From a virus, in IMG/VR virus record IMGVR_UViG_3300023179_006134, positions 1 through 64,000 of that record: a stretch of DNA of 64,000 bases. One strand, given 5' to 3'. The notes beneath the pieces are model-generated. The model did not search any database, was not told the DNA's origin, and saw only the letters and a list, made by a program, of their open reading frames with translations. Made by a program: the position numbers and the translations under genes. This document shows, piece after piece, positions 1 to 64,000 of this stretch. Position 1 is the first letter of the stretch. Each line of letters starts with the position of its first letter.

Positions 1-2184
1 CCAGTTTTGCGATGCGCTTGATTTCTTGAAAAGAATCCACCTCGGCCTAAACCCGGTATAAACGAACGGCCCATCCGAGCTGCCGTTGCCGGTGTAGTTG
101 CCAAAAGAAGAGTACCCGACTACTGGGCTGAATACATACGCCACATAAGTGCGACCAGAAGCATTGATGCTGTTGTCATTGCCAACTGAAAACACTGTGG
201 ATGTGGGAGAAGTATCATTCCAAGCGCCGGAATACGTTCCAGCCGCTGCTGTTGATTCAAGCGCTAAATACTGAGTAGCGCCCAGGCTTCTGTGATAGAC
301 CAACCATCCAGCAGCGTTGCTTCTGCATTTGACCAGAATCAGACTTGGCGCCACACCTAAACCATGTCCCACCGTCGCACCACTTGTGCCATTCCCCGTA
401 TAAGTAACAATCGAAAACCCCGCCGTCGTGTTGGCTCTTACCTGCGACCCACCAGTGATGGAGCCTTGTGTGTTCGTGACTGAGGCAGCGTTGGGATCAC
501 CAATTCCTTTCCAGCACCAGGCGACGTAAGCATCACCGGCAGAACTGTTTGTATCTCTATCTGTATCCAGCAAAGTAAATCCAGTGCTGGTAAAGCTGTT
601 CAGGTTATACCCAACATCATTGGTTTCTGCGCTTGTGGCGTTTGTAAAGATACGCCTATAAGCGCCGCGCACCTGATCAAACACACTGTGCCAACGTGCT
701 TGGCCACGGTTTTTAATCCAGACAAGATCTGGGCTGAACCCGCCCGGCATTGTGATTGTTTTAGTGCCCGATGAACCGTTGTAAGTCACCACATCAAAAA
801 CCGTCGAAGGCTTTGTGACTAATGGGGCGGGCAGGTTTGTAGTGCAGAGCGCCTTGAAACCGCTGGGGGCGGTGTAGGCAAACTGGCGTTGGCCGAAGTT
901 GCAAGTGAAACTAAATCCATTGATGTGTAGCCAAGGAAACCAAGTTTTTGCAGGTAACGACGAAAAAGAAAATGTTGCAGAGCCATTCCTGTAAAATTGC
1001 AGCGTGTTGGCATCAACATTTAAAGCTAGACCAACAACGTCCCCCGACCCGTAAACTGTGTAACCAGACGCACCTTGACTGCTACCGTTGATGTATTTAT
1101 TATTGTCAGCGCCCCAGTTGTAGTTTGTTGCGGTACCAAATGCGGCCAAAGTATTTTCAAGGTCGCAAATGCCTATGCCAGCGCCAGCACCAGTTGAATT
1201 AACCGTAACCTCCCAATACCATTTACCGCTCGACATACCAAAAGTTCCTCGCACCTGAGTGCTTGTACTTGTAATGTCAAGATTTCCGTTGCTAAACGTT
1301 TTTGTGCCGACAGTGTAGTCAACGGAATTCAACGTGCAATAATTTCCCCTCACCTCACCACCCGCACCCGTATCCGTCTGCGCCCCATTAGTGGGAACGT
1401 CTACGAGGCTGTCGTTGCCAGCACCAGCGGTGACGGATAAATTATTCGGGGTGAAGTTGTTCCCGTTGGGACTAGTGTCCTTCCCTAGTGTGGTCGCGGT
1501 GTTGCTGCTGTTATCCGCAAAATCAAGGTGGAAGCCGTTGGTGCCGTAGCTGCCGGTGTATGCCTTGGGGTTCCACACGCCGGTGGTGGCGTCAAACTCG
1601 CCGAAGCTGGTGGGGTCGAGCGCTTGGCCGTCGATGAAGTAGATGTCGGCTAGGTAGCCGTCGAAATAGCTGACATTGGCGTCACCAGTACGCCCTATCG
1701 CATGAACCCTCGCCGCGTTCCAATAGCTGGCAAAACTTGGAGACGGGTTCGTCGAGATACTAAATGCAGTTACCTCTGAGCCGTTAACGTAAAACTTGAA
1801 TCTATTTGATGCTGTACCATTTGTAGAGTCAAAAACAATTAAAAAATGGTACCAAGCAGAGGTGTCTCGAAATACCTGCGTTGTTGTTTTTTGCCAATTA
1901 ATGGTTGGGTTGTTGTAGTCGTAAAAACTTATTGCGTCACTAGAAAATTCACAGTAAAAGCCTTGAGTATTAGAACTGTTCGAAGTAGAAAATACTCGCT
2001 GAGTAGTTCCCAACGTGCTGCGTTTTATCCATGTGGAGATAGTCCAAGTGGTTTGACTTCCAGCAGATGCGGGGGTGCGGGACAAATAAGCCGAGTCTGC
2101 TGAGTTAAATCTGAGACTTCTTCGTATTTCGTGTTGATATTTACCAAATGCAAATAAAGGATGAACTCCACCTGGAATTGTCAT
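1..2184 (-). CDS. Large tail-fibre adhesin with LamG- and SPRY-like domains (partial, runs off left edge)
   Basis: The frame is open without a stop from the ATG at 2184 to base 1, giving 728 residues and no C-terminus. Residues about 25-210 resemble a LamG/concanavalin-like lectin fold (a WTISTWIKR strand, later YFDGYLADIYFIDGQ). Residues about 270-400 resemble a SPRY domain (GKWYWEVTV, then WFPWLHINGF). From about 420 on there are two repeats of the type seen in phage fibres (ITMPGGFSPDLVWIKNR, then FSIVTYTGNGTSGATVGHGL). The start sits one base after the stop of the upstream fibre gene, so the two are probably co-translated. Its likely role is binding a host surface glycan or protein. The first 100 or so codons are AT-rich like the neighbours; the rest is GC-rich with G/C-ending codons, suggesting an acquired tip. 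The domain names are my reading of the sequence, not a search result. Confidence 0.8.
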   Translation of the reverse strand, partial: MTIPGGVHPLFAFGKYQHEIRRSLRFNSADSAYLSRTPASAGSQTTWTISTWIKRSTLGTTQRVFSTSNSSNTQGFYCEFSSDAISFYDYNNPTINWQKTTTQVFRDTSAWYHFLIVFDSTNGTASNRFKFYVNGSEVTAFSISTNPSPSFASYWNAARVHAIGRTGDANVSYFDGYLADIYFIDGQALDPTSFGEFDATTGVWNPKAYTGSYGTNGFHLDFADNSSNTATTLGKDTSPNGNNFTPNNLSVTAGAGNDSLVDVPTNGAQTDTGAGGEVRGNYCTLNSVDYTVGTKTFSNGNLDITSTSTQVRGTFGMSSGKWYWEVTVNSTGAGAGIGICDLENTLAAFGTATNYNWGADNNKYINGSSQGASGYTVYGSGDVVGLALNVDANTLQFYRNGSATFSFSSLPAKTWFPWLHINGFSFTCNFGQRQFAYTAPSGFKALCTTNLPAPLVTKPSTVFDVVTYNGSSGTKTITMPGGFSPDLVWIKNRGQARWHSVFDQVRGAYRRIFTNATSAETNDVGYNLNSFTSTGFTLLDTDRDTNSSAGDAYVAWCWKGIGDPNAASVTNTQGSITGGSQVRANTTAGFSIVTYTGNGTSGATVGHGLGVAPSLILVKCRSNAAGWLVYHRSLGATQYLALESTAAAGTYSGAWNDTSPTSTVFSVGNDNSINASGRTYVAYVFSPVVGYSSFGNYTGNGSSDGPFVYTGFRPRWILFKKSSASQNW

Positions 2185-2185
2185 A

Positions 2186-3136
2186 TTAAATTACTCCACT
2201 TGTATTTGCAAGACTGACAAGAATATTTGCAGGAATACTTGTAAGATTTCTAACTGAATAGGCAAGAGCATTGACTGAATTAGAAGCAATTCCAATGGAT
2301 GGTGCAACACCACCAACAAATCGCCAGAAACTTCCAAATCCAATTGAACGTCCACCAGTAGAGTCCTGTACAATATAGATAACACCACTTTGTCCAGTTG
2401 TCATTCCTGTTGGATTTCCTAAAATATAATTTCCATCAATTGTAAATGTAAAATTATTAGCAGTTGCAAATCCTAAAGTTATGGTAGATGCTGTACCAAC
2501 TGCAACAATATTACTTGCAGAACTTCCGTTTACATAAAAACTTGTTAATCCAACGTTTGTTGTTCCAATGGAAACATTTGATGAAGTATAGATACCTGTT
2601 GCACCTGAAATCCATTGACTGCTTCCTCCTCCACCACCACCAGCGATACTGATATTAACTGTTGTTCCATTGACTGCAAAAGTATTACCCGCACCAATAA
2701 AATTAAGTTGAGTGATACCAGCACCAATTACAGTTCCTGCAGACTGAATACCAATTGCTGTTACAAAGTTCGTGCTTACACCTGTAAGATTTGCACCAGA
2801 ACCACTGAAACTGGTGGCAGTGACTACACCAGATACATTAAGACTTGTAGCAGTTGCAGCACCTAATACAGGAGTTACAAGTGTTGGTGAAATAGCAAAT
2901 ACATTAGCACCAGAACCAGTTTCGTCAGTTAATGCTGTTGCTAAGTTAGCAGAACTAAAAGAACCTAATGATGTTGTTGTATTAACTGATGTGATCGCAC
3001 CAGTTAGATTGGGAATATTAGTTGTTGTGGTTGCAGTACCAGTTACATTACCACTAAAAGATGTTGCAGTTACAATACCTGCAAAACTTGCACCAGTACT
3101 TACATTTCCAACTAGTTGTGCTTTTGTAACAGACAT
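2186..3136 (-). CDS. Tail-fibre protein with GIVTATSFSG-type repeats
   Basis: This 316-residue protein is built from short beta repeats (GIVTATSFSGNVTGT and similar) in its first 150 residues. A glycine run (GGGGGG near residue 170) separates them from a C-terminal domain of about 100 residues with the pattern GQSGVIYIVQDSTGGRSIGF. That domain has a counterpart at the C-terminus of the 1954-residue protein at 35174-41038 (FTIKIDQDSTGSRTVGI). The N-terminal half is close to the 372-residue neighbour upstream, so the two are paralogous modules. A CATAAATA box lies 17-24 bases upstream of the ATG. It is probably a trimeric fibre segment or short fibre; no enzymatic motif is seen. Confidence 0.75.
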   Translation of the reverse strand: MSVTKAQLVGNVSTGASFAGIVTATSFSGNVTGTATTTTNIPNLTGAITSVNTTTSLGSFSSANLATALTDETGSGANVFAISPTLVTPVLGAATATSLNVSGVVTATSFSGSGANLTGVSTNFVTAIGIQSAGTVIGAGITQLNFIGAGNTFAVNGTTVNISIAGGGGGGSSQWISGATGIYTSSNVSIGTTNVGLTSFYVNGSSASNIVAVGTASTITLGFATANNFTFTIDGNYILGNPTGMTTGQSGVIYIVQDSTGGRSIGFGSFWRFVGGVAPSIGIASNSVNALAYSVRNLTSIPANILVSLANTSGVI

Positions 3137-3152
3137 TTTATTGTTTTTTAGT

Positions 3153-3160
3153 TATTTATG
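3153..3160 (-). promoter_or_regulatory. Late-promoter box CATAAATA
   Basis: It matches the T4-type late promoter core TATAAATA at seven of eight bases and lies 17 bases before the start of the fibre gene at 2186-3136. Confidence 0.5.
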
Positions 3161-3167
3161 TATTATT

Positions 3168-4286
3168 TTAGTATAGTCTCAAACTTGTTGAACCAACACC
3201 TACAACAGTGAATGTTAAAGTGTTTCCGGACACTGCAATTTTAACCGGATTCGTGACTCCAATACCACTTGTAAATCCGTTTTGTGATGTTGTAACTCCG
3301 CTTATAAGAGTGTCACCAACAACGTGAAGTTTTGATGTTGGATTTGTGGTTCCAATGCCAAGATTTCCTAAAACATAACCACTTCCAGATATGTTGAGAA
3401 CATCAACAACAGCATAGTTAAAAGGTGCAGCATCTACCCACTGGGAATTAATTCCATTGTCATAGTAAACAAAAATTCTAGCATAATCTGCATTATACCA
3501 TAAATCTCCAGAAGTTGGACCTACCGGAGCTTCCGTTCCGACACTTACTTGAGAACCACCAGAATCACTAACAATATTAAAAGGTGCAGCATCTACCCAT
3601 TGAGAACTATCTCCATCATTATAATAAATAAAAGTTCTTCCAAGATTTGTATTATACCAAAGATTTCCTGAAGATGGTGATGCTGGTGATTCTGTTCCGA
3701 TACTTACTTGAGAACCACCGGAAATACTAATATCAATTTTATTATTAGTTACAAAAAATGTATTTCCAGTACCAATAAAATTGAGTGCCGTAATAATACC
3801 AGTGGTTACAAGATTTCCACCAGAGTAAATACCAATTCCTCTAACACCACCAAGTGCAGTTACGATACCAGATGCATTAATACCTGATGCGTTGATTGTA
3901 ACTCCAGAACCAACAACAACACTTGTAGCAGTTGCACTTCCTAATACAGGAGTTACAAGTGTAGGACTTGTGGCAAATACAGCAGAACCAGAACCAGTCT
4001 CATCAGTTAATGCTGTTGCTAATTGTGCCGATGTAAAGGAACCTAATGATGTTGTGGTGTTATTAGATGTAATAGCACCAGTTAGATTTGGAATATTAGT
4101 CGTTGAGGTTGCTGTACCAGTTAATGCTCCAACAAAACTTGATGCTGTGATAATTCCAGAAACCCTTACATCACCAATTACGTGAAGTTTTGATGTTGGA
4201 TTTGTGGTTCCAATACCAACATTTCTAGTTTCATCAGCAACTGATATTACGGATGCAAGTTGTGATAATTCTCTGGTATTTGCCAT
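3168..4286 (-). CDS. Tail-fibre protein with duplicated DLWYN/WVDAAPF module
   Basis: This 372-residue fibre protein begins MANTRELSQLASVIS, an N-terminus similar to the 1525-residue fibre next door (MAFNRDLSQLANFLD), which suggests a common attachment domain. GIGTTNPTSKLHV strands occur twice, near residues 25 and 315. A module of about 45 residues (SGNLWYNTNLGRTFIYY ... WVDAAPFN) appears twice in tandem around residues 195-285, and a third relative lies in the S74 fibre at 31113-32999. The middle carries the same GIVTA-type repeats as its neighbours. A terminator for the upstream gene and a CATAAATA box precede it, so it is probably an independent late transcript. Confidence 0.75.
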   Translation of the reverse strand: MANTRELSQLASVISVADETRNVGIGTTNPTSKLHVIGDVRVSGIITASSFVGALTGTATSTTNIPNLTGAITSNNTTTSLGSFTSAQLATALTDETGSGSAVFATSPTLVTPVLGSATATSVVVGSGVTINASGINASGIVTALGGVRGIGIYSGGNLVTTGIITALNFIGTGNTFFVTNNKIDISISGGSQVSIGTESPASPSSGNLWYNTNLGRTFIYYNDGDSSQWVDAAPFNIVSDSGGSQVSVGTEAPVGPTSGDLWYNADYARIFVYYDNGINSQWVDAAPFNYAVVDVLNISGSGYVLGNLGIGTTNPTSKLHVVGDTLISGVTTSQNGFTSGIGVTNPVKIAVSGNTLTFTVVGVGSTSLRLY

Positions 4287-4308
4287 TAACTATGTTTTTC
4301 CTATGTCT

Positions 4309-4316
4309 TATTTATG
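4309..4316 (-). promoter_or_regulatory. Late-promoter box CATAAATA
   Basis: The box lies between the terminator at 4317-4344 and the ATG at 4286, about 23 bases before the start. The order terminator, promoter, gene fits one late transcript ending and another beginning. Confidence 0.55.
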
Positions 4317-4344
4317 AAAAAAGGAGGAAGATTTCTCTTCCTCC
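4317..4344 (-). terminator. Rho-independent terminator after the 1525-residue fibre gene
   Basis: On the minus strand, GGAGGAAG and CTTCCTCC form a perfect 8-bp stem around a 6-base loop (AGAAAT), followed directly by six T. It lies 24 bases past the stop of the fibre gene at 4368-8945. Confidence 0.85.
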
Positions 4345-4367
4345 TCTAAATTTAATTTGGACTCAAA

Positions 4368-7300
4368 TTATTTTTTGAGTTCTTCAATTTCTGCCTGAAG
4401 AGCAGCAATTTGAGCACCTTGCTCCTTCACTGCTTCAATCAGAACTCCAATCAGACCATTATAGTTCACGGTCTTGTGAGTATCACCAGTTTGAACCAGT
4501 TGTGGTAAGTGCTCTTCAATTTGTTGAGCAATCACACCAATTGTTTCTTTTCCAGTTTCCTTCCAAGAGAAGTGAACACCCTCAAGTTTAGAAACGAGTT
4601 CGGATGCACTCTCAACCTGTCTGATATTTTCTTTAAGGTTGATATCAGATGTTGCGTTGAAGTCTGTTGCCGTACAAACTCCAGATAGACTTAATGAAGT
4701 TCCCGTTGCAACACCTAATACTGGTGTTACTAGAGTTGGACTTGTAGCAAATACAAGTGCTCCAGAACCAGTTTCGTCACTGATAACACCAGCAAGTTCG
4801 CTTGAAGTGGTTGCTGAGAATGCACTTAACTTATTGCTTGTATATGCAACAGTACCACCTGCACCAAAAGCAACCGAAGAAGCATCAGTACCAGTGAATG
4901 TTAATGTATTTGATGCAGTTAAAGTTTTGCCGTCAGCAATCGTTAAAGTTGCAGATGTTGCTGGGGCAGTAATTGTAACTTTGTTAATGGTAGTTGCATT
5001 AGCAGTACCAAGAGTACTAATACCACTATAATTTACGTTTGTACCACCAAGATTGGTAATAGTTCCATTGGTATAAGTTAATGTTGTTCCACTTAATGTA
5101 GTTGCTGTAGTAACTCCAGTAGCATTAATATTAGTAGCACTCAATGAAGAAACTGTTGATACTCCAGAAGAGTTAATGTTACCTTGTACACCACCATTAG
5201 CAACAATAGCACCAGTAACCGTAAGAGATCCTAGTGTTCCAACAGAAGTGAGTGAAGAATTAACAATACCGGAACCTAATGTTGTAGAAGTAAGAACATC
5301 AGTTCCATTAATCTTGTATGACTTTCCAGTCAAAAGATTCATATGTTCTGATGAAGTCCAAGAATCGGTAGCATCTACCCAATTGAATGTCTTATTTCCC
5401 TGTCCAGATTCAACCGTAATACCACCACCATCAGCAGCAGCATCATTAGCAGCACCAGAAGCAAGAGTAATGTTCTTGTCATCGACAGTTACTGTTGTAG
5501 AATTGACAGTAGTTGTAGTACCATCAATTTGCAGATCACCTTTGATTACAACTAGACCAGTGTTGTCTCCAACAGCAGCAGGGTCAATAGTGATCGTTGC
5601 AGGACCAGAAATTGTATTGGTATTAATACCAATTGCAGAACCTGATGCACCAGTTACAAATTGAGCAGCAGTAACGATACCTGATGCATTTACATTACCA
5701 GTTACGTTTCCAGTGAGTGCTCCGGCAAATGATGTTGCAGAAAGAGTACCAGTAGAAGGATTGAATGAAAGTTTTGTTGTTGATACTTTAGATGATGTAA
5801 TGGTTCCAGTAGTTGTTTGAGTGAGTACTGGGAAGAAACTTTGATTTGTTGTTGTATCATCAGCCACAGTAGAACCAGTACCAGTCAGTCCACTACCATT
5901 ACCAACGAATGATGTTGCAGTAATGATACCAGTTACATTAATATTTGATGTATTAACAAACTCTGAACCATTATATGCAAGAAGGTTTCCTGTTGTAATA
6001 CCAGTAAGTGTAACATCAGTTAGGTCATTTAGACTGCTTACCTGACCAGTTCCGGCACCAAGAGTTGCATAAGACACAAACTCAACAGTATCATTCGCAA
6101 ATGCACCTTCAGAGAGAGTGATTGTAGTACCGTTATTTGCAGTAAATTCTGCAGAAGATAATTTAACACCATTCACAAATACATCAAGGAAGTTTACATT
6201 ATATACAAAACTGAATAATGTTTGATTTGCTGTTGCAGTAAATGTTTGTGTTGTTCTGGTTTGTGGTAATAGGTCATTAAAGGTTTTCCAAGTTACACCC
6301 ACTCCAGTAGAAGCAATAATCTGATTTGCAGCACCAGTAGTATTTCCAATAGAAACATAACCACCAATATTTAAATTGGTGACTGTTGATACTCCAGAAG
6401 AATTAATGTTACCAGTTACGTTTCCAGTGAGTGCTCCAGCAAATGTAGTAGCAGTAATGATACCAGTTGAATTTACATTACCAACATCAAGTTTGATAAG
6501 AGTTCCAACCGATGTGAGTGAAGAATTAACAACGTTTGAACCAAGAGTTGTTGAGGAAAGAACATCAGTTCCATTAATCTTATAAGTCTTACCAGAAGCA
6601 AGATTAAAGTTTTCACTTGACTTTAATGCTGTATTAGTATGATCGTAAGTTAAAGTATTGTCTGGTCCAATTTTAATACCCGCACCATCCGCAAGTATAT
6701 CTGAAGTAGCAGTAGAAGCAATACCAACAACAAAATCGGCAAGTTCTATAGTTGTGGAGTTAACAATAAATTGAGTTCCATCAACAAATAAGTCACCTTT
6801 AATTCTTACGGCACCAGTATTATCACCAACAGCAGCAGGGTCAATGGTGATTGTAGCGGGACCAGAAATTGTATTGGTATTAATTCCAATTGCAGAACCA
6901 GAAGCACCAGTTACAAATTGAGCAGCAGTTACGATACCTGATGCAACAACACTCGTAAGAGAAATGTTATCATCAAGATTAACTGTTACTGTATTAGAAG
7001 CAGCTGAAGATGTTAAGTTGGTTCCACCGGAAATAGTTAAGTTCTCTGATAAGAAATTGATCGTTTCAGTTCCACTGTCACCGGCAACAGTTAATGCGGC
7101 TCCAATCGCAGCAGTACCTGCAGCAGTTAAACGTCCCTTAGCATCAACAGTGAATGTAGGAATTGCTGTGGAAGAACCATAAGAACCAGCGGTAACACCA
7201 GTATCTACAAGATTAAGTGTTACAGTGTTACTTGCTGCGGATGTTGTAATAATTCCAGCAGTGCCAGCAATAGTTAAGTTCTCATTAAGGAAATTAATTG

Positions 7301-8945
7301 TTTCGGTGCCAGAATCACCAGCAACTGTTAAAGCAGCACCAACTGAAGCAGTACCAGCAGCAGTTAAACGTCCTTTTGCATCAACAGTGAATGTTGGGAT
7401 TTGAGTCGAGGAACCATAAGAACCAGAAGAAACACCAGTTGTTGCTAAAGTAAGAGCCAATCCAACGTTAGAAGTACCATTAAATGAAATTGATGAAGCA
7501 GTTGCATCACCACTAATACTGAAATCTCTAGCAGTTTGAAGTTGAGTAGCAGAACTAGCTAAACCAGTTAGATTACCAACAAAACCATTAGTTGCAGTAA
7601 CAATACCAGAAGCATTAATGTTTGTTGCATTTAGTGAAGTAACTGTAGAAACTCCAGAAGAGTTAATGTTTCCTGTTACATTACCAGTAAGATTTCCTGA
7701 GAAACCACTAGTAGCAGTTACAATACCACTTGAATTAACATTACCAACACTTAAGTTAGTAAGAGTTCCAACAGAAGTCAAAGAAGAGTTGATAACTCCA
7801 GAACCAAGAGTTGTTGAAGAAAGAACTTCAGTATTATTAACTTTATAAACTTTACCTGAAGCAATGTTTAAGTTCTCTGAAGAACCTAAGTTGTCTCCAC
7901 TTGCTTCAAATTGGAAAGTTTTATTACCCTCACCAGAGGTAATAGTAATACCAGCACCATCAGCAGCTGCATCATTAGCAGCTCCATCAGCAATTTGAAT
8001 ATTTTTATCATCAACCGTTACAGTTGTTGAGTTAATAGTGGTTGTTGTGCCATCAATTTGTAGGTCACCTTTGATTACAACTAATCCAGTATTATCACCA
8101 ACAGCTGCTGGATCAAGAGTAATAGTTGCAGGACCAGAAATTGTGTTGGTATTAATACCAATTGCAGAACCTGATGCTCCCGTCTTAAATTCAGCAGCCG
8201 TTACGATACCTGATGTATTAATATTAGTTGCAACCAATGAAGAAACTGTAGAAACTCCAGAAGAGTTAATGTTTCCAGTTAGATTACCAACAAAACCAGA
8301 AGTAGCAGTTACAACACCAGAGGCAACAACACTTGTTAAAGAAATGTTTGGATCAAGGTTAACAGTAACAGTATTAGATGCAGCAGATGAAGTTAAGTTG
8401 GTTCCACCAGAGATTGTTAAAGTTTCACTCAAAAGACTGATGTTTTCCGAACCAGAGTCTCCAGCAACTGTTAGAGCAGTACCTACCGATGCAGTACCAG
8501 CAGCAGTTAATCTACCTTTAGAATCAACAGTGAATGTAGCAACTTCTGTTGATGAACCATAAGAACCAGGAGTAACTGTAGTGTTTGCTAATGTTCCGAC
8601 TCCTGTTACATTACCAGTACCATTAAATGAACCACTAGTATATGCTAAGTCTCCAGTGATTGCTATAGTTCTTCCAGTTGCAAGTTGAGTGGCAGAACTG
8701 GCCAAACCAGTTAAAGCACCAACGAAACCATTAGTTGCAGTTACAATGCCTGATGCATTGATGTTTGTTACAGATAAATTACCAGAAACTCTTGCATTAC
8801 CAAGAACATCTAGTTTTGCTGTTGGATTATTTGTACCAATACCCAGTTGTGCTTCAGACTGTGAGGGTATGATATTAACAAAAGTTCCATCAGAATTAAC
8901 GTCTAGAAAATTTGCGAGTTGGGATAAATCTCTGTTAAATGCCAT
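4368..8945 (-). CDS. Long repetitive tail fibre with C-terminal S74 intramolecular chaperone
   Basis: This 1525-residue fibre has an N-terminus like the 372-residue fibre and a long shaft made of three related modules of about 420 residues. Each module carries an ADGAGITI-like strand, then SSENLNIASGKVYKVN, then VINSSLTSVGTL. Around residues 900-960 is a YNVNFLDVFVNGVKL module shared with the 185-residue protein at 9038-9595. The last 93 residues are a peptidase S74 (endosialidase-type) intramolecular chaperone beginning SDINLKENI. Ser1433 and Lys1438 have the five-residue spacing expected of the self-cleavage dyad. In that family the domain helps trimerise the fibre and then cuts itself off. 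The coiled-coil end (IAALQAEIEELKK) fits trimerisation. A late box lies 82 bases upstream, and a terminator follows the stop. Confidence 0.88.
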   Translation of the reverse strand: MAFNRDLSQLANFLDVNSDGTFVNIIPSQSEAQLGIGTNNPTAKLDVLGNARVSGNLSVTNINASGIVTATNGFVGALTGLASSATQLATGRTIAITGDLAYTSGSFNGTGNVTGVGTLANTTVTPGSYGSSTEVATFTVDSKGRLTAAGTASVGTALTVAGDSGSENISLLSETLTISGGTNLTSSAASNTVTVNLDPNISLTSVVASGVVTATSGFVGNLTGNINSSGVSTVSSLVATNINTSGIVTAAEFKTGASGSAIGINTNTISGPATITLDPAAVGDNTGLVVIKGDLQIDGTTTTINSTTVTVDDKNIQIADGAANDAAADGAGITITSGEGNKTFQFEASGDNLGSSENLNIASGKVYKVNNTEVLSSTTLGSGVINSSLTSVGTLTNLSVGNVNSSGIVTATSGFSGNLTGNVTGNINSSGVSTVTSLNATNINASGIVTATNGFVGNLTGLASSATQLQTARDFSISGDATASSISFNGTSNVGLALTLATTGVSSGSYGSSTQIPTFTVDAKGRLTAAGTASVGAALTVAGDSGTETINFLNENLTIAGTAGIITTSAASNTVTLNLVDTGVTAGSYGSSTAIPTFTVDAKGRLTAAGTAAIGAALTVAGDSGTETINFLSENLTISGGTNLTSSAASNTVTVNLDDNISLTSVVASGIVTAAQFVTGASGSAIGINTNTISGPATITIDPAAVGDNTGAVRIKGDLFVDGTQFIVNSTTIELADFVVGIASTATSDILADGAGIKIGPDNTLTYDHTNTALKSSENFNLASGKTYKINGTDVLSSTTLGSNVVNSSLTSVGTLIKLDVGNVNSTGIITATTFAGALTGNVTGNINSSGVSTVTNLNIGGYVSIGNTTGAANQIIASTGVGVTWKTFNDLLPQTRTTQTFTATANQTLFSFVYNVNFLDVFVNGVKLSSAEFTANNGTTITLSEGAFANDTVEFVSYATLGAGTGQVSSLNDLTDVTLTGITTGNLLAYNGSEFVNTSNINVTGIITATSFVGNGSGLTGTGSTVADDTTTNQSFFPVLTQTTTGTITSSKVSTTKLSFNPSTGTLSATSFAGALTGNVTGNVNASGIVTAAQFVTGASGSAIGINTNTISGPATITIDPAAVGDNTGLVVIKGDLQIDGTTTTVNSTTVTVDDKNITLASGAANDAAADGGGITVESGQGNKTFNWVDATDSWTSSEHMNLLTGKSYKINGTDVLTSTTLGSGIVNSSLTSVGTLGSLTVTGAIVANGGVQGNINSSGVSTVSSLSATNINATGVTTATTLSGTTLTYTNGTITNLGGTNVNYSGISTLGTANATTINKVTITAPATSATLTIADGKTLTASNTLTFTGTDASSVAFGAGGTVAYTSNKLSAFSATTSSELAGVISDETGSGALVFATSPTLVTPVLGVATGTSLSLSGVCTATDFNATSDINLKENIRQVESASELVSKLEGVHFSWKETGKETIGVIAQQIEEHLPQLVQTGDTHKTVNYNGLIGVLIEAVKEQGAQIAALQAEIEELKK
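5250..5690. repeat. Shaft module repeat, copy A
   Basis: This is one of three diverged direct DNA repeats within the long fibre gene, with a period of about 1.26-1.27 kb. The best conserved part, about 5521-5690, is nearly identical to segments near 6776 and 8050. Outer limits are approximate. Confidence 0.7.
6510..6950. repeat. Shaft module repeat, copy B
   Basis: Second copy of the repeat. It differs most from A and C in its middle, where the protein reads ELADFVVGIAST instead of the DDKNIT/DDKNIQ form. Confidence 0.65.
7775..8215. repeat. Shaft module repeat, copy C
   Basis: Third copy of the repeat. Its part about 8053-8215 matches copy A closely, including the stretch encoding ISGPATITLDPAAVGDNTGL. 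Confidence 0.7.
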
Positions 8946-9026
8946 GGTTTTAAGTGTTAAAGATAGGAAAAATTGTTTACATTACGTTTCTACCATCTTC
9001 GTGACTAGCACTAGGCATCGTATGAT

Positions 9027-9034
9027 TATTTATA
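9027..9034 (-). promoter_or_regulatory. Late-promoter box TATAAATA
   Basis: A perfect T4-type late promoter core lies four bases past the stop of the 185-residue gene and 82 bases before the ATG of the long S74 fibre, which it probably drives. Confidence 0.6.
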
Positions 9035-9037
9035 AAT

Positions 9038-9595
9038 TCACCAACTTTCTAAAGCAATTCTTTTCCAAGTATTTGGAGAAACACAAACATAAAAATAAGA
9101 AGAATTGTATGCCGTTTGTCCAGGAATTCCTGATGATGTTGAAGTTGGTGGTGCAGCAATCATATTTGGGGCGATTCCCGTTGCTGATGTATTATATGCA
9201 AGGATATCTACAGATTCTCCACCAAAACAAGATTCATTTAAAATGATTGAAGTTCCATTTGATGCAGTATATTCACTTTCAGTTAAACGAATACCATTAA
9301 TAAAAACATCAACAAATCCTACATTATAATTAACAGCAAATACTGTTTGATTTGTAACTGCAGTTGTTGTGTAAGAATTTCTGAGTGTAGATAAATTTCC
9401 CCAACTAACACCGATTCCCGTTGAAATAAGATACTGCCCATTTGTGCCAGTTGTTCCTCCGGCACTCACTGTTTTGTTTATAACAATATCACTAAAAGAT
9501 GAAATCCCTACAACTGACAGTGTTGTTTGATTTTCACTATAAGAAGCAATTCCTACATTTAATCTTGGTAACCGACCACTGACTAACTTTGCCAT
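9038..9595 (-). CDS. Small fibre or fibre-associated protein with FVDVFINGIRL module
   Basis: This 185-residue protein has a short GIASYSENQTTLSVVGI repeat-like start. A beta module at about residues 75-145 (NYNVGFVDVFINGIRL ... NGTSIILN) also occurs once inside the 1525-residue fibre. The C-terminal 40 residues include PGQTAYNSSYFYVCVSPNTWKRI, a short ending common in phage fibre proteins. It lies in the string of fibre genes between 9615 and 8945. No catalytic motif is seen, and a fibre-tip or connector role is inference. Confidence 0.7.
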   Translation of the reverse strand: MAKLVSGRLPRLNVGIASYSENQTTLSVVGISSFSDIVINKTVSAGGTTGTNGQYLISTGIGVSWGNLSTLRNSYTTTAVTNQTVFAVNYNVGFVDVFINGIRLTESEYTASNGTSIILNESCFGGESVDILAYNTSATGIAPNMIAAPPTSTSSGIPGQTAYNSSYFYVCVSPNTWKRIALESW

Positions 9596-9614
9596 TTATT
9601 TTATTTCTCTCTCT

Positions 9615-9956
9615 TTACTTAAGTGTTTCCAGAATACTTCCGGTAAATTTAATATTAGAAGAATTACTTCCGGAAATCACTAAAACATCATTAGATTCAA
9701 GAACCAATTTTCCATCAAGAAAACTTGCAGAGTCTTTTGAAGGAATAGCAAAATCTTTTACTATTTCTGTTGTGACTGCAATTCCAGCAACAGTTCTTTG
9801 ATGAGAGAATGTGACTGTTTCTGTTGTATTTCCAGTGTTCACAGCTTGTGCAAGAATAACTACAGAGGCATATCCAACCGGAGCAGTATAAATTCCAACT
9901 GAACTGGTTGATATTACATTTGTGATTGTTTTAAATATGTTGAGTGGTAATGCCAT
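9615..9956 (-). CDS. Small structural protein, unknown role
   Basis: This 113-residue protein is predicted all-beta (SVGIYTAPVGYASVVILAQ, then ETVTFSHQRTVAGI, then KLVLESNDVLVISG). It has no cysteine and no obvious signal or membrane segment. The pattern resembles small beta-sandwich proteins found among fibre genes of T4-like cyanophages. It starts nine bases after the stop of the 526-residue protein, so the two probably share the late transcript from 11604-11611. The exact function is not recognisable. Confidence 0.65.
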   Translation of the reverse strand: MALPLNIFKTITNVISTSSVGIYTAPVGYASVVILAQAVNTGNTTETVTFSHQRTVAGIAVTTEIVKDFAIPSKDSASFLDGKLVLESNDVLVISGSNSSNIKFTGSILETLK

Positions 9957-9965
9957 GATGTTAAA

Positions 9966-11546
9966 TTAACCTCCGAGTGCTAAGATATAGGGTGTCACAT
10001 TTGCAAGAATGCTTTTTTGATAGAAGTTACCAAAAATTGTTCCTGAATTTTGATCAATGGTAACTCCATCACCAATTTTGAAATTTCCTGATTGATCGGT
10101 GCTTGTGTAAACAACCAATCCACCATTGCGCATATCAACTTCATTTTCTTGAATTGGAACACCGCCCGTTTGAGGTAATGCAGATTCAATTGTTGTACCA
10201 GAACCAATATATTCAAAAGAATGTCCAGAAGCAAGAATTCGACTTTGCTTAAAAACAGAAACCGTTGTTCCTACACCAACTGCATAGGGCAATTGTTCAT
10301 TAATTGTAAATGTACAAATACCTGCATTTGGTTGAGTACAACTTATAATACTATAATATTTGGGAATGATTTGAAGAGACAAAACTGCAGTATTAATTCC
10401 AACATCTGGATTTGAAACTGTAATTGTAGGAATTGTCTCAAATCCTCTTCCAGAAGAAAATAGATTAACTTCAGTAATTGATTCATTTACAATAGTTGCT
10501 GTTGCTTCTGCATCAATTCCCCAAGGAGTTTCTGGTGAACTAATGGTAATTGTTGGAGTGTTTGTATATCCAGTTCCTCCAGCACTCACAGAAATTGATT
10601 CAACTTCATAATATAACTTATCAAAATAAGCAACTTGCCCATCAAATAATCTTGAAGTTCCTACTCCAGAAATTACAAATGAATTTGCTCCTGCATCAGC
10701 AGCAGAAGTGATGATTCCTGTATGTTGAATGGGCCCAACTCCATCAGCAACTAATCCATAATTACCAAAAGATGAGTTTGAGTTTGTTAAATCACATGCT
10801 CCTCCAGATCCACAATATACTGCAATATCATTACAAATAGTAAATAACGAAACTAATTGTGCATAACCATTATTTGTAATCGACACTCCAATACCATTTT
10901 TATTGAATTGAGTATAAGAGTCCATAACCATGCTCTTTAAATTTCCAAGAGCATGGTTACCATCAATTTTCATCCCATAACTGTTTTCAATAAAATTTGT
11001 ACAGTTTCTAATATATGGAGATTGATTAAAATTTTTAATTGTGTCAGGGTCAAATGCAAAAACTCCTTTTCCTGCATCTAAAGTACCAATAAAAGATAAT
11101 CCTTCAATATAATTTCCAGGTGATACGTGAAACAAATCTTCATTTTGATTTTGAGGAGTTACAGTAACTTCTCTTAAACTTTCACCAACAATACTGACTT
11201 GAGGGGGTAATTTAATTGGATTACTTTCAATGTATGTTCCAGGGGAAATTTTAATTGCTGTTCCTGATGTTGAAATTGCTACCGCTGCCGCAATTGTTGC
11301 TTTTGCATCTCCAAGTTTTCTTCCCGTATTACTATCATTTCCATCTGGAGTTACGTAAAGAATATTTTTAACTGTTGCACCCATACCAATGGGCACAATA
11401 TCAGTTCCAATGCCACTTCTTTCTCTTCTTACAAAAAGTTCGGCATCATAAGTATTAAGTCCCAGTTCCCCCAATGGAAGTTGATCTACCGTTGGTCTTT
11501 TTCCAGGAATTGCTGAACGTTTTATTTTAATAATAGGTGCTGCCAT
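9966..11546 (-). CDS. Baseplate/fibre protein with beta-helix-like region, related to the 1954-residue protein
   Basis: This 526-residue protein has a short N-terminal motif (KIKRSAIPGKRPTVDQLPLGELGLNTYDAELFV, shown here only as a landmark at residues 7-40) typical of phage fibre attachment ends. Next is a pectate-lyase-like region at about residues 60-270 (NILYVTPDGNDSNTGRKLGD, ISPGTYIE, YIEGLSFIG). A C-terminal segment at about 425-510 (ASGHSFEYIGSG ... MRNGGLVVYTST) has a clear relative near residues 1410-1480 of the 1954-residue protein (ASGHTFEYVGFG ... VDGGLVVFTGM). The two are therefore paralogues in part. A perfect TATAAATA lies 58 bases upstream. A role as a baseplate pin or fibre with polysaccharide contact is inference. 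Confidence 0.75.
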   Translation of the reverse strand: MAAPIIKIKRSAIPGKRPTVDQLPLGELGLNTYDAELFVRRERSGIGTDIVPIGMGATVKNILYVTPDGNDSNTGRKLGDAKATIAAAVAISTSGTAIKISPGTYIESNPIKLPPQVSIVGESLREVTVTPQNQNEDLFHVSPGNYIEGLSFIGTLDAGKGVFAFDPDTIKNFNQSPYIRNCTNFIENSYGMKIDGNHALGNLKSMVMDSYTQFNKNGIGVSITNNGYAQLVSLFTICNDIAVYCGSGGACDLTNSNSSFGNYGLVADGVGPIQHTGIITSAADAGANSFVISGVGTSRLFDGQVAYFDKLYYEVESISVSAGGTGYTNTPTITISSPETPWGIDAEATATIVNESITEVNLFSSGRGFETIPTITVSNPDVGINTAVLSLQIIPKYYSIISCTQPNAGICTFTINEQLPYAVGVGTTVSVFKQSRILASGHSFEYIGSGTTIESALPQTGGVPIQENEVDMRNGGLVVYTSTDQSGNFKIGDGVTIDQNSGTIFGNFYQKSILANVTPYILALGG

Positions 11547-11603
11547 TCAATCGCCTCATGATGGTATATACCACAAAATCCAATATATATTGGAATTATT
11601 TTC

Positions 11604-11611
11604 TATTTATA
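11604..11611 (-). promoter_or_regulatory. Late-promoter box TATAAATA overlapping a stop codon
   Basis: A perfect late core whose TAA is also the stop codon of the 67-residue gene. It lies 58 bases before the ATG at 11546. Confidence 0.6.
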
Positions 11612-11810
11612 CAAAATCTTCTTCTGTGGATTTGGAATTCTCTCCCAATTCCTCGATTTTATCTGTTAAAGATTCAATTAAAGAATTTGCTTCTTTAAGT
11701 TTACTCTCCAGCATTTCAATTTTAGTTTCTGCAACAACTAATTGAGTAAATAAATCCATTGATTTTTTTTGATATGTCGTTAACAACCCTTTATAATCAT
11801 GTTCATTCAT
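11607..11810 (-). CDS. Small coiled-coil protein, unknown
   Basis: The product has 67 residues. From about residue 15 to 58 it is a heptad-rich helix (LVVAETKIEMLESKLKEANSLIE and on), with an acidic tail ending TEEDFV. It starts right after the terminator of the 550-residue fibre and stops inside a late promoter. A small oligomeric accessory or chaperone for fibre assembly would fit its place, but there is no family signature that I recognise. Confidence 0.6.
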   Translation of the reverse strand: MNEHDYKGLLTTYQKKSMDLFTQLVVAETKIEMLESKLKEANSLIESLTDKIEELGENSKSTEEDFV

Positions 11811-11844
11811 AAAAAAATAGGTGAAGCAATAACTCCACCTATTT
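11811..11844 (-). terminator. Rho-independent terminator after the 550-residue fibre
   Basis: On the minus strand AAATAGGTG and CACCTATTT form a 9-bp stem with a 12-base loop, followed by a run of T. It lies 25 bases after the stop at 11869. Confidence 0.8.
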
Positions 11845-11868
11845 AGAAATTTTATTTAAGAGTGATTA

Positions 11869-13521
11869 TCAGAAAGTTCCAGCATCAATCGTGATATTTT
11901 GAAGTGTTCTTACACCACCAGCACAAGAAATGACTTGTGATTGTCCTGCACAATCATTTACCCAAAGTGCTCCAATCTCAAGTGCTGCATAGGCATTCGC
12001 AGTCAGAACACTGTTTGCTTCTGCAACCTCAGACGCAATTGCAATTCTTTCTGCAGAATCGTCCCAATAAACTGCTGCTTTCTTTGCGGAAGTTGTGTAG
12101 TAATTAAAAAGTAATCCAAGATCTATATTTAAATCTGATCCGGGAGCATTACCATTAACAAGTCCAATTTCAACTAACGTATCTTCAACAGTTAAAGTTG
12201 TTGTATTAACTTGAGTTGTTGAACCATTGACAAAAAGATTTCCCGAAATGGTTAAATTGCTAGAAATACCAACATTTCCTGTTGCGGAGGAAATTGTAAT
12301 CGCATCTGTTGAATCTGATGCTTTAATTGTGGATGTTTTAACTGTTGGAGCACTTAAAGAAGTGCCAACAATTACCTCTTGAGATACCGTAGCAATTCCT
12401 GCAACAGAGATGTTTCTTCCAAAGGTAGCATCACGTCCAGAAAGAGTAATTGCGTCATTACTATCAGAGGAACTACGAATACTATTTGCAATTACTTTTG
12501 TTTGGAAAGAAACATCACCATTAGAATACAAATACATTGCATTGGAACCACCACCTGCTTTAATGTAAGCATTTGTATCATTAACATTACCAACACTTAA
12601 AGCACTGGTGACACCTACAGCACCAGTAGATGGATTAACTGATAAACCAATACCAATTCTTAAAGTTTCTCCAGTTTGTCCACCAAGAGTATCAACAAAT
12701 GGAACAAAATAACTTGCATTTGTTGAAGTTGCTGTAGTATCAACGGTTGTTGCAGTTGATGCAGTGCCAGTTAATGCTCCACTAAATGTTGTTGCAGTTA
12801 CAACTCCAGCAAAATTAGCGTTTCTCCATTGTCTTGTATTGTCACCAAGATCGTATGCGTTTGATGTATTTGGATATAGTCCTGAAATAAATTCTCCACC
12901 AACATTAATATCATCTCCGGTGCTATCACCAAGATTAATTGTTCCACCTTCAAAAGTAACAGATCCAACAAATGTGGAAACTCCAGCAACGTTTAAATTT
13001 CCACCAACATTTAAATTCTCTCCAATTCCTACTCCACCCTCAACAATTAAAGCACCGGTGTTTTCATCTATTGATGATGTAGTATCAGTAATTTGAACTG
13101 CGCCACTAAAAGTAGAAATTCCACTAAAAAATGTATTATTTAAAATTGCTCCAGAAAAAGATGCACCCGCAGATACATTAGCCCATTCTAATTGTCCAGA
13201 TGCATTTGTTTTAAGAAAATATCCGTCTTGAGGTGCTGCAGGAAAAGTATATGTTGTGACACCAGCAAGAGAATCTGGTGACTTGAGTGTTAGATAGTTT
13301 GAACCATTTGTAGTTCCTTCAACAAGATTTACACCGCTACCTGTTGAAGAACTTTCTCTTGTCCAATAACGATGAGAACCAAAAAATTTATTTCCTTCTG
13401 AGGTGCTATTAATACCAATGTAAAATTCAAAGGTATCAAGGGTGAGAGCTGGTTCACCTGCCTCTAAAGGTGGCAGATTAACGAAATTACCCCTCTTAAA
13501 CTGAATTACTGGAGAAGTCAT
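11869..13521 (-). CDS. Tail-fibre protein with GVVTATTFSG repeats
   Basis: This 550-residue fibre has an N-terminal attachment-like start (VIQFKRGNFVNLPPLEAGEPALTLD is at residues 5-29). Repeat strands follow (GNLNVGGNLNVAGVSTFVG; NFAGVVTATTFSGALTGT near residue 240). A C-terminal part from about 430 contains VNTTTLTVEDTLVEIG, a relative of the shaft modules in the 1525-residue fibre, and ends with a compact domain (LEIGALWVNDCAGQSQV). An AATAAATA box lies at 13543-13550 and a strong terminator follows the gene. It is a structural fibre with no enzyme motif seen. Confidence 0.75.
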   Translation of the reverse strand: MTSPVIQFKRGNFVNLPPLEAGEPALTLDTFEFYIGINSTSEGNKFFGSHRYWTRESSSTGSGVNLVEGTTNGSNYLTLKSPDSLAGVTTYTFPAAPQDGYFLKTNASGQLEWANVSAGASFSGAILNNTFFSGISTFSGAVQITDTTSSIDENTGALIVEGGVGIGENLNVGGNLNVAGVSTFVGSVTFEGGTINLGDSTGDDINVGGEFISGLYPNTSNAYDLGDNTRQWRNANFAGVVTATTFSGALTGTASTATTVDTTATSTNASYFVPFVDTLGGQTGETLRIGIGLSVNPSTGAVGVTSALSVGNVNDTNAYIKAGGGSNAMYLYSNGDVSFQTKVIANSIRSSSDSNDAITLSGRDATFGRNISVAGIATVSQEVIVGTSLSAPTVKTSTIKASDSTDAITISSATGNVGISSNLTISGNLFVNGSTTQVNTTTLTVEDTLVEIGLVNGNAPGSDLNIDLGLLFNYYTTSAKKAAVYWDDSAERIAIASEVAEANSVLTANAYAALEIGALWVNDCAGQSQVISCAGGVRTLQNITIDAGTF

Positions 13522-13552
13522 TTCTTTTTTATTATTTTTTATTATTTATTTC

Positions 13553-13843
13553 TCAGAATTCTCCAGCATCCACATCAATTTTATCATCCAATTCAACATC
13601 TAATTGGTCTACAAATTCTTGTGGTAACTCTGCATCTTCGGCAGCAGTTTGTAAAACTTGATCTGCTGTTACTAATGTATATTTTCTTAGTGTAGCATTA
13701 TATGTTAAGACATATTTGTCCTTTGATGACAAATTGGAAACAGAAACATCTGCTAAATCTGAAAGAAATTCTGCCACAACGGTTTTCTCCTGAGTTACGG
13801 TGAAATTATTACCAGAATTTAATCTTACTGAAAAATCTGCCAT
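13553..13843 (-). CDS. Small structural protein, acidic C-terminus
   Basis: This 96-residue protein has an N-terminal beta-rich half (NNFTVTQEKTVVAEFLSDLADV) and a strongly acidic C-terminal half (VDQLDVELDDKIDVDAGEF). The DLADVSVSN segment resembles the SLNDLTDVTLTG element of the 1525-residue fibre, a short motif common in phage fibres. A CATAAATA box lies 23 bases upstream. It may be a collar or adaptor of the adjacent fibres; the function is unknown. Confidence 0.6.
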   Translation of the reverse strand: MADFSVRLNSGNNFTVTQEKTVVAEFLSDLADVSVSNLSSKDKYVLTYNATLRKYTLVTADQVLQTAAEDAELPQEFVDQLDVELDDKIDVDAGEF

Positions 13844-13865
13844 AAGTAAGGTAAGAAATTTTAAG

Positions 13866-13873
13866 TATTTATG
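13866..13873 (-). promoter_or_regulatory. Late-promoter box CATAAATA
   Basis: Seven of eight bases match the late core. It overlaps the 3' end of the 110-residue gene and lies 23 bases before the ATG at 13843. Confidence 0.5.
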
Positions 13874-14201
13874 TTGAGATACCTGCAGTCACCAGAGCCA
13901 TCCCTTCAATCACTCTAGTTTTAGTTCCAGAATTGTTTGTGACTAAGATATCATAAAAATATCTTCCTGGAGTAATTGTGGAAGTAACTTCATCTGACAT
14001 TGCAAGAGTGATTTTTCCAGTTGCGACTGTAATCGTGGTTGAGAAAGAATAAGAAGTCGTGGACTCTGGAAACTTTTTGATTTTTGCAACTGCACTTGCA
14101 CCTGACAAACCATAAACAGAACCATTTGCATTCGTAATCGTAAAGGTTGAAGAAAAATCTGCACCTTGTTCAATTGTAATATTGACTGCTGGAACTGCCA
14201 T
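13869..14201 (-). CDS. Small beta-sandwich tail protein
   Basis: This 110-residue protein has an Ig-like strand pattern (NITIEQGADFSSTFTI; GKITLAMSDEVTSTI; PGRYFYDILVTNNSGTKTR). The GRYFYDI strand followed by a loop and an ITRV/KTRV strand is seen in small phage baseplate and fibre-adaptor proteins such as the N-terminus of BppU-type proteins. That likeness is from memory and weak. It precedes the 96-residue gene with a short gap and is probably a connector of fibre components. Confidence 0.6.
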   Translation of the reverse strand: MAVPAVNITIEQGADFSSTFTITNANGSVYGLSGASAVAKIKKFPESTTSYSFSTTITVATGKITLAMSDEVTSTITPGRYFYDILVTNNSGTKTRVIEGMALVTAGIST

Positions 14202-14225
14202 TGTGGTTTTTTAGATATTTAGTTC

Positions 14226-14714
14226 TCAAAAGAAGTTAAAGTTCACATTTACACGACACTTATCATCACTACACGTTGTACTATGATGAGGTCTCGATGG
14301 GTCAAAGAGTAGAATACGATTTTCTATGGATTCTATTTTTATATCATCTTCTAAGATTGTAAGACCATTATTAGTATTCAGATAAAAGATTGCACCACGA
14401 TGAGAGAACTCATAATCTGTATGATTATCGTGATGTACTATATTCTCTGTAGATGGATATAGATTTCCTTTGATTCTCATCATTGCTCTACACTCTAAAA
14501 GGTTGAGAATAGATGCAAAGATTTGTGCTTGTGGTTCTGTATGAAACCCACTCCAGAACTCGTGAGTAAAGTAATATGATGCTGATATAGGTAGGTTTTC
14601 TTTTTCGTTTGTGACGACTGGAGTGAGATTCCAAGCAAAGTTTGGATTTAACATAAAGTTTTTAATGTTCTCAAATTCTTCCTGTGAGAGAGCATTGTCT
14701 ATAATCTTATGCAT
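14226..14714 (-). CDS. 2-oxoglutarate/Fe(II) oxygenase-like protein
   Basis: This 162-residue protein shows the jelly-roll oxygenase pattern. The HTD iron-binding pair is in HHDNHTDYEFSHRGAIFYL at about residues 95-112. A second-half histidine follows in LLFDPSRPHHST, and a late arginine that could hold 2-oxoglutarate lies in KCRVNVNF. Such enzymes hydroxylate proteins, lipids or small molecules. It overlaps the next oxygenase by 8 bases and is clearly its paralogue, sharing NRILLFD/NRMLLFD and the closing VNVNF/ININ strand. It is last in the accessory operon. The substrate is unknown. Confidence 0.7.
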   Translation of the reverse strand: MHKIIDNALSQEEFENIKNFMLNPNFAWNLTPVVTNEKENLPISASYYFTHEFWSGFHTEPQAQIFASILNLLECRAMMRIKGNLYPSTENIVHHDNHTDYEFSHRGAIFYLNTNNGLTILEDDIKIESIENRILLFDPSRPHHSTTCSDDKCRVNVNFNFF

Positions 14715-15231
14715 AGTTAATATTAATCACACAACGAGGATGGTCTGTTGATGTAACTGAATGATGTTCTATAGACCCATCAAAAAGTAACATACGATTT
14801 TGTACACATTGTACTTCAGTAGTGTCCTTAAGTACAGTAAACCCATTAGAAGTCGTTACATAAAATAATGCAACTCTATGAGGTACTTTTCTGTCTGTAT
14901 GAAACTCGTGATAAATGTGATTTTCTGTGGGAACTAAAATATTTGCACGAATATCAAAAAGTTTTTTTATTTTGAGTTTGTTAAGTATTGGTTTGACTAT
15001 GGGATAGTACCTATCAAACTTAAGTCCATTATCAGTTGAGTATAGTGAATGTACATAAATCCAATCGTGCTCTTCATAATCAGTTGGACCTAACTCTGGG
15101 TCTCTTACAATACCCTTTTGATAAGTCCAAGCAAAGTTATTTGGATTGTTTAAGTCTTCTGGAAAAAATGTAGAGGTAATAAAATCAAAATCTTCTTTCT
15201 CAAGAAAATCATCTATAATCTCATAAGTCAT
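14707..15231 (-). CDS. 2-oxoglutarate/Fe(II) oxygenase-like protein (paralogue)
   Basis: This 174-residue protein has HTD in EFHTDRKVPHRVALFYV at about residues 114-130. A distal HH lies in FDGSIEHHSVTS, and an arginine in HPRCVINI near the C-terminus. These are the expected three metal ligands and the co-substrate arginine of the 2OG-Fe(II) family. The start overlaps the middle of a four-gene string, with four bases between its start and the upstream stop. The tandem pair points to duplication and divergence, perhaps with different substrates. Confidence 0.7.
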   Translation of the reverse strand: MTYEIIDDFLEKEDFDFITSTFFPEDLNNPNNFAWTYQKGIVRDPELGPTDYEEHDWIYVHSLYSTDNGLKFDRYYPIVKPILNKLKIKKLFDIRANILVPTENHIYHEFHTDRKVPHRVALFYVTTSNGFTVLKDTTEVQCVQNRMLLFDGSIEHHSVTSTDHPRCVININYA

Positions 15232-15235
15232 AAAA

Positions 15236-15796
15236 TCATTCTAATGTATAAATCGCAAACATTCCACTTTGAGTAAATGCTTCTTGGATTTCTCCAAGTT
15301 CTTCTGCATTAAATGCAATACCAGAAACGATTTCAGTAAGCACTTCTTGGATTTTTTCTACATTTGCTCTTCCTGCTTTTGCATCACTCATCAGTGCAAT
15401 AAACTCTGTTGCAAGAGTATTTGCAAGAAGTGATTGTGATGCTGTTGTTTTAATTTTAGTATATGCATTCGTATTTAAAAGTCTGTCCCAAAACTGTTGA
15501 TACTGAACTCTTCTCTGTTTTTCATATTCTGGTGCTTCAGTTACATCATACTCACGAGTTTCTTTATTCCACTGATAGTCGTGAGTAAAGTAACTAGTTC
15601 CTTCAAATGGTGGCATCTGGATTGGTCCTTTCCAACCAAGTGCATTCAGTTCTTCATCTGTAAGATCAGGAAGGTCAGTTCTTACTTCTTCTCCAGGAGC
15701 AGGTCTCCACAAATCGGGGATTGTTTGTGGGTCATTTCCATTTGGAGGACTATATCTTCCTCTTGCTTCTGTTGCAGAAAGGTTTACGTAAGCCAT
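15236..15796 (-). CDS. Conserved-type cyanophage protein, unknown
   Basis: This 186-residue protein has a proline-rich first half (YSPPNGNDPQTIPDLWRPAPGE) and a helical second half (residues about 95-186; VEKIQEVLTEIVSGIAFNAEELGEIQEAF). It does not look like an enzyme. I recall similar proteins near fibre genes of T4-like cyanophages but cannot name a family. It has its own perfect late box 26 bases upstream, unlike the decoration genes around it, so it is probably a structural or assembly protein expressed late. Confidence 0.65.
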   Translation of the reverse strand: MAYVNLSATEARGRYSPPNGNDPQTIPDLWRPAPGEEVRTDLPDLTDEELNALGWKGPIQMPPFEGTSYFTHDYQWNKETREYDVTEAPEYEKQRRVQYQQFWDRLLNTNAYTKIKTTASQSLLANTLATEFIALMSDAKAGRANVEKIQEVLTEIVSGIAFNAEELGEIQEAFTQSGMFAIYTLE

Positions 15797-15814
15797 ATGA
15801 TTTCTGTGAGTTTC

Positions 15815-15880
15815 TTTTCTTTATTTATAAACCTTTATTTCTTGATATTGTGACTTATATTTCTCATTGATTTCTTTTTT
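15815..15880. repeat. 66-bp direct repeat, copy 1
   Basis: It is identical to 16562-16627 except at two positions (15829 and 15869). The pair flanks the oxygenase gene at 15913-16551. Confidence 0.85.
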
Positions 15881-15905
15881 GACTCTTGATATTTTCCAGA
15901 CAAAA
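15821..15905 (-). pseudogene. Remnant 3' end of a DUF6165-like gene
   Basis: Read on the minus strand, the stretch encodes KKEINEKYKSQYQEIKVYK and a stop. This matches the C-terminus of the intact 120-residue protein at 16568-16930 (same residues except H for Y). Further upstream only a short WKISRV-like stretch remains, possibly joined to an earlier part of the gene by a deletion. No start codon or full-length frame is left. The limits at the upstream side are approximate. Confidence 0.7.
15822..15829 (-). promoter_or_regulatory. Late-promoter box TATAAATA
   Basis: A perfect late core 26 bases before the ATG at 15796. It sits inside the 66-base repeat at 15815-15880, within the last codons of a decayed gene copy. 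Confidence 0.65.
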
Positions 15906-15912
15906 TATAACA

Positions 15913-16551
15913 TTAATTGTAGGATAATGAGGATTTTTTTTGCAAATCATCAGTAAGACTGGAAAAATTATCACAAAAAATATCAAAAGCAATTATTATT
16001 CTATAATTATTACCAATATGTTTTTTTGAACCATGCATATATCCAGAGGGAAAAAATAATAGATCATTTTCATCTAAATCCGGTTCAAAAATTATTTCTT
16101 TTTTTGGTTGTTTTACAAAATTTCTATTTTTAAAAAAAGTTTTATTATGAGTTTCTTTATCAAACTTTAAATAATATACCCCACTAAAATCTGCTGTATG
16201 TTCATGTGAAAGTGTTTCCATTCCATTTTCATACAAAGAATACCACATTTTAGAAATAAAAAAACTATCATCTATGCGATAATATTTTAAATAATTGTAA
16301 AATGCTTTTTTTATTAAAGAAGAAAGTTCATTCACAAAAATTTTGTCTTCATCACAAAACACCGGTATATCCTCATCGTAAAATTGTTTCATAAAACAAC
16401 TAGTTCTTTTTTTGTTAAATTTAAATTTAAATTTATCGGATTTAGAATAATTAACATAATCTAATATTATTTTATCACATAGTTCTTTTTTATATTTAAA
16501 CTCAATAGTTTCCTTCCAAATATATGTAGGAATTTGTATCTCTGTACCCAT
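15913..16551 (-). CDS. 2-oxoglutarate/Fe(II) oxygenase-like protein
   Basis: This 212-residue protein has LSHEHTADFSGVYYLKF at about residues 116-132, and later LFFPSGYMHGSKKHIGNNYRIII near residues 165-190. This is the pattern of phage 2OG-Fe(II) dioxygenases: HxxxD or HxD, then a distal H and an R. The family hydroxylates diverse substrates. The gene is more AT-rich than its neighbours and sits between the two copies of a 66-bp repeat, so it was probably inserted or duplicated into this place. A CATAAATA box 18 bases upstream may give it late expression. Confidence 0.7.
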   Translation of the reverse strand: MGTEIQIPTYIWKETIEFKYKKELCDKIILDYVNYSKSDKFKFKFNKKRTSCFMKQFYDEDIPVFCDEDKIFVNELSSLIKKAFYNYLKYYRIDDSFFISKMWYSLYENGMETLSHEHTADFSGVYYLKFDKETHNKTFFKNRNFVKQPKKEIIFEPDLDENDLLFFPSGYMHGSKKHIGNNYRIIIAFDIFCDNFSSLTDDLQKKSSLSYN

Positions 16552-16561
16552 TATTATATCA

Positions 16562-16627
16562 TTTTCTTTATTTATGAACCTTTATTTCTTGATATTGTGA
16601 CTTATATTTCTCATTTATTTCTTTTTT
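16562..16627. repeat. 66-bp direct repeat, copy 2
   Basis: This is the functional copy: it covers the 3' end of the 120-residue DUF6165-like gene and the late box CATAAATA just after it. Confidence 0.85.
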
Positions 16628-16930
16628 TATGGATGCTCTTAAGTCATTTGTGATATATACACTTCTTGCAAGTTCTATAAAAATTTCACCAAAGTCTTGT
16701 GATTTCTCAAGAACTCTTAAGTCATCTTCTATTTTCCAGAGTTTATGATTGATTGAGAGTAGTTTTGCAAGATAAGAATCATCATAGACTTGATGTTTCT
16801 TTGCGATTGATATAAGGTCTTGGAGTTCTTTATGAACATAAGAGTTGTCTGTATATTGAGACTTGATAGAAAGTATAGAAATCTTATCTAAGAGTTCTCC
16901 TACCGAGATTGGTATTTGTATTTCATCCAT
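16568..16930 (-). CDS. DUF6165-like protein
   Basis: This 120-residue, mostly helical protein starts MDEIQIPISVGELLDKISIL. The N-terminal phrase (IPVSVGELxDKITIL-like) is typical of the DUF6165 family, whose function is not known and whose genes I recall near glycosyltransferases. It overlaps the glycosyltransferase upstream by 8 bases. That context suggests a helper role in glycan transfer, but this is inference. A truncated copy of its 3' end lies at 15821-15905. Confidence 0.7.
   Translation of the reverse strand: MDEIQIPISVGELLDKISILSIKSQYTDNSYVHKELQDLISIAKKHQVYDDSYLAKLLSINHKLWKIEDDLRVLEKSQDFGEIFIELARSVYITNDLRASIKKEINEKYKSQYQEIKVHK
16569..16576 (-). promoter_or_regulatory. Late-promoter box CATAAATA
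   Basis: It overlaps the last codons and stop of the upstream gene and lies 18 bases before the ATG at 16551. Confidence 0.45.
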
Positions 16931-17885
16931 AGTTAATGTTCTTTGGTTTTTCTATAATGATTTGTGGTTTCTTATTTCCTTCTATGTTTCTTATGATGTC
17001 CTGATATGCACTTTCTATTTCTTTCTGTGTAAAATCTATTCGTGGTTCGTTTAATCTTGAGGACATATGTGCCTGGAAACCAGAGATTCTCATTGAGTCT
17101 GGATAAAACTCCACATCTCTCTCAATAATATGAAATCCATCATAAGTCACATTCACACTATGAGTTCCTGCAATCATCACTGATGCTTTCTTATTCAGTG
17201 CTTTACAGATGTGCTGACCGCAACTATCACAACCCACAAAGTAATCAGCAGCACCAATGATTGCTGCCCATTCTCTTAAGTTTGGATCTGGGTCTGGTTT
17301 ATAAGTTCTTATTTCGTGAAATTCTTTTGCACCCATAAAAATTAGGTTATAATCCTTTGAGAGTTCTTTAATAAAGTAATCCAACATTGGTTTTGGAATA
17401 GACCTTAAACTATCATCAAAAATACCAGAAGGATGTGGAGTTGCAGTAGAACCATAAGGTTGCAATACGATGGTCTTTGATTTTTTATGTTTTGACTTTG
17501 CTTCTTCTATGATTTCATATGCTCTTCTTTTTTCCTGAAATGAAATATTCAGTTGCATTGGAGGAAGGTCACTATGGTCTGTGGAATCATTGATTTCTAC
17601 ATCAAATGCTTCTCTTAATGAAATCTCATTACGATAATATGCAGGAACACGATAAGGTTCTGGTGAGATTACCTTGTCTGCTTTCCAAAATAAATCAAAA
17701 GAACCTCGGGCATCGGGGTTAAAGGTTCTTTCCTGAAGTTCTGGAATACCCCAAGTAATAAAATCCCACCCTGGAATCATTATGTACCATTCTTCATTGA
17801 GATGATTTTTGGAATATTTAAGTAGTGCTGGGATTGCGGTGATGATTCTTCCAAATCCACCATCTAATGTAATAATCGTCGTCAT
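16923..17885 (-). CDS. GT9-like glycosyltransferase (heptosyltransferase fold)
   Basis: This 320-residue protein begins TTIITLDGGFGRIITAIPALLKY, the N-terminal glycine-rich GT-B start of the GT9 family. In the C-terminal half are TIVLQPYGSTATPH, LIFMGAKEF, then FVGCDSCGQHICKALNKKA, which resembles the sugar-nucleotide site of GT9 enzymes. These normally add heptose or similar sugars to lipopolysaccharide cores. It overlaps both neighbours by a few bases and is in the decoration operon. The donor and acceptor are unknown. Confidence 0.75.
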   Translation of the reverse strand: MTTIITLDGGFGRIITAIPALLKYSKNHLNEEWYIMIPGWDFITWGIPELQERTFNPDARGSFDLFWKADKVISPEPYRVPAYYRNEISLREAFDVEINDSTDHSDLPPMQLNISFQEKRRAYEIIEEAKSKHKKSKTIVLQPYGSTATPHPSGIFDDSLRSIPKPMLDYFIKELSKDYNLIFMGAKEFHEIRTYKPDPDPNLREWAAIIGAADYFVGCDSCGQHICKALNKKASVMIAGTHSVNVTYDGFHIIERDVEFYPDSMRISGFQAHMSSRLNEPRIDFTQKEIESAYQDIIRNIEGNKKPQIIIEKPKNINYG

Positions 17886-18697
17886 AAGTAACTCAACTCA
17901 AAATGTTTTGCTTTGTGCGTATAAGTATTCCACCAATACTTCCAGTCTATGTATGAGTCCTCTTGGAGACTTGATTGCATATGAAGAACTAAACTTGGAA
18001 TAGGGTTGATTCTTATAATGTGTTTGGACCAGATATAAGAGATTGTATTTCCTTCGTGTATTGTATCATTCTTATTTCCAGTTCCATCCCATTCCTGATA
18101 TTCAGTTGCTAAAGTCTCAAAGAGATTCCAGTGGTCCTGAAATACTTTTGGTGCAGTCATCATTGTAAATGTAGTACCCCATCCAGTTTTCCAGTGACGA
18201 TATTGACCTCTCATTATTAACTCTGGAGTATTATGTTTTGGGTCATAGGTTTCTGGTTCATCCCAAGGAAAGATACAAAGTGGTTGTGGAAGATTATACT
18301 TGGAAGAAAGATACTCATATTCACTTAACATCTCATAAAGAGCACTTGGAGAATGTAAGTAATCATCTTCTACAGAGTATACTAAATCAGCAGTGGAGTT
18401 TTTGCAATACTCAAACTGACTTAATACGCTTTTATTTGGTCCACCTTCTTCTAATGAAATGATTTTAGTTGAGTGTCTTGAGGTCTTAAGAATACTCTGG
18501 AGGTTATTGAGAAACTCTTGAGAACTATGGTCGTCTAATACAATAATGTTGATTTGGTTCTTACATTGATTGGTTGCATTAATCAATGATGTAATACAAC
18601 CTTCTATGAGTTCTCTTTTAGAAACAGAAATAAATCTTGGAAACTTACTTATATTAGATTTGTCGTGAGTTCTTATGATAATATCAAGGGACTTCAT
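17882..18697 (-). CDS. GT-A glycosyltransferase, copy 1
   Basis: This 271-residue protein starts LDIIIRTHDKSN and has a GT-A core: INIIVLDDHSS near residues 49-59 and LVYSVEDDYLHSP near 104-116, where EDD is the likely metal- and nucleotide-sugar-binding motif. HEGNTISYIW lies near residues 214-223. It is a clear paralogue of the 270-residue protein at 20492-21304. Within 58 bases around the EDD region the two genes differ at only two positions. An ATGA overlap joins it to the next gene. It probably adds a sugar to a growing surface glycan. Confidence 0.72.
   Translation of the reverse strand: MKSLDIIIRTHDKSNISKFPRFISVSKRELIEGCITSLINATNQCKNQINIIVLDDHSSQEFLNNLQSILKTSRHSTKIISLEEGGPNKSVLSQFEYCKNSTADLVYSVEDDYLHSPSALYEMLSEYEYLSSKYNLPQPLCIFPWDEPETYDPKHNTPELIMRGQYRHWKTGWGTTFTMMTAPKVFQDHWNLFETLATEYQEWDGTGNKNDTIHEGNTISYIWSKHIIRINPIPSLVLHMQSSLQEDSYIDWKYWWNTYTHKAKHFELSYL
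18361..18418. repeat. 58-bp repeat inside GT-A copy 1
   Basis: It matches 20965-21022 at 56 of 58 bases by eye. It encodes the region around QFEYCKNSTADLVYSVEDDY in both paralogues. Confidence 0.8.
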
Positions 18698-19485
18698 TGG
18701 TAATTAAATGTTGATTCTTTTGCAAATTTTACAGAACTATCATAAACTTCTTTATCTTTCCACATTTGAATATAATTATTCGTTCCATTAAATCCAAAAC
18801 AACTTATATCACCACGATTATCAATGCCTTTAACAATTGGTTTTCTGTATGCAATTATTTTATCATCTTCATCCATTAAATATGCAAATTCGTAAATATA
18901 ATTCTCTTCTTCGTGTGGATTAATATAACACAATTCTCCATTAGTTGCTATAAAATTTATATCTTGATTGTAAGTCATAATTGCTCTTCCTAATACTATA
19001 CAAGCAGTTGGTTCAATAGATATTATACCATAAAACTCATTTTTACAATTTTCTACAATAATATCAATACATTTTTTCATTATTTTAGATTTTTTTTCTG
19101 TAAATATAATTGAGGTTGCTACTGACCAACTTCTTTTAGATGATTTTGTAACATCTCTAAATGCAAAAAATTTAAATGCATCTAAATTTGGAATAGTATT
19201 AATGAGTTTAACATTCAAATCAATATAAAGACCACCATAAAGATATAATAAACAATATCTTGCTAAATCTGCTTTACAAGCATAGGGATTAAGTTTTTGA
19301 TATGCGGTAAATACATCAATATCAAAATTGTTTTTTATAATCTCTTCTATTTCTTCACCTGAATACAAATGATATTCTTCATTAGGATATAGATTTTTTA
19401 TTTGTTCATAACAAATATTATGATACTTTGGAAAATCATCTGGCAATTTATTCGTATCATTTATGAGTATTTGATGTATTTTCAT
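18694..19485 (-). CDS. GT32-type glycosyltransferase
   Basis: This 263-residue protein contains ACKADLARYCLLYLYGGLYIDLN at about residues 69-91, the landmark of the GT32 (DXD sugar-transferase) family. The usual YxDxD metal site reads YIDLN here, so the second aspartate is replaced by asparagine; activity could be altered. N-terminal KIHQILINDTNKLP fits the family's first strand (IPKxIHQ-like). The family transfers hexoses from nucleotide sugars. It overlaps neighbours by four bases on each side. Confidence 0.75.
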   Translation of the reverse strand: MKIHQILINDTNKLPDDFPKYHNICYEQIKNLYPNEEYHLYSGEEIEEIIKNNFDIDVFTAYQKLNPYACKADLARYCLLYLYGGLYIDLNVKLINTIPNLDAFKFFAFRDVTKSSKRSWSVATSIIFTEKKSKIMKKCIDIIVENCKNEFYGIISIEPTACIVLGRAIMTYNQDINFIATNGELCYINPHEEENYIYEFAYLMDEDDKIIAYRKPIVKGIDNRGDISCFGFNGTNNYIQMWKDKEVYDSSVKFAKESTFNYQ

Positions 19486-20246
19486 TTATATTTTAATGTA
19501 AGTGTTTCTTTTTGTTCTTTAATATAAGTATCGTTCATAACCTTCTTCCAGTCTATGATAGGGCTGATATGATTTGCATCACAATGAGTACTCCAACCAG
19601 GCATTGGAGAAATTAAATATCTCTCTTGTTTCTGTAGTTCCCAGAACTTATCATAATCTTTTGAGAAATGAAATCCTTCTATTTCCTTTACACCATTAAT
19701 AGAATGTTTTTGATGCACCTCCAAGTCTTCCATAAGTGTCTTATACTTGCAAGCAAAAGATTGAGTGGTTGCTGGTACTGCTCTCCAATGAGAACTTGGT
19801 GTTGTAAAGATTTCACATAACCATCCTTTTGCAATAAAGAAATCAAAGTCATAAAGAGTAAGATAATGTGAGTTAATCTCAAACCCTTCTAACATTACTT
19901 CACTCCACCCTGGACGATGTAAATAATCATCCTCTAAAAGATAAACAATCGTATCATCACTTAAGTTTTTAGATTGGGTGATTTCTAATGTCGCCAAAAA
20001 ACTATCACATTCATTACCACACTTAATGATTTCTACATTCTTTTCTTTCGCAAGAAAAGTCTTATCAATACTACCATAAAACTCATCATAAACAATCGTA
20101 TAGTTTATCAGGTCTGGGTTAAGTGTATTCTTAAAGTTCTCAAAGACTTTAATCTTATTAAACCAAGAAGGTCTTATTCTGTCTGGAAGTTCTTGTATTT
20201 TTGAGTAGTAGCAGTGTCTTATAAAGACTTCAATTGGTTTTTTCAT
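19482..20246 (-). CDS. GT-A glycosyltransferase-like protein
   Basis: This 254-residue protein opens EVFIRHCYYSKIQELPDRIR and contains TIVYLLEDDYLHRPGW near residues 99-114, the same EDDYLH site as the two paralogous glycosyltransferases in this operon, though the rest is diverged. The C-terminal part (HCDANHISPIIDWKKVMND) resembles the family's acceptor end (IDWKYWWN in copy 1). It is probably a third, older member of the same set. Four-base overlap with the downstream gene suggests coupled translation. Confidence 0.68.
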   Translation of the reverse strand: MKKPIEVFIRHCYYSKIQELPDRIRPSWFNKIKVFENFKNTLNPDLINYTIVYDEFYGSIDKTFLAKEKNVEIIKCGNECDSFLATLEITQSKNLSDDTIVYLLEDDYLHRPGWSEVMLEGFEINSHYLTLYDFDFFIAKGWLCEIFTTPSSHWRAVPATTQSFACKYKTLMEDLEVHQKHSINGVKEIEGFHFSKDYDKFWELQKQERYLISPMPGWSTHCDANHISPIIDWKKVMNDTYIKEQKETLTLKYK

Positions 20247-20499
20247 TTAAAAGTTCACTTCCCATTTGTGCGATTTCATCCCAACTCATTTTTCCAATCT
20301 CTTCGTATCCCACTTTTTCTAATACTTTAATATAACCCCTTGGAACAACTTCAGTAGAAAAATAATACTCAAGTTCCTCATAAAGTGGGTTATCAGTATC
20401 GAGTCTTATTTGTAGTGCTTTTAAAACTTTCTTTATATCTTTGATTGTCTTAAGTCTTTCAGTACAAAGTTCAAATCTTCTTACAGGTTTTTCAGTCAT
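20230..20499 (-). CDS. Small helical protein, unknown
   Basis: This 89-residue protein is basic at the N-terminus (TEKPVRRFELCTERLKTIKDIKKV) and acidic at the C-terminus (ISWDE-like MSWDEIAQMGSELL). It overlaps the genes on both sides (17 and 8 bases), so translation is coupled. I recognise no family. Its place between two glycosyltransferase genes suggests a small partner of one of them. Confidence 0.6.
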   Translation of the reverse strand: MTEKPVRRFELCTERLKTIKDIKKVLKALQIRLDTDNPLYEELEYYFSTEVVPRGYIKVLEKVGYEEIGKMSWDEIAQMGSELLNEKTN

Positions 20500-21304
20500 A
20501 AGTCACTCCAAATGATTTGAGTTTTGAGTATTTATCCCACCACTTCAGGTGGTCTATATGAGGGTCTCGTTGCTTCTCAAACTGAATATGAAGAGCAAGA
20601 GAAGGCACAGGATTTACACGAGTCACATAATGTTCCCAGATATTTGAGATTGTATTTCCTTCGTGAATCAGTTCTATTTTATCTATTCCATTCCAAGGAG
20701 TATATTGAGATGCAAGTTTCTTAAAAACTTCCCAGTGGTCACGAAATACTTTAGGTTTCGTCATCATTGTAAAAGTCGTCCATATTCCTTCTTTCCAGTG
20801 TCTTGTAGGTGTTCTAAACAATCTTCCTGGTATTATAAAAGTGTATTCATAATCCTCTCTATTATCAAAAGGAAATAAACAAAGTTCTTTTTGTAAATGA
20901 TAATAAGATTTTAAGTAACCATAAGTAAATAACATTTCTTGGATTGCTTCTGTGCAGTGTAGGTAATCATCTTCTACAGAATATACTAAATCAGCAGTAG
21001 AGTTTTTGCAATACTCAAACTGTTTTAATCCACTATAGTGAAATCCTTTTACTTCTAAATCTATAAGTTGATATGAATGATTTGAGTGTGAGAAGATTTT
21101 ATGAACTTTAGAAATACAATCAGCAGTGCAATAGTCATTAAGAACAACAAAAGAAATCTCTGCATTTGTGACTACATTTGCAGAGTTAATCAAAGAAGAT
21201 AAACAACCAAGTATTAAATTTTTTTTGGGTATATCAATATACCTTGGTTTACCTCCGTGTATATTTTGACCATCGTGTATTCTTAAGATAATATCCAGTT
21301 TCAT
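20492..21304 (-). CDS. GT-A glycosyltransferase, copy 2
   Basis: This 270-residue paralogue of the gene at 17882-18697 has matching landmarks: LDIILRIHDGQN at the start, QFEYCKNSTADLVYSVEDDYLH in the middle (positions only noted as residues about 94-115), HEGNTISNIW near 214-223 and a WWDKYSK end. It may extend the same glycan with a second sugar or act on another acceptor. An ATGA overlap links it to the N-half carbamoyltransferase upstream. Confidence 0.72.
   Translation of the reverse strand: MKLDIILRIHDGQNIHGGKPRYIDIPKKNLILGCLSSLINSANVVTNAEISFVVLNDYCTADCISKVHKIFSHSNHSYQLIDLEVKGFHYSGLKQFEYCKNSTADLVYSVEDDYLHCTEAIQEMLFTYGYLKSYYHLQKELCLFPFDNREDYEYTFIIPGRLFRTPTRHWKEGIWTTFTMMTKPKVFRDHWEVFKKLASQYTPWNGIDKIELIHEGNTISNIWEHYVTRVNPVPSLALHIQFEKQRDPHIDHLKWWDKYSKLKSFGVTYD
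20965..21022. repeat. 58-bp repeat inside GT-A copy 2
   Basis: Partner of 18361-18418; two mismatches by eye. Confidence 0.8.
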
Positions 21305-22443
21305 TGATAAGTAATATTCATATTATACTGATTTACTATTTTTTTGATTGCATTTTTATTTTTTACAATATCATAATCAGCACCAAGATATAAATTATCC
21401 AATTTAGATGGGTTGGTATTGTTTGTTAATCTATGATAGTGAAATTTTGCTAAACCAAAAGACTGACATGCATCATTTGCAATTGGGTCAACATAAAATT
21501 TTATTTTTGGAAAGTTTTTCTTAATTTTAGAATTTCCAACAACATTTAATGCACACCCTCCGGAAAAAACAATATTGCAACACTTTGTTTTTTTTATTGT
21601 ATAATCAATGCGTTCTAAAAACACTTTTTCCAATGCTTTTTGAAGTGCATATGCTAAATCTGCTTTTTTTTGAAAATTCATATCTTTTAAATATGGAAAT
21701 AATTTTGTATTCAAAGACCTATTTGCACGAAATAAATTCATATTAGACAAGATACTATTTTCACATAAAATATTTGGTATTTCCTTATTTGGCATTCCAT
21801 AAGAAAATAATCCCATAGTTTTCCCTTGACCACCAATACAAGAATATCCAAGATGTTCAGTTATTGTACCATACATCACACCAATATCTAAATGAGAATT
21901 TAAATCTACGTCATAATTAAATAATTCTTCAAAATATTCAATAAAATCGTTATTTGCTGCATAAACATCTGGAGAATACCATAAATTTTTATATATTGGG
22001 TTAAAATTATTTGGATAATTTGCATAATATAATGATGTAGTCTCAACTGAAAATAAATTATTTTTAATATCATTAAAAGAGCTTCCCCATCCATCTATAA
22101 CAAGACAAGCAGATTCTTCATATCCAGAACCATAGAAAGCAGAAGACGCATGATACAAATGATGATTATCATAATCTATAATATTATTATATACTTTTAT
22201 TTGATTGAAATCTAAAAATTCGTATATTAGTTTTTTTTCTTCCTCCTCTCTAATATTTGCAAGACACAAGTAATCAATATATTTTGTATACATTGATATG
22301 CAATTAAGCATTTTAAATGGTGTTGAAGAATCATTTTTTACTCTACTTACTCTTTCTTCTTGTAATAAAAGTAAAATTTTTTCATTTTCTAAAATACATA
22401 TAGATGCATTGTGATTTTGTATTGATATTGCTACTATAATCAT
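21301..22443 (-). CDS. Carbamoyltransferase, N-terminal (Kae1-like) half as a separate gene
   Basis: I chose the ATG at 22443 (380 residues) because AAGGAG lies just upstream and the protein then begins IIVAISIQNHNASICIL, the normal start of NodU/TobZ-type O-carbamoyltransferases. Visible motifs are HHLYHASSAFYGSG near residues 93-106, the DGWG phosphate site near 117-120 and IVFSGGCALNVVGN near 295-308. It ends near residue 380, where the intact relative at 24238-25794 continues into the second domain. That second domain is encoded by the gene upstream, which overlaps this one as ATGA. The family carbamoylates sugar hydroxyls from carbamoyl phosphate and ATP. Confidence 0.8.
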   Translation of the reverse strand: MIIVAISIQNHNASICILENEKILLLLQEERVSRVKNDSSTPFKMLNCISMYTKYIDYLCLANIREEEEKKLIYEFLDFNQIKVYNNIIDYDNHHLYHASSAFYGSGYEESACLVIDGWGSSFNDIKNNLFSVETTSLYYANYPNNFNPIYKNLWYSPDVYAANNDFIEYFEELFNYDVDLNSHLDIGVMYGTITEHLGYSCIGGQGKTMGLFSYGMPNKEIPNILCENSILSNMNLFRANRSLNTKLFPYLKDMNFQKKADLAYALQKALEKVFLERIDYTIKKTKCCNIVFSGGCALNVVGNSKIKKNFPKIKFYVDPIANDACQSFGLAKFHYHRLTNNTNPSKLDNLYLGADYDIVKNKNAIKKIVNQYNMNITYQ

Positions 22444-23015
22444 AAGTACTCCTTTTTTATAAGAAATTTGCATTCTGGAAAATACAAATAATTTAATTTT
22501 GAATCATAAATTGTTTTTATTGCATCTTCAATTGTTTCTACTATTGGTTCTCCTGCTAAATTAAATGATGTGTTTCCTACTAATGGAATATTAGTTAGAT
22601 TAAAAAAACTTTCTATTATAGAATAATAATTAAAATTATTTTCTTTAGTTACTGTTTGTATTCTACAAGTATCATCAACGTGAATAACAGATGAGATAAG
22701 TTGTTTTTTTTCTTTCTTAACATCAAATGAATAAGTCATAAAAGGAGATTCTTCTATTTTGTTCATATGAAACCAGTTTTTAACCTCACTTAATAAAATG
22801 GAACAAGCTAGTGGTCTAAACTTTTCTCTTCCCTTTATTTCGTTGACCGTATCTTTATTTGATGAAATTTTTGGATTAAATATCAAAGACCTATTTCCCA
22901 ATGCTCTTGAACCGGCCTCAGACCTACCATTAAATATACAAATAATATTATTATCCAATAATAAGTTTGCAATATCACAAGGTTCAGTATTCTCTATAAG
23001 TTTTAATTTATTCAT
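22440..23015 (-). CDS. Carbamoyltransferase, C-terminal (YrdC-like) half as a separate gene
   Basis: The 191-residue frame starts at the ATG at 23015; a TTG six bases earlier is less likely. It carries GRSEAGSRALGNRSLIFNP near residues 30-48, then REKFRPLACSIL, then DTCRIQTVT and GNTSFNLAGEPIVET. These are the signatures of the C-terminal domain of NodU/TobZ carbamoyltransferases. It matches the last 190 or so residues of the intact enzyme at 24238-25794. It is transcribed before the N-half, so the natural order of the two domains is reversed. The two halves could assemble into one enzyme. Confidence 0.8.
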   Translation of the reverse strand: MNKLKLIENTEPCDIANLLLDNNIICIFNGRSEAGSRALGNRSLIFNPKISSNKDTVNEIKGREKFRPLACSILLSEVKNWFHMNKIEESPFMTYSFDVKKEKKQLISSVIHVDDTCRIQTVTKENNFNYYSIIESFFNLTNIPLVGNTSFNLAGEPIVETIEDAIKTIYDSKLNYLYFPECKFLIKKEYL

Positions 23016-23017
23016 AA

Positions 23018-23626
23018 TCAACCATAAGTAAAAGATTTAATGTTAAAGATATGATTCATTTCTAATGTACTTATACCAAAACCGTAAACCCACAAAATTC
23101 TTGGAATATCACCAGATATTTCTGTGACCTCATGTTCTAAATGAGAAGTAATATACATTATCATATCATTTTTATCAAACTGATATGGAGTATTTTCAAT
23201 ATATGTGATACCACCAGACTCTGGATTTTGAGTCACAAAGTTGCAGTGTAAAGTATAAGTATTCTCAAAATATATTGGGTCAGTATGTTTACAGCAACTT
23301 CCTGGAGGAAATGCAATCGTAGTGCATATTCCATCTGTAAAGGATGGCCAGGGAGCAATGGTATTATCTTTTATTTTTAAGTAGTTCAGTAATCTTTTTT
23401 GTATATCATAAACTTCTTTTGGGTACTGAACTTTATAATCTTGATATTCTTTACACCTACCATAAGAATGTCTTGTTGTAAACCTTGTTTGAAATTCATC
23501 ATTGTTCATTCCTGGGTTCATAAAATATGGTTGCTTATAGTTACTCAAAGTCCATTGATTCAATTTATCAATCTCATTATCAGTAATAAAGTTTTTAACT
23601 ACTTTAACCAGTTTTTTCTTGTTCAT
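23018..23626 (-). CDS. 2-oxoglutarate/Fe(II) oxygenase-like protein
   Basis: This 202-residue protein has CCKHTDPIYFENTYTLHCNFV near residues 115-135 with the HTD iron ligands. A distal histidine lies in YITSHLEHEVTEI near 160-172, and an arginine in GDIPRILWVYGF. This is the complete 2OG-Fe(II) oxygenase ligand set. The gene lies between a sulfotransferase and the split carbamoyltransferase in the decoration operon. It may hydroxylate a glycan, lipid or protein side chain; the substrate cannot be told from sequence. Confidence 0.75.
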   Translation of the reverse strand: MNKKKLVKVVKNFITDNEIDKLNQWTLSNYKQPYFMNPGMNNDEFQTRFTTRHSYGRCKEYQDYKVQYPKEVYDIQKRLLNYLKIKDNTIAPWPSFTDGICTTIAFPPGSCCKHTDPIYFENTYTLHCNFVTQNPESGGITYIENTPYQFDKNDMIMYITSHLEHEVTEISGDIPRILWVYGFGISTLEMNHIFNIKSFTYG

Positions 23627-24241
23627 TTATTGATAAGAGAAGAGTTGTTTTGTATCTTTGATATATGAAAAGTTTTGATAATCAATATCATATATTTGAT
23701 AGAGTTGATTTTTAGATTTCTTTGTAAGTTCTATTGCCTTCTCATCTTTTATTTTAGAAGAGTTAAGTTTTTCTATTTTATCAATACCAATCTTTTGTAG
23801 GTCTTCTAATAGGTTTTCATATCTTACATAATAATCTATTTCTCTTTCTCCATTTTCATTTGAGATAACAAAAGTTTGTGGAACAATCCAACGATTAAAC
23901 TCTTTTGGATTTTTATAAAGATGTGAAACATATTCATTAATATTCATGTCATTACAAAGTTCATAATGATGATGCTTCTCAAGTCCTTCTTCACCAGTAG
24001 CAGAGAACCATCCACTTTCATCCATTCGTGCAAACTTATATGCAGAGATAAATCTATCTATTGGTTCACGAACAACAGTAAACTTTTTATACTCATTCCA
24101 ATAATTACCATAGTGTTCTTTATATTCTTTTATGGTTTTATCCATATATATATTCTCAACTCCCATTGCCTTGATAATAGAAGTTCCTGCATTTTTAGGA
24201 ATATGAATGAATATGAGTTTTTTTTCGTGATTGATAGTCAT
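23627..24241 (-). CDS. Sulfotransferase (Sulfotransfer_2-like)
   Basis: This 204-residue protein has LIFIHIPKNAGTSIIKAMG at about residues 9-27, which is the PAPS 5'-phosphosulfate loop. FTVVREPIDRFISAYKFAR near 54-72 contains the R and S that bind the 3'-phosphate. Both sites are intact, so it can probably transfer sulfate from PAPS to a hydroxyl or amine, most likely on a sugar. It overlaps the upstream carbamoyltransferase gene by four bases. PAPS would come from the host. Confidence 0.8.
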   Translation of the reverse strand: MTINHEKKLIFIHIPKNAGTSIIKAMGVENIYMDKTIKEYKEHYGNYWNEYKKFTVVREPIDRFISAYKFARMDESGWFSATGEEGLEKHHHYELCNDMNINEYVSHLYKNPKEFNRWIVPQTFVISNENGEREIDYYVRYENLLEDLQKIGIDKIEKLNSSKIKDEKAIELTKKSKNQLYQIYDIDYQNFSYIKDTKQLFSYQ

Positions 24242-25794
24242 TGATATAATAGTTTCTTATTTTTGATTGTGACTAAAGTTTCTATTTCTGGTAGGTATAA
24301 GTATTCTATCATACTATTCTTAAGAGTGTAAACTGCGTGGTTAAATGTTTCTACTAATGGTTCTCCACCCAGATTAAAACTTGTATTTAATAACATTGGA
24401 ACACCAGTCTTCTCAAAGAAACAAGAAATCAAAGCATAAAAGTGTGGATTTTGGTTTTCTGTAACTGTTTGTATTCTACAAGTGTTATCTGCGTGAATGA
24501 TTGCTGGTGCTTGTTCTATTGCATTATCATAAGCATTCATTGCATATTGCATATAAGGACTTTCTTTAAGTGAAAGCATATCAAACCATTTTGATGCTTC
24601 TTCTTGTAGAATACTTCCTGCAAATGGACGAAAGTTTTCTCTTTTTTTGATTTGATTTACAATATCTTTACCATTAGAAACTCTTGGGTCAAAAAGTAAA
24701 GAACGATTACCAAGGGCTCTTTGTCCTGCCTCACTCTTACCTTGGAATAATGCAACAATATTTTTTTGTAGTATTAGATTTACGATGTCCTCATAAGATA
24801 CTTTTTGTGTTTGTAGATTTTTTAAGTCATAGGAAGTTTCTTGATGTCCAATATAAACATTTTGGGGTGGTTGAATAGGTGGTAAGTCTTGAGAAGATTG
24901 TAAGTAGTGATAATATGCAGCACCAATACTAATGCCTGCATCAAAACAAACAGGGTCTATGTAAAGGTTAATATTCTTAAGATTTTTAAGGTAATGATAG
25001 TTTGCAACGCAGTTTAATCCATAACCACCAGAAATCACTACATTTCTAATATCAGTTTCTTCTGTGTATTTCTTGATAAGATTTAGAACGTAACTTTGAG
25101 TTTCTTGTTGTAAGTTATATGCACAATCCACCCTTTGTTTCCATTCTTTAGTATTATAAGGATATTGTAGTTTATTTTTATGATTCTTGTATTGTGCAAG
25201 ACCCATTATCTTTCCTGGTCCATCAAAAACATCAAGGTTTAATTTGTATGAATACAAACAAAACTTTTCCCCAACAGTTTGATCTCTATAATTTATTTTT
25301 TCGTAATGTTCAGAAAATGTATTTGACATCCCTTTAAATTTTCTACTTCGTTTGAAAATTTCTTTTTTTTCATTTTTTGTATTTAAATAATATATACTTT
25401 CCAATTCTAAATTATTATATTTTAATATTGCTCCAACACCATCCATAGAAAAACAAATTGCTTCATCAAAACTTGAATTATAAAATCCACAGTATGCATG
25501 ATAAAGATGATGCATCTCATCAAACATTAAAATTTGTTTATATGATATTTTTTTTAATAATTCTAAAATACTTTCAAGTGGATAAGTATATTCTTTTAAT
25601 TTATTTTTAATTATAATCACACAATCAAATATATTATTTTTATTTTCAGATATTAAATTTAATATTTTTTTATAATAATGATCATGTTTTTTTCTGGAAA
25701 ATCTTTCTTCCATTTTGTAAGAAACTATTTTACCATTATCAAATTCAGTAATTGAACTATCGTGCATTAATATTGGTATTGTTAAAATTTTCAT
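24238..25794 (-). CDS. O-carbamoyltransferase (NodU/TobZ family), intact two-domain form
   Basis: This 518-residue enzyme has the N-terminal Kae1-like domain: HHLYHAYCGFYNSSF near residues 95-109, FSMDGVGA, GPGKIMGLA, then VVISGGYGLNCVANY. The C-terminal YrdC-like domain has GKSEAGQRALGNRSLLFDP near 355-373, then FRPFAGSIL and DNTCRIQTVT. It ends LPEIETLVTIKNKKLL. Length and order match the family, which moves a carbamoyl group from carbamoyl phosphate to a sugar hydroxyl through a carbamoyl-adenylate. Carbamoyltransferases are known in several cyanophages. It sits between a sulfotransferase and a GT4 glycosyltransferase. The neighbouring pair at 21301-23015 is a split copy. Confidence 0.85.
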   Translation of the reverse strand: MKILTIPILMHDSSITEFDNGKIVSYKMEERFSRKKHDHYYKKILNLISENKNNIFDCVIIIKNKLKEYTYPLESILELLKKISYKQILMFDEMHHLYHAYCGFYNSSFDEAICFSMDGVGAILKYNNLELESIYYLNTKNEKKEIFKRSRKFKGMSNTFSEHYEKINYRDQTVGEKFCLYSYKLNLDVFDGPGKIMGLAQYKNHKNKLQYPYNTKEWKQRVDCAYNLQQETQSYVLNLIKKYTEETDIRNVVISGGYGLNCVANYHYLKNLKNINLYIDPVCFDAGISIGAAYYHYLQSSQDLPPIQPPQNVYIGHQETSYDLKNLQTQKVSYEDIVNLILQKNIVALFQGKSEAGQRALGNRSLLFDPRVSNGKDIVNQIKKRENFRPFAGSILQEEASKWFDMLSLKESPYMQYAMNAYDNAIEQAPAIIHADNTCRIQTVTENQNPHFYALISCFFEKTGVPMLLNTSFNLGGEPLVETFNHAVYTLKNSMIEYLYLPEIETLVTIKNKKLLYQ

Positions 25795-25796
25795 GA

Positions 25797-26843
25797 CTAA
25801 TATGAAATAGATGGTGTTTTTTTGACTTTTTTAAGTGGCAGATTTTCTAAACTTGTGAGTAAATCTATCCAGTCTTGTGTTCTTCTTTCCCAATTAAACA
25901 AATAATCTACGTATTCTTTTTGTTTTTTTAGGTGTTCTTGAGTTTCTTTTGTATTTACAATGTCTATTGCTTTTTTTAGTTCTTGATAACACCTTTCTTT
26001 GTGTGGAATAATCTTTTCGTGATATGGATACATCATCGTCCAGTTTGATGCAGTTTCAGGAAGACATCCGTAGTTTGGATGAACACATAAAAGACCAGCA
26101 CTCATTGCTTCTAATAAAGAAAGGCAGAAAGTTTCTACCATAATATTTGGATAAGCAAAAATATGAGAAGATGCTAATGATTTCTTGAGTTCATCATTTG
26201 GTAAATATCCAATGTTCTTAATTTTTGGATGTCTTTCTAATCTTTGGTACAAATCACTATGTTCATAATTTTTTTGCCAATTTAAAGCATTTTTTAAAAA
26301 TGAATTTCTTGTGTCCTCATATATTGACCAAGAAGAATGAACCTTAAGTTCTATATTATCATATTCTTCACATAGTTTCTCAAATACATCAACCAATAAT
26401 GAAAGACCTCTTTGTGGATTTGAATGATAAACTAATATAATCTTATTTTTTGGTTTCTCTTGATGTTCTATTGGGTCTAGTGCATGTTTCATTACTACAC
26501 AATGACTTCTTGGAATATCATAAGTTCTTATCCAGTTTTCCATTTGATGATGAGAGACAAAAACAATCTTGTGAAACTTATTCCAACCACCATTTGAAAG
26601 AGGTTTTGGTTCTATTCCCAACCAACTAGAACCCTGCTCGTTTTGGTGTGTATCTAAATGTGACCAATAAAGTCTTAATTTTAGACAATCAAGATTTTTT
26701 ATTTGATTTATATGACCACCACAAATTATTTGAAACTTACTTAAAAGTTCTTGTGGTAATCTTTTTTGCAATTCATATTTTATAATATCTACTCCTCCTT
26801 TTGAGGATTTTCTGAACTCATCAAACTCAATCGTCATAGTCAT
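25797..26843 (-). CDS. GT4-family glycosyltransferase
   Basis: This 348-residue GT-B protein has HKIVFVSHHQMENWI near residues 90-104. The C-terminal nucleotide-sugar domain follows: ILVYHSNPQRGLSLLVDVFEKL near 136-157, IGYLPNDELKKSLASSHIFAYP near 212-233, then ETFCLSLLEAMSAGLLCVHP, which holds the EX7E-like site. These are GT4 landmarks. An ATGA overlap joins it to the preceding gene. It probably adds a sugar to a surface glycan; donor and acceptor are unknown. Confidence 0.8.
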   Translation of the reverse strand: MTMTIEFDEFRKSSKGGVDIIKYELQKRLPQELLSKFQIICGGHINQIKNLDCLKLRLYWSHLDTHQNEQGSSWLGIEPKPLSNGGWNKFHKIVFVSHHQMENWIRTYDIPRSHCVVMKHALDPIEHQEKPKNKIILVYHSNPQRGLSLLVDVFEKLCEEYDNIELKVHSSWSIYEDTRNSFLKNALNWQKNYEHSDLYQRLERHPKIKNIGYLPNDELKKSLASSHIFAYPNIMVETFCLSLLEAMSAGLLCVHPNYGCLPETASNWTMMYPYHEKIIPHKERCYQELKKAIDIVNTKETQEHLKKQKEYVDYLFNWERRTQDWIDLLTSLENLPLKKVKKTPSISY

Positions 26844-27544
26844 TCATCAATCCATCGTCTTAATGGTGCCCAGTATCCTTCTATACCCATTACATGAATA
26901 TTTTGTACTAGTTTTTTGTTTAAGTGCTTATAGAGTAGATGCTCTATATCTGCTTGTTTTTTTATTGTTGATGCATAGATTATATCTTTCTTCATTTTAT
27001 CATATGTTTCTATGATGTTTGAGAGTAAACTAAAATCAAAACTCCAACACCGAGTCATATATTGAAACATACTGGATTTTACCTCAAAATTATATAAGTT
27101 TTGACTGCGTTCAGGAAATAATTTCACAACTTTATCTTTTGCACTTTGATGTTTAGAGTAATCAAACTTGGAGTTTAATTTATATCTTCCACTGATTTTA
27201 AAGATTCTATCATAAGAACTTGTAATATTTTTTAAGTAATCACTAAACATCATTATTTCTAACATTGACTTGATAATAATATCAGGCTCAAGGTCAATAT
27301 TCATCTGTAAGTATTTTTGTAGATGATATTGGATTTCTTCATTCTTTGTGTAATCAATCAATTTACAATCAAATATATTTTCTTTCACACTCTTCTCACC
27401 ACAATCAATGATTACCATAGAGGAACCAGGTGCATAAGTCTCAATGGACTTTATGGTTTCTTTTGTTTGTTCTATGCGTTCTTCTGTGGAACACTTACCA
27501 TAAGAAGTGTGAATAGCAGAAGTTATAATAAAGTGAGAAGTCAT
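26840..27544 (-). CDS. Possible GT-A glycosyltransferase-like protein
   Basis: The product has 234 residues. It begins FIITSAIHTSYGKCSTEERIEQT, followed by SMVIIDCGEKS and later YDRIFKISGRYKLN near residues 110-123. The order resembles an early Rossmann-like half of a GT-A protein, and KISGRYKLN-like phrases occur in some virus glycosyltransferases, but no clear DXD site is visible. The two neighbours overlap it by four bases each. I give only a tentative assignment; it could be an accessory protein with no transferase activity. Confidence 0.5.
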   Translation of the reverse strand: MTSHFIITSAIHTSYGKCSTEERIEQTKETIKSIETYAPGSSMVIIDCGEKSVKENIFDCKLIDYTKNEEIQYHLQKYLQMNIDLEPDIIIKSMLEIMMFSDYLKNITSSYDRIFKISGRYKLNSKFDYSKHQSAKDKVVKLFPERSQNLYNFEVKSSMFQYMTRCWSFDFSLLSNIIETYDKMKKDIIYASTIKKQADIEHLLYKHLNKKLVQNIHVMGIEGYWAPLRRWIDE

Positions 27545-28371
27545 TTATACTCAATAAACTTCTTATCTAACTTCTCAACAATATCAACATCAATTTTGTA
27601 CCCTTTTTTCCAGAACTCCATATTCATTTCATTATACTTCTGGACGATTTCTGGTGGAAGAATACATCTTGGAGGATTATATTCTACTTTTCTCTTGACT
27701 GTATGAAGGTCTTTAAGGTTACATGATTTATCAAAAACCTCATTAGAGTATTCTACATTCTCAAAGTCGTGAGAATAATAAGGTCTCTCCAAAAACTCAT
27801 ACACTTCTCTCATTGTCTTCTCTGGAGTTTTGCATAGGTTCTCATAATCAATCAACATAATCATTTCTGGGTTCATTGCATAACCTTCTAAAAAAAAAGA
27901 ATAATAATTGAAGATTTCTCTTTGAAAAAGTTCTTGAATTCTTATAAAAATATTTTCAGAAAAAATCTGTTCATTAATTTGTTTGGTGTAAAAATAATTT
28001 CTATTAAATAAAACTTCAAAAGAATTCAAAATAGAAACAATATCTCTTACAGGGCATAAGATTTTAGTGTAAGGAAAGAGTGCCTTGAGAAATGGTGTTT
28101 TTTTAGTCCATCCACGACAACTATCAAAAATGACTGGTTTCTCTATGTGCTTATAATATCCATCAAAAACCCCATACATTAGATTTTTTCTTTGGTCTTC
28201 TGTGATATTAAAGTTATTTTCACCACTTGTAATCACATCAATTGAGGTTCCTGTAAGTCCTTGTACTGGTGATGCAATATCGGCATAGAAATCTGGGTTT
28301 TGTTTAAGAATACCAGAAAGTAATGTAGAACCAGACCTTGGAAGGCCAGAGATAAAATAAAAGGATTTCAT
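27541..28371 (-). CDS. Sulfotransferase-family protein
   Basis: This 276-residue protein starts KSFYFISGLPRSGSTLLSGIL, the phosphosulfate-binding loop of the classical sulfotransferase family. ILCPVRDIVSILNSFEVL near residues 103-120 gives the arginine and serine of the 3'-phosphate site. MIMLIDYENLCKTPEKTMREVYEFL near 188-212 fits the family's later helix. This is a different subfamily from the one at 23627-24241, so the operon has two. The likely substrates are sugars or tyrosine-like hydroxyls. Confidence 0.78.
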   Translation of the reverse strand: MKSFYFISGLPRSGSTLLSGILKQNPDFYADIASPVQGLTGTSIDVITSGENNFNITEDQRKNLMYGVFDGYYKHIEKPVIFDSCRGWTKKTPFLKALFPYTKILCPVRDIVSILNSFEVLFNRNYFYTKQINEQIFSENIFIRIQELFQREIFNYYSFFLEGYAMNPEMIMLIDYENLCKTPEKTMREVYEFLERPYYSHDFENVEYSNEVFDKSCNLKDLHTVKRKVEYNPPRCILPPEIVQKYNEMNMEFWKKGYKIDVDIVEKLDKKFIEYK

Positions 28372-28377
28372 AAAGAA

Positions 28378-29001
28378 TTAGGTTTCTTCAGTCTGTGTTG
28401 GATATTCAATACTACCTTTTGGAAGAGCAATCAGGTTAAATGAGATTGAGATGCGTTCTTCATCGTGATTATTGGTCTCTACTGAATGTGGTAAGTAGGA
28501 AGGAAAGAGAATAATATTACCTTCTACTGGTTCTATACGAATACTTTCTCCCGTGAACTGATTCTTTTGTGACGTGAGAGCACAACCTTTCCACATACGA
28601 TTGATTGCAGGATTTTGAAGTACCAGTTTTCCACTTTCATCAGGTGCTTGGAGATAAAAGACACCAGAGAATACTTCACCGTGAACGTGTTCACTATTCA
28701 TACACTGACGAGTATCATTAACGTTTAACCACGCAGAAGTAAGTGCAATATCACAATCCACAAAGTCCAAATCTGCAACTGCCTTAAATCCCAACTGGCA
28801 GAGATACTCAAAAAGTGGACGAAGTTCTTCTACTCCTTGTAATGTTTCTGGAGAGTGATAACCAGCAATATTTGATTTTTGTACTGATGGATTTTCTCCC
28901 TTATAAGTTCTTACTGCATTCAGGAAAATTTCTTTGTGTTCCTCAAACTCTGGATATTCACTCTGCCAGAGAGGAACCGAATAAATGGGCATTAAGTTCA
29001 T
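28378..29001 (-). CDS. 2OG-Fe(II) oxygenase, TIGR02466-like
   Basis: This 207-residue protein begins NLMPIYSVPLWQSEYPEF, like TIGR02466/2OG-FeII_5 proteins, which are frequent in T4-like cyanophages. It has SEHVHGEVFSGVFYLQAP near residues 102-119, a distal histidine and arginine in FPSYLPHSVETNNHDEERISISFNL near 164-188, and a normal family length. It is first in the compact decoration operon. A possible host-type promoter lies 26 bases upstream. The substrate is unknown. Confidence 0.75.
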   Translation of the reverse strand: MNLMPIYSVPLWQSEYPEFEEHKEIFLNAVRTYKGENPSVQKSNIAGYHSPETLQGVEELRPLFEYLCQLGFKAVADLDFVDCDIALTSAWLNVNDTRQCMNSEHVHGEVFSGVFYLQAPDESGKLVLQNPAINRMWKGCALTSQKNQFTGESIRIEPVEGNIILFPSYLPHSVETNNHDEERISISFNLIALPKGSIEYPTQTEET

Positions 29002-29026
29002 AGTGTTTTCAGTGCAAGTTTCTTAT

Positions 29027-29055
29027 ATTGTACCATATTTAGATTGTTTCGTAAA
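29027..29055 (-). promoter_or_regulatory. Possible sigma-70 promoter of the decoration operon
   Basis: TTTACG, 17 bases, then TACAAT with an upstream TGG (extended -10), ending 26 bases before the ATG at 29001. Four of six and five of six bases match consensus. Confidence 0.4.
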
Positions 29056-29179
29056 GCAATGTGTTTTGTATTCTCGTTCCCAATGTGAACTTATAATCTC
29101 TAGGAAACTGCTTCACAATAATAAAGACTCTTTTGATTAATTCACTTGCGTCCTTATATATTTTAAGTTCTTCTATCAT
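29039..29179 (-). pseudogene. avd: Truncated avd-like gene of a diversity-generating retroelement
   Basis: A 46-residue frame opens with IEELKIYKDASELIKRVF and continues KQFPRDYKFTLGTRIQNT. This is the N-terminal helix pair of Avd/four-helix-bundle accessory proteins of diversity-generating retroelements (pattern LxIYxxxxxLI, then FPxxYxFxLGxxI). Avd is normally about 110-130 residues, so the last two helices are lost. A TAA ends the frame just before the oxygenase gene. It lies directly downstream of the lectin-tipped gene at 29228-30175, the usual place of avd. The small frame may still be translated, but a working barrel seems unlikely. Confidence 0.7.
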
Positions 29180-29227
29180 AATGTTAAAAAATAGCGGTTA
29201 CAAAGTACAAGTCACAAAGTACAAGAT

Positions 29228-30175
29228 TCAATAAGTTACACACCTGAAGGCACGGACACAGAGAGTGGCAACCCTACCGTTGGTGCTGCAGTGGCCAGCA
29301 TGGAAGTCCACGAATTTAGCGATGTGCGCATTATGGCCCGGTGTACTACTCCAGTAGCGAGCGATGCTGCAGGCGTGAGTGCCACAGGAGTAGCAGGGTG
29401 ATGGACCCCAGAAGGACCTACAGACGTATCCTGGGTTCTGGAGTTGTGATAATGTTGGTATAAACCATCCGGTGCATCCTGATACTTGTTGTGCTCTGGT
29501 ACTAGCATCCCCTCGGTTGTACCAGTTTCTTGAGACTTCTGCACTATAAGGGGACACAATCCATCTCAATGGTGATGCCTTACAAATAAGAAATCCTCCT
29601 TCATATGGGTTACCTACATTTGGTGCTATTGTAGTAAAACTATAAGTATTAGCACCAGTGGTGTTAAGTCCAACAAAATCTCCAGAAGTTGATTTTATCA
29701 AACCACTTGGAATAACTGTAAATATGGTTGAACCATAAGAAATATTTGATGTTGGGACTATAGTAAGAACTCTTAAATTGGTCAGAGAAGTTTTTAATTG
29801 ATCAACACCAAAAGTATCAATTCCAGAACCTCCTGCACTCCCAGTCCGTAAAGTAAGAAATCCGGTTGTTGCGATACCAACTGCCTGACTAAAAGTTATT
29901 ACTATTGATGTGTTGACTGCAACTGATGTTGCTCCGTTAACAGGAGAAAACGAAACAATAGTTGCAGGAATATCGAATCCTGCAGCAGTCAATGTTCCTG
30001 CAATTGAAATATTTCCAGGAATTCCTTGCATTGTAATTCCTGTTCCAACACTCATAATTCCGGTCAGACCATTAATTGTAATTGTAGAGTTTCCAGATCC
30101 TACTGTTGCAATGCCAGCCGCAGAAATGTTACGACTATCATCAATTGCAGTTACATTGTTTACTTTTATTGCCAT
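29228..30175 (-). CDS. Lectin-tipped variable protein, probable DGR target
   Basis: This 315-residue protein has three parts. Residues 1-70 are a fibre-type start (IDDSRNISAAGIATVG). Residues about 70-190 are a bacterial Ig-like domain of the SbsA type (IVSFSPVNGATSVAVNTSIVITF). From about 187 it has a C-type-lectin/formylglycine-enzyme-like fold: GCTGWFIPTLSQLQ, ARYWSST, and a C-terminal CVRAFRCV. That fold and the closing VRAFR strand are typical of variable proteins of diversity-generating retroelements. The last 200 bases are GC-rich and nearly all codons at surface-like positions end in C or T, as expected when AAY template codons were randomised at A. Seven cysteines fall in the last 68 residues. 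A truncated avd gene follows. Confidence 0.78.
   Translation of the reverse strand: MAIKVNNVTAIDDSRNISAAGIATVGSGNSTITINGLTGIMSVGTGITMQGIPGNISIAGTLTAAGFDIPATIVSFSPVNGATSVAVNTSIVITFSQAVGIATTGFLTLRTGSAGGSGIDTFGVDQLKTSLTNLRVLTIVPTSNISYGSTIFTVIPSGLIKSTSGDFVGLNTTGANTYSFTTIAPNVGNPYEGGFLICKASPLRWIVSPYSAEVSRNWYNRGDASTRAQQVSGCTGWFIPTLSQLQNPGYVCRSFWGPSPCYSCGTHACSIARYWSSTPGHNAHIAKFVDFHAGHCSTNGRVATLCVRAFRCVTY
29231..29431 (-). other. Candidate variable region (VR) of the lectin domain
   Basis: It encodes the last 68 residues of the gene, from PGYVCRSFW to the end. Its base composition and the run of C/T-ending codons differ sharply from the AT-rich 5' part. Exact limits would need the template repeat, which is not visible near this locus. 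Confidence 0.6.
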
Positions 30176-30180
30176 GATTT

Positions 30181-30861
30181 TTAAAAATTAATGTTTACTT
30201 TTTTAAATGTGCGAACTAGATGAGAATATTTTTTACTCAAAACAACAGGAAAATTAGCATTATTATTTATAACATAAGAATTATTAATATCAATTTCTGT
30301 GTTTGTCCAATATAATTCATCATTTTTCAAATATTTTTTATAAAACTGCATTTCATAATAATCAGGAATATACCAACCAGAAGTTCCAGTATCTTCTTCT
30401 GTTTTTTGAATTGCCTTATCAAATTCATACCAAGTCAATAACATCTCACTTTTTTCGGGAGAAATGACTACATACCAACTATTCTCTTTTGAAATTACAA
30501 TTCCACCTTCTAATGATTTTCCAATTGGATCTTCAGTTACAAACTTAAATTCTTTATCTCCATTCATAGAAAAACCAGAAAAAGAAGAACCATTAATTTT
30601 AGAAATTATAAACCCATCACTCATCAACATATAAATTTCAGTTTCATATGGAAATGGATTTGTTGGTTGTATAATAATTTCCCATGCACTTATGATTATT
30701 TTATCACTTAAAATATCAAAAGATTCAATAAGTTCTCCTGTCTTTGAATTTTTTCTTAATTCAATTGTTCCAGAAGAACCAAATTTAATTTCTTGATTGG
30801 AAACTAAAACAATTGGAGAAAAAACTGGTGCTTGATTTGATCCGTTAAATATTTTTTCCAT
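30181..30861 (-). CDS. Lectin-fold protein, undiversified relative of the DGR target
   Basis: This 226-residue protein has a C-terminal half parallel to the neighbour. GKSLEGGIVISKENSWYVVISPEKSE here matches NPYEGGFLICKASPLRWIVSPYSAE there (about residues 133-158); TGTSGWYIPDYYEM matches SGCTGWFIPTLSQL; and LVRTFKKV matches CVRAFRCV at the end. Unlike the neighbour it is AT-rich, lysine- and asparagine-rich and has no cysteine cluster. Its ATG directly follows the TAA of the 75-residue gene upstream. The two together equal the architecture of the 315-residue protein, without the Ig-like domain. Confidence 0.65.
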   Translation of the reverse strand: MEKIFNGSNQAPVFSPIVLVSNQEIKFGSSGTIELRKNSKTGELIESFDILSDKIIISAWEIIIQPTNPFPYETEIYMLMSDGFIISKINGSSFSGFSMNGDKEFKFVTEDPIGKSLEGGIVISKENSWYVVISPEKSEMLLTWYEFDKAIQKTEEDTGTSGWYIPDYYEMQFYKKYLKNDELYWTNTEIDINNSYVINNNANFPVVLSKKYSHLVRTFKKVNINF

Positions 30862-31089
30862 TTAACTTAATATTAAGGGAATTGAAAGTCCTGCAGCAGT
30901 AAATGTTCCTGCAATTGAAATATTTTTAATGCTACCAGTACCACTAAAAGTTATTCCAGTACCAATAGTAAAATTAGAATTGGGTATAATATTTACAATT
31001 GAAGACCCTGCACCAACAGTCATTACGCCAACATTAGAAAAATTTCTACTATCATCAATAACAGTAGTTCCTAAAACTTGAATTGCCAT
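30862..31089 (-). CDS. Short fibre N-terminal module, possibly split from the lectin gene
   Basis: This 75-residue protein is a close relative of the first 70 residues of the DGR target (IDDSRNFSNVGVMTVGAGSS here, IDDSRNISAAGIATVGSGNS there; both continue ISIAGTFTAAG/ISIAGTLTAAG). It stops just where the neighbour continues into the Ig-like domain. The stop and the next start touch (TAAATG). It could be an independent small fibre protein or the front part of a broken gene. Confidence 0.6.
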   Translation of the reverse strand: MAIQVLGTTVIDDSRNFSNVGVMTVGAGSSIVNIIPNSNFTIGTGITFSGTGSIKNISIAGTFTAAGLSIPLILS

Positions 31090-31112
31090 ATTCGTTATTA
31101 CTCGGCTTTCTT

Positions 31113-32999
31113 TTATTTAGTATTCTTAAGCTCTTTTACTTCTTTCTTGAGTTCTTTGATTGCTTCTATCAATACTCCAATAATACCATTATAGTTGACT
31201 GATTTAACTTCACCTTGTTTTACGAGTTCTGGGAGTACTTCTTCCAGTTCTTGTGCAATCACACCATAAGAACTTCTACCAGTTTCTTTCCAGTCAAATG
31301 AAACACCACGAAGTTGTTCTGTGATTTCTAATGCATTTCCTATTGTATGAATATTCTCTTTGAGATTTATATCACTAGTGGAATTAAAATCAACTGCAGT
31401 CATAGTTCCTGTAGAAGGATTATATTTCAGTTTAGAGGTAGAAATACCTGATGCAGTAATAGTTCCTGATGTAGTTGCAGTAAAGAGGGGGAAGAACTCT
31501 TGATTTGTTGTAGTATTATCAAATACTGTAGAACCTGCGCCAGTTAATCCACTTCCATTACCAACAAAAGAGGTTGCAGTCACCACACCGGTTACAACAA
31601 CACCAGAAGGATTTACATTGAGTATTGATGAACCAACCGAAACCGCAGTAATATTTCCAGAACTCGGAGAGAAAAATCCAGTCTGAACATCACCAGCAAA
31701 ATGAATACTTGGAGCAGATGCCGAAGCAGGAGCAAATGCTGTAGATGTAATCACACCAACATTAAAGGGTGCGGCATCTACCCAGAATGCATCAGTACCA
31801 TATCCAACAACATTCTCATCATAATAGATGAAAGTTCTTCCATAATCTGGACTGTACCATAAGTCACCAGAACCGGGTAATAACGGTGCTGTGGTACTGA
31901 TACTGATTGAACCACCACCTCCACCACCCTCAAAGAAGATGGTTGCAATACCAGTGTTTGAGTTATATTGTGTTGTAGAAACCCCTGCACCTTTAAAATT
32001 AATAAAAGTAACTGCATACCCAACAACACCACCAGTAGTTCCAATACCAATACCCTTGTATGGACTATTGGATAAGTTTAGATATTGACCATCACCATAA
32101 TAAGTAACAATACCTGATGTTGCAGTAATAATACCAGAAGAAACCTTTACTGTTCCTAATGTACTGATACCAGTAACATTGAGATTGGTGCTCCTTAAAT
32201 TAGTACTATTAAAAGTCGTAATGGTTCCTGCAGTACCAGTCAGGTTTGTTATGGTTCCAGAAGTACTATTAAAAGTCGTAATGGTTCCTGAAGTACCAGT
32301 CAGGTTTGTTATGGTTCCTGATGTACTATTCAGGGTAGTAATCGTTCCTGCAGTGCCAGTCAGGTTTGTTATGGTTCCACTTGTAGAACCCAATGTGGTA
32401 ATGGTTCCCACACCAGCATTTACATTTCCACTAAATGTAGTTGCGGTAATAACACCAGTGATTCTTGCATCACCGACAACAAAGAGAGCAGATGTTGGAT
32501 TTGTGGACCCAATACCAAGATTACCAGAAACATAAGTTCCACCAGTGACTTGAAGTCTTTGTGATGCTGTTCCTGTAGAGGTACCAGAACCAATCAGTAC
32601 TGGTCCATTGGTGAATGTAGAGATTCCACCAACAGAAAGATTATTATAAACTGTAAAGTTAGTAACTGCGATTCCGGTTGCATTCAGTGTTGCAATCGTT
32701 GCAATACCAGTTACATTGAGATTGGTATTCGTTAGATTGGTAATATTACCGGTTACAATTGTACCAATACCAGTTACATTAAGATTTGTACTGGTAAGAT
32801 TGGTAACAATCCCAGTTGTAATCGTTGCAATACCAGAAACATAAAGGTCTGTTACACCGATTCCACCACTAACGTGAAGAGTGTATTGTGGATTTGTGGT
32901 ACCAATACCAACCTTGTCAGTTACAATATCGGCAAAAATGAGATTGGTATTGACCTCCAATCCATTTTTTATGACGAATGACTTATTTATTGCAGCCAT
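31113..32999 (-). CDS. Tail fibre with 20-residue repeats and C-terminal S74 chaperone
   Basis: This 628-residue fibre has GIATI/GIVTN shaft repeats, then a near-perfect 20-residue repeat (SGTITNLTGTAGTITTLNST type) at about residues 200-260. A glycine run and a DLWYSPDYGRTFIYY module lie near 375-395; the latter is shared with the 372-residue fibre. The C-terminal 87 residues are an S74 chaperone starting SDINLKENI, with Ser542 and Lys547 in the dyad positions, and a closing coiled coil (LIEAIKELKKEVKELKN). It would trimerise, self-cleave and give a mature fibre ending near residue 541. A GATAAATA box lies 33 bases upstream. Confidence 0.85.
   Translation of the reverse strand: MAAINKSFVIKNGLEVNTNLIFADIVTDKVGIGTTNPQYTLHVSGGIGVTDLYVSGIATITTGIVTNLTSTNLNVTGIGTIVTGNITNLTNTNLNVTGIATIATLNATGIAVTNFTVYNNLSVGGISTFTNGPVLIGSGTSTGTASQRLQVTGGTYVSGNLGIGSTNPTSALFVVGDARITGVITATTFSGNVNAGVGTITTLGSTSGTITNLTGTAGTITTLNSTSGTITNLTGTSGTITTFNSTSGTITNLTGTAGTITTFNSTNLRSTNLNVTGISTLGTVKVSSGIITATSGIVTYYGDGQYLNLSNSPYKGIGIGTTGGVVGYAVTFINFKGAGVSTTQYNSNTGIATIFFEGGGGGGSISISTTAPLLPGSGDLWYSPDYGRTFIYYDENVVGYGTDAFWVDAAPFNVGVITSTAFAPASASAPSIHFAGDVQTGFFSPSSGNITAVSVGSSILNVNPSGVVVTGVVTATSFVGNGSGLTGAGSTVFDNTTTNQEFFPLFTATTSGTITASGISTSKLKYNPSTGTMTAVDFNSTSDINLKENIHTIGNALEITEQLRGVSFDWKETGRSSYGVIAQELEEVLPELVKQGEVKSVNYNGIIGVLIEAIKELKKEVKELKNTK
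32221..32400. repeat. 60-bp tandem repeat, three units
   Basis: Units begin at 32221, 32281 and 32341 and share ATGGTTCCTG-CAGTACCAGTCAGG-type blocks. They encode 20-residue GTITNLTGTxGTITTxNST units in the S74 fibre. Such repeats can change copy number by slippage. Confidence 0.8.
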
Positions 33000-33031
33000 T
33001 GGGTTTCACTCTCCACCCGTTGAATTTTAAG

Positions 33032-33039
33032 TATTTATC
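33032..33039 (-). promoter_or_regulatory. Late-promoter box GATAAATA
   Basis: It lies 33 bases before the ATG at 32999, right at the end of the adhesin gene upstream. Confidence 0.45.
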
Positions 33040-35162
33040 TATGTAACATTCCGAATAACGACTTTTGCATCTCCTGTACTTCCACCTTGTTGAGTGGATA
33101 CTACAGTCACAGAACCATCAGTATATCCACTTCCTCCACCTCCTCCACTACTATTTGTTCCACCATTACCACCAGTGGCACCAGAACCACCATTTCCACC
33201 ACCAAGCACTGTTTCTATAGAGAAATACCCACATTCATAAGGAATACTATAGGTATCATCATAATAAACTGAAAAATCTTCATATCCTGTTACACGGAAA
33301 ATAAATTCCCTAGCAAATGTTGGGAGTCCATTATCGTTTCTTTGGAAAAATAATTCCCAGATATTACTACTTTGTTGAATCAGAGAACTTACTGAGATTC
33401 CACCCGAAACTGTAGCACCTCCTGCTGCCAGTGAACCAACTGATATAACACTACCATTAGTGGGAGATTTAACCCTATCTATATAAATGCTATAAGATCT
33501 ATAGTTGATATTTGGAAAATTTCTTTGAATGGTAAAATATCCACTAACCTCTCCAGGATACGGAGAGGGTGGTTGTCTTACTTGATTCCAACTAACATTG
33601 GCAGTTGCCCCATCTGGTGAAGTATTGACAGTCACAACACCTGTGTCATATGTAACATTTCTAGTTTCGATTCTGTACCCACTATCACCACCAGTATCAT
33701 AACAAGTTCGTGAGACATAAGGACCTTGTTGAGTAAATTGTGCTTGACCCTTTCCCGCAGTTTGACGAATGTCATAACCAGACTTAAATCCTCTGGTAAT
33801 AGATGCAGAATTAGAGACTAATGTTCCATTTCCAAGATATATTTTACTTATACCAACATCAGAACACGGAGATTTTCCTTGAGATAACCAATAGTTTCCT
33901 TTAGGACAAGGTATTGTTCTTCCTCCTGTTTGTCCTGTTGCTTTTGTATCTGGACTAATTGGTGTTAAATTTGATGCAGATCCGAAAATGCCATTAGGGG
34001 GCAAAGTTCCTGCAGAAACAAATGATCCACCAGAACCAGCACCTCTGCCCCCCCCAGATGCCCCGACAACATTAATTCCACCACCAGCACCACCATTGCC
34101 CCCAGACGCAGCATCACCACCTCTGCCCACAACCGCAATCAAAGAACCTTTACGATAAATGAAGGGGCATTTATTTACAATATCTAATCCTGCAATCGTA
34201 TATTCTTCATTCTTTTTCATAGTAAATCTAATTCTAGAATATCCTCCTTGACCTCCGGTATATGACCCCGAATTTTGCCCCGCACCACCATAAATATCCA
34301 TTTCTAAATTGATATCTGACTCCGGAGCATATAAAGATATTAAACTTGTTCCACTAGTATTATATTGTGAAAGAATTGTCAATTCTCCCTGATTTAATAA
34401 ATCGTGTGAACTTAATTCTGCAGTCGATGATGTTGTATCATATTTTTCAATATTAATAAGTCTTCTTAATGGTATAACTCCAAAATCAACAACATTAGAA
34501 TATAACGGAGAATTAGATGCAATAGAATTGATGATTCTTACCTGTACTGTACTTACTCCAACTTGAGAAGAAGAAATATTTAAATTTGGTGTATTGGATC
34601 CACTTACTGTTGAACTATCAGTAAGATCAGCACCATTCAACGACCACTGATAGGAAACAGTTCCTTGAGAAGTATCAGAAGATGATGCAACAACATTAAA
34701 AACAGCATTTACATTTTCTACGGCAGTTGCTTCTATTGGTTGAGTTGTAATACTTAATACTGGAAATACTGTTAATATTCCAACATTTGAACTGAATGGT
34801 TCATTAATTGCATTACCAGTAGACCTTGCAGTACCGGCAGTAATAGGTGCTTGTCCATATGCAGATGGAACATAATCTGCTACTACATATATTTGACGAT
34901 TATGATCAGTTGGTGTAATTAAATTTGATAAAGTTAAAGTAGTTGTTGCTGCTCCTGTAACATATGTTCCATTAGAAATTGCTCCATTTTGATCGTACCA
35001 CTGATATGAGATACTTCCAGTTCCAGATGCTGTTGCAATCCCAGTAAAAGTTGCAGTTCCTCCTCCGGTTGATCCAATAATAACACCAGTAGATGCAACA
35101 CCAACAGGATTTTGAGTAAATGATAAAATAGGTCCGTTTAGATCTAAAGTTGTTTGTTTCAT
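33039..35162 (-). CDS. Glycine-rich adhesin with two Ig-like domains
   Basis: This 707-residue protein has two Ig-like domains: SISYQWYDQNGAI near residues 48-60 and TVSYQWSLNGADL near 168-180. A unique middle region follows. Glycine-rich tracts occur at about 345-385 (GRGGDAASGGNGGAGGG; GASGGGRGAGSGG) and again near 655-690 (GGGNGGSGATGGNGG; SSGGGGGSGY). Polyglycine stretches of this kind occur in receptor-binding tips such as the S16-type gp38 adhesin, where they pack as polyglycine II helices; the likeness here is only in composition. A middle domain with FFQRNDNGLPTFAREFIFRVTGY may be a beta-sandwich. It is probably a receptor-binding or decoration fibre. Confidence 0.72.
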   Translation of the reverse strand: MKQTTLDLNGPILSFTQNPVGVASTGVIIGSTGGGTATFTGIATASGTGSISYQWYDQNGAISNGTYVTGAATTTLTLSNLITPTDHNRQIYVVADYVPSAYGQAPITAGTARSTGNAINEPFSSNVGILTVFPVLSITTQPIEATAVENVNAVFNVVASSSDTSQGTVSYQWSLNGADLTDSSTVSGSNTPNLNISSSQVGVSTVQVRIINSIASNSPLYSNVVDFGVIPLRRLINIEKYDTTSSTAELSSHDLLNQGELTILSQYNTSGTSLISLYAPESDINLEMDIYGGAGQNSGSYTGGQGGYSRIRFTMKKNEEYTIAGLDIVNKCPFIYRKGSLIAVVGRGGDAASGGNGGAGGGINVVGASGGGRGAGSGGSFVSAGTLPPNGIFGSASNLTPISPDTKATGQTGGRTIPCPKGNYWLSQGKSPCSDVGISKIYLGNGTLVSNSASITRGFKSGYDIRQTAGKGQAQFTQQGPYVSRTCYDTGGDSGYRIETRNVTYDTGVVTVNTSPDGATANVSWNQVRQPPSPYPGEVSGYFTIQRNFPNINYRSYSIYIDRVKSPTNGSVISVGSLAAGGATVSGGISVSSLIQQSSNIWELFFQRNDNGLPTFAREFIFRVTGYEDFSVYYDDTYSIPYECGYFSIETVLGGGNGGSGATGGNGGTNSSGGGGGSGYTDGSVTVVSTQQGGSTGDAKVVIRNVT

Positions 35163-35173
35163 TTTACTTTGTT

Positions 35174-38100
35174 TTAGTTAGCAAAGTTTTGACCGACAAC
35201 CACTCCATAAAGTCCTACACTGGTAATATTACTACCATCAAAAGTTTTAAATGTATAAATGTCAGAACGACTTGCTGTTGGAGTTACAATCGGAAGAACA
35301 CCACCACCAGGCCAATAAACAGGAATTGCAGTTCCGACAGAATTCCTAAACGTATCAATACCAACAGTGCGACTTCCCGTAGAATCCTGATCTATTTTAA
35401 TCGTAAATTCAGTGGATGCAGAGGGAGGATTGAGTAGATTAAACTGATCAATATTACTTGTTGCAGTACAAATAAATGACTGTGCCTTGGAAAGGTCTAT
35501 TGTTACCTGATTTGCAACAACCGATAAGTACTCTACATTTTCACTATAAGTCTTAAATCTTGTGTGACCTTCAATATCAAGTTTTGCTCTCGGTGACGTG
35601 GTTCCGATTCCGACAGAAGTAGAGTTTGTTGTAATTATGGTTCCACCAGTACCAACATTTAATGTTGTTGTAGTAATAATACCCGCACGAATATTACTTG
35701 ATGAACCATCTAATCGGAATGATGTAGAGGTCAACATTCCACCAACAACCACATTACCTGTAGTAACCAATCCAATAAATGTAGAAGTACCATTCACATA
35801 AAGTGAAGTTGATGAAGTTCCAATTGCACCAAGTTCTAAATTAAACCTTGGAACAGAAGTACCAATACCAACATTATTCAGTGCAGTGTTGTATATTCCT
35901 CCGGTAATATTAGTCCACCCTGCAGCAGAGATATTTACATTTGACAATAAACTTCCATCACCAGAGAAATAAGATGCAGTAATTGTTCCACCAATATTTG
36001 TATTTCCATTTACATTCAACTTAAAGGTATTTGCAGTCGTTCCAATTCCAACACCACCAGTTGCATTCACAGAGAAGAGTGAAGATCCTGCACCGATTAC
36101 AAGTCTAGAAGTTCCTGCACTGGTAGTTGCAATTCCGACACGATCAAAAATCATATGATTTTCGGTTTCAGAAATGCTTATATTTCCAAAACGATACCAA
36201 TCATTTTCTAAAGTATAAATCCAACCAACATATCCACCCCGATTTGGATCTGTATAGTATGCGATATCTCCAGGGTTTCCTGAAACTGTTGGTTGTGTGA
36301 CTCCAACAGTATATTTACGTGATACTGTTGCATCTCCTTGAAGGAAAATACTATTTGCCTCAATTCCATCAGGTGCATTTGAGGTAATCTTTTGATTAAA
36401 AATTACCGGACCATCAAATTCAGAGATGAGTTTTCCGTCTGTTCCACCTTCAACACGAATTGAACGAGAAACTGAAATTTCAAGAGGAGTCAGAGCATCA
36501 AATCCAATACTCACTGCAGATAAAATATCCTCTCCGGTCACAGTCGGAATCGGAGAGTCAAAAACCTGTTCTTGTCCTGTTGCAGAGTTTACTTTCTTAT
36601 TTCCCACATAAAATGCACCACGATCATTCATTCCTGTGAAGACAACCAGACCACCATCCACTTTGGTGGATTGAGAGAGTATTTCCTCTTGATCTGATAA
36701 AACTCTATCTTGACGATCTGGAAATGCCGTGGAATAGTTTCCTGGACCAAATCCAACATACTCAAAGGTATGTCCCGATGCACGAATAATAGAGTGTCTT
36801 CTTAATTCAATCGGACGAAGTTTGATTCTACGAACAACAGAACCATTATCGTGAGTAGATGCATTCGTTCCATAAACTCCTCTAAAAACATAAACAGGGT
36901 TTCCTGTGACTGTTGTTTTGATTCTCATTATTTCAGAATCAATCAGCAAATAATCTCCAATATTTAAGTCTAAACTGGTGATATTTTGTATATTAAAGTT
37001 ATCAACCGTTGCAGTGTTGATTGCAGAAGAAAGAGTTGTTGTAATTCCTGCATATTGTGGTTCTAATCTTCCGGCAATATTCTCATCTTCTGTAGTAACT
37101 GTTCCTCCTTGTGATCCAAATGCCTTAATATAGATTGTTTTTGTTCCTGTTGTGGCCGGAGATGTAGTTCCGATTCCAACAAAGGTTTCGAATTGAACCA
37201 GACTATTGACTTTTTTAACCAGAAAATCTGAATTAAAGAGAGAAGAGTTTGCTCCACCAATGGTAATTTTATTTCCGACCGATAATCCGTGATTTTGAAT
37301 CGTAGTAATCGTTGAGATTCCAGTTGTGTTATCATAAGTAAGTGTAGTAATATCAATTGATTTTCCTGCATTAATTGCTCGGGAATATGCAGTTACAGTA
37401 ACTCCAATTCCAGTCGTAGAGGCATTTCCAACTGCTGATGCAGATTCGACCTGAAGTTGTTTTATATTTCCGGTTGCAATACCAGTGATTTTATAGACAG
37501 TATTATAACCATTCAGAGTAGCAGGAACAACTCCGGCAACCGTGAGACATTCTCCAATATGATTATAAACACCGGTTACAGTCACATATCCTTGCACGAA
37601 TCCAGATGTTGTTGCGACTCCAACCACCGCAAGAGTATTTCCGATTCCATATGCAGAACCACCATCAATAATCTTAACCGCAGTAATGGATCCAGATGCA
37701 TTTACAGTGATTCTTGCAGTTGCATTTGCTCCTGTGGTCGATCCTGCAAATCCAACCAATCTTGCATTATAAAGATTTTCAACTCCACCAGATCCTACAC
37801 CATAAGCAAGACCGGCACTTGTAATACCAACAGATGTAATCGGATTAAATCCGTGATCGATTGCAGTATGAAATGTATGTGCAATTCCAGTACTGGAAGA
37901 TACAATATCTGTAAGTCCAACTCCTACACCAAAATCAATCAGACCTTTACTTAAACTTTCTTTTGTAATGCTACTTTGTGGATCATCAACAACAACCTGA
38001 CCGATTGGATTTGAGAGAGCAAATGATGTTGCTGCCTTTGGATCCGAAACTGGATTATCACGATTCAGTTGTGGATATAGATTTTGAATAGGTTGAGAGA

Positions 38101-41038
38101 ATCGTAATCCCGTAAAAGGAGCAACAGATGGACTATTCGATGCATTTACAACTAATAAGTGATATACACCATCCTGTTCTCCGGGAATATAAGGTTCAAT
38201 TTGTTGAGCTCTATAAACAATCAAAGTTTCTCTATATTGTTTGCGAACAAATCTTGGAAGTGATGTTGTTCGAGTCGAAACATTATTCACAAAGGTTCCT
38301 GGATTTGTGGTTAGACCTACAGTAAACTGTTTGAGACTTGAGATTCCAACGACACTATAACCAAAATTAAATCCAGAGTTGACTGTTCCGGCAGTATTTG
38401 CAGAACTTACAACATTTAGAATACTTACCTGACTTCCAATAGACAATTCGTGAGGAAGTTCTGTATCAAAATATGCATATGTTCCATCCCAACTTGCATT
38501 CGAAATAATACGAAAGTTTCTTATCTCATTTTCGTTTGAGATTGAGACCGTTGTTGGACTAAATGCCTTGGCAACTTCTGCGTCTGATGAACCAATTGTA
38601 GTGGAGGATTCTTGAATAATAAATCCGTCCAGTGGTGGTCTTGCAGATGTAACACCAGCAGATGCAGGAATTACATAACGAAGTCTATAAATTGTATCCA
38701 GAACACTTCTTGGATCAACTTTACGATAGAGATATGTTCTGGGTGTGGATGCTCCAAGAGCAGTAGTTCCCAATGAAACAATCGTAGAGTAAATACTGTT
38801 TTGTGTAGATGCAGCAGAAACATTTATATACCAGTTATTTTGAGAAGTATCATACTGAATCGGATGTCCAAAACTACCAGGAGTTTTATCAACAACTCGA
38901 CTTTCGATTGTAAGAATTCCACCCTTATTATTTACTGAAATTGGTGTATCATTAATTGCATCATTTGGTGTTTTTGCAAGTTTAATTTGTGTAGTAGATG
39001 TTATTCCGGTTCCAGAAGTAATCGCATAATAAGTTATATTTGAAATAATTCCATCGGGAAGATTTCCAGTAAAACTTTTTACACGAACCGATTCTCCTTC
39101 AATAAAAGTATGAGGTTGTGTGAGTGTAAAGACATTTGAGGTAATACTGCTCACACCCGCAATAGACTGTGCAACCTGAAAGGATTTGATTGCGATTGTT
39201 TCATTTGCAGTTCCTTGAGTGTCTGGCATTACAATATTTGCCGAATACTCTTGAGACGATCCAGAATTCGAAATTAATACGTTCAGAGTATCATCTGTTT
39301 TTGCACCGACTCGATATCCCTGAAGAACATTTTGTGGTGGAGTTGAGGCATTTGTTTCATTATAAAGATATAGACGACTTGTGCTTGCAACTCCAACAGT
39401 TTTTGCAACATCAATTCCAATAAACTCAATCGTTCCTTCGAGAGTTTCAATTTCTCTTGGTGGAATTACGTGAGTAATATACCCTACATCATCTCTTGGG
39501 AATGCATTTCTCTTGAATCCAGTTGCAAGAAGTGACTTTGATCCAAAGTTGGAGTTGGAGTTATTAATTGATTGATCTCCACCACTTTCTGCATTAAAGT
39601 GCGAATGAAATCCAATTGCAAAAATAGATACGTTTTGAATATATGCATCATTAATGGTTCGAATATGAAAACTCTCATATGCCGGTTTATAAACTGCTCT
39701 TGAATTGATACTTAAATTCTCATTTCCAGGAACAGTGCTGTCCGTATATTGTCCGGTGGTTGTATTATAAAGAACGAATGCACGATCATCTTTTTGTAGA
39801 CTGATTCCTGTAAATTGTGCAAGAACCATCGACTTAAATCCTGTTGCCTTATCACCATCCGACAAAACTCCACACATTCCATAAACAGAACGCAAGGAAA
39901 CATTAAAAATATATGGAGATGCAGAGGCAACAGTATCAGTTTTGAGAGATAAAGATGCTCCTGTGACCGAAGGAAGAGCATTTATTGGTGCATTTTGAAC
40001 CTGATAGGTAATCTGATTTGTTGCAGGAACACTTGTAACAACAAATTCTCCATTATAATCGTTATCTGATACATTATTAATTCGGAATGCGGTATCAACA
40101 TCCAATCCGGTTATAGATTCTAATGTTGCAGTAATGGTTGTGGTCGGAGTGATACCATTTCCAGCACGAATACTTGTAATTCCAATATTACCTCCTGTTG
40201 GTCCCACAATACGATACTCACCAATTTTTGGTTGAATATCAAGACCCGAAGAAGGATAATCTGGTTGAATTTGACGACCTGATGCTTGCCCATATGCAAG
40301 ACCAACCTTCTCATAATACATTTCTAGATCTGTGCGATCTGTAGAGTAAGTTTGGAAAGCATCAGAAATACTTACATCATTTACACCATCTGCATACTCA
40401 AAGCACGAAAGTTTATGATGTGAAAAATTCGGAACAAATAAATTGTCCGTATAATCTGTGTAACACTGTCCATTTGGATCTGCATCAAATAGTGAGAACT
40501 GCCAAAAATAACAAGTACCAGTCACACGAAAGATACAAGACCTTTCAATATTATCATTTGTTGGATTCGGAACATATTTGGGACGGATTTTTGTTTTTCT
40601 TAAATCCAGTCCAACAAGTGAAGTACCACGAGGTATGATTACTCCACCGTGAATACTATTCAGTTTATAGAGTTGATTGTCGGGAGAAGATAAATCAAAG
40701 GTCGTTGTTAAATCAAAAGGTGGAAAATCATTAGAGGTTTCTCCACCACGAAGTCTGTAATTATTTGCACCATCTGGAATCCAACCAGGACGATTATCAA
40801 CAATATGATCTCCAGGATAAACAAGAATCGTAGTCTTATCAAATCTATCATTATCCAGACCAATCTGATATGAGAATCTTGCAGATTCAATCAGTGCTCT
40901 TTGAATTGTTTTAAATGGACGTGTTAAACTATTTCCTTGATTTTCAATATTATCAGTCGAGTCAAGGCTACTAGGGTCAACATATAAAATTGTACCACGT
41001 ACTGACTTAAGAAAATTATCTAATCTGGAGAGACCCAT
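35174..41038 (-). CDS. Giant baseplate/tail-fibre protein with beta-helix start (gp10-like position)
   Basis: This 1954-residue protein begins SRLDNFLKSVRGTILYVDPSS, a conserved-looking start that I recall from large structural proteins of T4-like cyanophages. Residues about 20-560 look like a pectate-lyase-type beta helix (ILVYPGDHIVDNRPGWIPDG; HGGVIIPRGTSLVGLDLRKT). A mid-region near 1410-1480 (ASGHTFEYVGFG ... DGGLVVFTGM) is shared with the 526-residue protein. Repeats of the VGIGTS/LNVGTGGTI type run from about 1650, and a C-terminal beta domain (FTIKIDQDSTGSRTVGI) is shared with the 316-residue fibre. A baseplate wedge, pin or fibre-hub role is likely; I cannot fix which T4 protein it equals. 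Confidence 0.72.
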   Translation of the reverse strand: MGLSRLDNFLKSVRGTILYVDPSSLDSTDNIENQGNSLTRPFKTIQRALIESARFSYQIGLDNDRFDKTTILVYPGDHIVDNRPGWIPDGANNYRLRGGETSNDFPPFDLTTTFDLSSPDNQLYKLNSIHGGVIIPRGTSLVGLDLRKTKIRPKYVPNPTNDNIERSCIFRVTGTCYFWQFSLFDADPNGQCYTDYTDNLFVPNFSHHKLSCFEYADGVNDVSISDAFQTYSTDRTDLEMYYEKVGLAYGQASGRQIQPDYPSSGLDIQPKIGEYRIVGPTGGNIGITSIRAGNGITPTTTITATLESITGLDVDTAFRINNVSDNDYNGEFVVTSVPATNQITYQVQNAPINALPSVTGASLSLKTDTVASASPYIFNVSLRSVYGMCGVLSDGDKATGFKSMVLAQFTGISLQKDDRAFVLYNTTTGQYTDSTVPGNENLSINSRAVYKPAYESFHIRTINDAYIQNVSIFAIGFHSHFNAESGGDQSINNSNSNFGSKSLLATGFKRNAFPRDDVGYITHVIPPREIETLEGTIEFIGIDVAKTVGVASTSRLYLYNETNASTPPQNVLQGYRVGAKTDDTLNVLISNSGSSQEYSANIVMPDTQGTANETIAIKSFQVAQSIAGVSSITSNVFTLTQPHTFIEGESVRVKSFTGNLPDGIISNITYYAITSGTGITSTTQIKLAKTPNDAINDTPISVNNKGGILTIESRVVDKTPGSFGHPIQYDTSQNNWYINVSAASTQNSIYSTIVSLGTTALGASTPRTYLYRKVDPRSVLDTIYRLRYVIPASAGVTSARPPLDGFIIQESSTTIGSSDAEVAKAFSPTTVSISNENEIRNFRIISNASWDGTYAYFDTELPHELSIGSQVSILNVVSSANTAGTVNSGFNFGYSVVGISSLKQFTVGLTTNPGTFVNNVSTRTTSLPRFVRKQYRETLIVYRAQQIEPYIPGEQDGVYHLLVVNASNSPSVAPFTGLRFSQPIQNLYPQLNRDNPVSDPKAATSFALSNPIGQVVVDDPQSSITKESLSKGLIDFGVGVGLTDIVSSSTGIAHTFHTAIDHGFNPITSVGITSAGLAYGVGSGGVENLYNARLVGFAGSTTGANATARITVNASGSITAVKIIDGGSAYGIGNTLAVVGVATTSGFVQGYVTVTGVYNHIGECLTVAGVVPATLNGYNTVYKITGIATGNIKQLQVESASAVGNASTTGIGVTVTAYSRAINAGKSIDITTLTYDNTTGISTITTIQNHGLSVGNKITIGGANSSLFNSDFLVKKVNSLVQFETFVGIGTTSPATTGTKTIYIKAFGSQGGTVTTEDENIAGRLEPQYAGITTTLSSAINTATVDNFNIQNITSLDLNIGDYLLIDSEIMRIKTTVTGNPVYVFRGVYGTNASTHDNGSVVRRIKLRPIELRRHSIIRASGHTFEYVGFGPGNYSTAFPDRQDRVLSDQEEILSQSTKVDGGLVVFTGMNDRGAFYVGNKKVNSATGQEQVFDSPIPTVTGEDILSAVSIGFDALTPLEISVSRSIRVEGGTDGKLISEFDGPVIFNQKITSNAPDGIEANSIFLQGDATVSRKYTVGVTQPTVSGNPGDIAYYTDPNRGGYVGWIYTLENDWYRFGNISISETENHMIFDRVGIATTSAGTSRLVIGAGSSLFSVNATGGVGIGTTANTFKLNVNGNTNIGGTITASYFSGDGSLLSNVNISAAGWTNITGGIYNTALNNVGIGTSVPRFNLELGAIGTSSTSLYVNGTSTFIGLVTTGNVVVGGMLTSTSFRLDGSSSNIRAGIITTTTLNVGTGGTIITTNSTSVGIGTTSPRAKLDIEGHTRFKTYSENVEYLSVVANQVTIDLSKAQSFICTATSNIDQFNLLNPPSASTEFTIKIDQDSTGSRTVGIDTFRNSVGTAIPVYWPGGGVLPIVTPTASRSDIYTFKTFDGSNITSVGLYGVVVGQNFAN

Positions 41039-41069
41039 TTTTTTATTACTTATAGTTTCCGTTATAAGT

Positions 41070-41077
41070 TATTTATC
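41070..41077 (-). promoter_or_regulatory. Late-promoter box GATAAATA
   Basis: It lies 32 bases before the ATG of the 1954-residue gene, just after the terminator at 41085-41108. Confidence 0.5.
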
Positions 41078-41084
41078 ATACGAC

Positions 41085-41108
41085 AAAACCTCCGGTGAAG
41101 GAGGTTTT
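41085..41108. terminator. Terminator hairpin closing the small-gene island
   Basis: AAAACCTCC and GGAGGTTTT form a 9-bp stem around GGTGAA; it can act on either strand. On the minus strand it lies 147 bases past the last of the three small genes and before the late box of the next gene. A 146-base stretch at 41109-41254 holds no gene that I can see. Confidence 0.75.
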
Positions 41109-41254
41109 GGATTTACAAAAGTAAAGTTTAATATCTGGATATTTTAATAATAAGAGCACATATCATTACAGAATAACTTAGAAGAAATGCGTGAAAATAA
41201 TCCACGAGTAAAAATTCTTGTTTACTCTTTTATGTATGATTTTTATGAGTAATA

Positions 41255-41425
41255 TTACTCACTTTGTTTTGATTTACTGATAAGATATTCAACAGTATTT
41301 ACAACGTCATTCATCGCATCACGGAGATTTAAACTTTGCCCCGATTCCATATCAAAAGTGGATGGGTCTGTAAGTGTCCATCTCCACTGATTCATATCTT
41401 GATTATACCAGAGATTTATGATCAT
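41255..41425 (-). CDS. Small protein, 56 residues
   Basis: It starts MIINLWYNQDMNQWRWTLTD and continues with a helix ending DAMNDVVNTVEYLISKSKQSE. The frame is intact, acidic, and has four tryptophan/tyrosine residues in the first 15, like small conserved proteins of cyanophages. It overlaps the upstream 55-residue gene by 23 bases. The function is unknown; expression is probably early because of the sigma-70 promoter upstream of this island. Confidence 0.65.
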   Translation of the reverse strand: MIINLWYNQDMNQWRWTLTDPSTFDMESGQSLNLRDAMNDVVNTVEYLISKSKQSE

Positions 41426-41570
41426 TCTTACAGTATTCCAAGTTAACCCAATTCAGAAGAGCATTTATTTCTGTTTTCTTTTTTTCAGTAAAATCATTAC
41501 CTTTACTGAATAAGTAGAAATCTAGTGCTTCGATAGCAAGTTGTCTGTCTTTTTGTGATAGTAATGACAT
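41403..41570 (-). CDS. Small protein, 55 residues
   Basis: The protein is helical (LSQKDRQLAIEALDFYLF, then TEKKKTEINALLNWVN). It lies 11 bases after the stop of the 62-residue gene, in the same direction, and its 3' end overlaps the next gene by 23 bases in another frame. I recognise no family. The arrangement as a three-gene string suggests a common function in takeover of the host. Confidence 0.62.
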   Translation of the reverse strand: MSLLSQKDRQLAIEALDFYLFSKGNDFTEKKKTEINALLNWVNLEYCKNDHKSLV

Positions 41571-41581
41571 TTTATGTTTTA

Positions 41582-41770
41582 TCAGGGGCCTGTATATACT
41601 AATTTATCTTCTTCTAATGTGCTACGAACGTATTGTAATACATTCATAAACTCATCTACAGTATCACAGGACACTTTCCTCTCACTACCTTCGTTAGAAT
41701 ACAAATATACTGTTCTTTTGAGGGTGTCCACAACGCATCTTGTCAGATACTCTTCTTGCATTTGAGTCAT
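41582..41770 (-). CDS. Small protein, 62 residues
   Basis: The product reads TQMQEEYLTRCVVDTLKRTV, then YLYSNEGSERKVSCDTVDEF and a helical end. It is first in the three-gene island; the -10 hexamer lies 16 bases before its ATG. The mixed alpha/beta composition with two cysteines does not match a family that I know. Length and place suggest an early phage protein acting on a host target. Confidence 0.68.
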   Translation of the reverse strand: MTQMQEEYLTRCVVDTLKRTVYLYSNEGSERKVSCDTVDEFMNVLQYVRSTLEEDKLVYTGP

Positions 41771-41785
41771 TTTGATTGCTTATGT

Positions 41786-41814
41786 ATTATAAGGCACTGA
41801 AGAAGTTTTGTCAA
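41786..41814 (-). promoter_or_regulatory. Consensus sigma-70 promoter (TTGACA-N17-TATAAT)
   Basis: On the minus strand both hexamers are perfect and the spacer is exactly 17 bases. It lies just after the stop of the fibre gene at 41820 and before the three small genes. Such a promoter is used by host RNA polymerase without phage factors, which implies early expression. Confidence 0.9.
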
Positions 41815-41819
41815 GGAAT

Positions 41820-42560
41820 TTATTTCAAATTTAACCAATCTTGTCCCGGATAATCTTTGGCAGATGTTCCCTCATATTCAACAATCAATTTTTCCATATC
41901 TTTTCTTTCTGCATAAACAGTAAAATAACAATTTGTTGGTCCACTTTCTCTATTTTTGATTATGATTTGTTGTCCCCAGATTATTTTTTCCACATAAAGT
42001 TCTTGATAAGTTCCATATGGCGTTAAGTTTACACTTATTGACTCTGGATGAATCAAATCTTTCCAATATTTTGGAAGTTCAATTACATTTGTATCTTCCA
42101 ATTTTCCACGAAAATACACTGCAATTTCTGGCCCTTCTAAACTAATATGTCGCAGACGATGTGTTTCTGGTTTGGAGGGATGTGGAATATCAAACGGTTT
42201 TGCAGGAAGTGCTTTTGCAAGATTAATGTCTGAGATTATGTTAACACCAGAAACAGTTAATGATCCAAGAACATTTAAATTTAGATCTATAGCTACACTA
42301 CCATTAAAATATGAAGTCGTTGCATCAACAAAAAATTGTGCAATCGGGCCCGTGCTTCTTTCTAAAGTTACATTTGCAGTGCTCGTGCCATCTAAATGTA
42401 GATAAACATAATCTGATGGAGTACTCAAGAGCACCATTGAGACATCATCTAAATTAAATGTCGGGTCCTCAAATATATTTGTAAAATCATCATTTTGACG
42501 AAATTTATATTGTGCTCCGGGACCCGAAAATGTTCCATAGTTTTGAAATAAAAATGCCAT
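41820..42560 (-). CDS. Fibre protein with HPxKPExxxxxxxSLEGPE domain, copy 2
   Basis: This 246-residue protein has a beta start (FLFQNYGTFSGPGAQYKF). From about residue 125 to 235 a domain runs HPSKPETHRLRHISLEGPEI, then VIELPKYWKDLIHPESISVNLTPYG and NCYFTVYAERKD. The same domain ends the protein upstream. It is frequent in marine phage structural proteins in my memory, but without a named function. The pair is a tandem duplication with separate N-termini. The start overlaps the upstream stop (TAATG). Confidence 0.7.
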   Translation of the reverse strand: MAFLFQNYGTFSGPGAQYKFRQNDDFTNIFEDPTFNLDDVSMVLLSTPSDYVYLHLDGTSTANVTLERSTGPIAQFFVDATTSYFNGSVAIDLNLNVLGSLTVSGVNIISDINLAKALPAKPFDIPHPSKPETHRLRHISLEGPEIAVYFRGKLEDTNVIELPKYWKDLIHPESISVNLTPYGTYQELYVEKIIWGQQIIIKNRESGPTNCYFTVYAERKDMEKLIVEYEGTSAKDYPGQDWLNLK

Positions 42561-43222
42561 TATGCATCAACCTCAGTAATCAATATTTCTACATCTCTTC
42601 TTGTTGCAAAGATATGATAAAAACAATTGATTGGAATTCCAGATTTGGACTGAAGATATACCTTATTATTTCCGATTCTTTTTACAATAATATCCTGATG
42701 TGCTCCAATTGGAGTGAGAGAGACTGTAATCGTAGTCTCATCAATTAATTTTGTCCAGTATTCTGGGAGTTCAATTTCTGTTCGATTCAGAACTCTTCCA
42801 CGACAATACACTGCGTTTTCTGGACCCTCTAAACAAGAATGAATGAGTTTCTTTTCTGGTTTCGTAGGATGGTCAATAATAAAGTTTTTGATTTGTGCCT
42901 GAAGAATTCTTGTTCTTACAATATCTGCCTCAATAAACCTTGATTTTAGAAGTTCATCTACTCTTACAAATCTTTCAAATCTTGCCATCAATTTACACCA
43001 AAGAGAATATATTGGTGCAGTTTTTACATCTTCATTTGCCGAAACTCCAACCATTAGTGATGCCTGTGCTGCTGAAAATTGTTGTGCCGCACCAACCTGT
43101 AATGGTCCTTCTACAAAAGAAGAACCTCTGATTTTTGTGGGACCAACTCCAAGGGCAACTGGCACACCAGCACCTACAACAAGTTGTCCACCTACTGCAA
43201 TATCATCCACACAATCTGACAT
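42560..43222 (-). CDS. Fibre protein with HPxKPExxxxxxxCLEGPE domain, copy 1
   Basis: This 220-residue protein starts SDCVDDIAVGGQLVVGAG, passes a helical stretch (residues about 70-110; LWCKLMARFERFVRVDELLKSRF), then the shared domain: HPTKPEKKLIHSCLEGPENA near 116-135, IELPEYWTKLIDETTITVSLTPIG, NCFYHIFATRRD. The helical middle may be a trimeric coiled coil. It starts 13 bases after the spike-like gene, so it may attach to the baseplate spike or wedge. Confidence 0.7.
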   Translation of the reverse strand: MSDCVDDIAVGGQLVVGAGVPVALGVGPTKIRGSSFVEGPLQVGAAQQFSAAQASLMVGVSANEDVKTAPIYSLWCKLMARFERFVRVDELLKSRFIEADIVRTRILQAQIKNFIIDHPTKPEKKLIHSCLEGPENAVYCRGRVLNRTEIELPEYWTKLIDETTITVSLTPIGAHQDIIVKRIGNNKVYLQSKSGIPINCFYHIFATRRDVEILITEVDA

Positions 43223-43234
43223 TTGTTTTACTCC

Positions 43235-43855
43235 TTATTTACAAGATTCTTTAGACTGAAAATCCTTTCCACCAACCTTACTATCTTTGACTGCAACTGC
43301 ATCAGTAATTTGACGAATCATTGATGAGTATATTTTCATACCACTATTTGCTGCCATTTCTACATTTCCTGGACTTGCTAGTTTTAGAAAAGTCTTGGCA
43401 TTTACCAAAACTTTTTTTCCGTCCATTTTTATATTTTCACTTGCATTCATTGTAATATTTCCCTTGCTTCCCCCTTCACCCACAGCAACCATTTCAATAT
43501 CGGTTGCCTGCATTCTAATTTTACCATTTCTTGCAATAATGTCAATGTTTCCATTTTTTGCACAAATCATCAAAGTATCTTCTGCTTCTTTTTTATCATC
43601 TCCCGATACAATTGAAATTCTACCTGGAGCAGTGATTTGAGTACATCCTTTTCTGGGACCATCCTTATCTAGAACAATCGAATGTCTTCCATCAGAAGCC
43701 TGAATTAAAACATCGGCAATTACATCACCTGGTTTATGAAGATGACCGAGAGTAATTGATCCGTGATCGTTACTTCCAATACAATTTGTTGTATATGTTT
43801 TTTTAGAAGTTGTGTTACCAGATCTATCGTTAACAGTATTTTGTGCAGTTGCCAT
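43235..43855 (-). CDS. Spike-like beta-helix protein (gp5 needle as separate gene)
   Basis: This 206-residue protein is a series of short strands of the type GNIDIIARNGKIRMQATDIEM, GNITMNASENIKMDGKKVLV and LKLASPGNVEMAANSG from about residue 100 to 180. This resembles the intertwined triple-stranded beta-helix of the T4 gp5 C-terminus and of VgrG needles. N-terminal GSITLGHLHKPGDV and a GPRKGCTQI strand may form its base. In T4 this needle is part of gp5; here the hub protein at 48742-50442 lacks it. The split is a clear departure from T4, and the assignment rests on the repeat pattern. Confidence 0.68.
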   Translation of the reverse strand: MATAQNTVNDRSGNTTSKKTYTTNCIGSNDHGSITLGHLHKPGDVIADVLIQASDGRHSIVLDKDGPRKGCTQITAPGRISIVSGDDKKEAEDTLMICAKNGNIDIIARNGKIRMQATDIEMVAVGEGGSKGNITMNASENIKMDGKKVLVNAKTFLKLASPGNVEMAANSGMKIYSSMIRQITDAVAVKDSKVGGKDFQSKESCK

Positions 43856-43867
43856 CAGGTATAAAAA

Positions 43868-46800
43868 TTAAATGAGATTTGTGGGAGTTCCCGGAATATT
43901 GAGTCTGGGATTGTTGCTATTGTTATCGGTACCAAACTTCTCAATTGCACTTGGAGCAGTTGTGACTTCTGCCGTGATGCTTTCTTGAAGAGTATCATAA
44001 ACACGAATGAGTGTTCCGACTGTCTTATAGTATCCTGCATAACGAATACCGTTTTCATAGAAAACAGCACCATAGTAAGGTCTTCCACCTATGTATCCAG
44101 TTTGTTTGAGACCGACAAGATCGGTCACCTGAATGAGTTTCTGATTGTCTCTGGTCAGAGCAGGATCAATCGGATCTCTTACAACTCTGAATACTGGTCG
44201 GAAGGAAGCATTCACTCCCGTATCTGATATCATAGTGATTGATGGATACTCTGGGAAACAGGTACCATTATCCAAAATTTTGACTCTAGAGATTCTTCCA
44301 AAAGAATCACAAACATAATCTAAAATTACACCATTATCCGGAACAATTTGAAGTTTATCTACTCCACAATTATAGTTGATTCCAGGATTTTCGACAATTA
44401 CTTCATCAAGTATCAAACAAACAGGATATTGTGGTGGAGGGGGCAATTCACCCGTTCCTGGTGGTGTTGGTCCTGGTGGTGTTGGTCCTGGTGGTGTTGG
44501 TCCTGGTGGTAGGTCCACACATTTTTGAGTTACTGGGTCATACTCTTGACCTGGAGGACAATCAATCGGCGGTTTAATACATTTTTTAGTAATCTTATCA
44601 TATACTTCACCAGGAGGACAAATATTAATACATTCTCCGGTTTTTGGATCTAGTATTTGCCCAGGAGGACACTCTTTGGGTGGAGGTTCACATTTTCCAG
44701 TGATTGGATTTAGTTTTAATCCAGGAGGACAGGCATAACCATTTCCAGGATCGTCTACAATTACTCTTGATATAATTCCCTTTCCCTTAACCAGTTTAGG
44801 ACAGGGTGGTGGAATTAAAATCGCAGAAACACCAATGGGATTTGTCGTCCAGGGAAGAGGAGCAACTTTACTGACCGATGAGTTTTTAATAATCTCTACA
44901 AAAGTCACTACAGGATTTTCTCTGAATCCAGTGTTTGCTATTCTAATGTTTGAGAGTTCTAATTGTACTGATTTTTTTCCTTTTGTTGCATTAAACAAAA
45001 ATGTTCTTTTGTCCTCAAATACCTTAGCCCTTCCTACCTCTATTCCATCAACTCGAACGATTACTAAATCATCTGCTAGTGCAGTTAGATTATATTTACC
45101 ATCTTCAGGGAAATCAACATTTCTCCAAGTCATAATCCAAGTTTTTCCCTGAATTTCTTCTGTTGGAGTCAAAGTATTCTCAAAGAATGGGGATATTAAA
45201 CCAGGAACATAACTTGCAAGAGCAGGACCTTCATAAGTTACACCATCTTTATTTGTTCCGGAACCATAAGTTTCGATGTTGGTATTAACAGGTGCTGCAT
45301 TTGGTATTGCAGTAGGAGCATAAAATGCAACACCTTCACTTACATAACCAAGTGCGGGTAGTGTTGGTATTTCATTTGTATCTGCAGTATAAAAATGTTC
45401 TCCTGGAATCGGACCAAATACACCAATTCCTGGAGGTCTATAAAATCTAAAAACTTCAATTCGATTTGGTCCAGGTTGTGAATATACAAGACCAACAATT
45501 CCTTCGAAGGAATATCCAGCCAATATTGCAGAACTTTTTTCACCACCATCAATTGTATATAAGTGATCTCCACCATTAAATAAACGATACACTGGAACTG
45601 TTTCGGCAACATTTGTGGATTCTTTTCTGAACATCTTCCACGCAGTACCTTGAGAATTTTCAGGTTTGAGTAGATTTTCGTCTAATAATTCTTCTTTTGG
45701 ATTGGTAGTATAAAAGTGTGTTGCACCTGCTGGTCCACTAAAATCTTCAGTATAATACCGGAGCATATCAACCAATATGATATCACTCACCGATGGTCCT
45801 GTAGATGGAACAGATATTTCCCAATCTCTGGTACTAAAAACTTTGATTGGAATATCAAATGCTCTTTCGATAGGTGTATTAAAAACTTCGACTTCAATTT
45901 GATGAGTTCCTTTTTCCAAATAAACTTTTTCTAATCTTGGATTGGATACAGTAAATGGATCTAATTTCGATACTTCCTTTCCATCAATTAAAACTCTTCC
46001 AGTATTATCGACAGTTCCACGAACTCCATAAAATCCAGGATATGGAAGTTCGACAGTCCAGGTGTTTGTAAAATTAACTCCTGCCCTATCAGTTTCATCA
46101 GTATCAAATGGTGGAACTGGTGAAATTGCATACCGATTCATAAACTTGGACCAGGCAGTTCCCTTGGTTGGATCACCTGTAGTACGTCTCACTGGATACC
46201 ACTGTTCCTTTGATGTTGGAAATCTTGTTGACCAAATTGGATTTGGAGGGCATCTTCCGGTTTGAATTGGTGCTGGTTCTTTTGGAACAGGAAGTGGTGG
46301 GGCATCAATACTCACCGAAATTCCCATTGGATTTTCATTAAAAGATTTTGGAGATACAATTTCTCCGGTTGTAAATGTAGTCTCAATATTGACTGCAAGA
46401 ACCATTGGATTTCTTGTAGCAATCGGTCCAACTTCAATATTTTCTAACTCTGCACGAATCGTATAGTTTCCTTGATTAAATGTATATACCTGATCTAAAT
46501 CTGGATTTCTTTTTCCTGGGGCATAAAAACCTTCCTTACGAATTAAAGTTTCACCAATATAAAGAGAGACATTATCATCCACAGCAATTTGAATTCTATA
46601 ATCGCCAGTAACCGGAAAGGTTACATTATTCCAAATAATAGTATGAATTCCTGCAAATGATTTAACCTGTGCCTCTGCGGTTGAAGTGTCAAAGGGGCAT
46701 ACACCATAACGATCAAGTAAACCGGATGTAAGTGATGCTGCCGGATTTGTTCTCCAAAGAGTACGATTTGCCTTTGAAATATAATCAACAGTATTAAAAA

Positions 46801-48703
46801 CATTTTCATTTCGAATCGTAGATGGTGCCGATGCTCTTGGAACATCCACAGTCGCATTTCCTACAATCTCAAATACGGGTTCTTTGGTTTCTACATAAGT
46901 CGAAGTTCTTACAGTTGATGATGTAGTGATTGGTTGAGTAATTCTTCTAAAAAATCCCCCTTGAGTTGTGAGAGTAAAAGAAGTAACTCCTTCATATTTA
47001 ATAGGTGTATAGTTATTATTATCAGGATCTTCTGGTTTAAACTTATCAATTATTGCAAAGGCATTCAAGGATTCCTGAAATAATATACCAGCAAATCCAC
47101 TTCCTTCTCCTTCTGCACCTCTACCAGTTAAACTTAAAATATGAGTTATATACGGAACCCAAGATTGATTTCCATCAAAAGCAGTATTTTGATTCAGTTC
47201 AACATTATCATTATTAATCATTCCAGCAGACATTCCAATAAAAAGATCGGATTGTTTATATTCTGGATTTGGAACAATTGTAATCGGACCATAAAGTCTT
47301 CCCCCCTTCAAAAATACTTCTCCTCCAAAATCACCACCCAAAGGTCTTGCTCCAGGACCTACGGTTATTGCCTTTCCTGCAAATCCATCGGTTCTTCCTT
47401 CTACAATACCAACTTCAGGTATATTAAGTGATGGTCCATCAGTAAATAATGTTCCAAAATTACAATAAACTTCTTCATCGGCACGATATTGTGTTAAATC
47501 AAGGTAAACTCCAGGTTCAATTGTTGTCGTAATCGTATCAAAACCGGGTCTTCGAATTACGTCTGGTTTTTTATTTTGTTTTCTTTCAACTTCTAAAATT
47601 GGAAGATTTAATAAATCAATACGAATATTATGTGGACCTGCCTTTAATTCTTTTTTTGTTGGTCGCACCGCATCATTAAAACTTCCAAGATCAAATAATT
47701 GAATATTATCTACATATAATTTTGATACATTATCACACAGTCCTCTAAAAGTATATTCTCCATCGTATGGGAAATCTATATCCCAATCAAAAACAAAAAG
47801 TTTTCCTGCCTCATCAGTTCCACTTACATTTGATGGTGGAACAGGTGAAATCGCATATAGATTCATAAAATCACTCCACCTAAAGTCTGTAACGACATAT
47901 GGAATGCTATATTTTTTACCTTCGGCAGTAATTGATTTTGGTGGAGTTGATTTTGTCGTCCAAAATGGATTACTTGTTTTTAGAAGTGATTTTTGATAGG
48001 CATCAATCTCTTCACGAATTGGATCATTACCGACATTTGTATAAGTTTCAGGTTCCCAAGGACCCAAATCTTCACCATTAGGTCCCCAATTTCTACCATA
48101 TCCAACAGTAGTGTCTGGACAAATTTCATAATCCTCAAAATCATTTTCGTCTTCAAATGTTACAAAGGTTTCCGAAAGTTCACCGAGTTCTGAAGACAAA
48201 GTAGCACCACTACCATATTGACATTCATCAATTGCTTTTACTATAGGTGGATATTGATATCCAAACCCACCTGTAATTACATCAACGGCCAGAATCGCAC
48301 CATCAACTCCTACGATTGCATTTGCCTGAGCACCAACACCACCACCACCAAAAAATTGAATTCTTGGTGGACCTTCTCCACATTTTTTACGAGTCTGTAT
48401 TCCACTACAAGTACTTGCAGAAGAAACAAGAACTTCTGGAGTCAGGGCATTAACTTCATTAATATTTAAATATTGAATTGAATTATTTGCATCTCTAAAA
48501 ATAAAGGCAGTTCCAGGATTATCTTTTGCATAATCATTTGCCTCACAAATACTAACTTCTACAACATACCCCAAAATCGGATCAATAAGTCCAACTTTAA
48601 TATCATCCTTCGAAACATCCTTAAAAATCTGATCAATTAGTTGATTGATTCTTGTGTTTTTAGTATCATATGATAATTTAAGAACCGATTTTTGAGTTGC
48701 CAT
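43868..48703 (-). CDS. 1611-residue structural protein with PA14-like and cysteine-rich repeats
   Basis: At least four PA14-like beta motifs are visible: DFPYDGEYTFRGLCDNVSKLY near residue 311, FPVTGDYRIQIAVDDNVSLYI near 700, LPYPGFYGVRGTVDNTGRVLI near 890 and FPEDGKYNLTALADDLVIVRV near 1200. PA14 domains often bind glycans. Two DHLYT/EHFYT elements near 1045 and 1100 resemble DUF5648 repeats. From about 1320 to 1395 four CPPGxxxDPxTGxC units form a cysteine-rich stalk, then a proline linker (PPGPT repeats) and a C-terminal domain. Position between the gp5-like hub and the needle suggests a large baseplate or spike-collar protein; a VrlC-like identity is possible but unproven. Confidence 0.72.
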   Translation of the reverse strand: MATQKSVLKLSYDTKNTRINQLIDQIFKDVSKDDIKVGLIDPILGYVVEVSICEANDYAKDNPGTAFIFRDANNSIQYLNINEVNALTPEVLVSSASTCSGIQTRKKCGEGPPRIQFFGGGGVGAQANAIVGVDGAILAVDVITGGFGYQYPPIVKAIDECQYGSGATLSSELGELSETFVTFEDENDFEDYEICPDTTVGYGRNWGPNGEDLGPWEPETYTNVGNDPIREEIDAYQKSLLKTSNPFWTTKSTPPKSITAEGKKYSIPYVVTDFRWSDFMNLYAISPVPPSNVSGTDEAGKLFVFDWDIDFPYDGEYTFRGLCDNVSKLYVDNIQLFDLGSFNDAVRPTKKELKAGPHNIRIDLLNLPILEVERKQNKKPDVIRRPGFDTITTTIEPGVYLDLTQYRADEEVYCNFGTLFTDGPSLNIPEVGIVEGRTDGFAGKAITVGPGARPLGGDFGGEVFLKGGRLYGPITIVPNPEYKQSDLFIGMSAGMINNDNVELNQNTAFDGNQSWVPYITHILSLTGRGAEGEGSGFAGILFQESLNAFAIIDKFKPEDPDNNNYTPIKYEGVTSFTLTTQGGFFRRITQPITTSSTVRTSTYVETKEPVFEIVGNATVDVPRASAPSTIRNENVFNTVDYISKANRTLWRTNPAASLTSGLLDRYGVCPFDTSTAEAQVKSFAGIHTIIWNNVTFPVTGDYRIQIAVDDNVSLYIGETLIRKEGFYAPGKRNPDLDQVYTFNQGNYTIRAELENIEVGPIATRNPMVLAVNIETTFTTGEIVSPKSFNENPMGISVSIDAPPLPVPKEPAPIQTGRCPPNPIWSTRFPTSKEQWYPVRRTTGDPTKGTAWSKFMNRYAISPVPPFDTDETDRAGVNFTNTWTVELPYPGFYGVRGTVDNTGRVLIDGKEVSKLDPFTVSNPRLEKVYLEKGTHQIEVEVFNTPIERAFDIPIKVFSTRDWEISVPSTGPSVSDIILVDMLRYYTEDFSGPAGATHFYTTNPKEELLDENLLKPENSQGTAWKMFRKESTNVAETVPVYRLFNGGDHLYTIDGGEKSSAILAGYSFEGIVGLVYSQPGPNRIEVFRFYRPPGIGVFGPIPGEHFYTADTNEIPTLPALGYVSEGVAFYAPTAIPNAAPVNTNIETYGSGTNKDGVTYEGPALASYVPGLISPFFENTLTPTEEIQGKTWIMTWRNVDFPEDGKYNLTALADDLVIVRVDGIEVGRAKVFEDKRTFLFNATKGKKSVQLELSNIRIANTGFRENPVVTFVEIIKNSSVSKVAPLPWTTNPIGVSAILIPPPCPKLVKGKGIISRVIVDDPGNGYACPPGLKLNPITGKCEPPPKECPPGQILDPKTGECINICPPGEVYDKITKKCIKPPIDCPPGQEYDPVTQKCVDLPPGPTPPGPTPPGPTPPGTGELPPPPQYPVCLILDEVIVENPGINYNCGVDKLQIVPDNGVILDYVCDSFGRISRVKILDNGTCFPEYPSITMISDTGVNASFRPVFRVVRDPIDPALTRDNQKLIQVTDLVGLKQTGYIGGRPYYGAVFYENGIRYAGYYKTVGTLIRVYDTLQESITAEVTTAPSAIEKFGTDNNSNNPRLNIPGTPTNLI
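44461..44505. repeat. 15-bp tandem repeat, three units (PPGPT linker)
   Basis: Three copies of GTGGTGTTGGTCCTG on the plus strand encode the PGPTP linker of the 1611-residue protein. Confidence 0.85.
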
Positions 48704-48738
48704 TATTTAAAATTCTTACTTTTTTCTTTCATAATACA

Positions 48739-48746
48739 TATTTATC
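48739..48746 (-). promoter_or_regulatory. Late-promoter box GATAAATA
   Basis: It lies 36 bases before the ATG at 48703, overlapping the end of the gp5-like gene. Confidence 0.45.
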
Positions 48747-50442
48747 CATAATCTCTATAATCTACGTTTTTGGTTTCTGATGTCGGAGATGCATATGGAA
48801 CTTCTTCTGGGGTAGTCACAGATACTGAATTTTGTGCGGCTGCTGCAACAGCAGGAATTCTTGGTAACTGCACTTCTTCACTACCACCAGAACCCTCCTG
48901 TAAAGTATAATAATCTGATGCAGGACAACTTAATCCTAAATCACAACCAAAAATATTTACACTCAAATTTGTAAAGTTCATTGCACCAGATAGACTTCCA
49001 GAAATTCCAGTTACAATTCCAGAGATGTCCGAAATTGTTCCACTCACATCGGACAGAAGTGATTGAATGTCTTCTAAAAAATTAGACACACTATTCAGAG
49101 AAGTATCAATTCCCTCTACAATTTGTGGAAGATTGAGTGCAATCATTTGCCCTGTTAAAATTTCCACAGAACAAATCGGAGTAGTTGTGGTATATCCATT
49201 TTGAATAATGGTTTTTGTATCAAGTGTAGAATTTGATCCGGTTCCTGTCTGATCGTTTAAAAATCCCTGAACCTGACCACAGAGTCCATTTGTAATTTTA
49301 CTGAATAAACAATTAATCAATTCTGTAATTTTTTCACGAATATCAAAGAACTTAAATCTTAAGTTTGGTGGTATTATATCAGTTGCTGGTGCAAGAGCAC
49401 AATTTATTTTTTTAAGAATATATTCTAAAATCTTATCAAAAATTATTTTCAGATATTTTGCAATAATACAAGCAACATCTGCAATTAGTTTTTGTATGTC
49501 ACCAATAAGAGTTGAGGCAGCATCGACATAACTTTGTGCTGTTTGTAGAACACTATCAATTTTCTTTGTAAGATTATCTATTTCTGTCTGAATTGCCTTC
49601 ATTGCAGATTCAACCAAATCGCAAGGATTTAAGATTACAATCTTTTCCAAATACATAGTATTTCTTTGTATATCGGCAACAGACATCAGATGTGGATTGT
49701 CTGGTTGCTCAATTGTTGCTCCTGGTTGCGTAGGAGAAGTTGGAGATTGAGATTCTGCTGCTTCTGCTTTTGTTGCGGCAACTGTTCTTTCTCCAACTAA
49801 TGCTTCTGTTGCTGCTGGAGATAACCCTCTTGCTCCTGCTTCTGCTCTTGCTGATTGTGCCGCAGCAAGTTCTCTTGATGTTGGTGGTCTTGATGGATCT
49901 CTACCAAACTTATCTAAAGTTACACCAGATTTTGGACTTGCTGGTTTTGCTCCAGGTTTTTTTGTTGTAAGTCCATCAGCAGGGACTTTGATATTAGGAT
50001 CCGGATCACTTCCTTTTGCATATCCACTGAAAGGTTTATAATTCTCTGGTTTAGTATTCAGTGCTGTCTGGGCATTATTACCGAGCACTCCCATAATTAC
50101 AGGAACTTGTTGATCGGCACCATCCAAGAAGAAACCAAATACAAAGTTTCCTTGACGAAGTGCCGAAGTTGTTCCAGATTTTGCCTGACCTCCACCCGCA
50201 GTAATCGGATACATTACCTGTGCCCAGGGAAGTTGATCCGATGCTATTGACGTTTCTTCTTGATCGTGAAGACCAATGATACGAACTTTATATCTTCTTC
50301 CCCATCCAGGAACATTATTCTTATCATCAAATTTACCAGAAACAATATTATCTCTCCAATAAGAATCATCGGCAATCTGTCCGATCCACCAATTAAAACT
50401 TGCTCCTAAAAATCCAGAGTTAAATAATGTTCCTTCGTTCAT
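48742..50442 (-). CDS. gp5: gp5-like baseplate hub protein without lysozyme domain
   Basis: This 566-residue protein has an N-terminal OB-fold pattern at about residues 45-130 (YKVRIIGLHDQEETSI, LPWAQVMYP, FVFGFFLDGADQQVPVIMGVLG), as in T4 gp5 and VgrG. T4 gp5 then has a lysozyme and a beta-helix needle; here neither is present. Instead there is a Pro/Ala-rich linker (150-250), a long helical part (about 265-400; LEKIVILNPCDLVESAM, TEIDNLTKKIDSVLQ) and a Ser/Gly-rich end. It lies directly after gp27, as expected for the hub. The needle appears to be the 206-residue protein at 43235-43855. Confidence 0.8.
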   Translation of the reverse strand: MNEGTLFNSGFLGASFNWWIGQIADDSYWRDNIVSGKFDDKNNVPGWGRRYKVRIIGLHDQEETSIASDQLPWAQVMYPITAGGGQAKSGTTSALRQGNFVFGFFLDGADQQVPVIMGVLGNNAQTALNTKPENYKPFSGYAKGSDPDPNIKVPADGLTTKKPGAKPASPKSGVTLDKFGRDPSRPPTSRELAAAQSARAEAGARGLSPAATEALVGERTVAATKAEAAESQSPTSPTQPGATIEQPDNPHLMSVADIQRNTMYLEKIVILNPCDLVESAMKAIQTEIDNLTKKIDSVLQTAQSYVDAASTLIGDIQKLIADVACIIAKYLKIIFDKILEYILKKINCALAPATDIIPPNLRFKFFDIREKITELINCLFSKITNGLCGQVQGFLNDQTGTGSNSTLDTKTIIQNGYTTTTPICSVEILTGQMIALNLPQIVEGIDTSLNSVSNFLEDIQSLLSDVSGTISDISGIVTGISGSLSGAMNFTNLSVNIFGCDLGLSCPASDYYTLQEGSGGSEEVQLPRIPAVAAAAQNSVSVTTPEEVPYASPTSETKNVDYRDYG

Positions 50443-50493
50443 TTGATGCTCATAGATATAATTTTTTGATTATGACTATTTAACATATTAAAA

Positions 50494-51843
50494 TCAATCA
50501 TTTGTGAAAGATCCAGTTTTACCAAGTGAATCACGAACCAAAGTTAATTTTGTATATCCACCCTTTAATACATTAATATAGTGACAGAGATCGGCAATCA
50601 AATACTTACCACCAAATTGTTTATTAAGTTCTTGAGTATTCTTATTTGAAAGTTCTGGAGAGTCTATAAAAATTATATCTCCTGCGTGTAAACTAAAATC
50701 TGCAGTAATCGTAATGTTTGTCTTGGTATTGAACATTTGATTATATCTCATTACAGACTGATTTAAAATATTTTTTGGATCAAAATTTGGTTCTGTAGAT
50801 TTTATAATTTGTTGTTTCGTATCTCCTGTGGGTAAAGTTCCTTTATCAACTAACATATATTGAGTTCTTGAGTATTCTTGTTTTTGACCCTCACGAATAA
50901 ATCTTGGATTGAGTTTTGGAAGATTTTTTCCTGCAAGTTTAAGATTTTTTTCTGTTTCCTCAGACTCTTTGGTGATGACCTCATAATAACAATTAAAAGG
51001 GTCAAAAAGAATTGTTCTTGTTGAATAAGTTCCCATTGATAATTTTGATTGAATATCACCACTTACATCATCAACACTATGTTCTAAAATTTTTGCAGAG
51101 TAACCAGAGGGAAGATTTTCACCCACACTGTCTGGAGTTTGATTATAAATGAAAGATTTCTTTTTTTCTTGACTTAATAAAGAATCAATAGATTTAAATT
51201 TAAATCCCTCTGAAGTCTCATAGAAGAAATATCCTGCAGTATTTTGTTTTGCTCCCTGAAGAGATGGAATTGATTTTTTTGCTAACCATAAAATAGAGTA
51301 AAAAGGTCTTTTTTGATTTCCAATAAAATTATAAGTATTTTCTGTTACCTCAATATCCAATTTCTTTTCTGTTCCCAAATATTTTTTATCCGTTAAAATT
51401 TTTTTGACGTGTTCTGAAATTTTACCATCAAATCTTTGATTTATCTTTGTTTTATAATTTATAATTCCTTCTTCCGAAACCAAATCAAGAGTTACCACAG
51501 ATTTTGTTGTGTCTTGTCCAACCGGAACAATTTGTGTTACAAACTGCTCAAACTCAAGTTTGACATCATTACCATCGGTGATTTTAATTTTAACTGATTC
51601 TGTTCCCTGAAGTGGAAGTCCTTCAATTAATGTTTGTGTGATTTGACCTTTTTGAATTGTTTTTCCGGTATCTACATAAATGATATTTGTGCGAATTGAT
51701 GGTTCAAGAATACTTTCGTAATAATAAATATCCGTAATTAAATCTACAATATCTTTTTGATCACCACCAGTATTTGACTCAATAATACATTGAGCAATAT
51801 TAACTTCTCTGACTTGTCTTAATACAGTTTTTTCTGATGCCAT
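50494..51843 (-). CDS. gp27: gp27-like baseplate hub subunit
   Basis: This 449-residue protein (T4 gp27 is 391) has the tube-like beta domains of the hub ring. An early stretch near residues 35-60 reads ITDIYYYESILEPSIRTNIIYVD, then GLPLQGTESVKIKITDG, and later NITITADFSLHAGDIIFID and ADLCHYINVLKGGYTKLTLVRD. The last element is the typical closing strand of gp27/gpD-type hub proteins. It is followed by the gp5-like gene and preceded by the tape-measure-like genes, matching hub assembly. Confidence 0.85.
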   Translation of the reverse strand: MASEKTVLRQVREVNIAQCIIESNTGGDQKDIVDLITDIYYYESILEPSIRTNIIYVDTGKTIQKGQITQTLIEGLPLQGTESVKIKITDGNDVKLEFEQFVTQIVPVGQDTTKSVVTLDLVSEEGIINYKTKINQRFDGKISEHVKKILTDKKYLGTEKKLDIEVTENTYNFIGNQKRPFYSILWLAKKSIPSLQGAKQNTAGYFFYETSEGFKFKSIDSLLSQEKKKSFIYNQTPDSVGENLPSGYSAKILEHSVDDVSGDIQSKLSMGTYSTRTILFDPFNCYYEVITKESEETEKNLKLAGKNLPKLNPRFIREGQKQEYSRTQYMLVDKGTLPTGDTKQQIIKSTEPNFDPKNILNQSVMRYNQMFNTKTNITITADFSLHAGDIIFIDSPELSNKNTQELNKQFGGKYLIADLCHYINVLKGGYTKLTLVRDSLGKTGSFTND

Positions 51844-51857
51844 TTAATTAATGTCTG

Positions 51858-54839
51858 TTATGCATTTGCATATTGAATATCATATGTTGTATCTATACTA
51901 GATGAACGACTCATACCACCAATTGAACCAGAATTTCCTGTTGGAATTGGTATTGGAACCATTTGAGGATTATTCATTACAATCACCGTCTGTTCTGCAC
52001 CATCTTCATATCCCGCATAAGATTGAAGAATGCTCATTAATTGTGTCTTAGTTTTTGCAGCATTCAAATATTCCAAGAGATTTGGTGCAAGGAAATCTAG
52101 TCCTTTTGTGGTATCAGAATCAAATACAAATTCTGGACCCTTTTCACCAATCAGTGCTCTTGTTGGTTTTGTTACTCTTCCACCTTTTGCATATGCAACG
52201 TGAACGTGATCATAATGTATTGCATTTGTACTTGCCCCCCAATAATCTAATCCAACTTTTTTACCTTTAGCAATACCAAATCCAAGAGGAGTGTAAATCA
52301 ATTGTTCTAGTGATGATCCATAATTTTGAATAATCTGTTTTGCAAATTCTAATTGCTGAGGAGTTCCTCTACCAACACCGTCATTTGAATAATCTCTTGC
52401 TCTATTTTTTCCGTGATAACCAGGATCACCCGAACGATATGCACTAGTTACTTGTAATCCAAATTTTGAGGCAATTGGAGTAAATTGATCAACTGAACCA
52501 ACTTTACCTGCCCCAAGAGTGCCTCCAGCACCGATGCTGCCGACAGTAAAACTTCCCTTTTCACCTTTTTGAAGTGCTGCAAAAATTCTTGAAGATTGTT
52601 GCCAACGATCACCTTCTATTCCCCAACCAATATATTTGTATGATGCGTCTTTAAGTTGCTGTTCAGTAGATTTTGGATCTAAGAATTGATTAAGGAGTCC
52701 ATATTGCTTCAATTCTTCCTTAATCCACCTAACCTGTTCCCCATTAGATGCTTTTTCTAAAGGTTTTCCAAGAAATTTTTCAGCATTTACTATTCTTTCA
52801 CGATTCCAACTAATAAGTCCTTTATTTGTTCCGGCACCATCATTTAAAACCCAAGGAGTTCTTTGTCCCTTCCACCCAGATTCTGCCTGAACATTTCCAG
52901 CAAGAATTGAAGCAGCAAGCATTGGGAAACCCTCTGCCATAAACAATCTTGCCCCACCAACTGCTTCAGTAGCATTTCCACCACCACCCATATCATTACC
53001 CATTTCTTGTCCTGGAGATACTTTTTTTTCTTCAACAGATTCTTTCAACATCAATTGCTTTTGCAATTCTTTAATCGCAGCATCAACCTTTGATGAAATA
53101 GTTTCTTCTAAAGATTTTGAGATTACATTTGTCATATCATCACCACCAAACATTCCTGCCTCTACTTTTCCACCACCGGCATATCCGGCAGTCCCTCTAA
53201 AAGTATTCTGCATCCATCCAGACAATTCTTCTGCTGCCTTCATATAATCCACAGAACTTGGTTTTTCTCCAAGTTGTGCCTTGAGTGGAAGTGCAAAAAG
53301 TGCTCCAAAAGAAGGAGTTTTTGTTGCAGTATCATAAGAAGATTGCATATAACCAAGAGGGTTTACATTTTTACCCTTGTCCTTTGTTTGCACCTCTGGA
53401 AATATTTTTTCAATTTTTTTCTTTCCACCAATAGAACCACCAGGTTTAACTTTTGTAACCTGAACCTTTACTCCTCTTTTAACAGGTTTCCTTGATATGG
53501 TTCTCTTAACTGCTCCTCCAACGATTTTATTACCTCTGGTTACTGGAGCAGGTCCACCTTCTGCTTGTTTCGCATATCCCATTCCCTTGGTTCCCTTATC
53601 ACCAAAAAGACTTCCAAAGGAACCCTCTCCACCACCACCAACTAAACCAAATGTGAGTGCGTTTAAACCTTCTCTAAATTGCTCACGAATTCTTGCATCA
53701 AATTTTGCAAGATTTTTTGATTGTGCTTTTTTACCTTTTTCGTCCAAAAATGGATAACGAATTAATTCAATTGCATATCTAAAGGGAGTTCCAACAATAT
53801 CAAGAAGAGTACCAACTGTCCCCAATTGAAAACTAATAAATTTTGCACCCTGATACATTAACCAACGAATTGGTTTCATAAGAGGATTTTTTTCACCATC
53901 ATATGCTTTCTTAGCACCCTGTTCCATTCCAACTGACATCTTTTTGAGTTGGAATGCACCTTCACCCAGAGCAGATGCAAGAAGTCCTGCACCGAGAATA
54001 ATAGCAGCAACTGCACCGGTTCCTATTCCACCTGCCTGTGCTGCTGTTCCTCCTGCTGTTGCACCTCCTCCTGCTGCTGTTCCTCCCGATGTTGCTGCTT
54101 GTGTTCCTGCCTGTGCTGCCGTTTTTGCTCCTTGCCCAAGTAATCTATCCTTCACCAAATCCATTCCAATATCAAGAACTCCACCCTTACCCTGTCCGGC
54201 AATAGCAATGGAAGCAATAATCGCAGCATCAATCACACCACTTACAGCACCAGTAAAAGTATCAAAGATTTTTAATGAAAAGTCTCCACCAAAACTTTTC
54301 ATAAATCCACGAGTCGCATCTATTGCCTTATATCCCCAGTCAATAAATGTGACTACCTTATCTAATATATTTCCACCCAAATCCATCATAAACTCCATCA
54401 CATTTCCAATAATACTTACAATACCTACAAGTTTTGGAAGATGTGGTAAAAGTTTAATTGAAATATATCCAAGAAGAACTGAAAAAAGAAAGTTTTTAAT
54501 TCTATCTAAAAACCCAAGTTTTGGTGCCGATGGCATCTTCAGTTTTCCTTCTTTCTTTTCTTCTGGTTTTGCCTCTAACTTATTTTCTTGTTTTTCTGCT
54601 TCTTTTTTTTCTGTGAATTTTCTTTTCTTTTCAAGTTCCGACTGCTTTATAAGTGTAGAAGTCTGAATTAAATCACGAACCTTAAAGACTTGCTTTTTAA
54701 TAATAAACAAATCACTTTTAAGTACACTAATGCTTTCTTCCTGAAGACTTTCTGTAGATATTTTTTTTGTAGATATAGATATTCCTGGTAAAAGTTTTGT
54801 TGGATTTATTTTTGCAGGAGATAATTTTGGAGTTTCCAT
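51858..54839 (-). CDS. Tape-measure-like protein with tail-lysozyme and peptidase domains
   Basis: In this 993-residue protein, residues about 50-110 are a charged helix. Residues 110-155 are hydrophobic (NFLFSVLLGYISIKLLPHLPK), and 200-300 is Ala/Gly-rich, typical of tape measures. Around 630-757 is a phage tail-lysozyme-like domain (AASILAGNVQAESGWKG, then LISWNRERI and YKYIGWGIEGDRW), in which QAES holds the probable catalytic Glu. Around 770-890 is a peptidase-like domain with HGKNRARDYSND and HYDHVHVA, consistent with metal ligands of M15-type enzymes. TRALIGEKGPEFVFD near 890 is a usual tape-measure motif. It may cut peptidoglycan during DNA entry. Two lytic domains on one tail protein is notable. 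Confidence 0.78.
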   Translation of the reverse strand: METPKLSPAKINPTKLLPGISISTKKISTESLQEESISVLKSDLFIIKKQVFKVRDLIQTSTLIKQSELEKKRKFTEKKEAEKQENKLEAKPEEKKEGKLKMPSAPKLGFLDRIKNFLFSVLLGYISIKLLPHLPKLVGIVSIIGNVMEFMMDLGGNILDKVVTFIDWGYKAIDATRGFMKSFGGDFSLKIFDTFTGAVSGVIDAAIIASIAIAGQGKGGVLDIGMDLVKDRLLGQGAKTAAQAGTQAATSGGTAAGGGATAGGTAAQAGGIGTGAVAAIILGAGLLASALGEGAFQLKKMSVGMEQGAKKAYDGEKNPLMKPIRWLMYQGAKFISFQLGTVGTLLDIVGTPFRYAIELIRYPFLDEKGKKAQSKNLAKFDARIREQFREGLNALTFGLVGGGGEGSFGSLFGDKGTKGMGYAKQAEGGPAPVTRGNKIVGGAVKRTISRKPVKRGVKVQVTKVKPGGSIGGKKKIEKIFPEVQTKDKGKNVNPLGYMQSSYDTATKTPSFGALFALPLKAQLGEKPSSVDYMKAAEELSGWMQNTFRGTAGYAGGGKVEAGMFGGDDMTNVISKSLEETISSKVDAAIKELQKQLMLKESVEEKKVSPGQEMGNDMGGGGNATEAVGGARLFMAEGFPMLAASILAGNVQAESGWKGQRTPWVLNDGAGTNKGLISWNRERIVNAEKFLGKPLEKASNGEQVRWIKEELKQYGLLNQFLDPKSTEQQLKDASYKYIGWGIEGDRWQQSSRIFAALQKGEKGSFTVGSIGAGGTLGAGKVGSVDQFTPIASKFGLQVTSAYRSGDPGYHGKNRARDYSNDGVGRGTPQQLEFAKQIIQNYGSSLEQLIYTPLGFGIAKGKKVGLDYWGASTNAIHYDHVHVAYAKGGRVTKPTRALIGEKGPEFVFDSDTTKGLDFLAPNLLEYLNAAKTKTQLMSILQSYAGYEDGAEQTVIVMNNPQMVPIPIPTGNSGSIGGMSRSSSIDTTYDIQYANA

Positions 54840-54842
54840 ATC

Positions 54843-57254
54843 TTACTTAACTCCAAGAACAGCAGCACTTCTTCTTCTGCTTTCAGAATTTGGATGTACT
54901 GCACTGAAAGAAGGAACTGATGGAGATGCACCAGAAGAAGTATTTAATTTTGGCATACCACCAGGTGATGTTGCATAAACAACCTTTACTTTTGATTTTG
55001 ATGGTGGGTTTATTTTTGGAATATTATTTTGAGTTTGTATTTGAGCAGGATTTAATTTAGAAGATGATGAAGGTTGCTCAGCTAATGCTGGGGGAGATAT
55101 TATTGATGAGATTGCTGAACCAAATTTTTGAAACATATTTGGTTGATTTTGTATAGTTGGTTTTGGTTTTGCAGCAACATCTGCTTTCAAATTCGTGAAT
55201 GTCTTATTTGGAATTACACTATATCCCTGAAATGTATGTTCCCTATCAGACATTCCAGTAATCTCATCTGGAGATACTGCAGAAGGTTTATTTACTGCTC
55301 TTGATACTTCAAAGACGTTATTCCAGTTTTTTACATTTGGCCTTACACTTCTTTTCCAATATTCAATGGATGCATCAAGTGCAATATCTTTATTCATTAA
55401 AAGTTTTGGATTTCCAACTAAATCTTTACCAATTCTTTTTCCAATATCTTCATAATTTGCTCTTCCAGTAACTTGTAAATATCCCCTACCAATATAATTG
55501 TATGCATCATCAGCATTACGATTACCAAGACCAAGAGCAGGATTTGCATATCCCTTAAAATATTCATACCCAGGTTTTCCTGGTGGATCATTTGGACTTG
55601 AATTGTATTTTTCTCTTTGAGGTTCTCCAAAATTTCCTCCAGATTCGTGTTTAACTTGTGATAAAAATGCCTTAAGTTCAATTGGATCTGTAATTCCTCT
55701 TTGTTTTGCTCTGGAAGCAAACTTAAGTTCAATTGGAGATAAATTTGGAAGTATTTGTTTGGGAGTAGTTGATTTTGGAGAAGGTTTAACAGTGGATTCT
55801 TTCATAGGAGATTTGGAGGAATCTTCTTTTGGAGAAGAAGCATTTTTTTCTGCTTTCAATTCTTTACTATTCATTTTATCACCAATCATTCCACCACCAG
55901 CAGCATAAGTGGTTCCAGAAACAATCTTTGGTTGATTAGTTCCTCCACCAGCAGCATTCATTCCCTCAAGAGTATCCACACCATACTTTTGCACAGCACC
56001 ACGAGACATTACAAACTCACCATCAGTGAGCATTGCTGGAACTTTATCTACACCTTTTTTTCCACCAATCAAACCACTCACAGATTCTTGGATTTTTCCA
56101 GACCCAAGACCAGCACCCAATAACATACCAAGAGGTCCAAACATAGCACCCATTCCGGCACCACCCATCATACCACCAAAGTTTAATCCACCACCGGCAA
56201 ACTTTGGAATTACAAATCCACCACCAGAATATCCTTGAGTTTTTTTCTCTTCTCCACCAATTCCACCAAAATTTTCAATGCCTTTACTTACGGCCATTGT
56301 GGTACCGACAGTCGCAGCAACTTCTAATCCTGCTCCCAAAAGTTTTCCATATTTTCCACCAAGAAACTTTGATGCTCCTGCTGCCTTTCCTACACCTGCC
56401 TTTGCTAATAATCCTGCTGCAGCAGCTGCAAGTCTAATACCTCCACGAATAATAACCTTGGTTAAGAACCCAACAAACTTGCCTAGACCAGTTCCAAACA
56501 TTATATAAAGAGCAAGAAGTTTAGGCCACTGGTCTCCTAAAAATCTACCAATTGCTTTAATTTTATCCTGATTTTTAGAATCACTAAACCAATCCAAGAG
56601 TTTAATCAGTGCTCTTCCGACAAAAATAGCAACAAAGAAATCAATAATTCTATCAAGTAAAGATTTAATGGGAGCAATAATCTTTTCTGCTGCCTTAATT
56701 GCAAACTTAAATCCCTTCTCTAATCTTGATTCTTTTTCACCTCTCTGTCCTGCTTCTCCAGCAATTCTAGACTTTTCTGCAGAATCCTTTGCAAGTTTAT
56801 TTTGACTCGTAAGACTTTTAATTATTTCAGCAAGAGCATCAATAATTTCTTTTATATCTTCACCCCCAGTCATCTTATCAGGAGCAGGAGGAAGTGCTAA
56901 TTGTGGTTTTCCTATAAGTGCCTTTTGTTTTCCTAAATTAATTCCAACTGCACTTCCTTTTTTAAAACTATCTGCCGTAATCTTTTTAACCTTAAATCTA
57001 CCTTTCTTTCCTCTAATCTTTTTATATTCATTCGTAAGAAGTTCTGCCTCTTCAGTGGGAATTTGAGTCTTTACCATTCTGGCAGCAATCAGTTTCTCCT
57101 TTAGAAGAGACGCATATGTATCATAATCAATATCAAAAACATATTCAAGTCCCAGAAGTCTTAAAATTCTTTCTTCAATTTGTTCATCAACAAGATCTTC
57201 ACCGTCTCTTTTAACGGGAACTATTGATCCTCCTGTTGGTGATTGATTATCCAT
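54843..57254 (-). CDS. gp29: Tape-measure-like protein with GH19-type domain
   Basis: The protein has 803 residues. Charged N-terminal helices come first, then hydrophobic or Ala/Gly-rich helices (about 215-330, e.g. VAIFVGRALIKLLDWF). VDKVPAMLTDGEFVMSRGAVQKYG near 415-440 is a typical tape-measure motif. Residues about 505-670 look like a GH19 chitinase/lysozyme: FLSQVKHESGGNFGE with the acidic residue after H, then YIGRGYLQVTGRANYEDIG and SIEYWKRSVRPN. It starts 8 bases inside the end of the gp51 gene. This place, right after the frameshifting chaperone pair, is where tape measures lie in other tailed phages, so it may be the gp29 equivalent; that symbol is tentative. Confidence 0.75.
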   Translation of the reverse strand: MDNQSPTGGSIVPVKRDGEDLVDEQIEERILRLLGLEYVFDIDYDTYASLLKEKLIAARMVKTQIPTEEAELLTNEYKKIRGKKGRFKVKKITADSFKKGSAVGINLGKQKALIGKPQLALPPAPDKMTGGEDIKEIIDALAEIIKSLTSQNKLAKDSAEKSRIAGEAGQRGEKESRLEKGFKFAIKAAEKIIAPIKSLLDRIIDFFVAIFVGRALIKLLDWFSDSKNQDKIKAIGRFLGDQWPKLLALYIMFGTGLGKFVGFLTKVIIRGGIRLAAAAAGLLAKAGVGKAAGASKFLGGKYGKLLGAGLEVAATVGTTMAVSKGIENFGGIGGEEKKTQGYSGGGFVIPKFAGGGLNFGGMMGGAGMGAMFGPLGMLLGAGLGSGKIQESVSGLIGGKKGVDKVPAMLTDGEFVMSRGAVQKYGVDTLEGMNAAGGGTNQPKIVSGTTYAAGGGMIGDKMNSKELKAEKNASSPKEDSSKSPMKESTVKPSPKSTTPKQILPNLSPIELKFASRAKQRGITDPIELKAFLSQVKHESGGNFGEPQREKYNSSPNDPPGKPGYEYFKGYANPALGLGNRNADDAYNYIGRGYLQVTGRANYEDIGKRIGKDLVGNPKLLMNKDIALDASIEYWKRSVRPNVKNWNNVFEVSRAVNKPSAVSPDEITGMSDREHTFQGYSVIPNKTFTNLKADVAAKPKPTIQNQPNMFQKFGSAISSIISPPALAEQPSSSSKLNPAQIQTQNNIPKINPPSKSKVKVVYATSPGGMPKLNTSSGASPSVPSFSAVHPNSESRRRSAAVLGVK

Positions 57255-57411
57255 TTTGTTGTTGTTTGAGTTTTTCTTCTTCTAAATGTTGTTTTAATAA
57301 TTCAACGTAAATATCTCTTTCCCAAGGTATCATATTTTCAATTTCTGTAAGAGAATATTTATGATACTGCATTAGGGCAAAGTTAAGACGAAAATAATTC
57401 TCAAGGTCCAT
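57247..57411 (-). CDS. gp51: gp51-like small protein; probably made mainly as a gp26-gp51 frameshift fusion
   Basis: This 54-residue frame reads MDLENYFRLNFALMQYHKYS, then LTEIENMIPWERDIYVELL and a basic-polar end. The IPWERDIYVxLL phrase is like the second part of tail-assembly chaperones (GT type), and the place fits T4 gene 51, which lies after gene 26. No Shine-Dalgarno sequence precedes its ATG. The frame is open upstream into the end of gp26 in the -1 register, reading S-K-F-F-R-I-A-L-V-H before the ATG. A -1 slip at 57429-57435 would make a 298-residue fusion. It overlaps the next gene by 8 bases. Confidence 0.8.
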   Translation of the reverse strand: MDLENYFRLNFALMQYHKYSLTEIENMIPWERDIYVELLKQHLEEEKLKQQQNG

Positions 57412-57418
57412 ATGGACC
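57405..57418 (-). other. Hairpin downstream of the slippery site
   Basis: GGTCC-ATAT-GGACC forms a 5-bp stem with a 4-base loop (the 14 bases are a perfect palindrome), starting 10 bases after the slippery heptamer. It may stimulate frameshifting. Confidence 0.55.
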
Positions 57419-57422
57419 AGGG

Positions 57423-58142
57423 CTATGCGAAAAAACTTGCTAACCCTTCTAAAACAACTTCACTTTCAACTTCAGTCTTTGGATTTGTAACTTTGATTTT
57501 ATGAGAAAGTTTGGGCATAGTCTCAAAGAATTTTTCAATTTGCTTAAACTGCGAAGAATTTAATTGCTCTAAAAAGTCAATTAGTTCTTTTTTTGTTACA
57601 TCAGCAGCAATCCACACTTCTTCTTCGGTATAAATTTTATCAATACAAGAAGAAATCAAATCAAAAGATTGATCCATCGTATTATCATTTTTAAAATCAA
57701 AGTTAGTCTTAATAAATTGCTCCAGAGATGGATATTTCATTTCCATCATAATTGTAGAATCAATCTTAATTTGATTGGTATGATCTTCGTTCTTTTGAAC
57801 CTTAATTGAATCCAAATCAATCTTTACAAGAGTATTTGTTTCTTCATCATCAGGACAGATAATATTCACTTCAATCTCTTCTCCTACAGATTTACCACGA
57901 ATATTTAAGAACAAGTATTCAATATCAAAAGTTGGAAGTGATTCTACTTTAATATTTTTAGTCAGAATACAACTCTTAATGACAGTTTTAATTGCAGTAG
58001 TAATTTGTTTTGTATCTTCACTTTCTAGTGCAATCAACAGTACTTTTTCTTCTTTAACAAGAAAGGGTCTGTATTTAATTGATTCACCAGTAGAGGGCAA
58101 CTCAAGTTCGTAAATCGGTGTCGTGGGTTTTGGTAAAGGCAT
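57423..58142 (-). CDS. gp26: gp26-like baseplate hub / tail-assembly chaperone
   Basis: This 239-residue protein (T4 gp26 is about 208) starts IYELELPSTGESIKYRPFLVKEEKVLL. Next is a helical part (SEDTKQITTAIKTVIKSCIL near 36-55), then FDIEYLFLNIRGKSVGEEIEV near 69-89. This is the T4_baseplate (gp26) pattern. In T4 it is needed for hub assembly. The gene lies between gp54 and gp51/tape measure. Its last codons overlap a -1 slippery heptamer and it ends GCA TAG. The AELPS-to-helix-to-CPD architecture also resembles the first part of lambda-type tail chaperones, which fits the frameshift. Confidence 0.85.
   Translation of the reverse strand: MPLPKPTTPIYELELPSTGESIKYRPFLVKEEKVLLIALESEDTKQITTAIKTVIKSCILTKNIKVESLPTFDIEYLFLNIRGKSVGEEIEVNIICPDDEETNTLVKIDLDSIKVQKNEDHTNQIKIDSTIMMEMKYPSLEQFIKTNFDFKNDNTMDQSFDLISSCIDKIYTEEEVWIAADVTKKELIDFLEQLNSSQFKQIEKFFETMPKLSHKIKVTNPKTEVESEVVLEGLASFFA
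57429..57435 (-). other. Slippery heptamer T TTT TTC for -1 frameshift between gp26 and gp51
   Basis: On the minus strand, in the gp26 frame, AGT TTT TTC GCA TAG ends the gene. The heptamer T TTT TTC obeys the X XXY YYZ rule, and slipping back one base continues into the gp51 frame with no stop. Confidence 0.8.
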
Positions 58143-58192
58143 AATGACCTATAGAATTTCAGTTATGATTATTTAGATTAGAATATTGGAGG

Positions 58193-59038
58193 TTATCTTC
58201 GTATTGATTGTTGGAATTGAGTTACTGCAATATCTGCTGCCTCAATTCTATCATTATTTCCTGATGCTAGTGCTTGAGTATATTCAATATCAAGTGCTTC
58301 TATATTATCTAATTGTGCTCCTGTATATGGACTATCTGCTGCTCCATTTGGAGATCTTGATGAAGACTCTGGTGTAGATGGGTAATCTTTAGCCCCGACA
58401 TAATATCGAATATAACTAAAGGATACGGTACATTTTAGTAATGAAGATGCATCATAAGAAACCGGCATTGATGTGATTGATATTGGATATGAATTCACAA
58501 AATTATAAATTAAAGTATTGCCCTCGTGATCAGCACTCTTTTTATTTTTTGAAGTTCTTTCAAATTTAGTAATTGTGAGTCCTTGTCCAGCAATATAATA
58601 CTCTGGATACCGGGCCCGATAAAAGTACTCTGGTTTTTTTGATGAAATTCTACCAGCACCTGATGCAATACTTTCTCCAATAATATATTTAATCCAGGAT
58701 TCAAAAAATCTAATTGGAAGATAATTCTCGGCATCAACATAAAAAGTAAAATCAATTCTATCATCATATAATCTACGATAGGCAAATTTTTCGGTCACTC
58801 CAGTAAAATCACTATTATTTTCGTGAGTTGCTAGTGATGAACCGGGCAAAGTTGCTTCTGAGCACAACAATCTCAACTTTTCTCCATCATACTTCACACC
58901 ATTAGAAATTAAATATTGTCCAAACCCACCTTCACTTGTACCATACTTTGGAAAAGGTATATCAACAATAAAATGTGATGTAAGTGCTGGTTGAAGTAGA
59001 TTTGCCTTAATTTTATCTACACTAACTTTTGCAGGCAT
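58193..59038 (-). CDS. gp54: gp54-like tail tube initiator
   Basis: The protein has 281 residues (T4 gp54 is 320). It has the tube-protein fold pattern: LTSHFIVDIPFPKYGTSEGG near residues 19-38, LRLLCSEATLPGSSLATHENNSD, RRLYDDRIDFTFYVDAENYLPIRFFESWIKYI near 88-118 and YPISITSMPVSYDASSLLKCTVSFSYIRYYV near 189-220. These elements are shared with gp19-type tube subunits. The protein caps the hub and starts tube growth together with gp48. It is divergent from the gp4 gene and shares the promoter region. Confidence 0.85.
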   Translation of the reverse strand: MPAKVSVDKIKANLLQPALTSHFIVDIPFPKYGTSEGGFGQYLISNGVKYDGEKLRLLCSEATLPGSSLATHENNSDFTGVTEKFAYRRLYDDRIDFTFYVDAENYLPIRFFESWIKYIIGESIASGAGRISSKKPEYFYRARYPEYYIAGQGLTITKFERTSKNKKSADHEGNTLIYNFVNSYPISITSMPVSYDASSLLKCTVSFSYIRYYVGAKDYPSTPESSSRSPNGAADSPYTGAQLDNIEALDIEYTQALASGNNDRIEAADIAVTQFQQSIRR

Positions 59039-59039
59039 C

Positions 59040-59047
59040 TATAAATA
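59040..59047 (+). promoter_or_regulatory. Late-promoter box TATAAATA
   Basis: A perfect late core 30 bases before the ATG of gp4, in the 38-base gap between divergent gp54 and gp4. It is the only clear plus-strand box here. Confidence 0.7.
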
Positions 59048-59076
59048 CTTGTACTTATATATTATGTAGTTAGGAA

Positions 59077-59529
59077 ATGCCAAGAGACGGAAAATACCAT
59101 CAGGGTAGATTTCACCCTCAAAATCCGCAGAAATATAAAGGAGACGTGAATAATATCATATACAGAAGTTCTTGGGAACTCAAATTTATGCAGTGGTGTG
59201 ATAGAAATGAAAATATTGTGGAGTATGGTTCAGAAGAGTTTTGGATTCCTTATGTTTCTCCGGTAGATAATCGTGTTCATCGATACTTTCCAGATTTTAT
59301 TATCAAAGTTAAAGAAAGTAATGAAGAGATTAAGACTTATGTGATCGAAGTGAAGCCAAAAAGACAAACAGCACCACCTAAACAAAAATCAAGAGTGACT
59401 AAATCATATCTTTATGAGGTTCAGACATACGCAGTCAATCAATCAAAATGGAATGCCGCAAATGAATGGTGTAAAGATCGTAGATTGGAGTTCAAGGTGA
59501 TAACCGAAACGGAACTCGGATTAAGATAA
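59077..59529 (+). CDS. gp4: gp4 head-completion protein / nuclease fold
   Basis: This 150-residue protein has exactly the T4 gp4 length. It shows NIIYRSSWELKFMQWCDRNEN near residues 26-46, then HRYFPDFIIKVKESNEEIKTYVIEVKPKRQ near 68-97. The PD...EVK pattern is that of PD-(D/E)XK nucleases, and T4 gp4 has been reported to have nuclease activity. It is needed for head completion before tail joining. It is first in the plus-strand block and overlaps the next gene as TAATG. Confidence 0.85.
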   Translation: MPRDGKYHQGRFHPQNPQKYKGDVNNIIYRSSWELKFMQWCDRNENIVEYGSEEFWIPYVSPVDNRVHRYFPDFIIKVKESNEEIKTYVIEVKPKRQTAPPKQKSRVTKSYLYEVQTYAVNQSKWNAANEWCKDRRLEFKVITETELGLR

Positions 59530-59918
59530 TGGCAGAAGGTTTCGGTCAATATGTGGGGAAGATTCCTCCCAGAATGGCAGAATTGAGAAAAAAGATTAAG
59601 AAGTCTGGTAGTAGTGACCCAGAAGATCTGATGATTGAGATTATGGAAGTTTTAAAAGAAGAAGTATTATATCCGGAACCAGGAAAGTTTTATACATTTC
59701 TTTACATACCTAAAACTCCAGAAATAGAATATGATCAACATCCACTGATTGCTTGTACTTCATTAGAAAAGTGGGGATTTAGAGGAATGAACTTTCATTG
59801 GAGAAAGGCAAGGCAATATACCTGGGAAGAAGTTTCGGGAAAACTTCACGTTATTAAATATGATGAGTTGGATGAGATGCTCTCTATACCTTATGCAAAA
59901 TTCCGTCTAAATAAATAA
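59529..59918 (+). CDS. Conserved-type cyanophage protein, unknown
   Basis: This 129-residue protein starts AEGFGQYVGKIPPRMAELRK. It has helical DPEDLMIEIMEVLKEEVLYP near 30-49, then beta FYTFLYIPKTPEIEYDQHPL and RGMNFHWRKARQYTW near 84-98. The translation start is inside the gp4 stop (TAATG), so the two are coupled. I recall equivalents in T4-like cyanophages near gp4/gp48 but no function. Position between a head and a tail-cap protein leaves both assembly pathways possible. Confidence 0.7.
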   Translation: MAEGFGQYVGKIPPRMAELRKKIKKSGSSDPEDLMIEIMEVLKEEVLYPEPGKFYTFLYIPKTPEIEYDQHPLIACTSLEKWGFRGMNFHWRKARQYTWEEVSGKLHVIKYDELDEMLSIPYAKFRLNK

Positions 59919-59930
59919 AAAACTATAAAA

Positions 59931-59990
59931 ATGTTTAGAAGAGCAGAAAAATATATTCTAAACGTCCTTCATAGTGAGGAGGTGCTCTGA
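59931..59990 (+). CDS. 19-residue leader frame overlapping the gp48 start
   Basis: ATG at 59931 opens MFRRAEKYILNVLHSEEVL and stops at TGA inside the gp48 start (TGATG). The GAGGAGG that serves gp48 lies inside this frame. An 8-bp inverted repeat (GTTTAGAA and TTCTAAAC, 59933-59963) covers its beginning. It could couple translation or be accidental. Confidence 0.35.
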   Translation: MFRRAEKYILNVLHSEEVL

Positions 59991-61345
59991 TGGCATATGG
60001 AGCTCCGATACTATCAGATGTAATAGTAACCACTATAGATGGAAAACCATATTACACAGTATCTTCAACTAAAGTAACACAAGGAAACGATGGTAAAGTT
60101 AATGGTGGAGAAACAACTATACTATATTCCCAAAAACCAAACGTTTACATCCCTGCAGCAACAACAAAAGATGGGGGAAAAACTTGGACATACCTAAAAT
60201 ATAAGCAAGGAGATGACATACCTCCTGGGAAAAAAGTAGGAGATGAAATTTTTGGTAATCAGGCAAAGAAATCTCTTGAGGGTGGGGCATTAAAAACAAA
60301 TATAAATCAACAAATTAAAACTGCTGCAACAAAAGCAAGCATTCCTCCAGAGCAACAAAAACCATTAACCTTAGATCAAAATACAGCAAGTCCAACAGGA
60401 GATCCACCAGCAGCAGGACAATTCAAACCGGAGGATGTGACCACAATAAAAGAAGCAGCAGGAAAGGAATATAAAGGTAGAAAGAACTATCCTGGGGAAG
60501 ATTTAAGATATCCCATAACTATGGATCAAAATCAAGATTGTATTCAATTTAAAATTATTAAATATGTGGCAAGGGGGTTGGGGTTAGATAAAAATCTGGG
60601 ACTTAGAAAAGATGCTCCCCCTGCGGGTAATATTTTAACAACAATCACTTTACCAATGCCCAGTGGAGGAATATCGGATAGAAATTCTGTGAATTGGCAA
60701 TCTGGTGAGTTAAATCCGGCAATGGAAGGTGTGGCAGCCACGTTAAATAGTTTTCTTTTAGGTGGACCAAAGACAGGTGCGGCTACAGCAAAAGATGAAT
60801 TTGGAGCATTTCTTGGGGGTGAATCCAATACCAAATTACTAAAGGCACTAATTGCATCTCAAACAATTAAATCAGCTCTTGGTCAAAATGTTTTATCAAG
60901 ACAATATGGTGTAGTGATAAATCCAAATTTAGAACTTCTTTTTGATAGTCCTTCACTCAGAGATTTTTCTTTTACTTTTAAAATGACCCCAAGATCAAAA
61001 TCAGAGGCAATAAGAGTAAGAACTATTATAAGATATTTCAAACAAGCAATGTCAGTAAAGAGAAGTGAGTCTGTTCTTCTTCTAAAAGCACCACATACTT
61101 TTAGAATTAGTTATTTAACATCAACTCAAAATCACCCATATCTAAATCGTTTTAAAGAATGTGCCCTTACCAATTGTAGTGTAAACTATACTCCCGATGG
61201 TCAATATATGAGTTATGATGCTTCCGATCCCGATGGAAGATCTATGACCGCATATGAACTTTCACTCAACTTCCAAGAACTTGAACCAATCTTTGATGAT
61301 GATTATGATGATGGAGATAACTCACCAACAAATATAGGTTACTAA
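59990..61345 (+). CDS. gp48: gp48-like baseplate tail-tube cap
   Basis: The protein has 451 residues (T4 gp48 is 364). The typical central and C-terminal elements are present: SRQYGVVINPNLELLFDSPSLRDFSFTFKMTPRSKSEA at about 305-342 as landmark, IIRYFKQAMSVKRSES near 348-363, LLKAPHTFRISYL and NRFKECALTNCSVNYTPDGQYM near 390-411. It has an extra Pro/Gly-rich N-terminal region. gp48 with gp54 forms the platform for tube polymerisation. A strong GAGGAGG lies 9 bases upstream of the ATG. TAAATAAATA-like sequence at about 59907-59917 may be a further late box. Confidence 0.88.
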   Translation: MAYGAPILSDVIVTTIDGKPYYTVSSTKVTQGNDGKVNGGETTILYSQKPNVYIPAATTKDGGKTWTYLKYKQGDDIPPGKKVGDEIFGNQAKKSLEGGALKTNINQQIKTAATKASIPPEQQKPLTLDQNTASPTGDPPAAGQFKPEDVTTIKEAAGKEYKGRKNYPGEDLRYPITMDQNQDCIQFKIIKYVARGLGLDKNLGLRKDAPPAGNILTTITLPMPSGGISDRNSVNWQSGELNPAMEGVAATLNSFLLGGPKTGAATAKDEFGAFLGGESNTKLLKALIASQTIKSALGQNVLSRQYGVVINPNLELLFDSPSLRDFSFTFKMTPRSKSEAIRVRTIIRYFKQAMSVKRSESVLLLKAPHTFRISYLTSTQNHPYLNRFKECALTNCSVNYTPDGQYMSYDASDPDGRSMTAYELSLNFQELEPIFDDDYDDGDNSPTNIGY

Positions 61346-61346
61346 A

Positions 61347-62018
61347 ATGGCATCTTATTTCCGTCAGGTTCCTAACTTTGAATATGTAAGTCGGATTGCA
61401 GAATCCAAGAACATATCAGATTATATACAAGTCAAAAATTTCTTTAAAAAAGGAAGTCTTCGTCCTGATATTTTTCAGGAACTTGCATTTTTTGAGAAGT
61501 ATAAAATTCGGGGAAATGATCGTCCTGATAATGTTGCAGAAGATTTTTATGGTGAATCAACTCTTGATTGGGTGATTTTACTATCAAACAATATTATCAA
61601 TATTCAATCAGAATGGCCTCTTCTACAAGATGATTTAGATCGTTATTTGGTTGAAAAATATGGTGATTATGATATTCTCTATAATGGTATTCATCACTAT
61701 GAAACTTCAGAAATTAAAAACAGTCAAGGAGTTACGATTGTTCCTTCAGGTCTTGAAGTAAGTTCTCCATATTCAGTAAGTTATTATGATTACTTTATAG
61801 ATTCTCAGATAGATACGGGAAACATAGCAGTTCCTGTGACGAATTATGATTATGAGATTAAAATAGAAGATGCAAAGAGAAATATTTACTTACTCAAACC
61901 AACATATTTGAATATTGTGATTAATGATATGGATAATATTATGCCATATAAAAAAGGGTCTTCACAATATATCAGTGAAGACCTTAAACGCGGTGATAAT
62001 ATCAGACTTTATAGTTGA
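61347..62018 (+). CDS. gp53: gp53-like baseplate wedge protein
   Basis: This 223-residue protein (T4 gp53 is 196) starts SYFRQVPNFEYVSR. Next come KNFFKKGSLRPDIFQELAFFEKYKIRGNDRPDNVAEDFYG near 30-72 as landmark, then LDWVILLSNNIINIQSEWPL and IHHYETSEIKNSQG. The LDWVILLxNNIxNxxxEWPL phrase is the gp53 signature. gp53 completes the wedge and joins wedges around the hub. The gene follows gp48 with one base between them and ends three bases before the gp32 stop on the other strand. Confidence 0.9.
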   Translation: MASYFRQVPNFEYVSRIAESKNISDYIQVKNFFKKGSLRPDIFQELAFFEKYKIRGNDRPDNVAEDFYGESTLDWVILLSNNIINIQSEWPLLQDDLDRYLVEKYGDYDILYNGIHHYETSEIKNSQGVTIVPSGLEVSSPYSVSYYDYFIDSQIDTGNIAVPVTNYDYEIKIEDAKRNIYLLKPTYLNIVINDMDNIMPYKKGSSQYISEDLKRGDNIRLYS

Positions 62019-62021
62019 TTT

Positions 62022-62921
62022 TTATTCTGCCAGTTTTTGAAAATATGAGAGGGCATCATCTTCGTCTTCACTTGAGGAATCCAAAGAATTGAATGTTTCT
62101 TTGATTTCATCAGATTCAGAAGTATATGATCCACGATCATTATCCTCGTCTTCAACTTCCTCATCCATACGACGATTTGTTGATTTCTGTCCCAATACCA
62201 TTTTCAGACGTTTTTCAAGTTCTTCATAGGACTTGAATTGATCTGGTGCGGTAACTGCTGTGAGAGAATACTCTTTCTTCCAGAGTGCTTCCAGAGCATC
62301 ATCATCATCAAGAAGAGGTTCTACAGAACCAAACTCAGACTTATCATAATTCCAATAACCATCCTTCTTCACAATCTTCAGTTTGAAGTTTGCTCCCTGC
62401 CACAAATCAAAAGGGTTGATTGGTGATTCGTCCTCAAATTCTGGTTGCATTGCCTCCATAATCTTATCAAATATTTTCTTACCATATTTAAATAGAAATA
62501 CTTTACCTTCGTTCTGAGGATTTGTGGGATCCTTTACGACATATATGTTAGAATAATATGATAACTTACGTTTTTGCTTACGAACAGTTTCCTTATTTGA
62601 TTCGGTTCCTGTATTCCATAGATCTCGGTTGTGTTCTCCAAGAGGATCTTTACCACCAATAGTCGTCAGTGAGTTTTCAATATACCATCCACCAGGTCCC
62701 TGAAATGCGTGTGAATACATTTTTGCCCAGGGAAGTTCTTCACCATCAGGGGCAGGTAGAAAACGAATCACCGCAAAACCATTACCAGTTTTATCAACTT
62801 CGGGTTTCCAGAGACGTTCATCAGCACCACCACCGGCAGAACTCATTTTTTCTACTTCTTTGACCAGTTTAGAAGTCAAAGAACCAAGTTTAGATTGCTT
62901 TTTTAGATTTTCAAATGACAT
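62022..62921 (-). CDS. gp32: gp32-like single-stranded DNA-binding protein
   Basis: This 299-residue protein has almost the T4 length (301). It has an N-terminal basic region (SFENLKKQSKLGSLTSKLVKE), a core with NEGKVFLFKYGKKIFDKIMEAM near 137-158 and PINPFDLWQGANFKLKIVKKDGYWNYDKSEF near 167-197, and an acidic tail (EVEDEDNDRG to SSSEDEDDAL) used to contact other replication proteins. No cysteine occurs in the whole protein; T4 gp32 binds zinc through one His and three Cys. That zinc module is replaced here by GGWYIENSLTTIGGKDPLGEH. It binds ssDNA in replication, repair and recombination. Confidence 0.95.
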   Translation of the reverse strand: MSFENLKKQSKLGSLTSKLVKEVEKMSSAGGGADERLWKPEVDKTGNGFAVIRFLPAPDGEELPWAKMYSHAFQGPGGWYIENSLTTIGGKDPLGEHNRDLWNTGTESNKETVRKQKRKLSYYSNIYVVKDPTNPQNEGKVFLFKYGKKIFDKIMEAMQPEFEDESPINPFDLWQGANFKLKIVKKDGYWNYDKSEFGSVEPLLDDDDALEALWKKEYSLTAVTAPDQFKSYEELEKRLKMVLGQKSTNRRMDEEVEDEDNDRGSYTSESDEIKETFNSLDSSSEDEDDALSYFQKLAE

Positions 62922-62992
62922 TTGATTTTTCCTCGTATTTGTGAGATTTGGCTTTTGTGACTTTGCTTAGGGATCATCCAGCCCAATATATT

Positions 62993-63337
62993 CTACAGGT
63001 CTGAACCAGTTCTGTCAATCTGATCTTTCATTTTATCAAGCATTTTTGCGAGATTTCCAAAAATCACATTCATATCTACACCAGAAGGAAGTCCCATTGC
63101 CGATGCGGATTCAGAAATCCGCGATTTCATTTCCTTTGCTTCTGGAGCATCAGATAAACTTAGACGAGTATAGATTGTTCTTTGCTTATCTAAAAGTTTT
63201 TCAAGAAGATTTACGTGAGATATTTTTTCATCACGATTCATCAAATGAAACTTAAAGACATTATTATAAACACTTTGTTGAAGTTCTGCAATTTCTGCCA
63301 TTTCAGAACGAACAATATCAGATTTAAAAAAATTCAT
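62993..63337 (-). CDS. gp33: gp33-like late-transcription coactivator (DUF1825 family)
   Basis: This 114-residue helical protein starts NFFKSDIVRSEMAEIAELQQSVY and continues LLEKLLDKQRTIYTRLSLSDAPEA, ending MLDKMKDQIDRTGS. It is of the DUF1825 type that cyanobacteria also encode. In T4-like cyanophages a protein at this locus, between gp59 and gp32, is called gp33, the bridge between the sliding clamp and RNA polymerase at late promoters. Assignment by position and pattern is fairly sure; activity is inferred. The start overlaps the gp59 stop as ATGA. Confidence 0.75.
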   Translation of the reverse strand: MNFFKSDIVRSEMAEIAELQQSVYNNVFKFHLMNRDEKISHVNLLEKLLDKQRTIYTRLSLSDAPEAKEMKSRISESASAMGLPSGVDMNVIFGNLAKMLDKMKDQIDRTGSDL

Positions 63338-63930
63338 TTTCCTCCAAAAACAATATCTTTCAAAATTTTCTTATAATGAGATACATCTATATGTAGGAAT
63401 GGAGAGTATTTTTTGATTCTCCGACTTACAGTTTCCCATACAGGATCTTTAAGTTTCTTATCAAAGTCATTCCCGTACAGGAATATTTTATCACAGATTA
63501 CCATAGTTTCAAGGCTTAACTTCCCACTCAGAAACTTTTTGAGAAGAGGTGGATGCCCTTTGGAACACTCAAATACTTTTTTAAAATTATACTCGGCAAA
63601 TAAACTCTCACATTCTTCTTTGAAGAGATAAGAAAGAGACTGAATTTTTCTTTGCCATTCATTATAATTCTGATCTCCCGTTTTTATAATCTCACCAATC
63701 CATAAGGATTCAGAGTCATTACAGGAAACAAAATTTGATATAAAAAAATCTTCAATTTCTTTATCTGTTCTTTGTCTGGATATCTTTTCAAACCAAAAAC
63801 GATCACGTCTCTTATAGAACGACTCTAGTGATGCTCTGGTCTTTTTACAATATTTGTAATAATCATAAGAATCTTTTGTAAAATGATTTTTGAGTGCCAG
63901 ATAGGTTTTATAGCAGTCAAAGGGAGTCAT
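63334..63930 (-). CDS. gp59: gp59-like helicase loader
   Basis: I take the ATG at 63930 (198 residues; T4 gp59 is 217); a TTG eight codons earlier is a weaker start. Landmarks are DCYKTYLALKNHFTKDSYDYYKY near residues 4-26, RRDRFWFEKISRQRTDKEIEDFFISNFVS near 40-68 as a landmark, ESLWIGEII, and FECSKGHPPLLKKFLSGKLSLETMVICDKIF near 128-158. The order matches gp59, which loads the gp41 helicase onto forked DNA coated with gp32. The three genes gp59-gp33-gp32 form one unit. The 46 to 70 bases to the right edge show nothing further. Confidence 0.88.
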   Translation of the reverse strand: MTPFDCYKTYLALKNHFTKDSYDYYKYCKKTRASLESFYKRRDRFWFEKISRQRTDKEIEDFFISNFVSCNDSESLWIGEIIKTGDQNYNEWQRKIQSLSYLFKEECESLFAEYNFKKVFECSKGHPPLLKKFLSGKLSLETMVICDKIFLYGNDFDKKLKDPVWETVSRRIKKYSPFLHIDVSHYKKILKDIVFGGK

Positions 63931-64000
63931 TTTCAAAAAAAGTAATAGAGGCAATTTTTTCCTGGGAAATTTTTACCCCCCAAAATGGAATTAAAAGACT

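Follow-up and report, generated by a model that had tools for sequence, protein, structure and literature searches.

A lectin-domain gene of a T4-like cyanophage is a probable orphan target of a largely deleted diversity-generating retroelement

We analyzed a 64,000-nucleotide stretch of viral DNA (the window; it covers positions 1-64000 of a virus record that is 86,036 bases long) and found that a lectin-domain gene within it is an orphan target of a diversity-generating retroelement (DGR), accompanied by remnants of the retroelement and not by a DGR. The gene very probably encodes a receptor tip that was formerly hypermutated and is now frozen, being an ancestral DGR target whose machinery has been deleted. 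This reading is built on the homology of all parts, an adenine-specific pattern of substitution, a deletion junction, and the absence of a reverse transcriptase (RT) and a template repeat (TR) from the 86 kb. The record is a fragment of a T4-like cyanophage: it contains T4-like virion genes, a psbA-type photosystem gene and a gp32 resembling that of cyanophages. Judged by isolate genome sizes of 172-205 kb, it probably represents about half of the genome.

The target gene (29228..30175, minus strand) encodes 315 amino acids, in which a fibre-type N-terminal leader is followed by a Big_5 Ig-like domain (residues 69-182) and an Lcl-type C-type-lectin domain (residues ~190-315). Pfam matched Lcl_C to residues 203-309 with an E-value of 5e-4, below the curated cut-off. 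An AlphaFold2 model of the lectin domain, with the window's domain and those of its relatives as input, reached a mean pLDDT of 87.7. Its best fold match in Foldseek was the C-terminal C-type-lectin domain of the Legionella collagen-like adhesin Lcl (PDB 8q4e, E=2.7e-6), a bacterial protein with 22% identity to the window's domain, and C-type lectins appeared lower in the list. The preliminary description had assigned a C-type-lectin fold ending in a VRAFR strand, and both points were borne out: these results support such a fold with the variable repeat (VR) at its C-terminal end, and the protein terminates in CVRAFRCVTY. The leader, MAI.(V/I)..T.ID.SRN, is common to the target protein and neighbouring virion-type genes of the fibre region, suggesting that the protein is probably the tip of a virion appendage. 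As part of the overall explanation, we hold with high confidence that it serves as an accessory receptor-binding or fibre-tip protein, receptor binding being the putative function. A tblastn search of phage isolates with the lectin protein gave no match. Directly upstream, an AT-rich paralogous lectin-domain gene (30181..30861, minus strand; 28% GC in this region) carries no VR signature and is probably an old diverged copy.

Composition sets the 3' end of the target gene apart. The final 225 bases have a GC content that is mostly 0.50-0.62, versus about 0.30-0.47 before them. In the VR (29243..29392, minus strand; residues ~262-311), 29 of 36 codons have C or T in third position and 6% have A, compared to 53% and 38%, respectively, in the rest of the gene. 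Both features had been noticed earlier and were confirmed by these counts. The hypermutated core of the VR spans 29260-29359 on the minus strand. It is followed by a conserved 3' end, TGTGTCCGTGCCTTCAGG (29243..29260, minus strand), which is the same as the 3' ends of TRs in related phages (identical in L020 and L024) and is a probable initiation-of-mutagenic-homing site. Just after the VR stop lie two direct repeats of TTGTACTTTGT (29214-29224 and 29200-29210, minus strand). The window has no other copy of this sequence. In many relatives, something similar comes after the VR but not after the TR, and the double repeat is possibly a homing signal. A pattern search of viral contigs for the double repeat after a VR returned nothing further. 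Downstream of the VR, the window, L018 and L019 show no stable DNA hairpin (z from 0.2 to 1.1), and L020 has a weak one (z of -1.5).

Relatives were located by searching viral contigs with the DNA pattern of the VR end (CVRAFRCVTY) and then with the RT; a two-sequence alignment search recovered only L006. Complete cassettes occupy the same site in L018/L016, L019/L007, L020, L021/L025, L022/L023 and L121. Their order is VR gene, avd (110 aa), TR, RT (343 aa) and 2OG oxygenase, the TR thus lying between avd and RT. The RT possesses IGNLTSQ and YMDD motifs and matched PHROG and Pfam RT models, and Avd matched the PHROG Avd profile (E=1e-23) and, below cut-off, the NCBIfam DivGenRetAVD model. In no relative with an RT is there more than one, and it is always located in the cassette. 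Differences between VR and TR were concentrated at template adenines in L018 (21/45 A versus 2/85 non-A), L019 (17/43 versus 3/87), L021 (26/47 versus 2/78), L022 (28/47 versus 1/78), L024 (12/33 versus 0/75) and L121 (21/41 versus 2/84). L020 was the exception (8/32 versus 12/98). Its TR (5873-5998) is changed at 15 of 37 adenines common to three other TRs, compared to 4 of 51 sites with other bases. Of the 15 adenine changes, 10 are found in its own VR (5172-5298) as well. This comparison suggests that the L020 template was itself hypermutated when the VR was copied back into the TR, which would constitute a second route to loss of diversity. Three times, two nearly identical contigs with intact cassettes came from different samples, and within each such pair the VRs were identical. 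No close copy of the cyanophage RT or lectin domain was found among the phage isolates searched, and the genome contigs searched with the RT yielded only distant RTs (Clostridia, Bacteroidetes and proteobacterial MAGs) and none from a cyanobacterium.

As the window's own TR is lost, its VR was compared indirectly, with the relatives' templates. Among sites on which the TRs of three relatives concur, 22 of 37 adenines are changed in the window VR versus 7 of 51 other positions (p=9e-6), so that substitutions are focused on template adenines; the excess is also significant against single TRs (for example, 24/43 versus 15/73 with L018, p=2e-4). When TRs were compared with one another, adenines were kept (1/41 A versus 8/75 non-A changed), and ordinary divergence therefore fails to explain the pattern in the window VR. 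Lcl/DUF1566 domains are carried by many non-DGR proteins, and one might suppose that this is simply a fibre gene with a lectin tip, and that its composition and the small Avd-like gene beside it are matters of chance. We regard this as barely credible, since it leaves both the syntenic TR/RT cassettes of the relatives and the adenine-specific pattern unexplained. The same two lines of evidence uphold the initial proposal that the lectin tip was a substrate of DGR hypermutation.

The machinery itself is missing from the window. The adjoining gene, described at first as a piece of avd, is indeed one: a 46-codon open reading frame (29039..29179, minus strand) matched the PHROG profile 'Avd protein of DGR' (E=1e-9), with residues 1-40 homologous to Avd (29061-29179) and the remainder being out-of-frame RT sequence. 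About 40 codons are left of the 110-aa Avd that is complete in relatives. At the junction (29060..29061, minus strand), avd abuts the 3' end of the RT gene, of which the final 20 codons are left (IALRNNLNMVQYKKLALKTL plus stop, with no start; 28998..29060, minus strand). The window aligns to L019 at 2758-2967 and continues, ungapped on its own side, at 4461-4570, and the missing length in this one assembled contig is 1,493 bp relative to L019, 1,492 bp relative to L018 and 1,489 bp relative to L020. As read from these alignments, the event is a clean deletion of about 1,490 bp, which left only the first part of avd and the last 20 RT codons and took the TR entirely.

The preliminary description had pictured a tip that is changeable at present, and had looked to the rest of the genome for a template repeat and an RT. 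This part was not supported for the window phage. Apart from the last 20 codons, no RT is present anywhere in the 86-kb record, and neither the window nor the whole record contains a second copy of the repeat that could pair with the VR as its TR. An adenine-tolerant scan of the 86 kb gave a best non-self score of 25.3, compared to shuffles reaching 24.3; as a control, the scan recovered three of four relatives' TRs (L018, L019 and L022) with scores of 48-52. A 15-base match at 30720 was considered as a repeat copy and judged to be a chance match (E=0.1). In the window phage, the tip was probably diversified until not long ago, and it is most likely fixed at present.

Could the gap be an assembly artefact, with an intact DGR phage in the sample and an assembler that left out 1.49 kb or merged sequence from two strains? 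The locus is seen in a single contig, and VR/TR repeats in it could trouble assembly. However, the breakpoints fall in avd and RT and not in the VR or TR, no obvious repeat is common to both places, and L011, L122, L114 and L112, all from other samples, have comparable but different junctions. We consider an artefact very unlikely, and a genuine deletion is assumed below. The loss seems recent in the window phage, judging from sequence comparison: differences between the avd stump and L018 or L019 are mostly synonymous (16:5 and 15:5, respectively), and the window VR has retained the composition of intact DGRs, whereas the VRs of L011 and L006 have drifted.

Downstream of the junction is the constant neighbour of the cassette, a 2OG-Fe(II) oxygenase gene (28378..29001, minus strand; phrog_81). 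The retained RT tail contains CTAAATA (29036..29042, minus strand), located 41 nt upstream of the start of the 2OG gene, which we take to resemble cyanophage late promoters. Twelve copies occur in the record, and four of them are situated 10-80 nt upstream of a gene versus about 0.4 expected. Deletions keeping this candidate promoter may spare the downstream 2OG gene, and the RT tail may have been retained because the CTAAATA inside it drives that gene.

The same locus was also suggested for comparison in related phages, with a mixed outcome: some hold the intact RT/TR cassettes described above, and others have lost the RT. The site was surveyed by scanning with the downstream 2OG gene, while L011 and L006 came from the first scan and L021 and L022 from the RT scan. 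A VR with an avd stump and no RT was found in the window (about 40 codons), L011 (about 17-19), L114 and L112 (about 25-35) and L122 (about 48, frameshifted). The VR is present without avd in L006 (eroded traces), L115, L117, L119 and L123, and only L120 has the site without a VR. Intact L121 and deleted L122 are 84-90% identical around the site, and the L122 VR differs from the L121 TR at 18 of 41 adenines versus 5 of 84 other positions (p=9e-7). No RT exists anywhere on the 243-kb L122 contig, on which three VR-like places were counted. Two further VR-type lectin genes lie at bases 236500-243166 of this contig (L126); one differs from the L121 template at 21/43 A versus 15/85 other sites (p=4e-4), and the other shows no significant excess. 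Trees were built for two downstream genes: three changes are needed to account for the 'deleted' label on the sulfotransferase tree and two on the 2OG tree, with most branches of these trees unsupported. The sequences would accommodate either five deletions that arose separately or a smaller number of events with later erosion. Sharing of the bases AAACAATC between the retained RT tails of the window and L011 would also fit a single old deletion, then erosion.

These surveys bear on whether the DGR still works, with RT and TR residing in the unassembled part of the genome or supplied by a co-infecting DGR-bearing cyanophage that recognizes the conserved VR 3' end. In its favour, the composition of the window VR is indistinguishable from that of VRs adjoining an RT, both its 3' end and the repeats beyond it are preserved intact, the record covers perhaps half of a T4-like genome, and relatives have VRs far from any RT. 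By contrast, the single RT of each RT-bearing relative is at the cassette site, and the 243-kb L122 contig, with the same kind of loss, is devoid of RT. Moreover, a foreign TR would not restore the exact length of the window VR, which has one codon more than known TRs and also exceeds them in the length of its 5' part. A working DGR is thus unlikely, and the RT is presumably absent beyond the record as well. For RT-less cyanophages in general, it is quite unlikely that co-infecting phages with intact cassettes go on rewriting their VR tips in trans; if this happened, hypermutation would depend on helpers and be shared across the phage population.

Under the preferred reading of a frozen former target, the ancestral gene would have been under a DGR laid out as VR gene, avd, TR, RT and 2OG oxygenase. 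RT and Avd would have reverse-transcribed TR RNA with randomization of adenines, and the mutated cDNA would have replaced the VR, rewriting the binding face of the lectin. A single deletion of ~1.49 kb would then have joined avd codon ~40 to the last 20 RT codons, removing the TR and disabling Avd and RT, while sparing the whole VR gene and the CTAAATA that may drive the downstream gene. Afterwards, nothing but ordinary mutation and recombination would change the tip.

That DGRs exist, have lectin targets and are used in phage tails is already known. The DGR of Bordetella phage BPP-1 (mtd-avd-TR-brt) has the order of the relatives' cassettes, adenine-specific VR/TR differences and a C-type-lectin target used for attachment, and its brt is homologous to the cyanophage relatives' RT (31% identity, E=5e-24). 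In contrast to BPP-1, the window lacks TR, RT and a hairpin after the VR, retains avd only as a stump and has an Lcl-type target domain, and the carrier is a lytic T4-like cyanophage. The closest RTs in public phage records (38-39% identity) are those of Burkholderia phage Magia and Shewanella phage vB_Sb_QDWS, in which an Avd homologue adjoins the RT as in the cyanophage cassettes; with RT identity below 40%, these are unrelated phages and not T4-like cyanophages.

DGRs are usually found by their RT, making loci like the window's invisible to surveys. No papers on DGRs in cyanophages or on DGR decay were found in the open-licence literature, within which two things appear to be new: that T4-like cyanophages have a DGR lineage, and that several phages have lost it at one site. 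In closely related uncultured cyanophages, a single DGR can be seen at one site in intact, broken and eroded form, and this series makes it testable when a phage gains by keeping a mutable tip and when by fixing a good one. According to Roux et al. 2021 (PMC8144416), the proteins diversified by viral DGRs from metagenomes serve in tails or in attachment and have C-Lec VR domains, in line with the window's gene. The method described there needs a VR beside an RT, so that RT-less loci would be missed, and no mention of Synechococcus or Myoviridae was found in the main text.

Several minor observations were made. A 20-kb contig with no RT on it (L012:7585-8508 and L008:426-905) carries three VR-type genes, two of them adjacent and upstream of a small conserved gene. 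At another place of the L006 contig (L015:13020-13130), a short VR 3'-end remnant, STDRCVRAFRCVTY, is followed by the same downstream repeats. In the window itself, a 66-base repeat with 97% identity between its copies (15815-15880 and 16562-16627) flanks a gene at 15913-16551.
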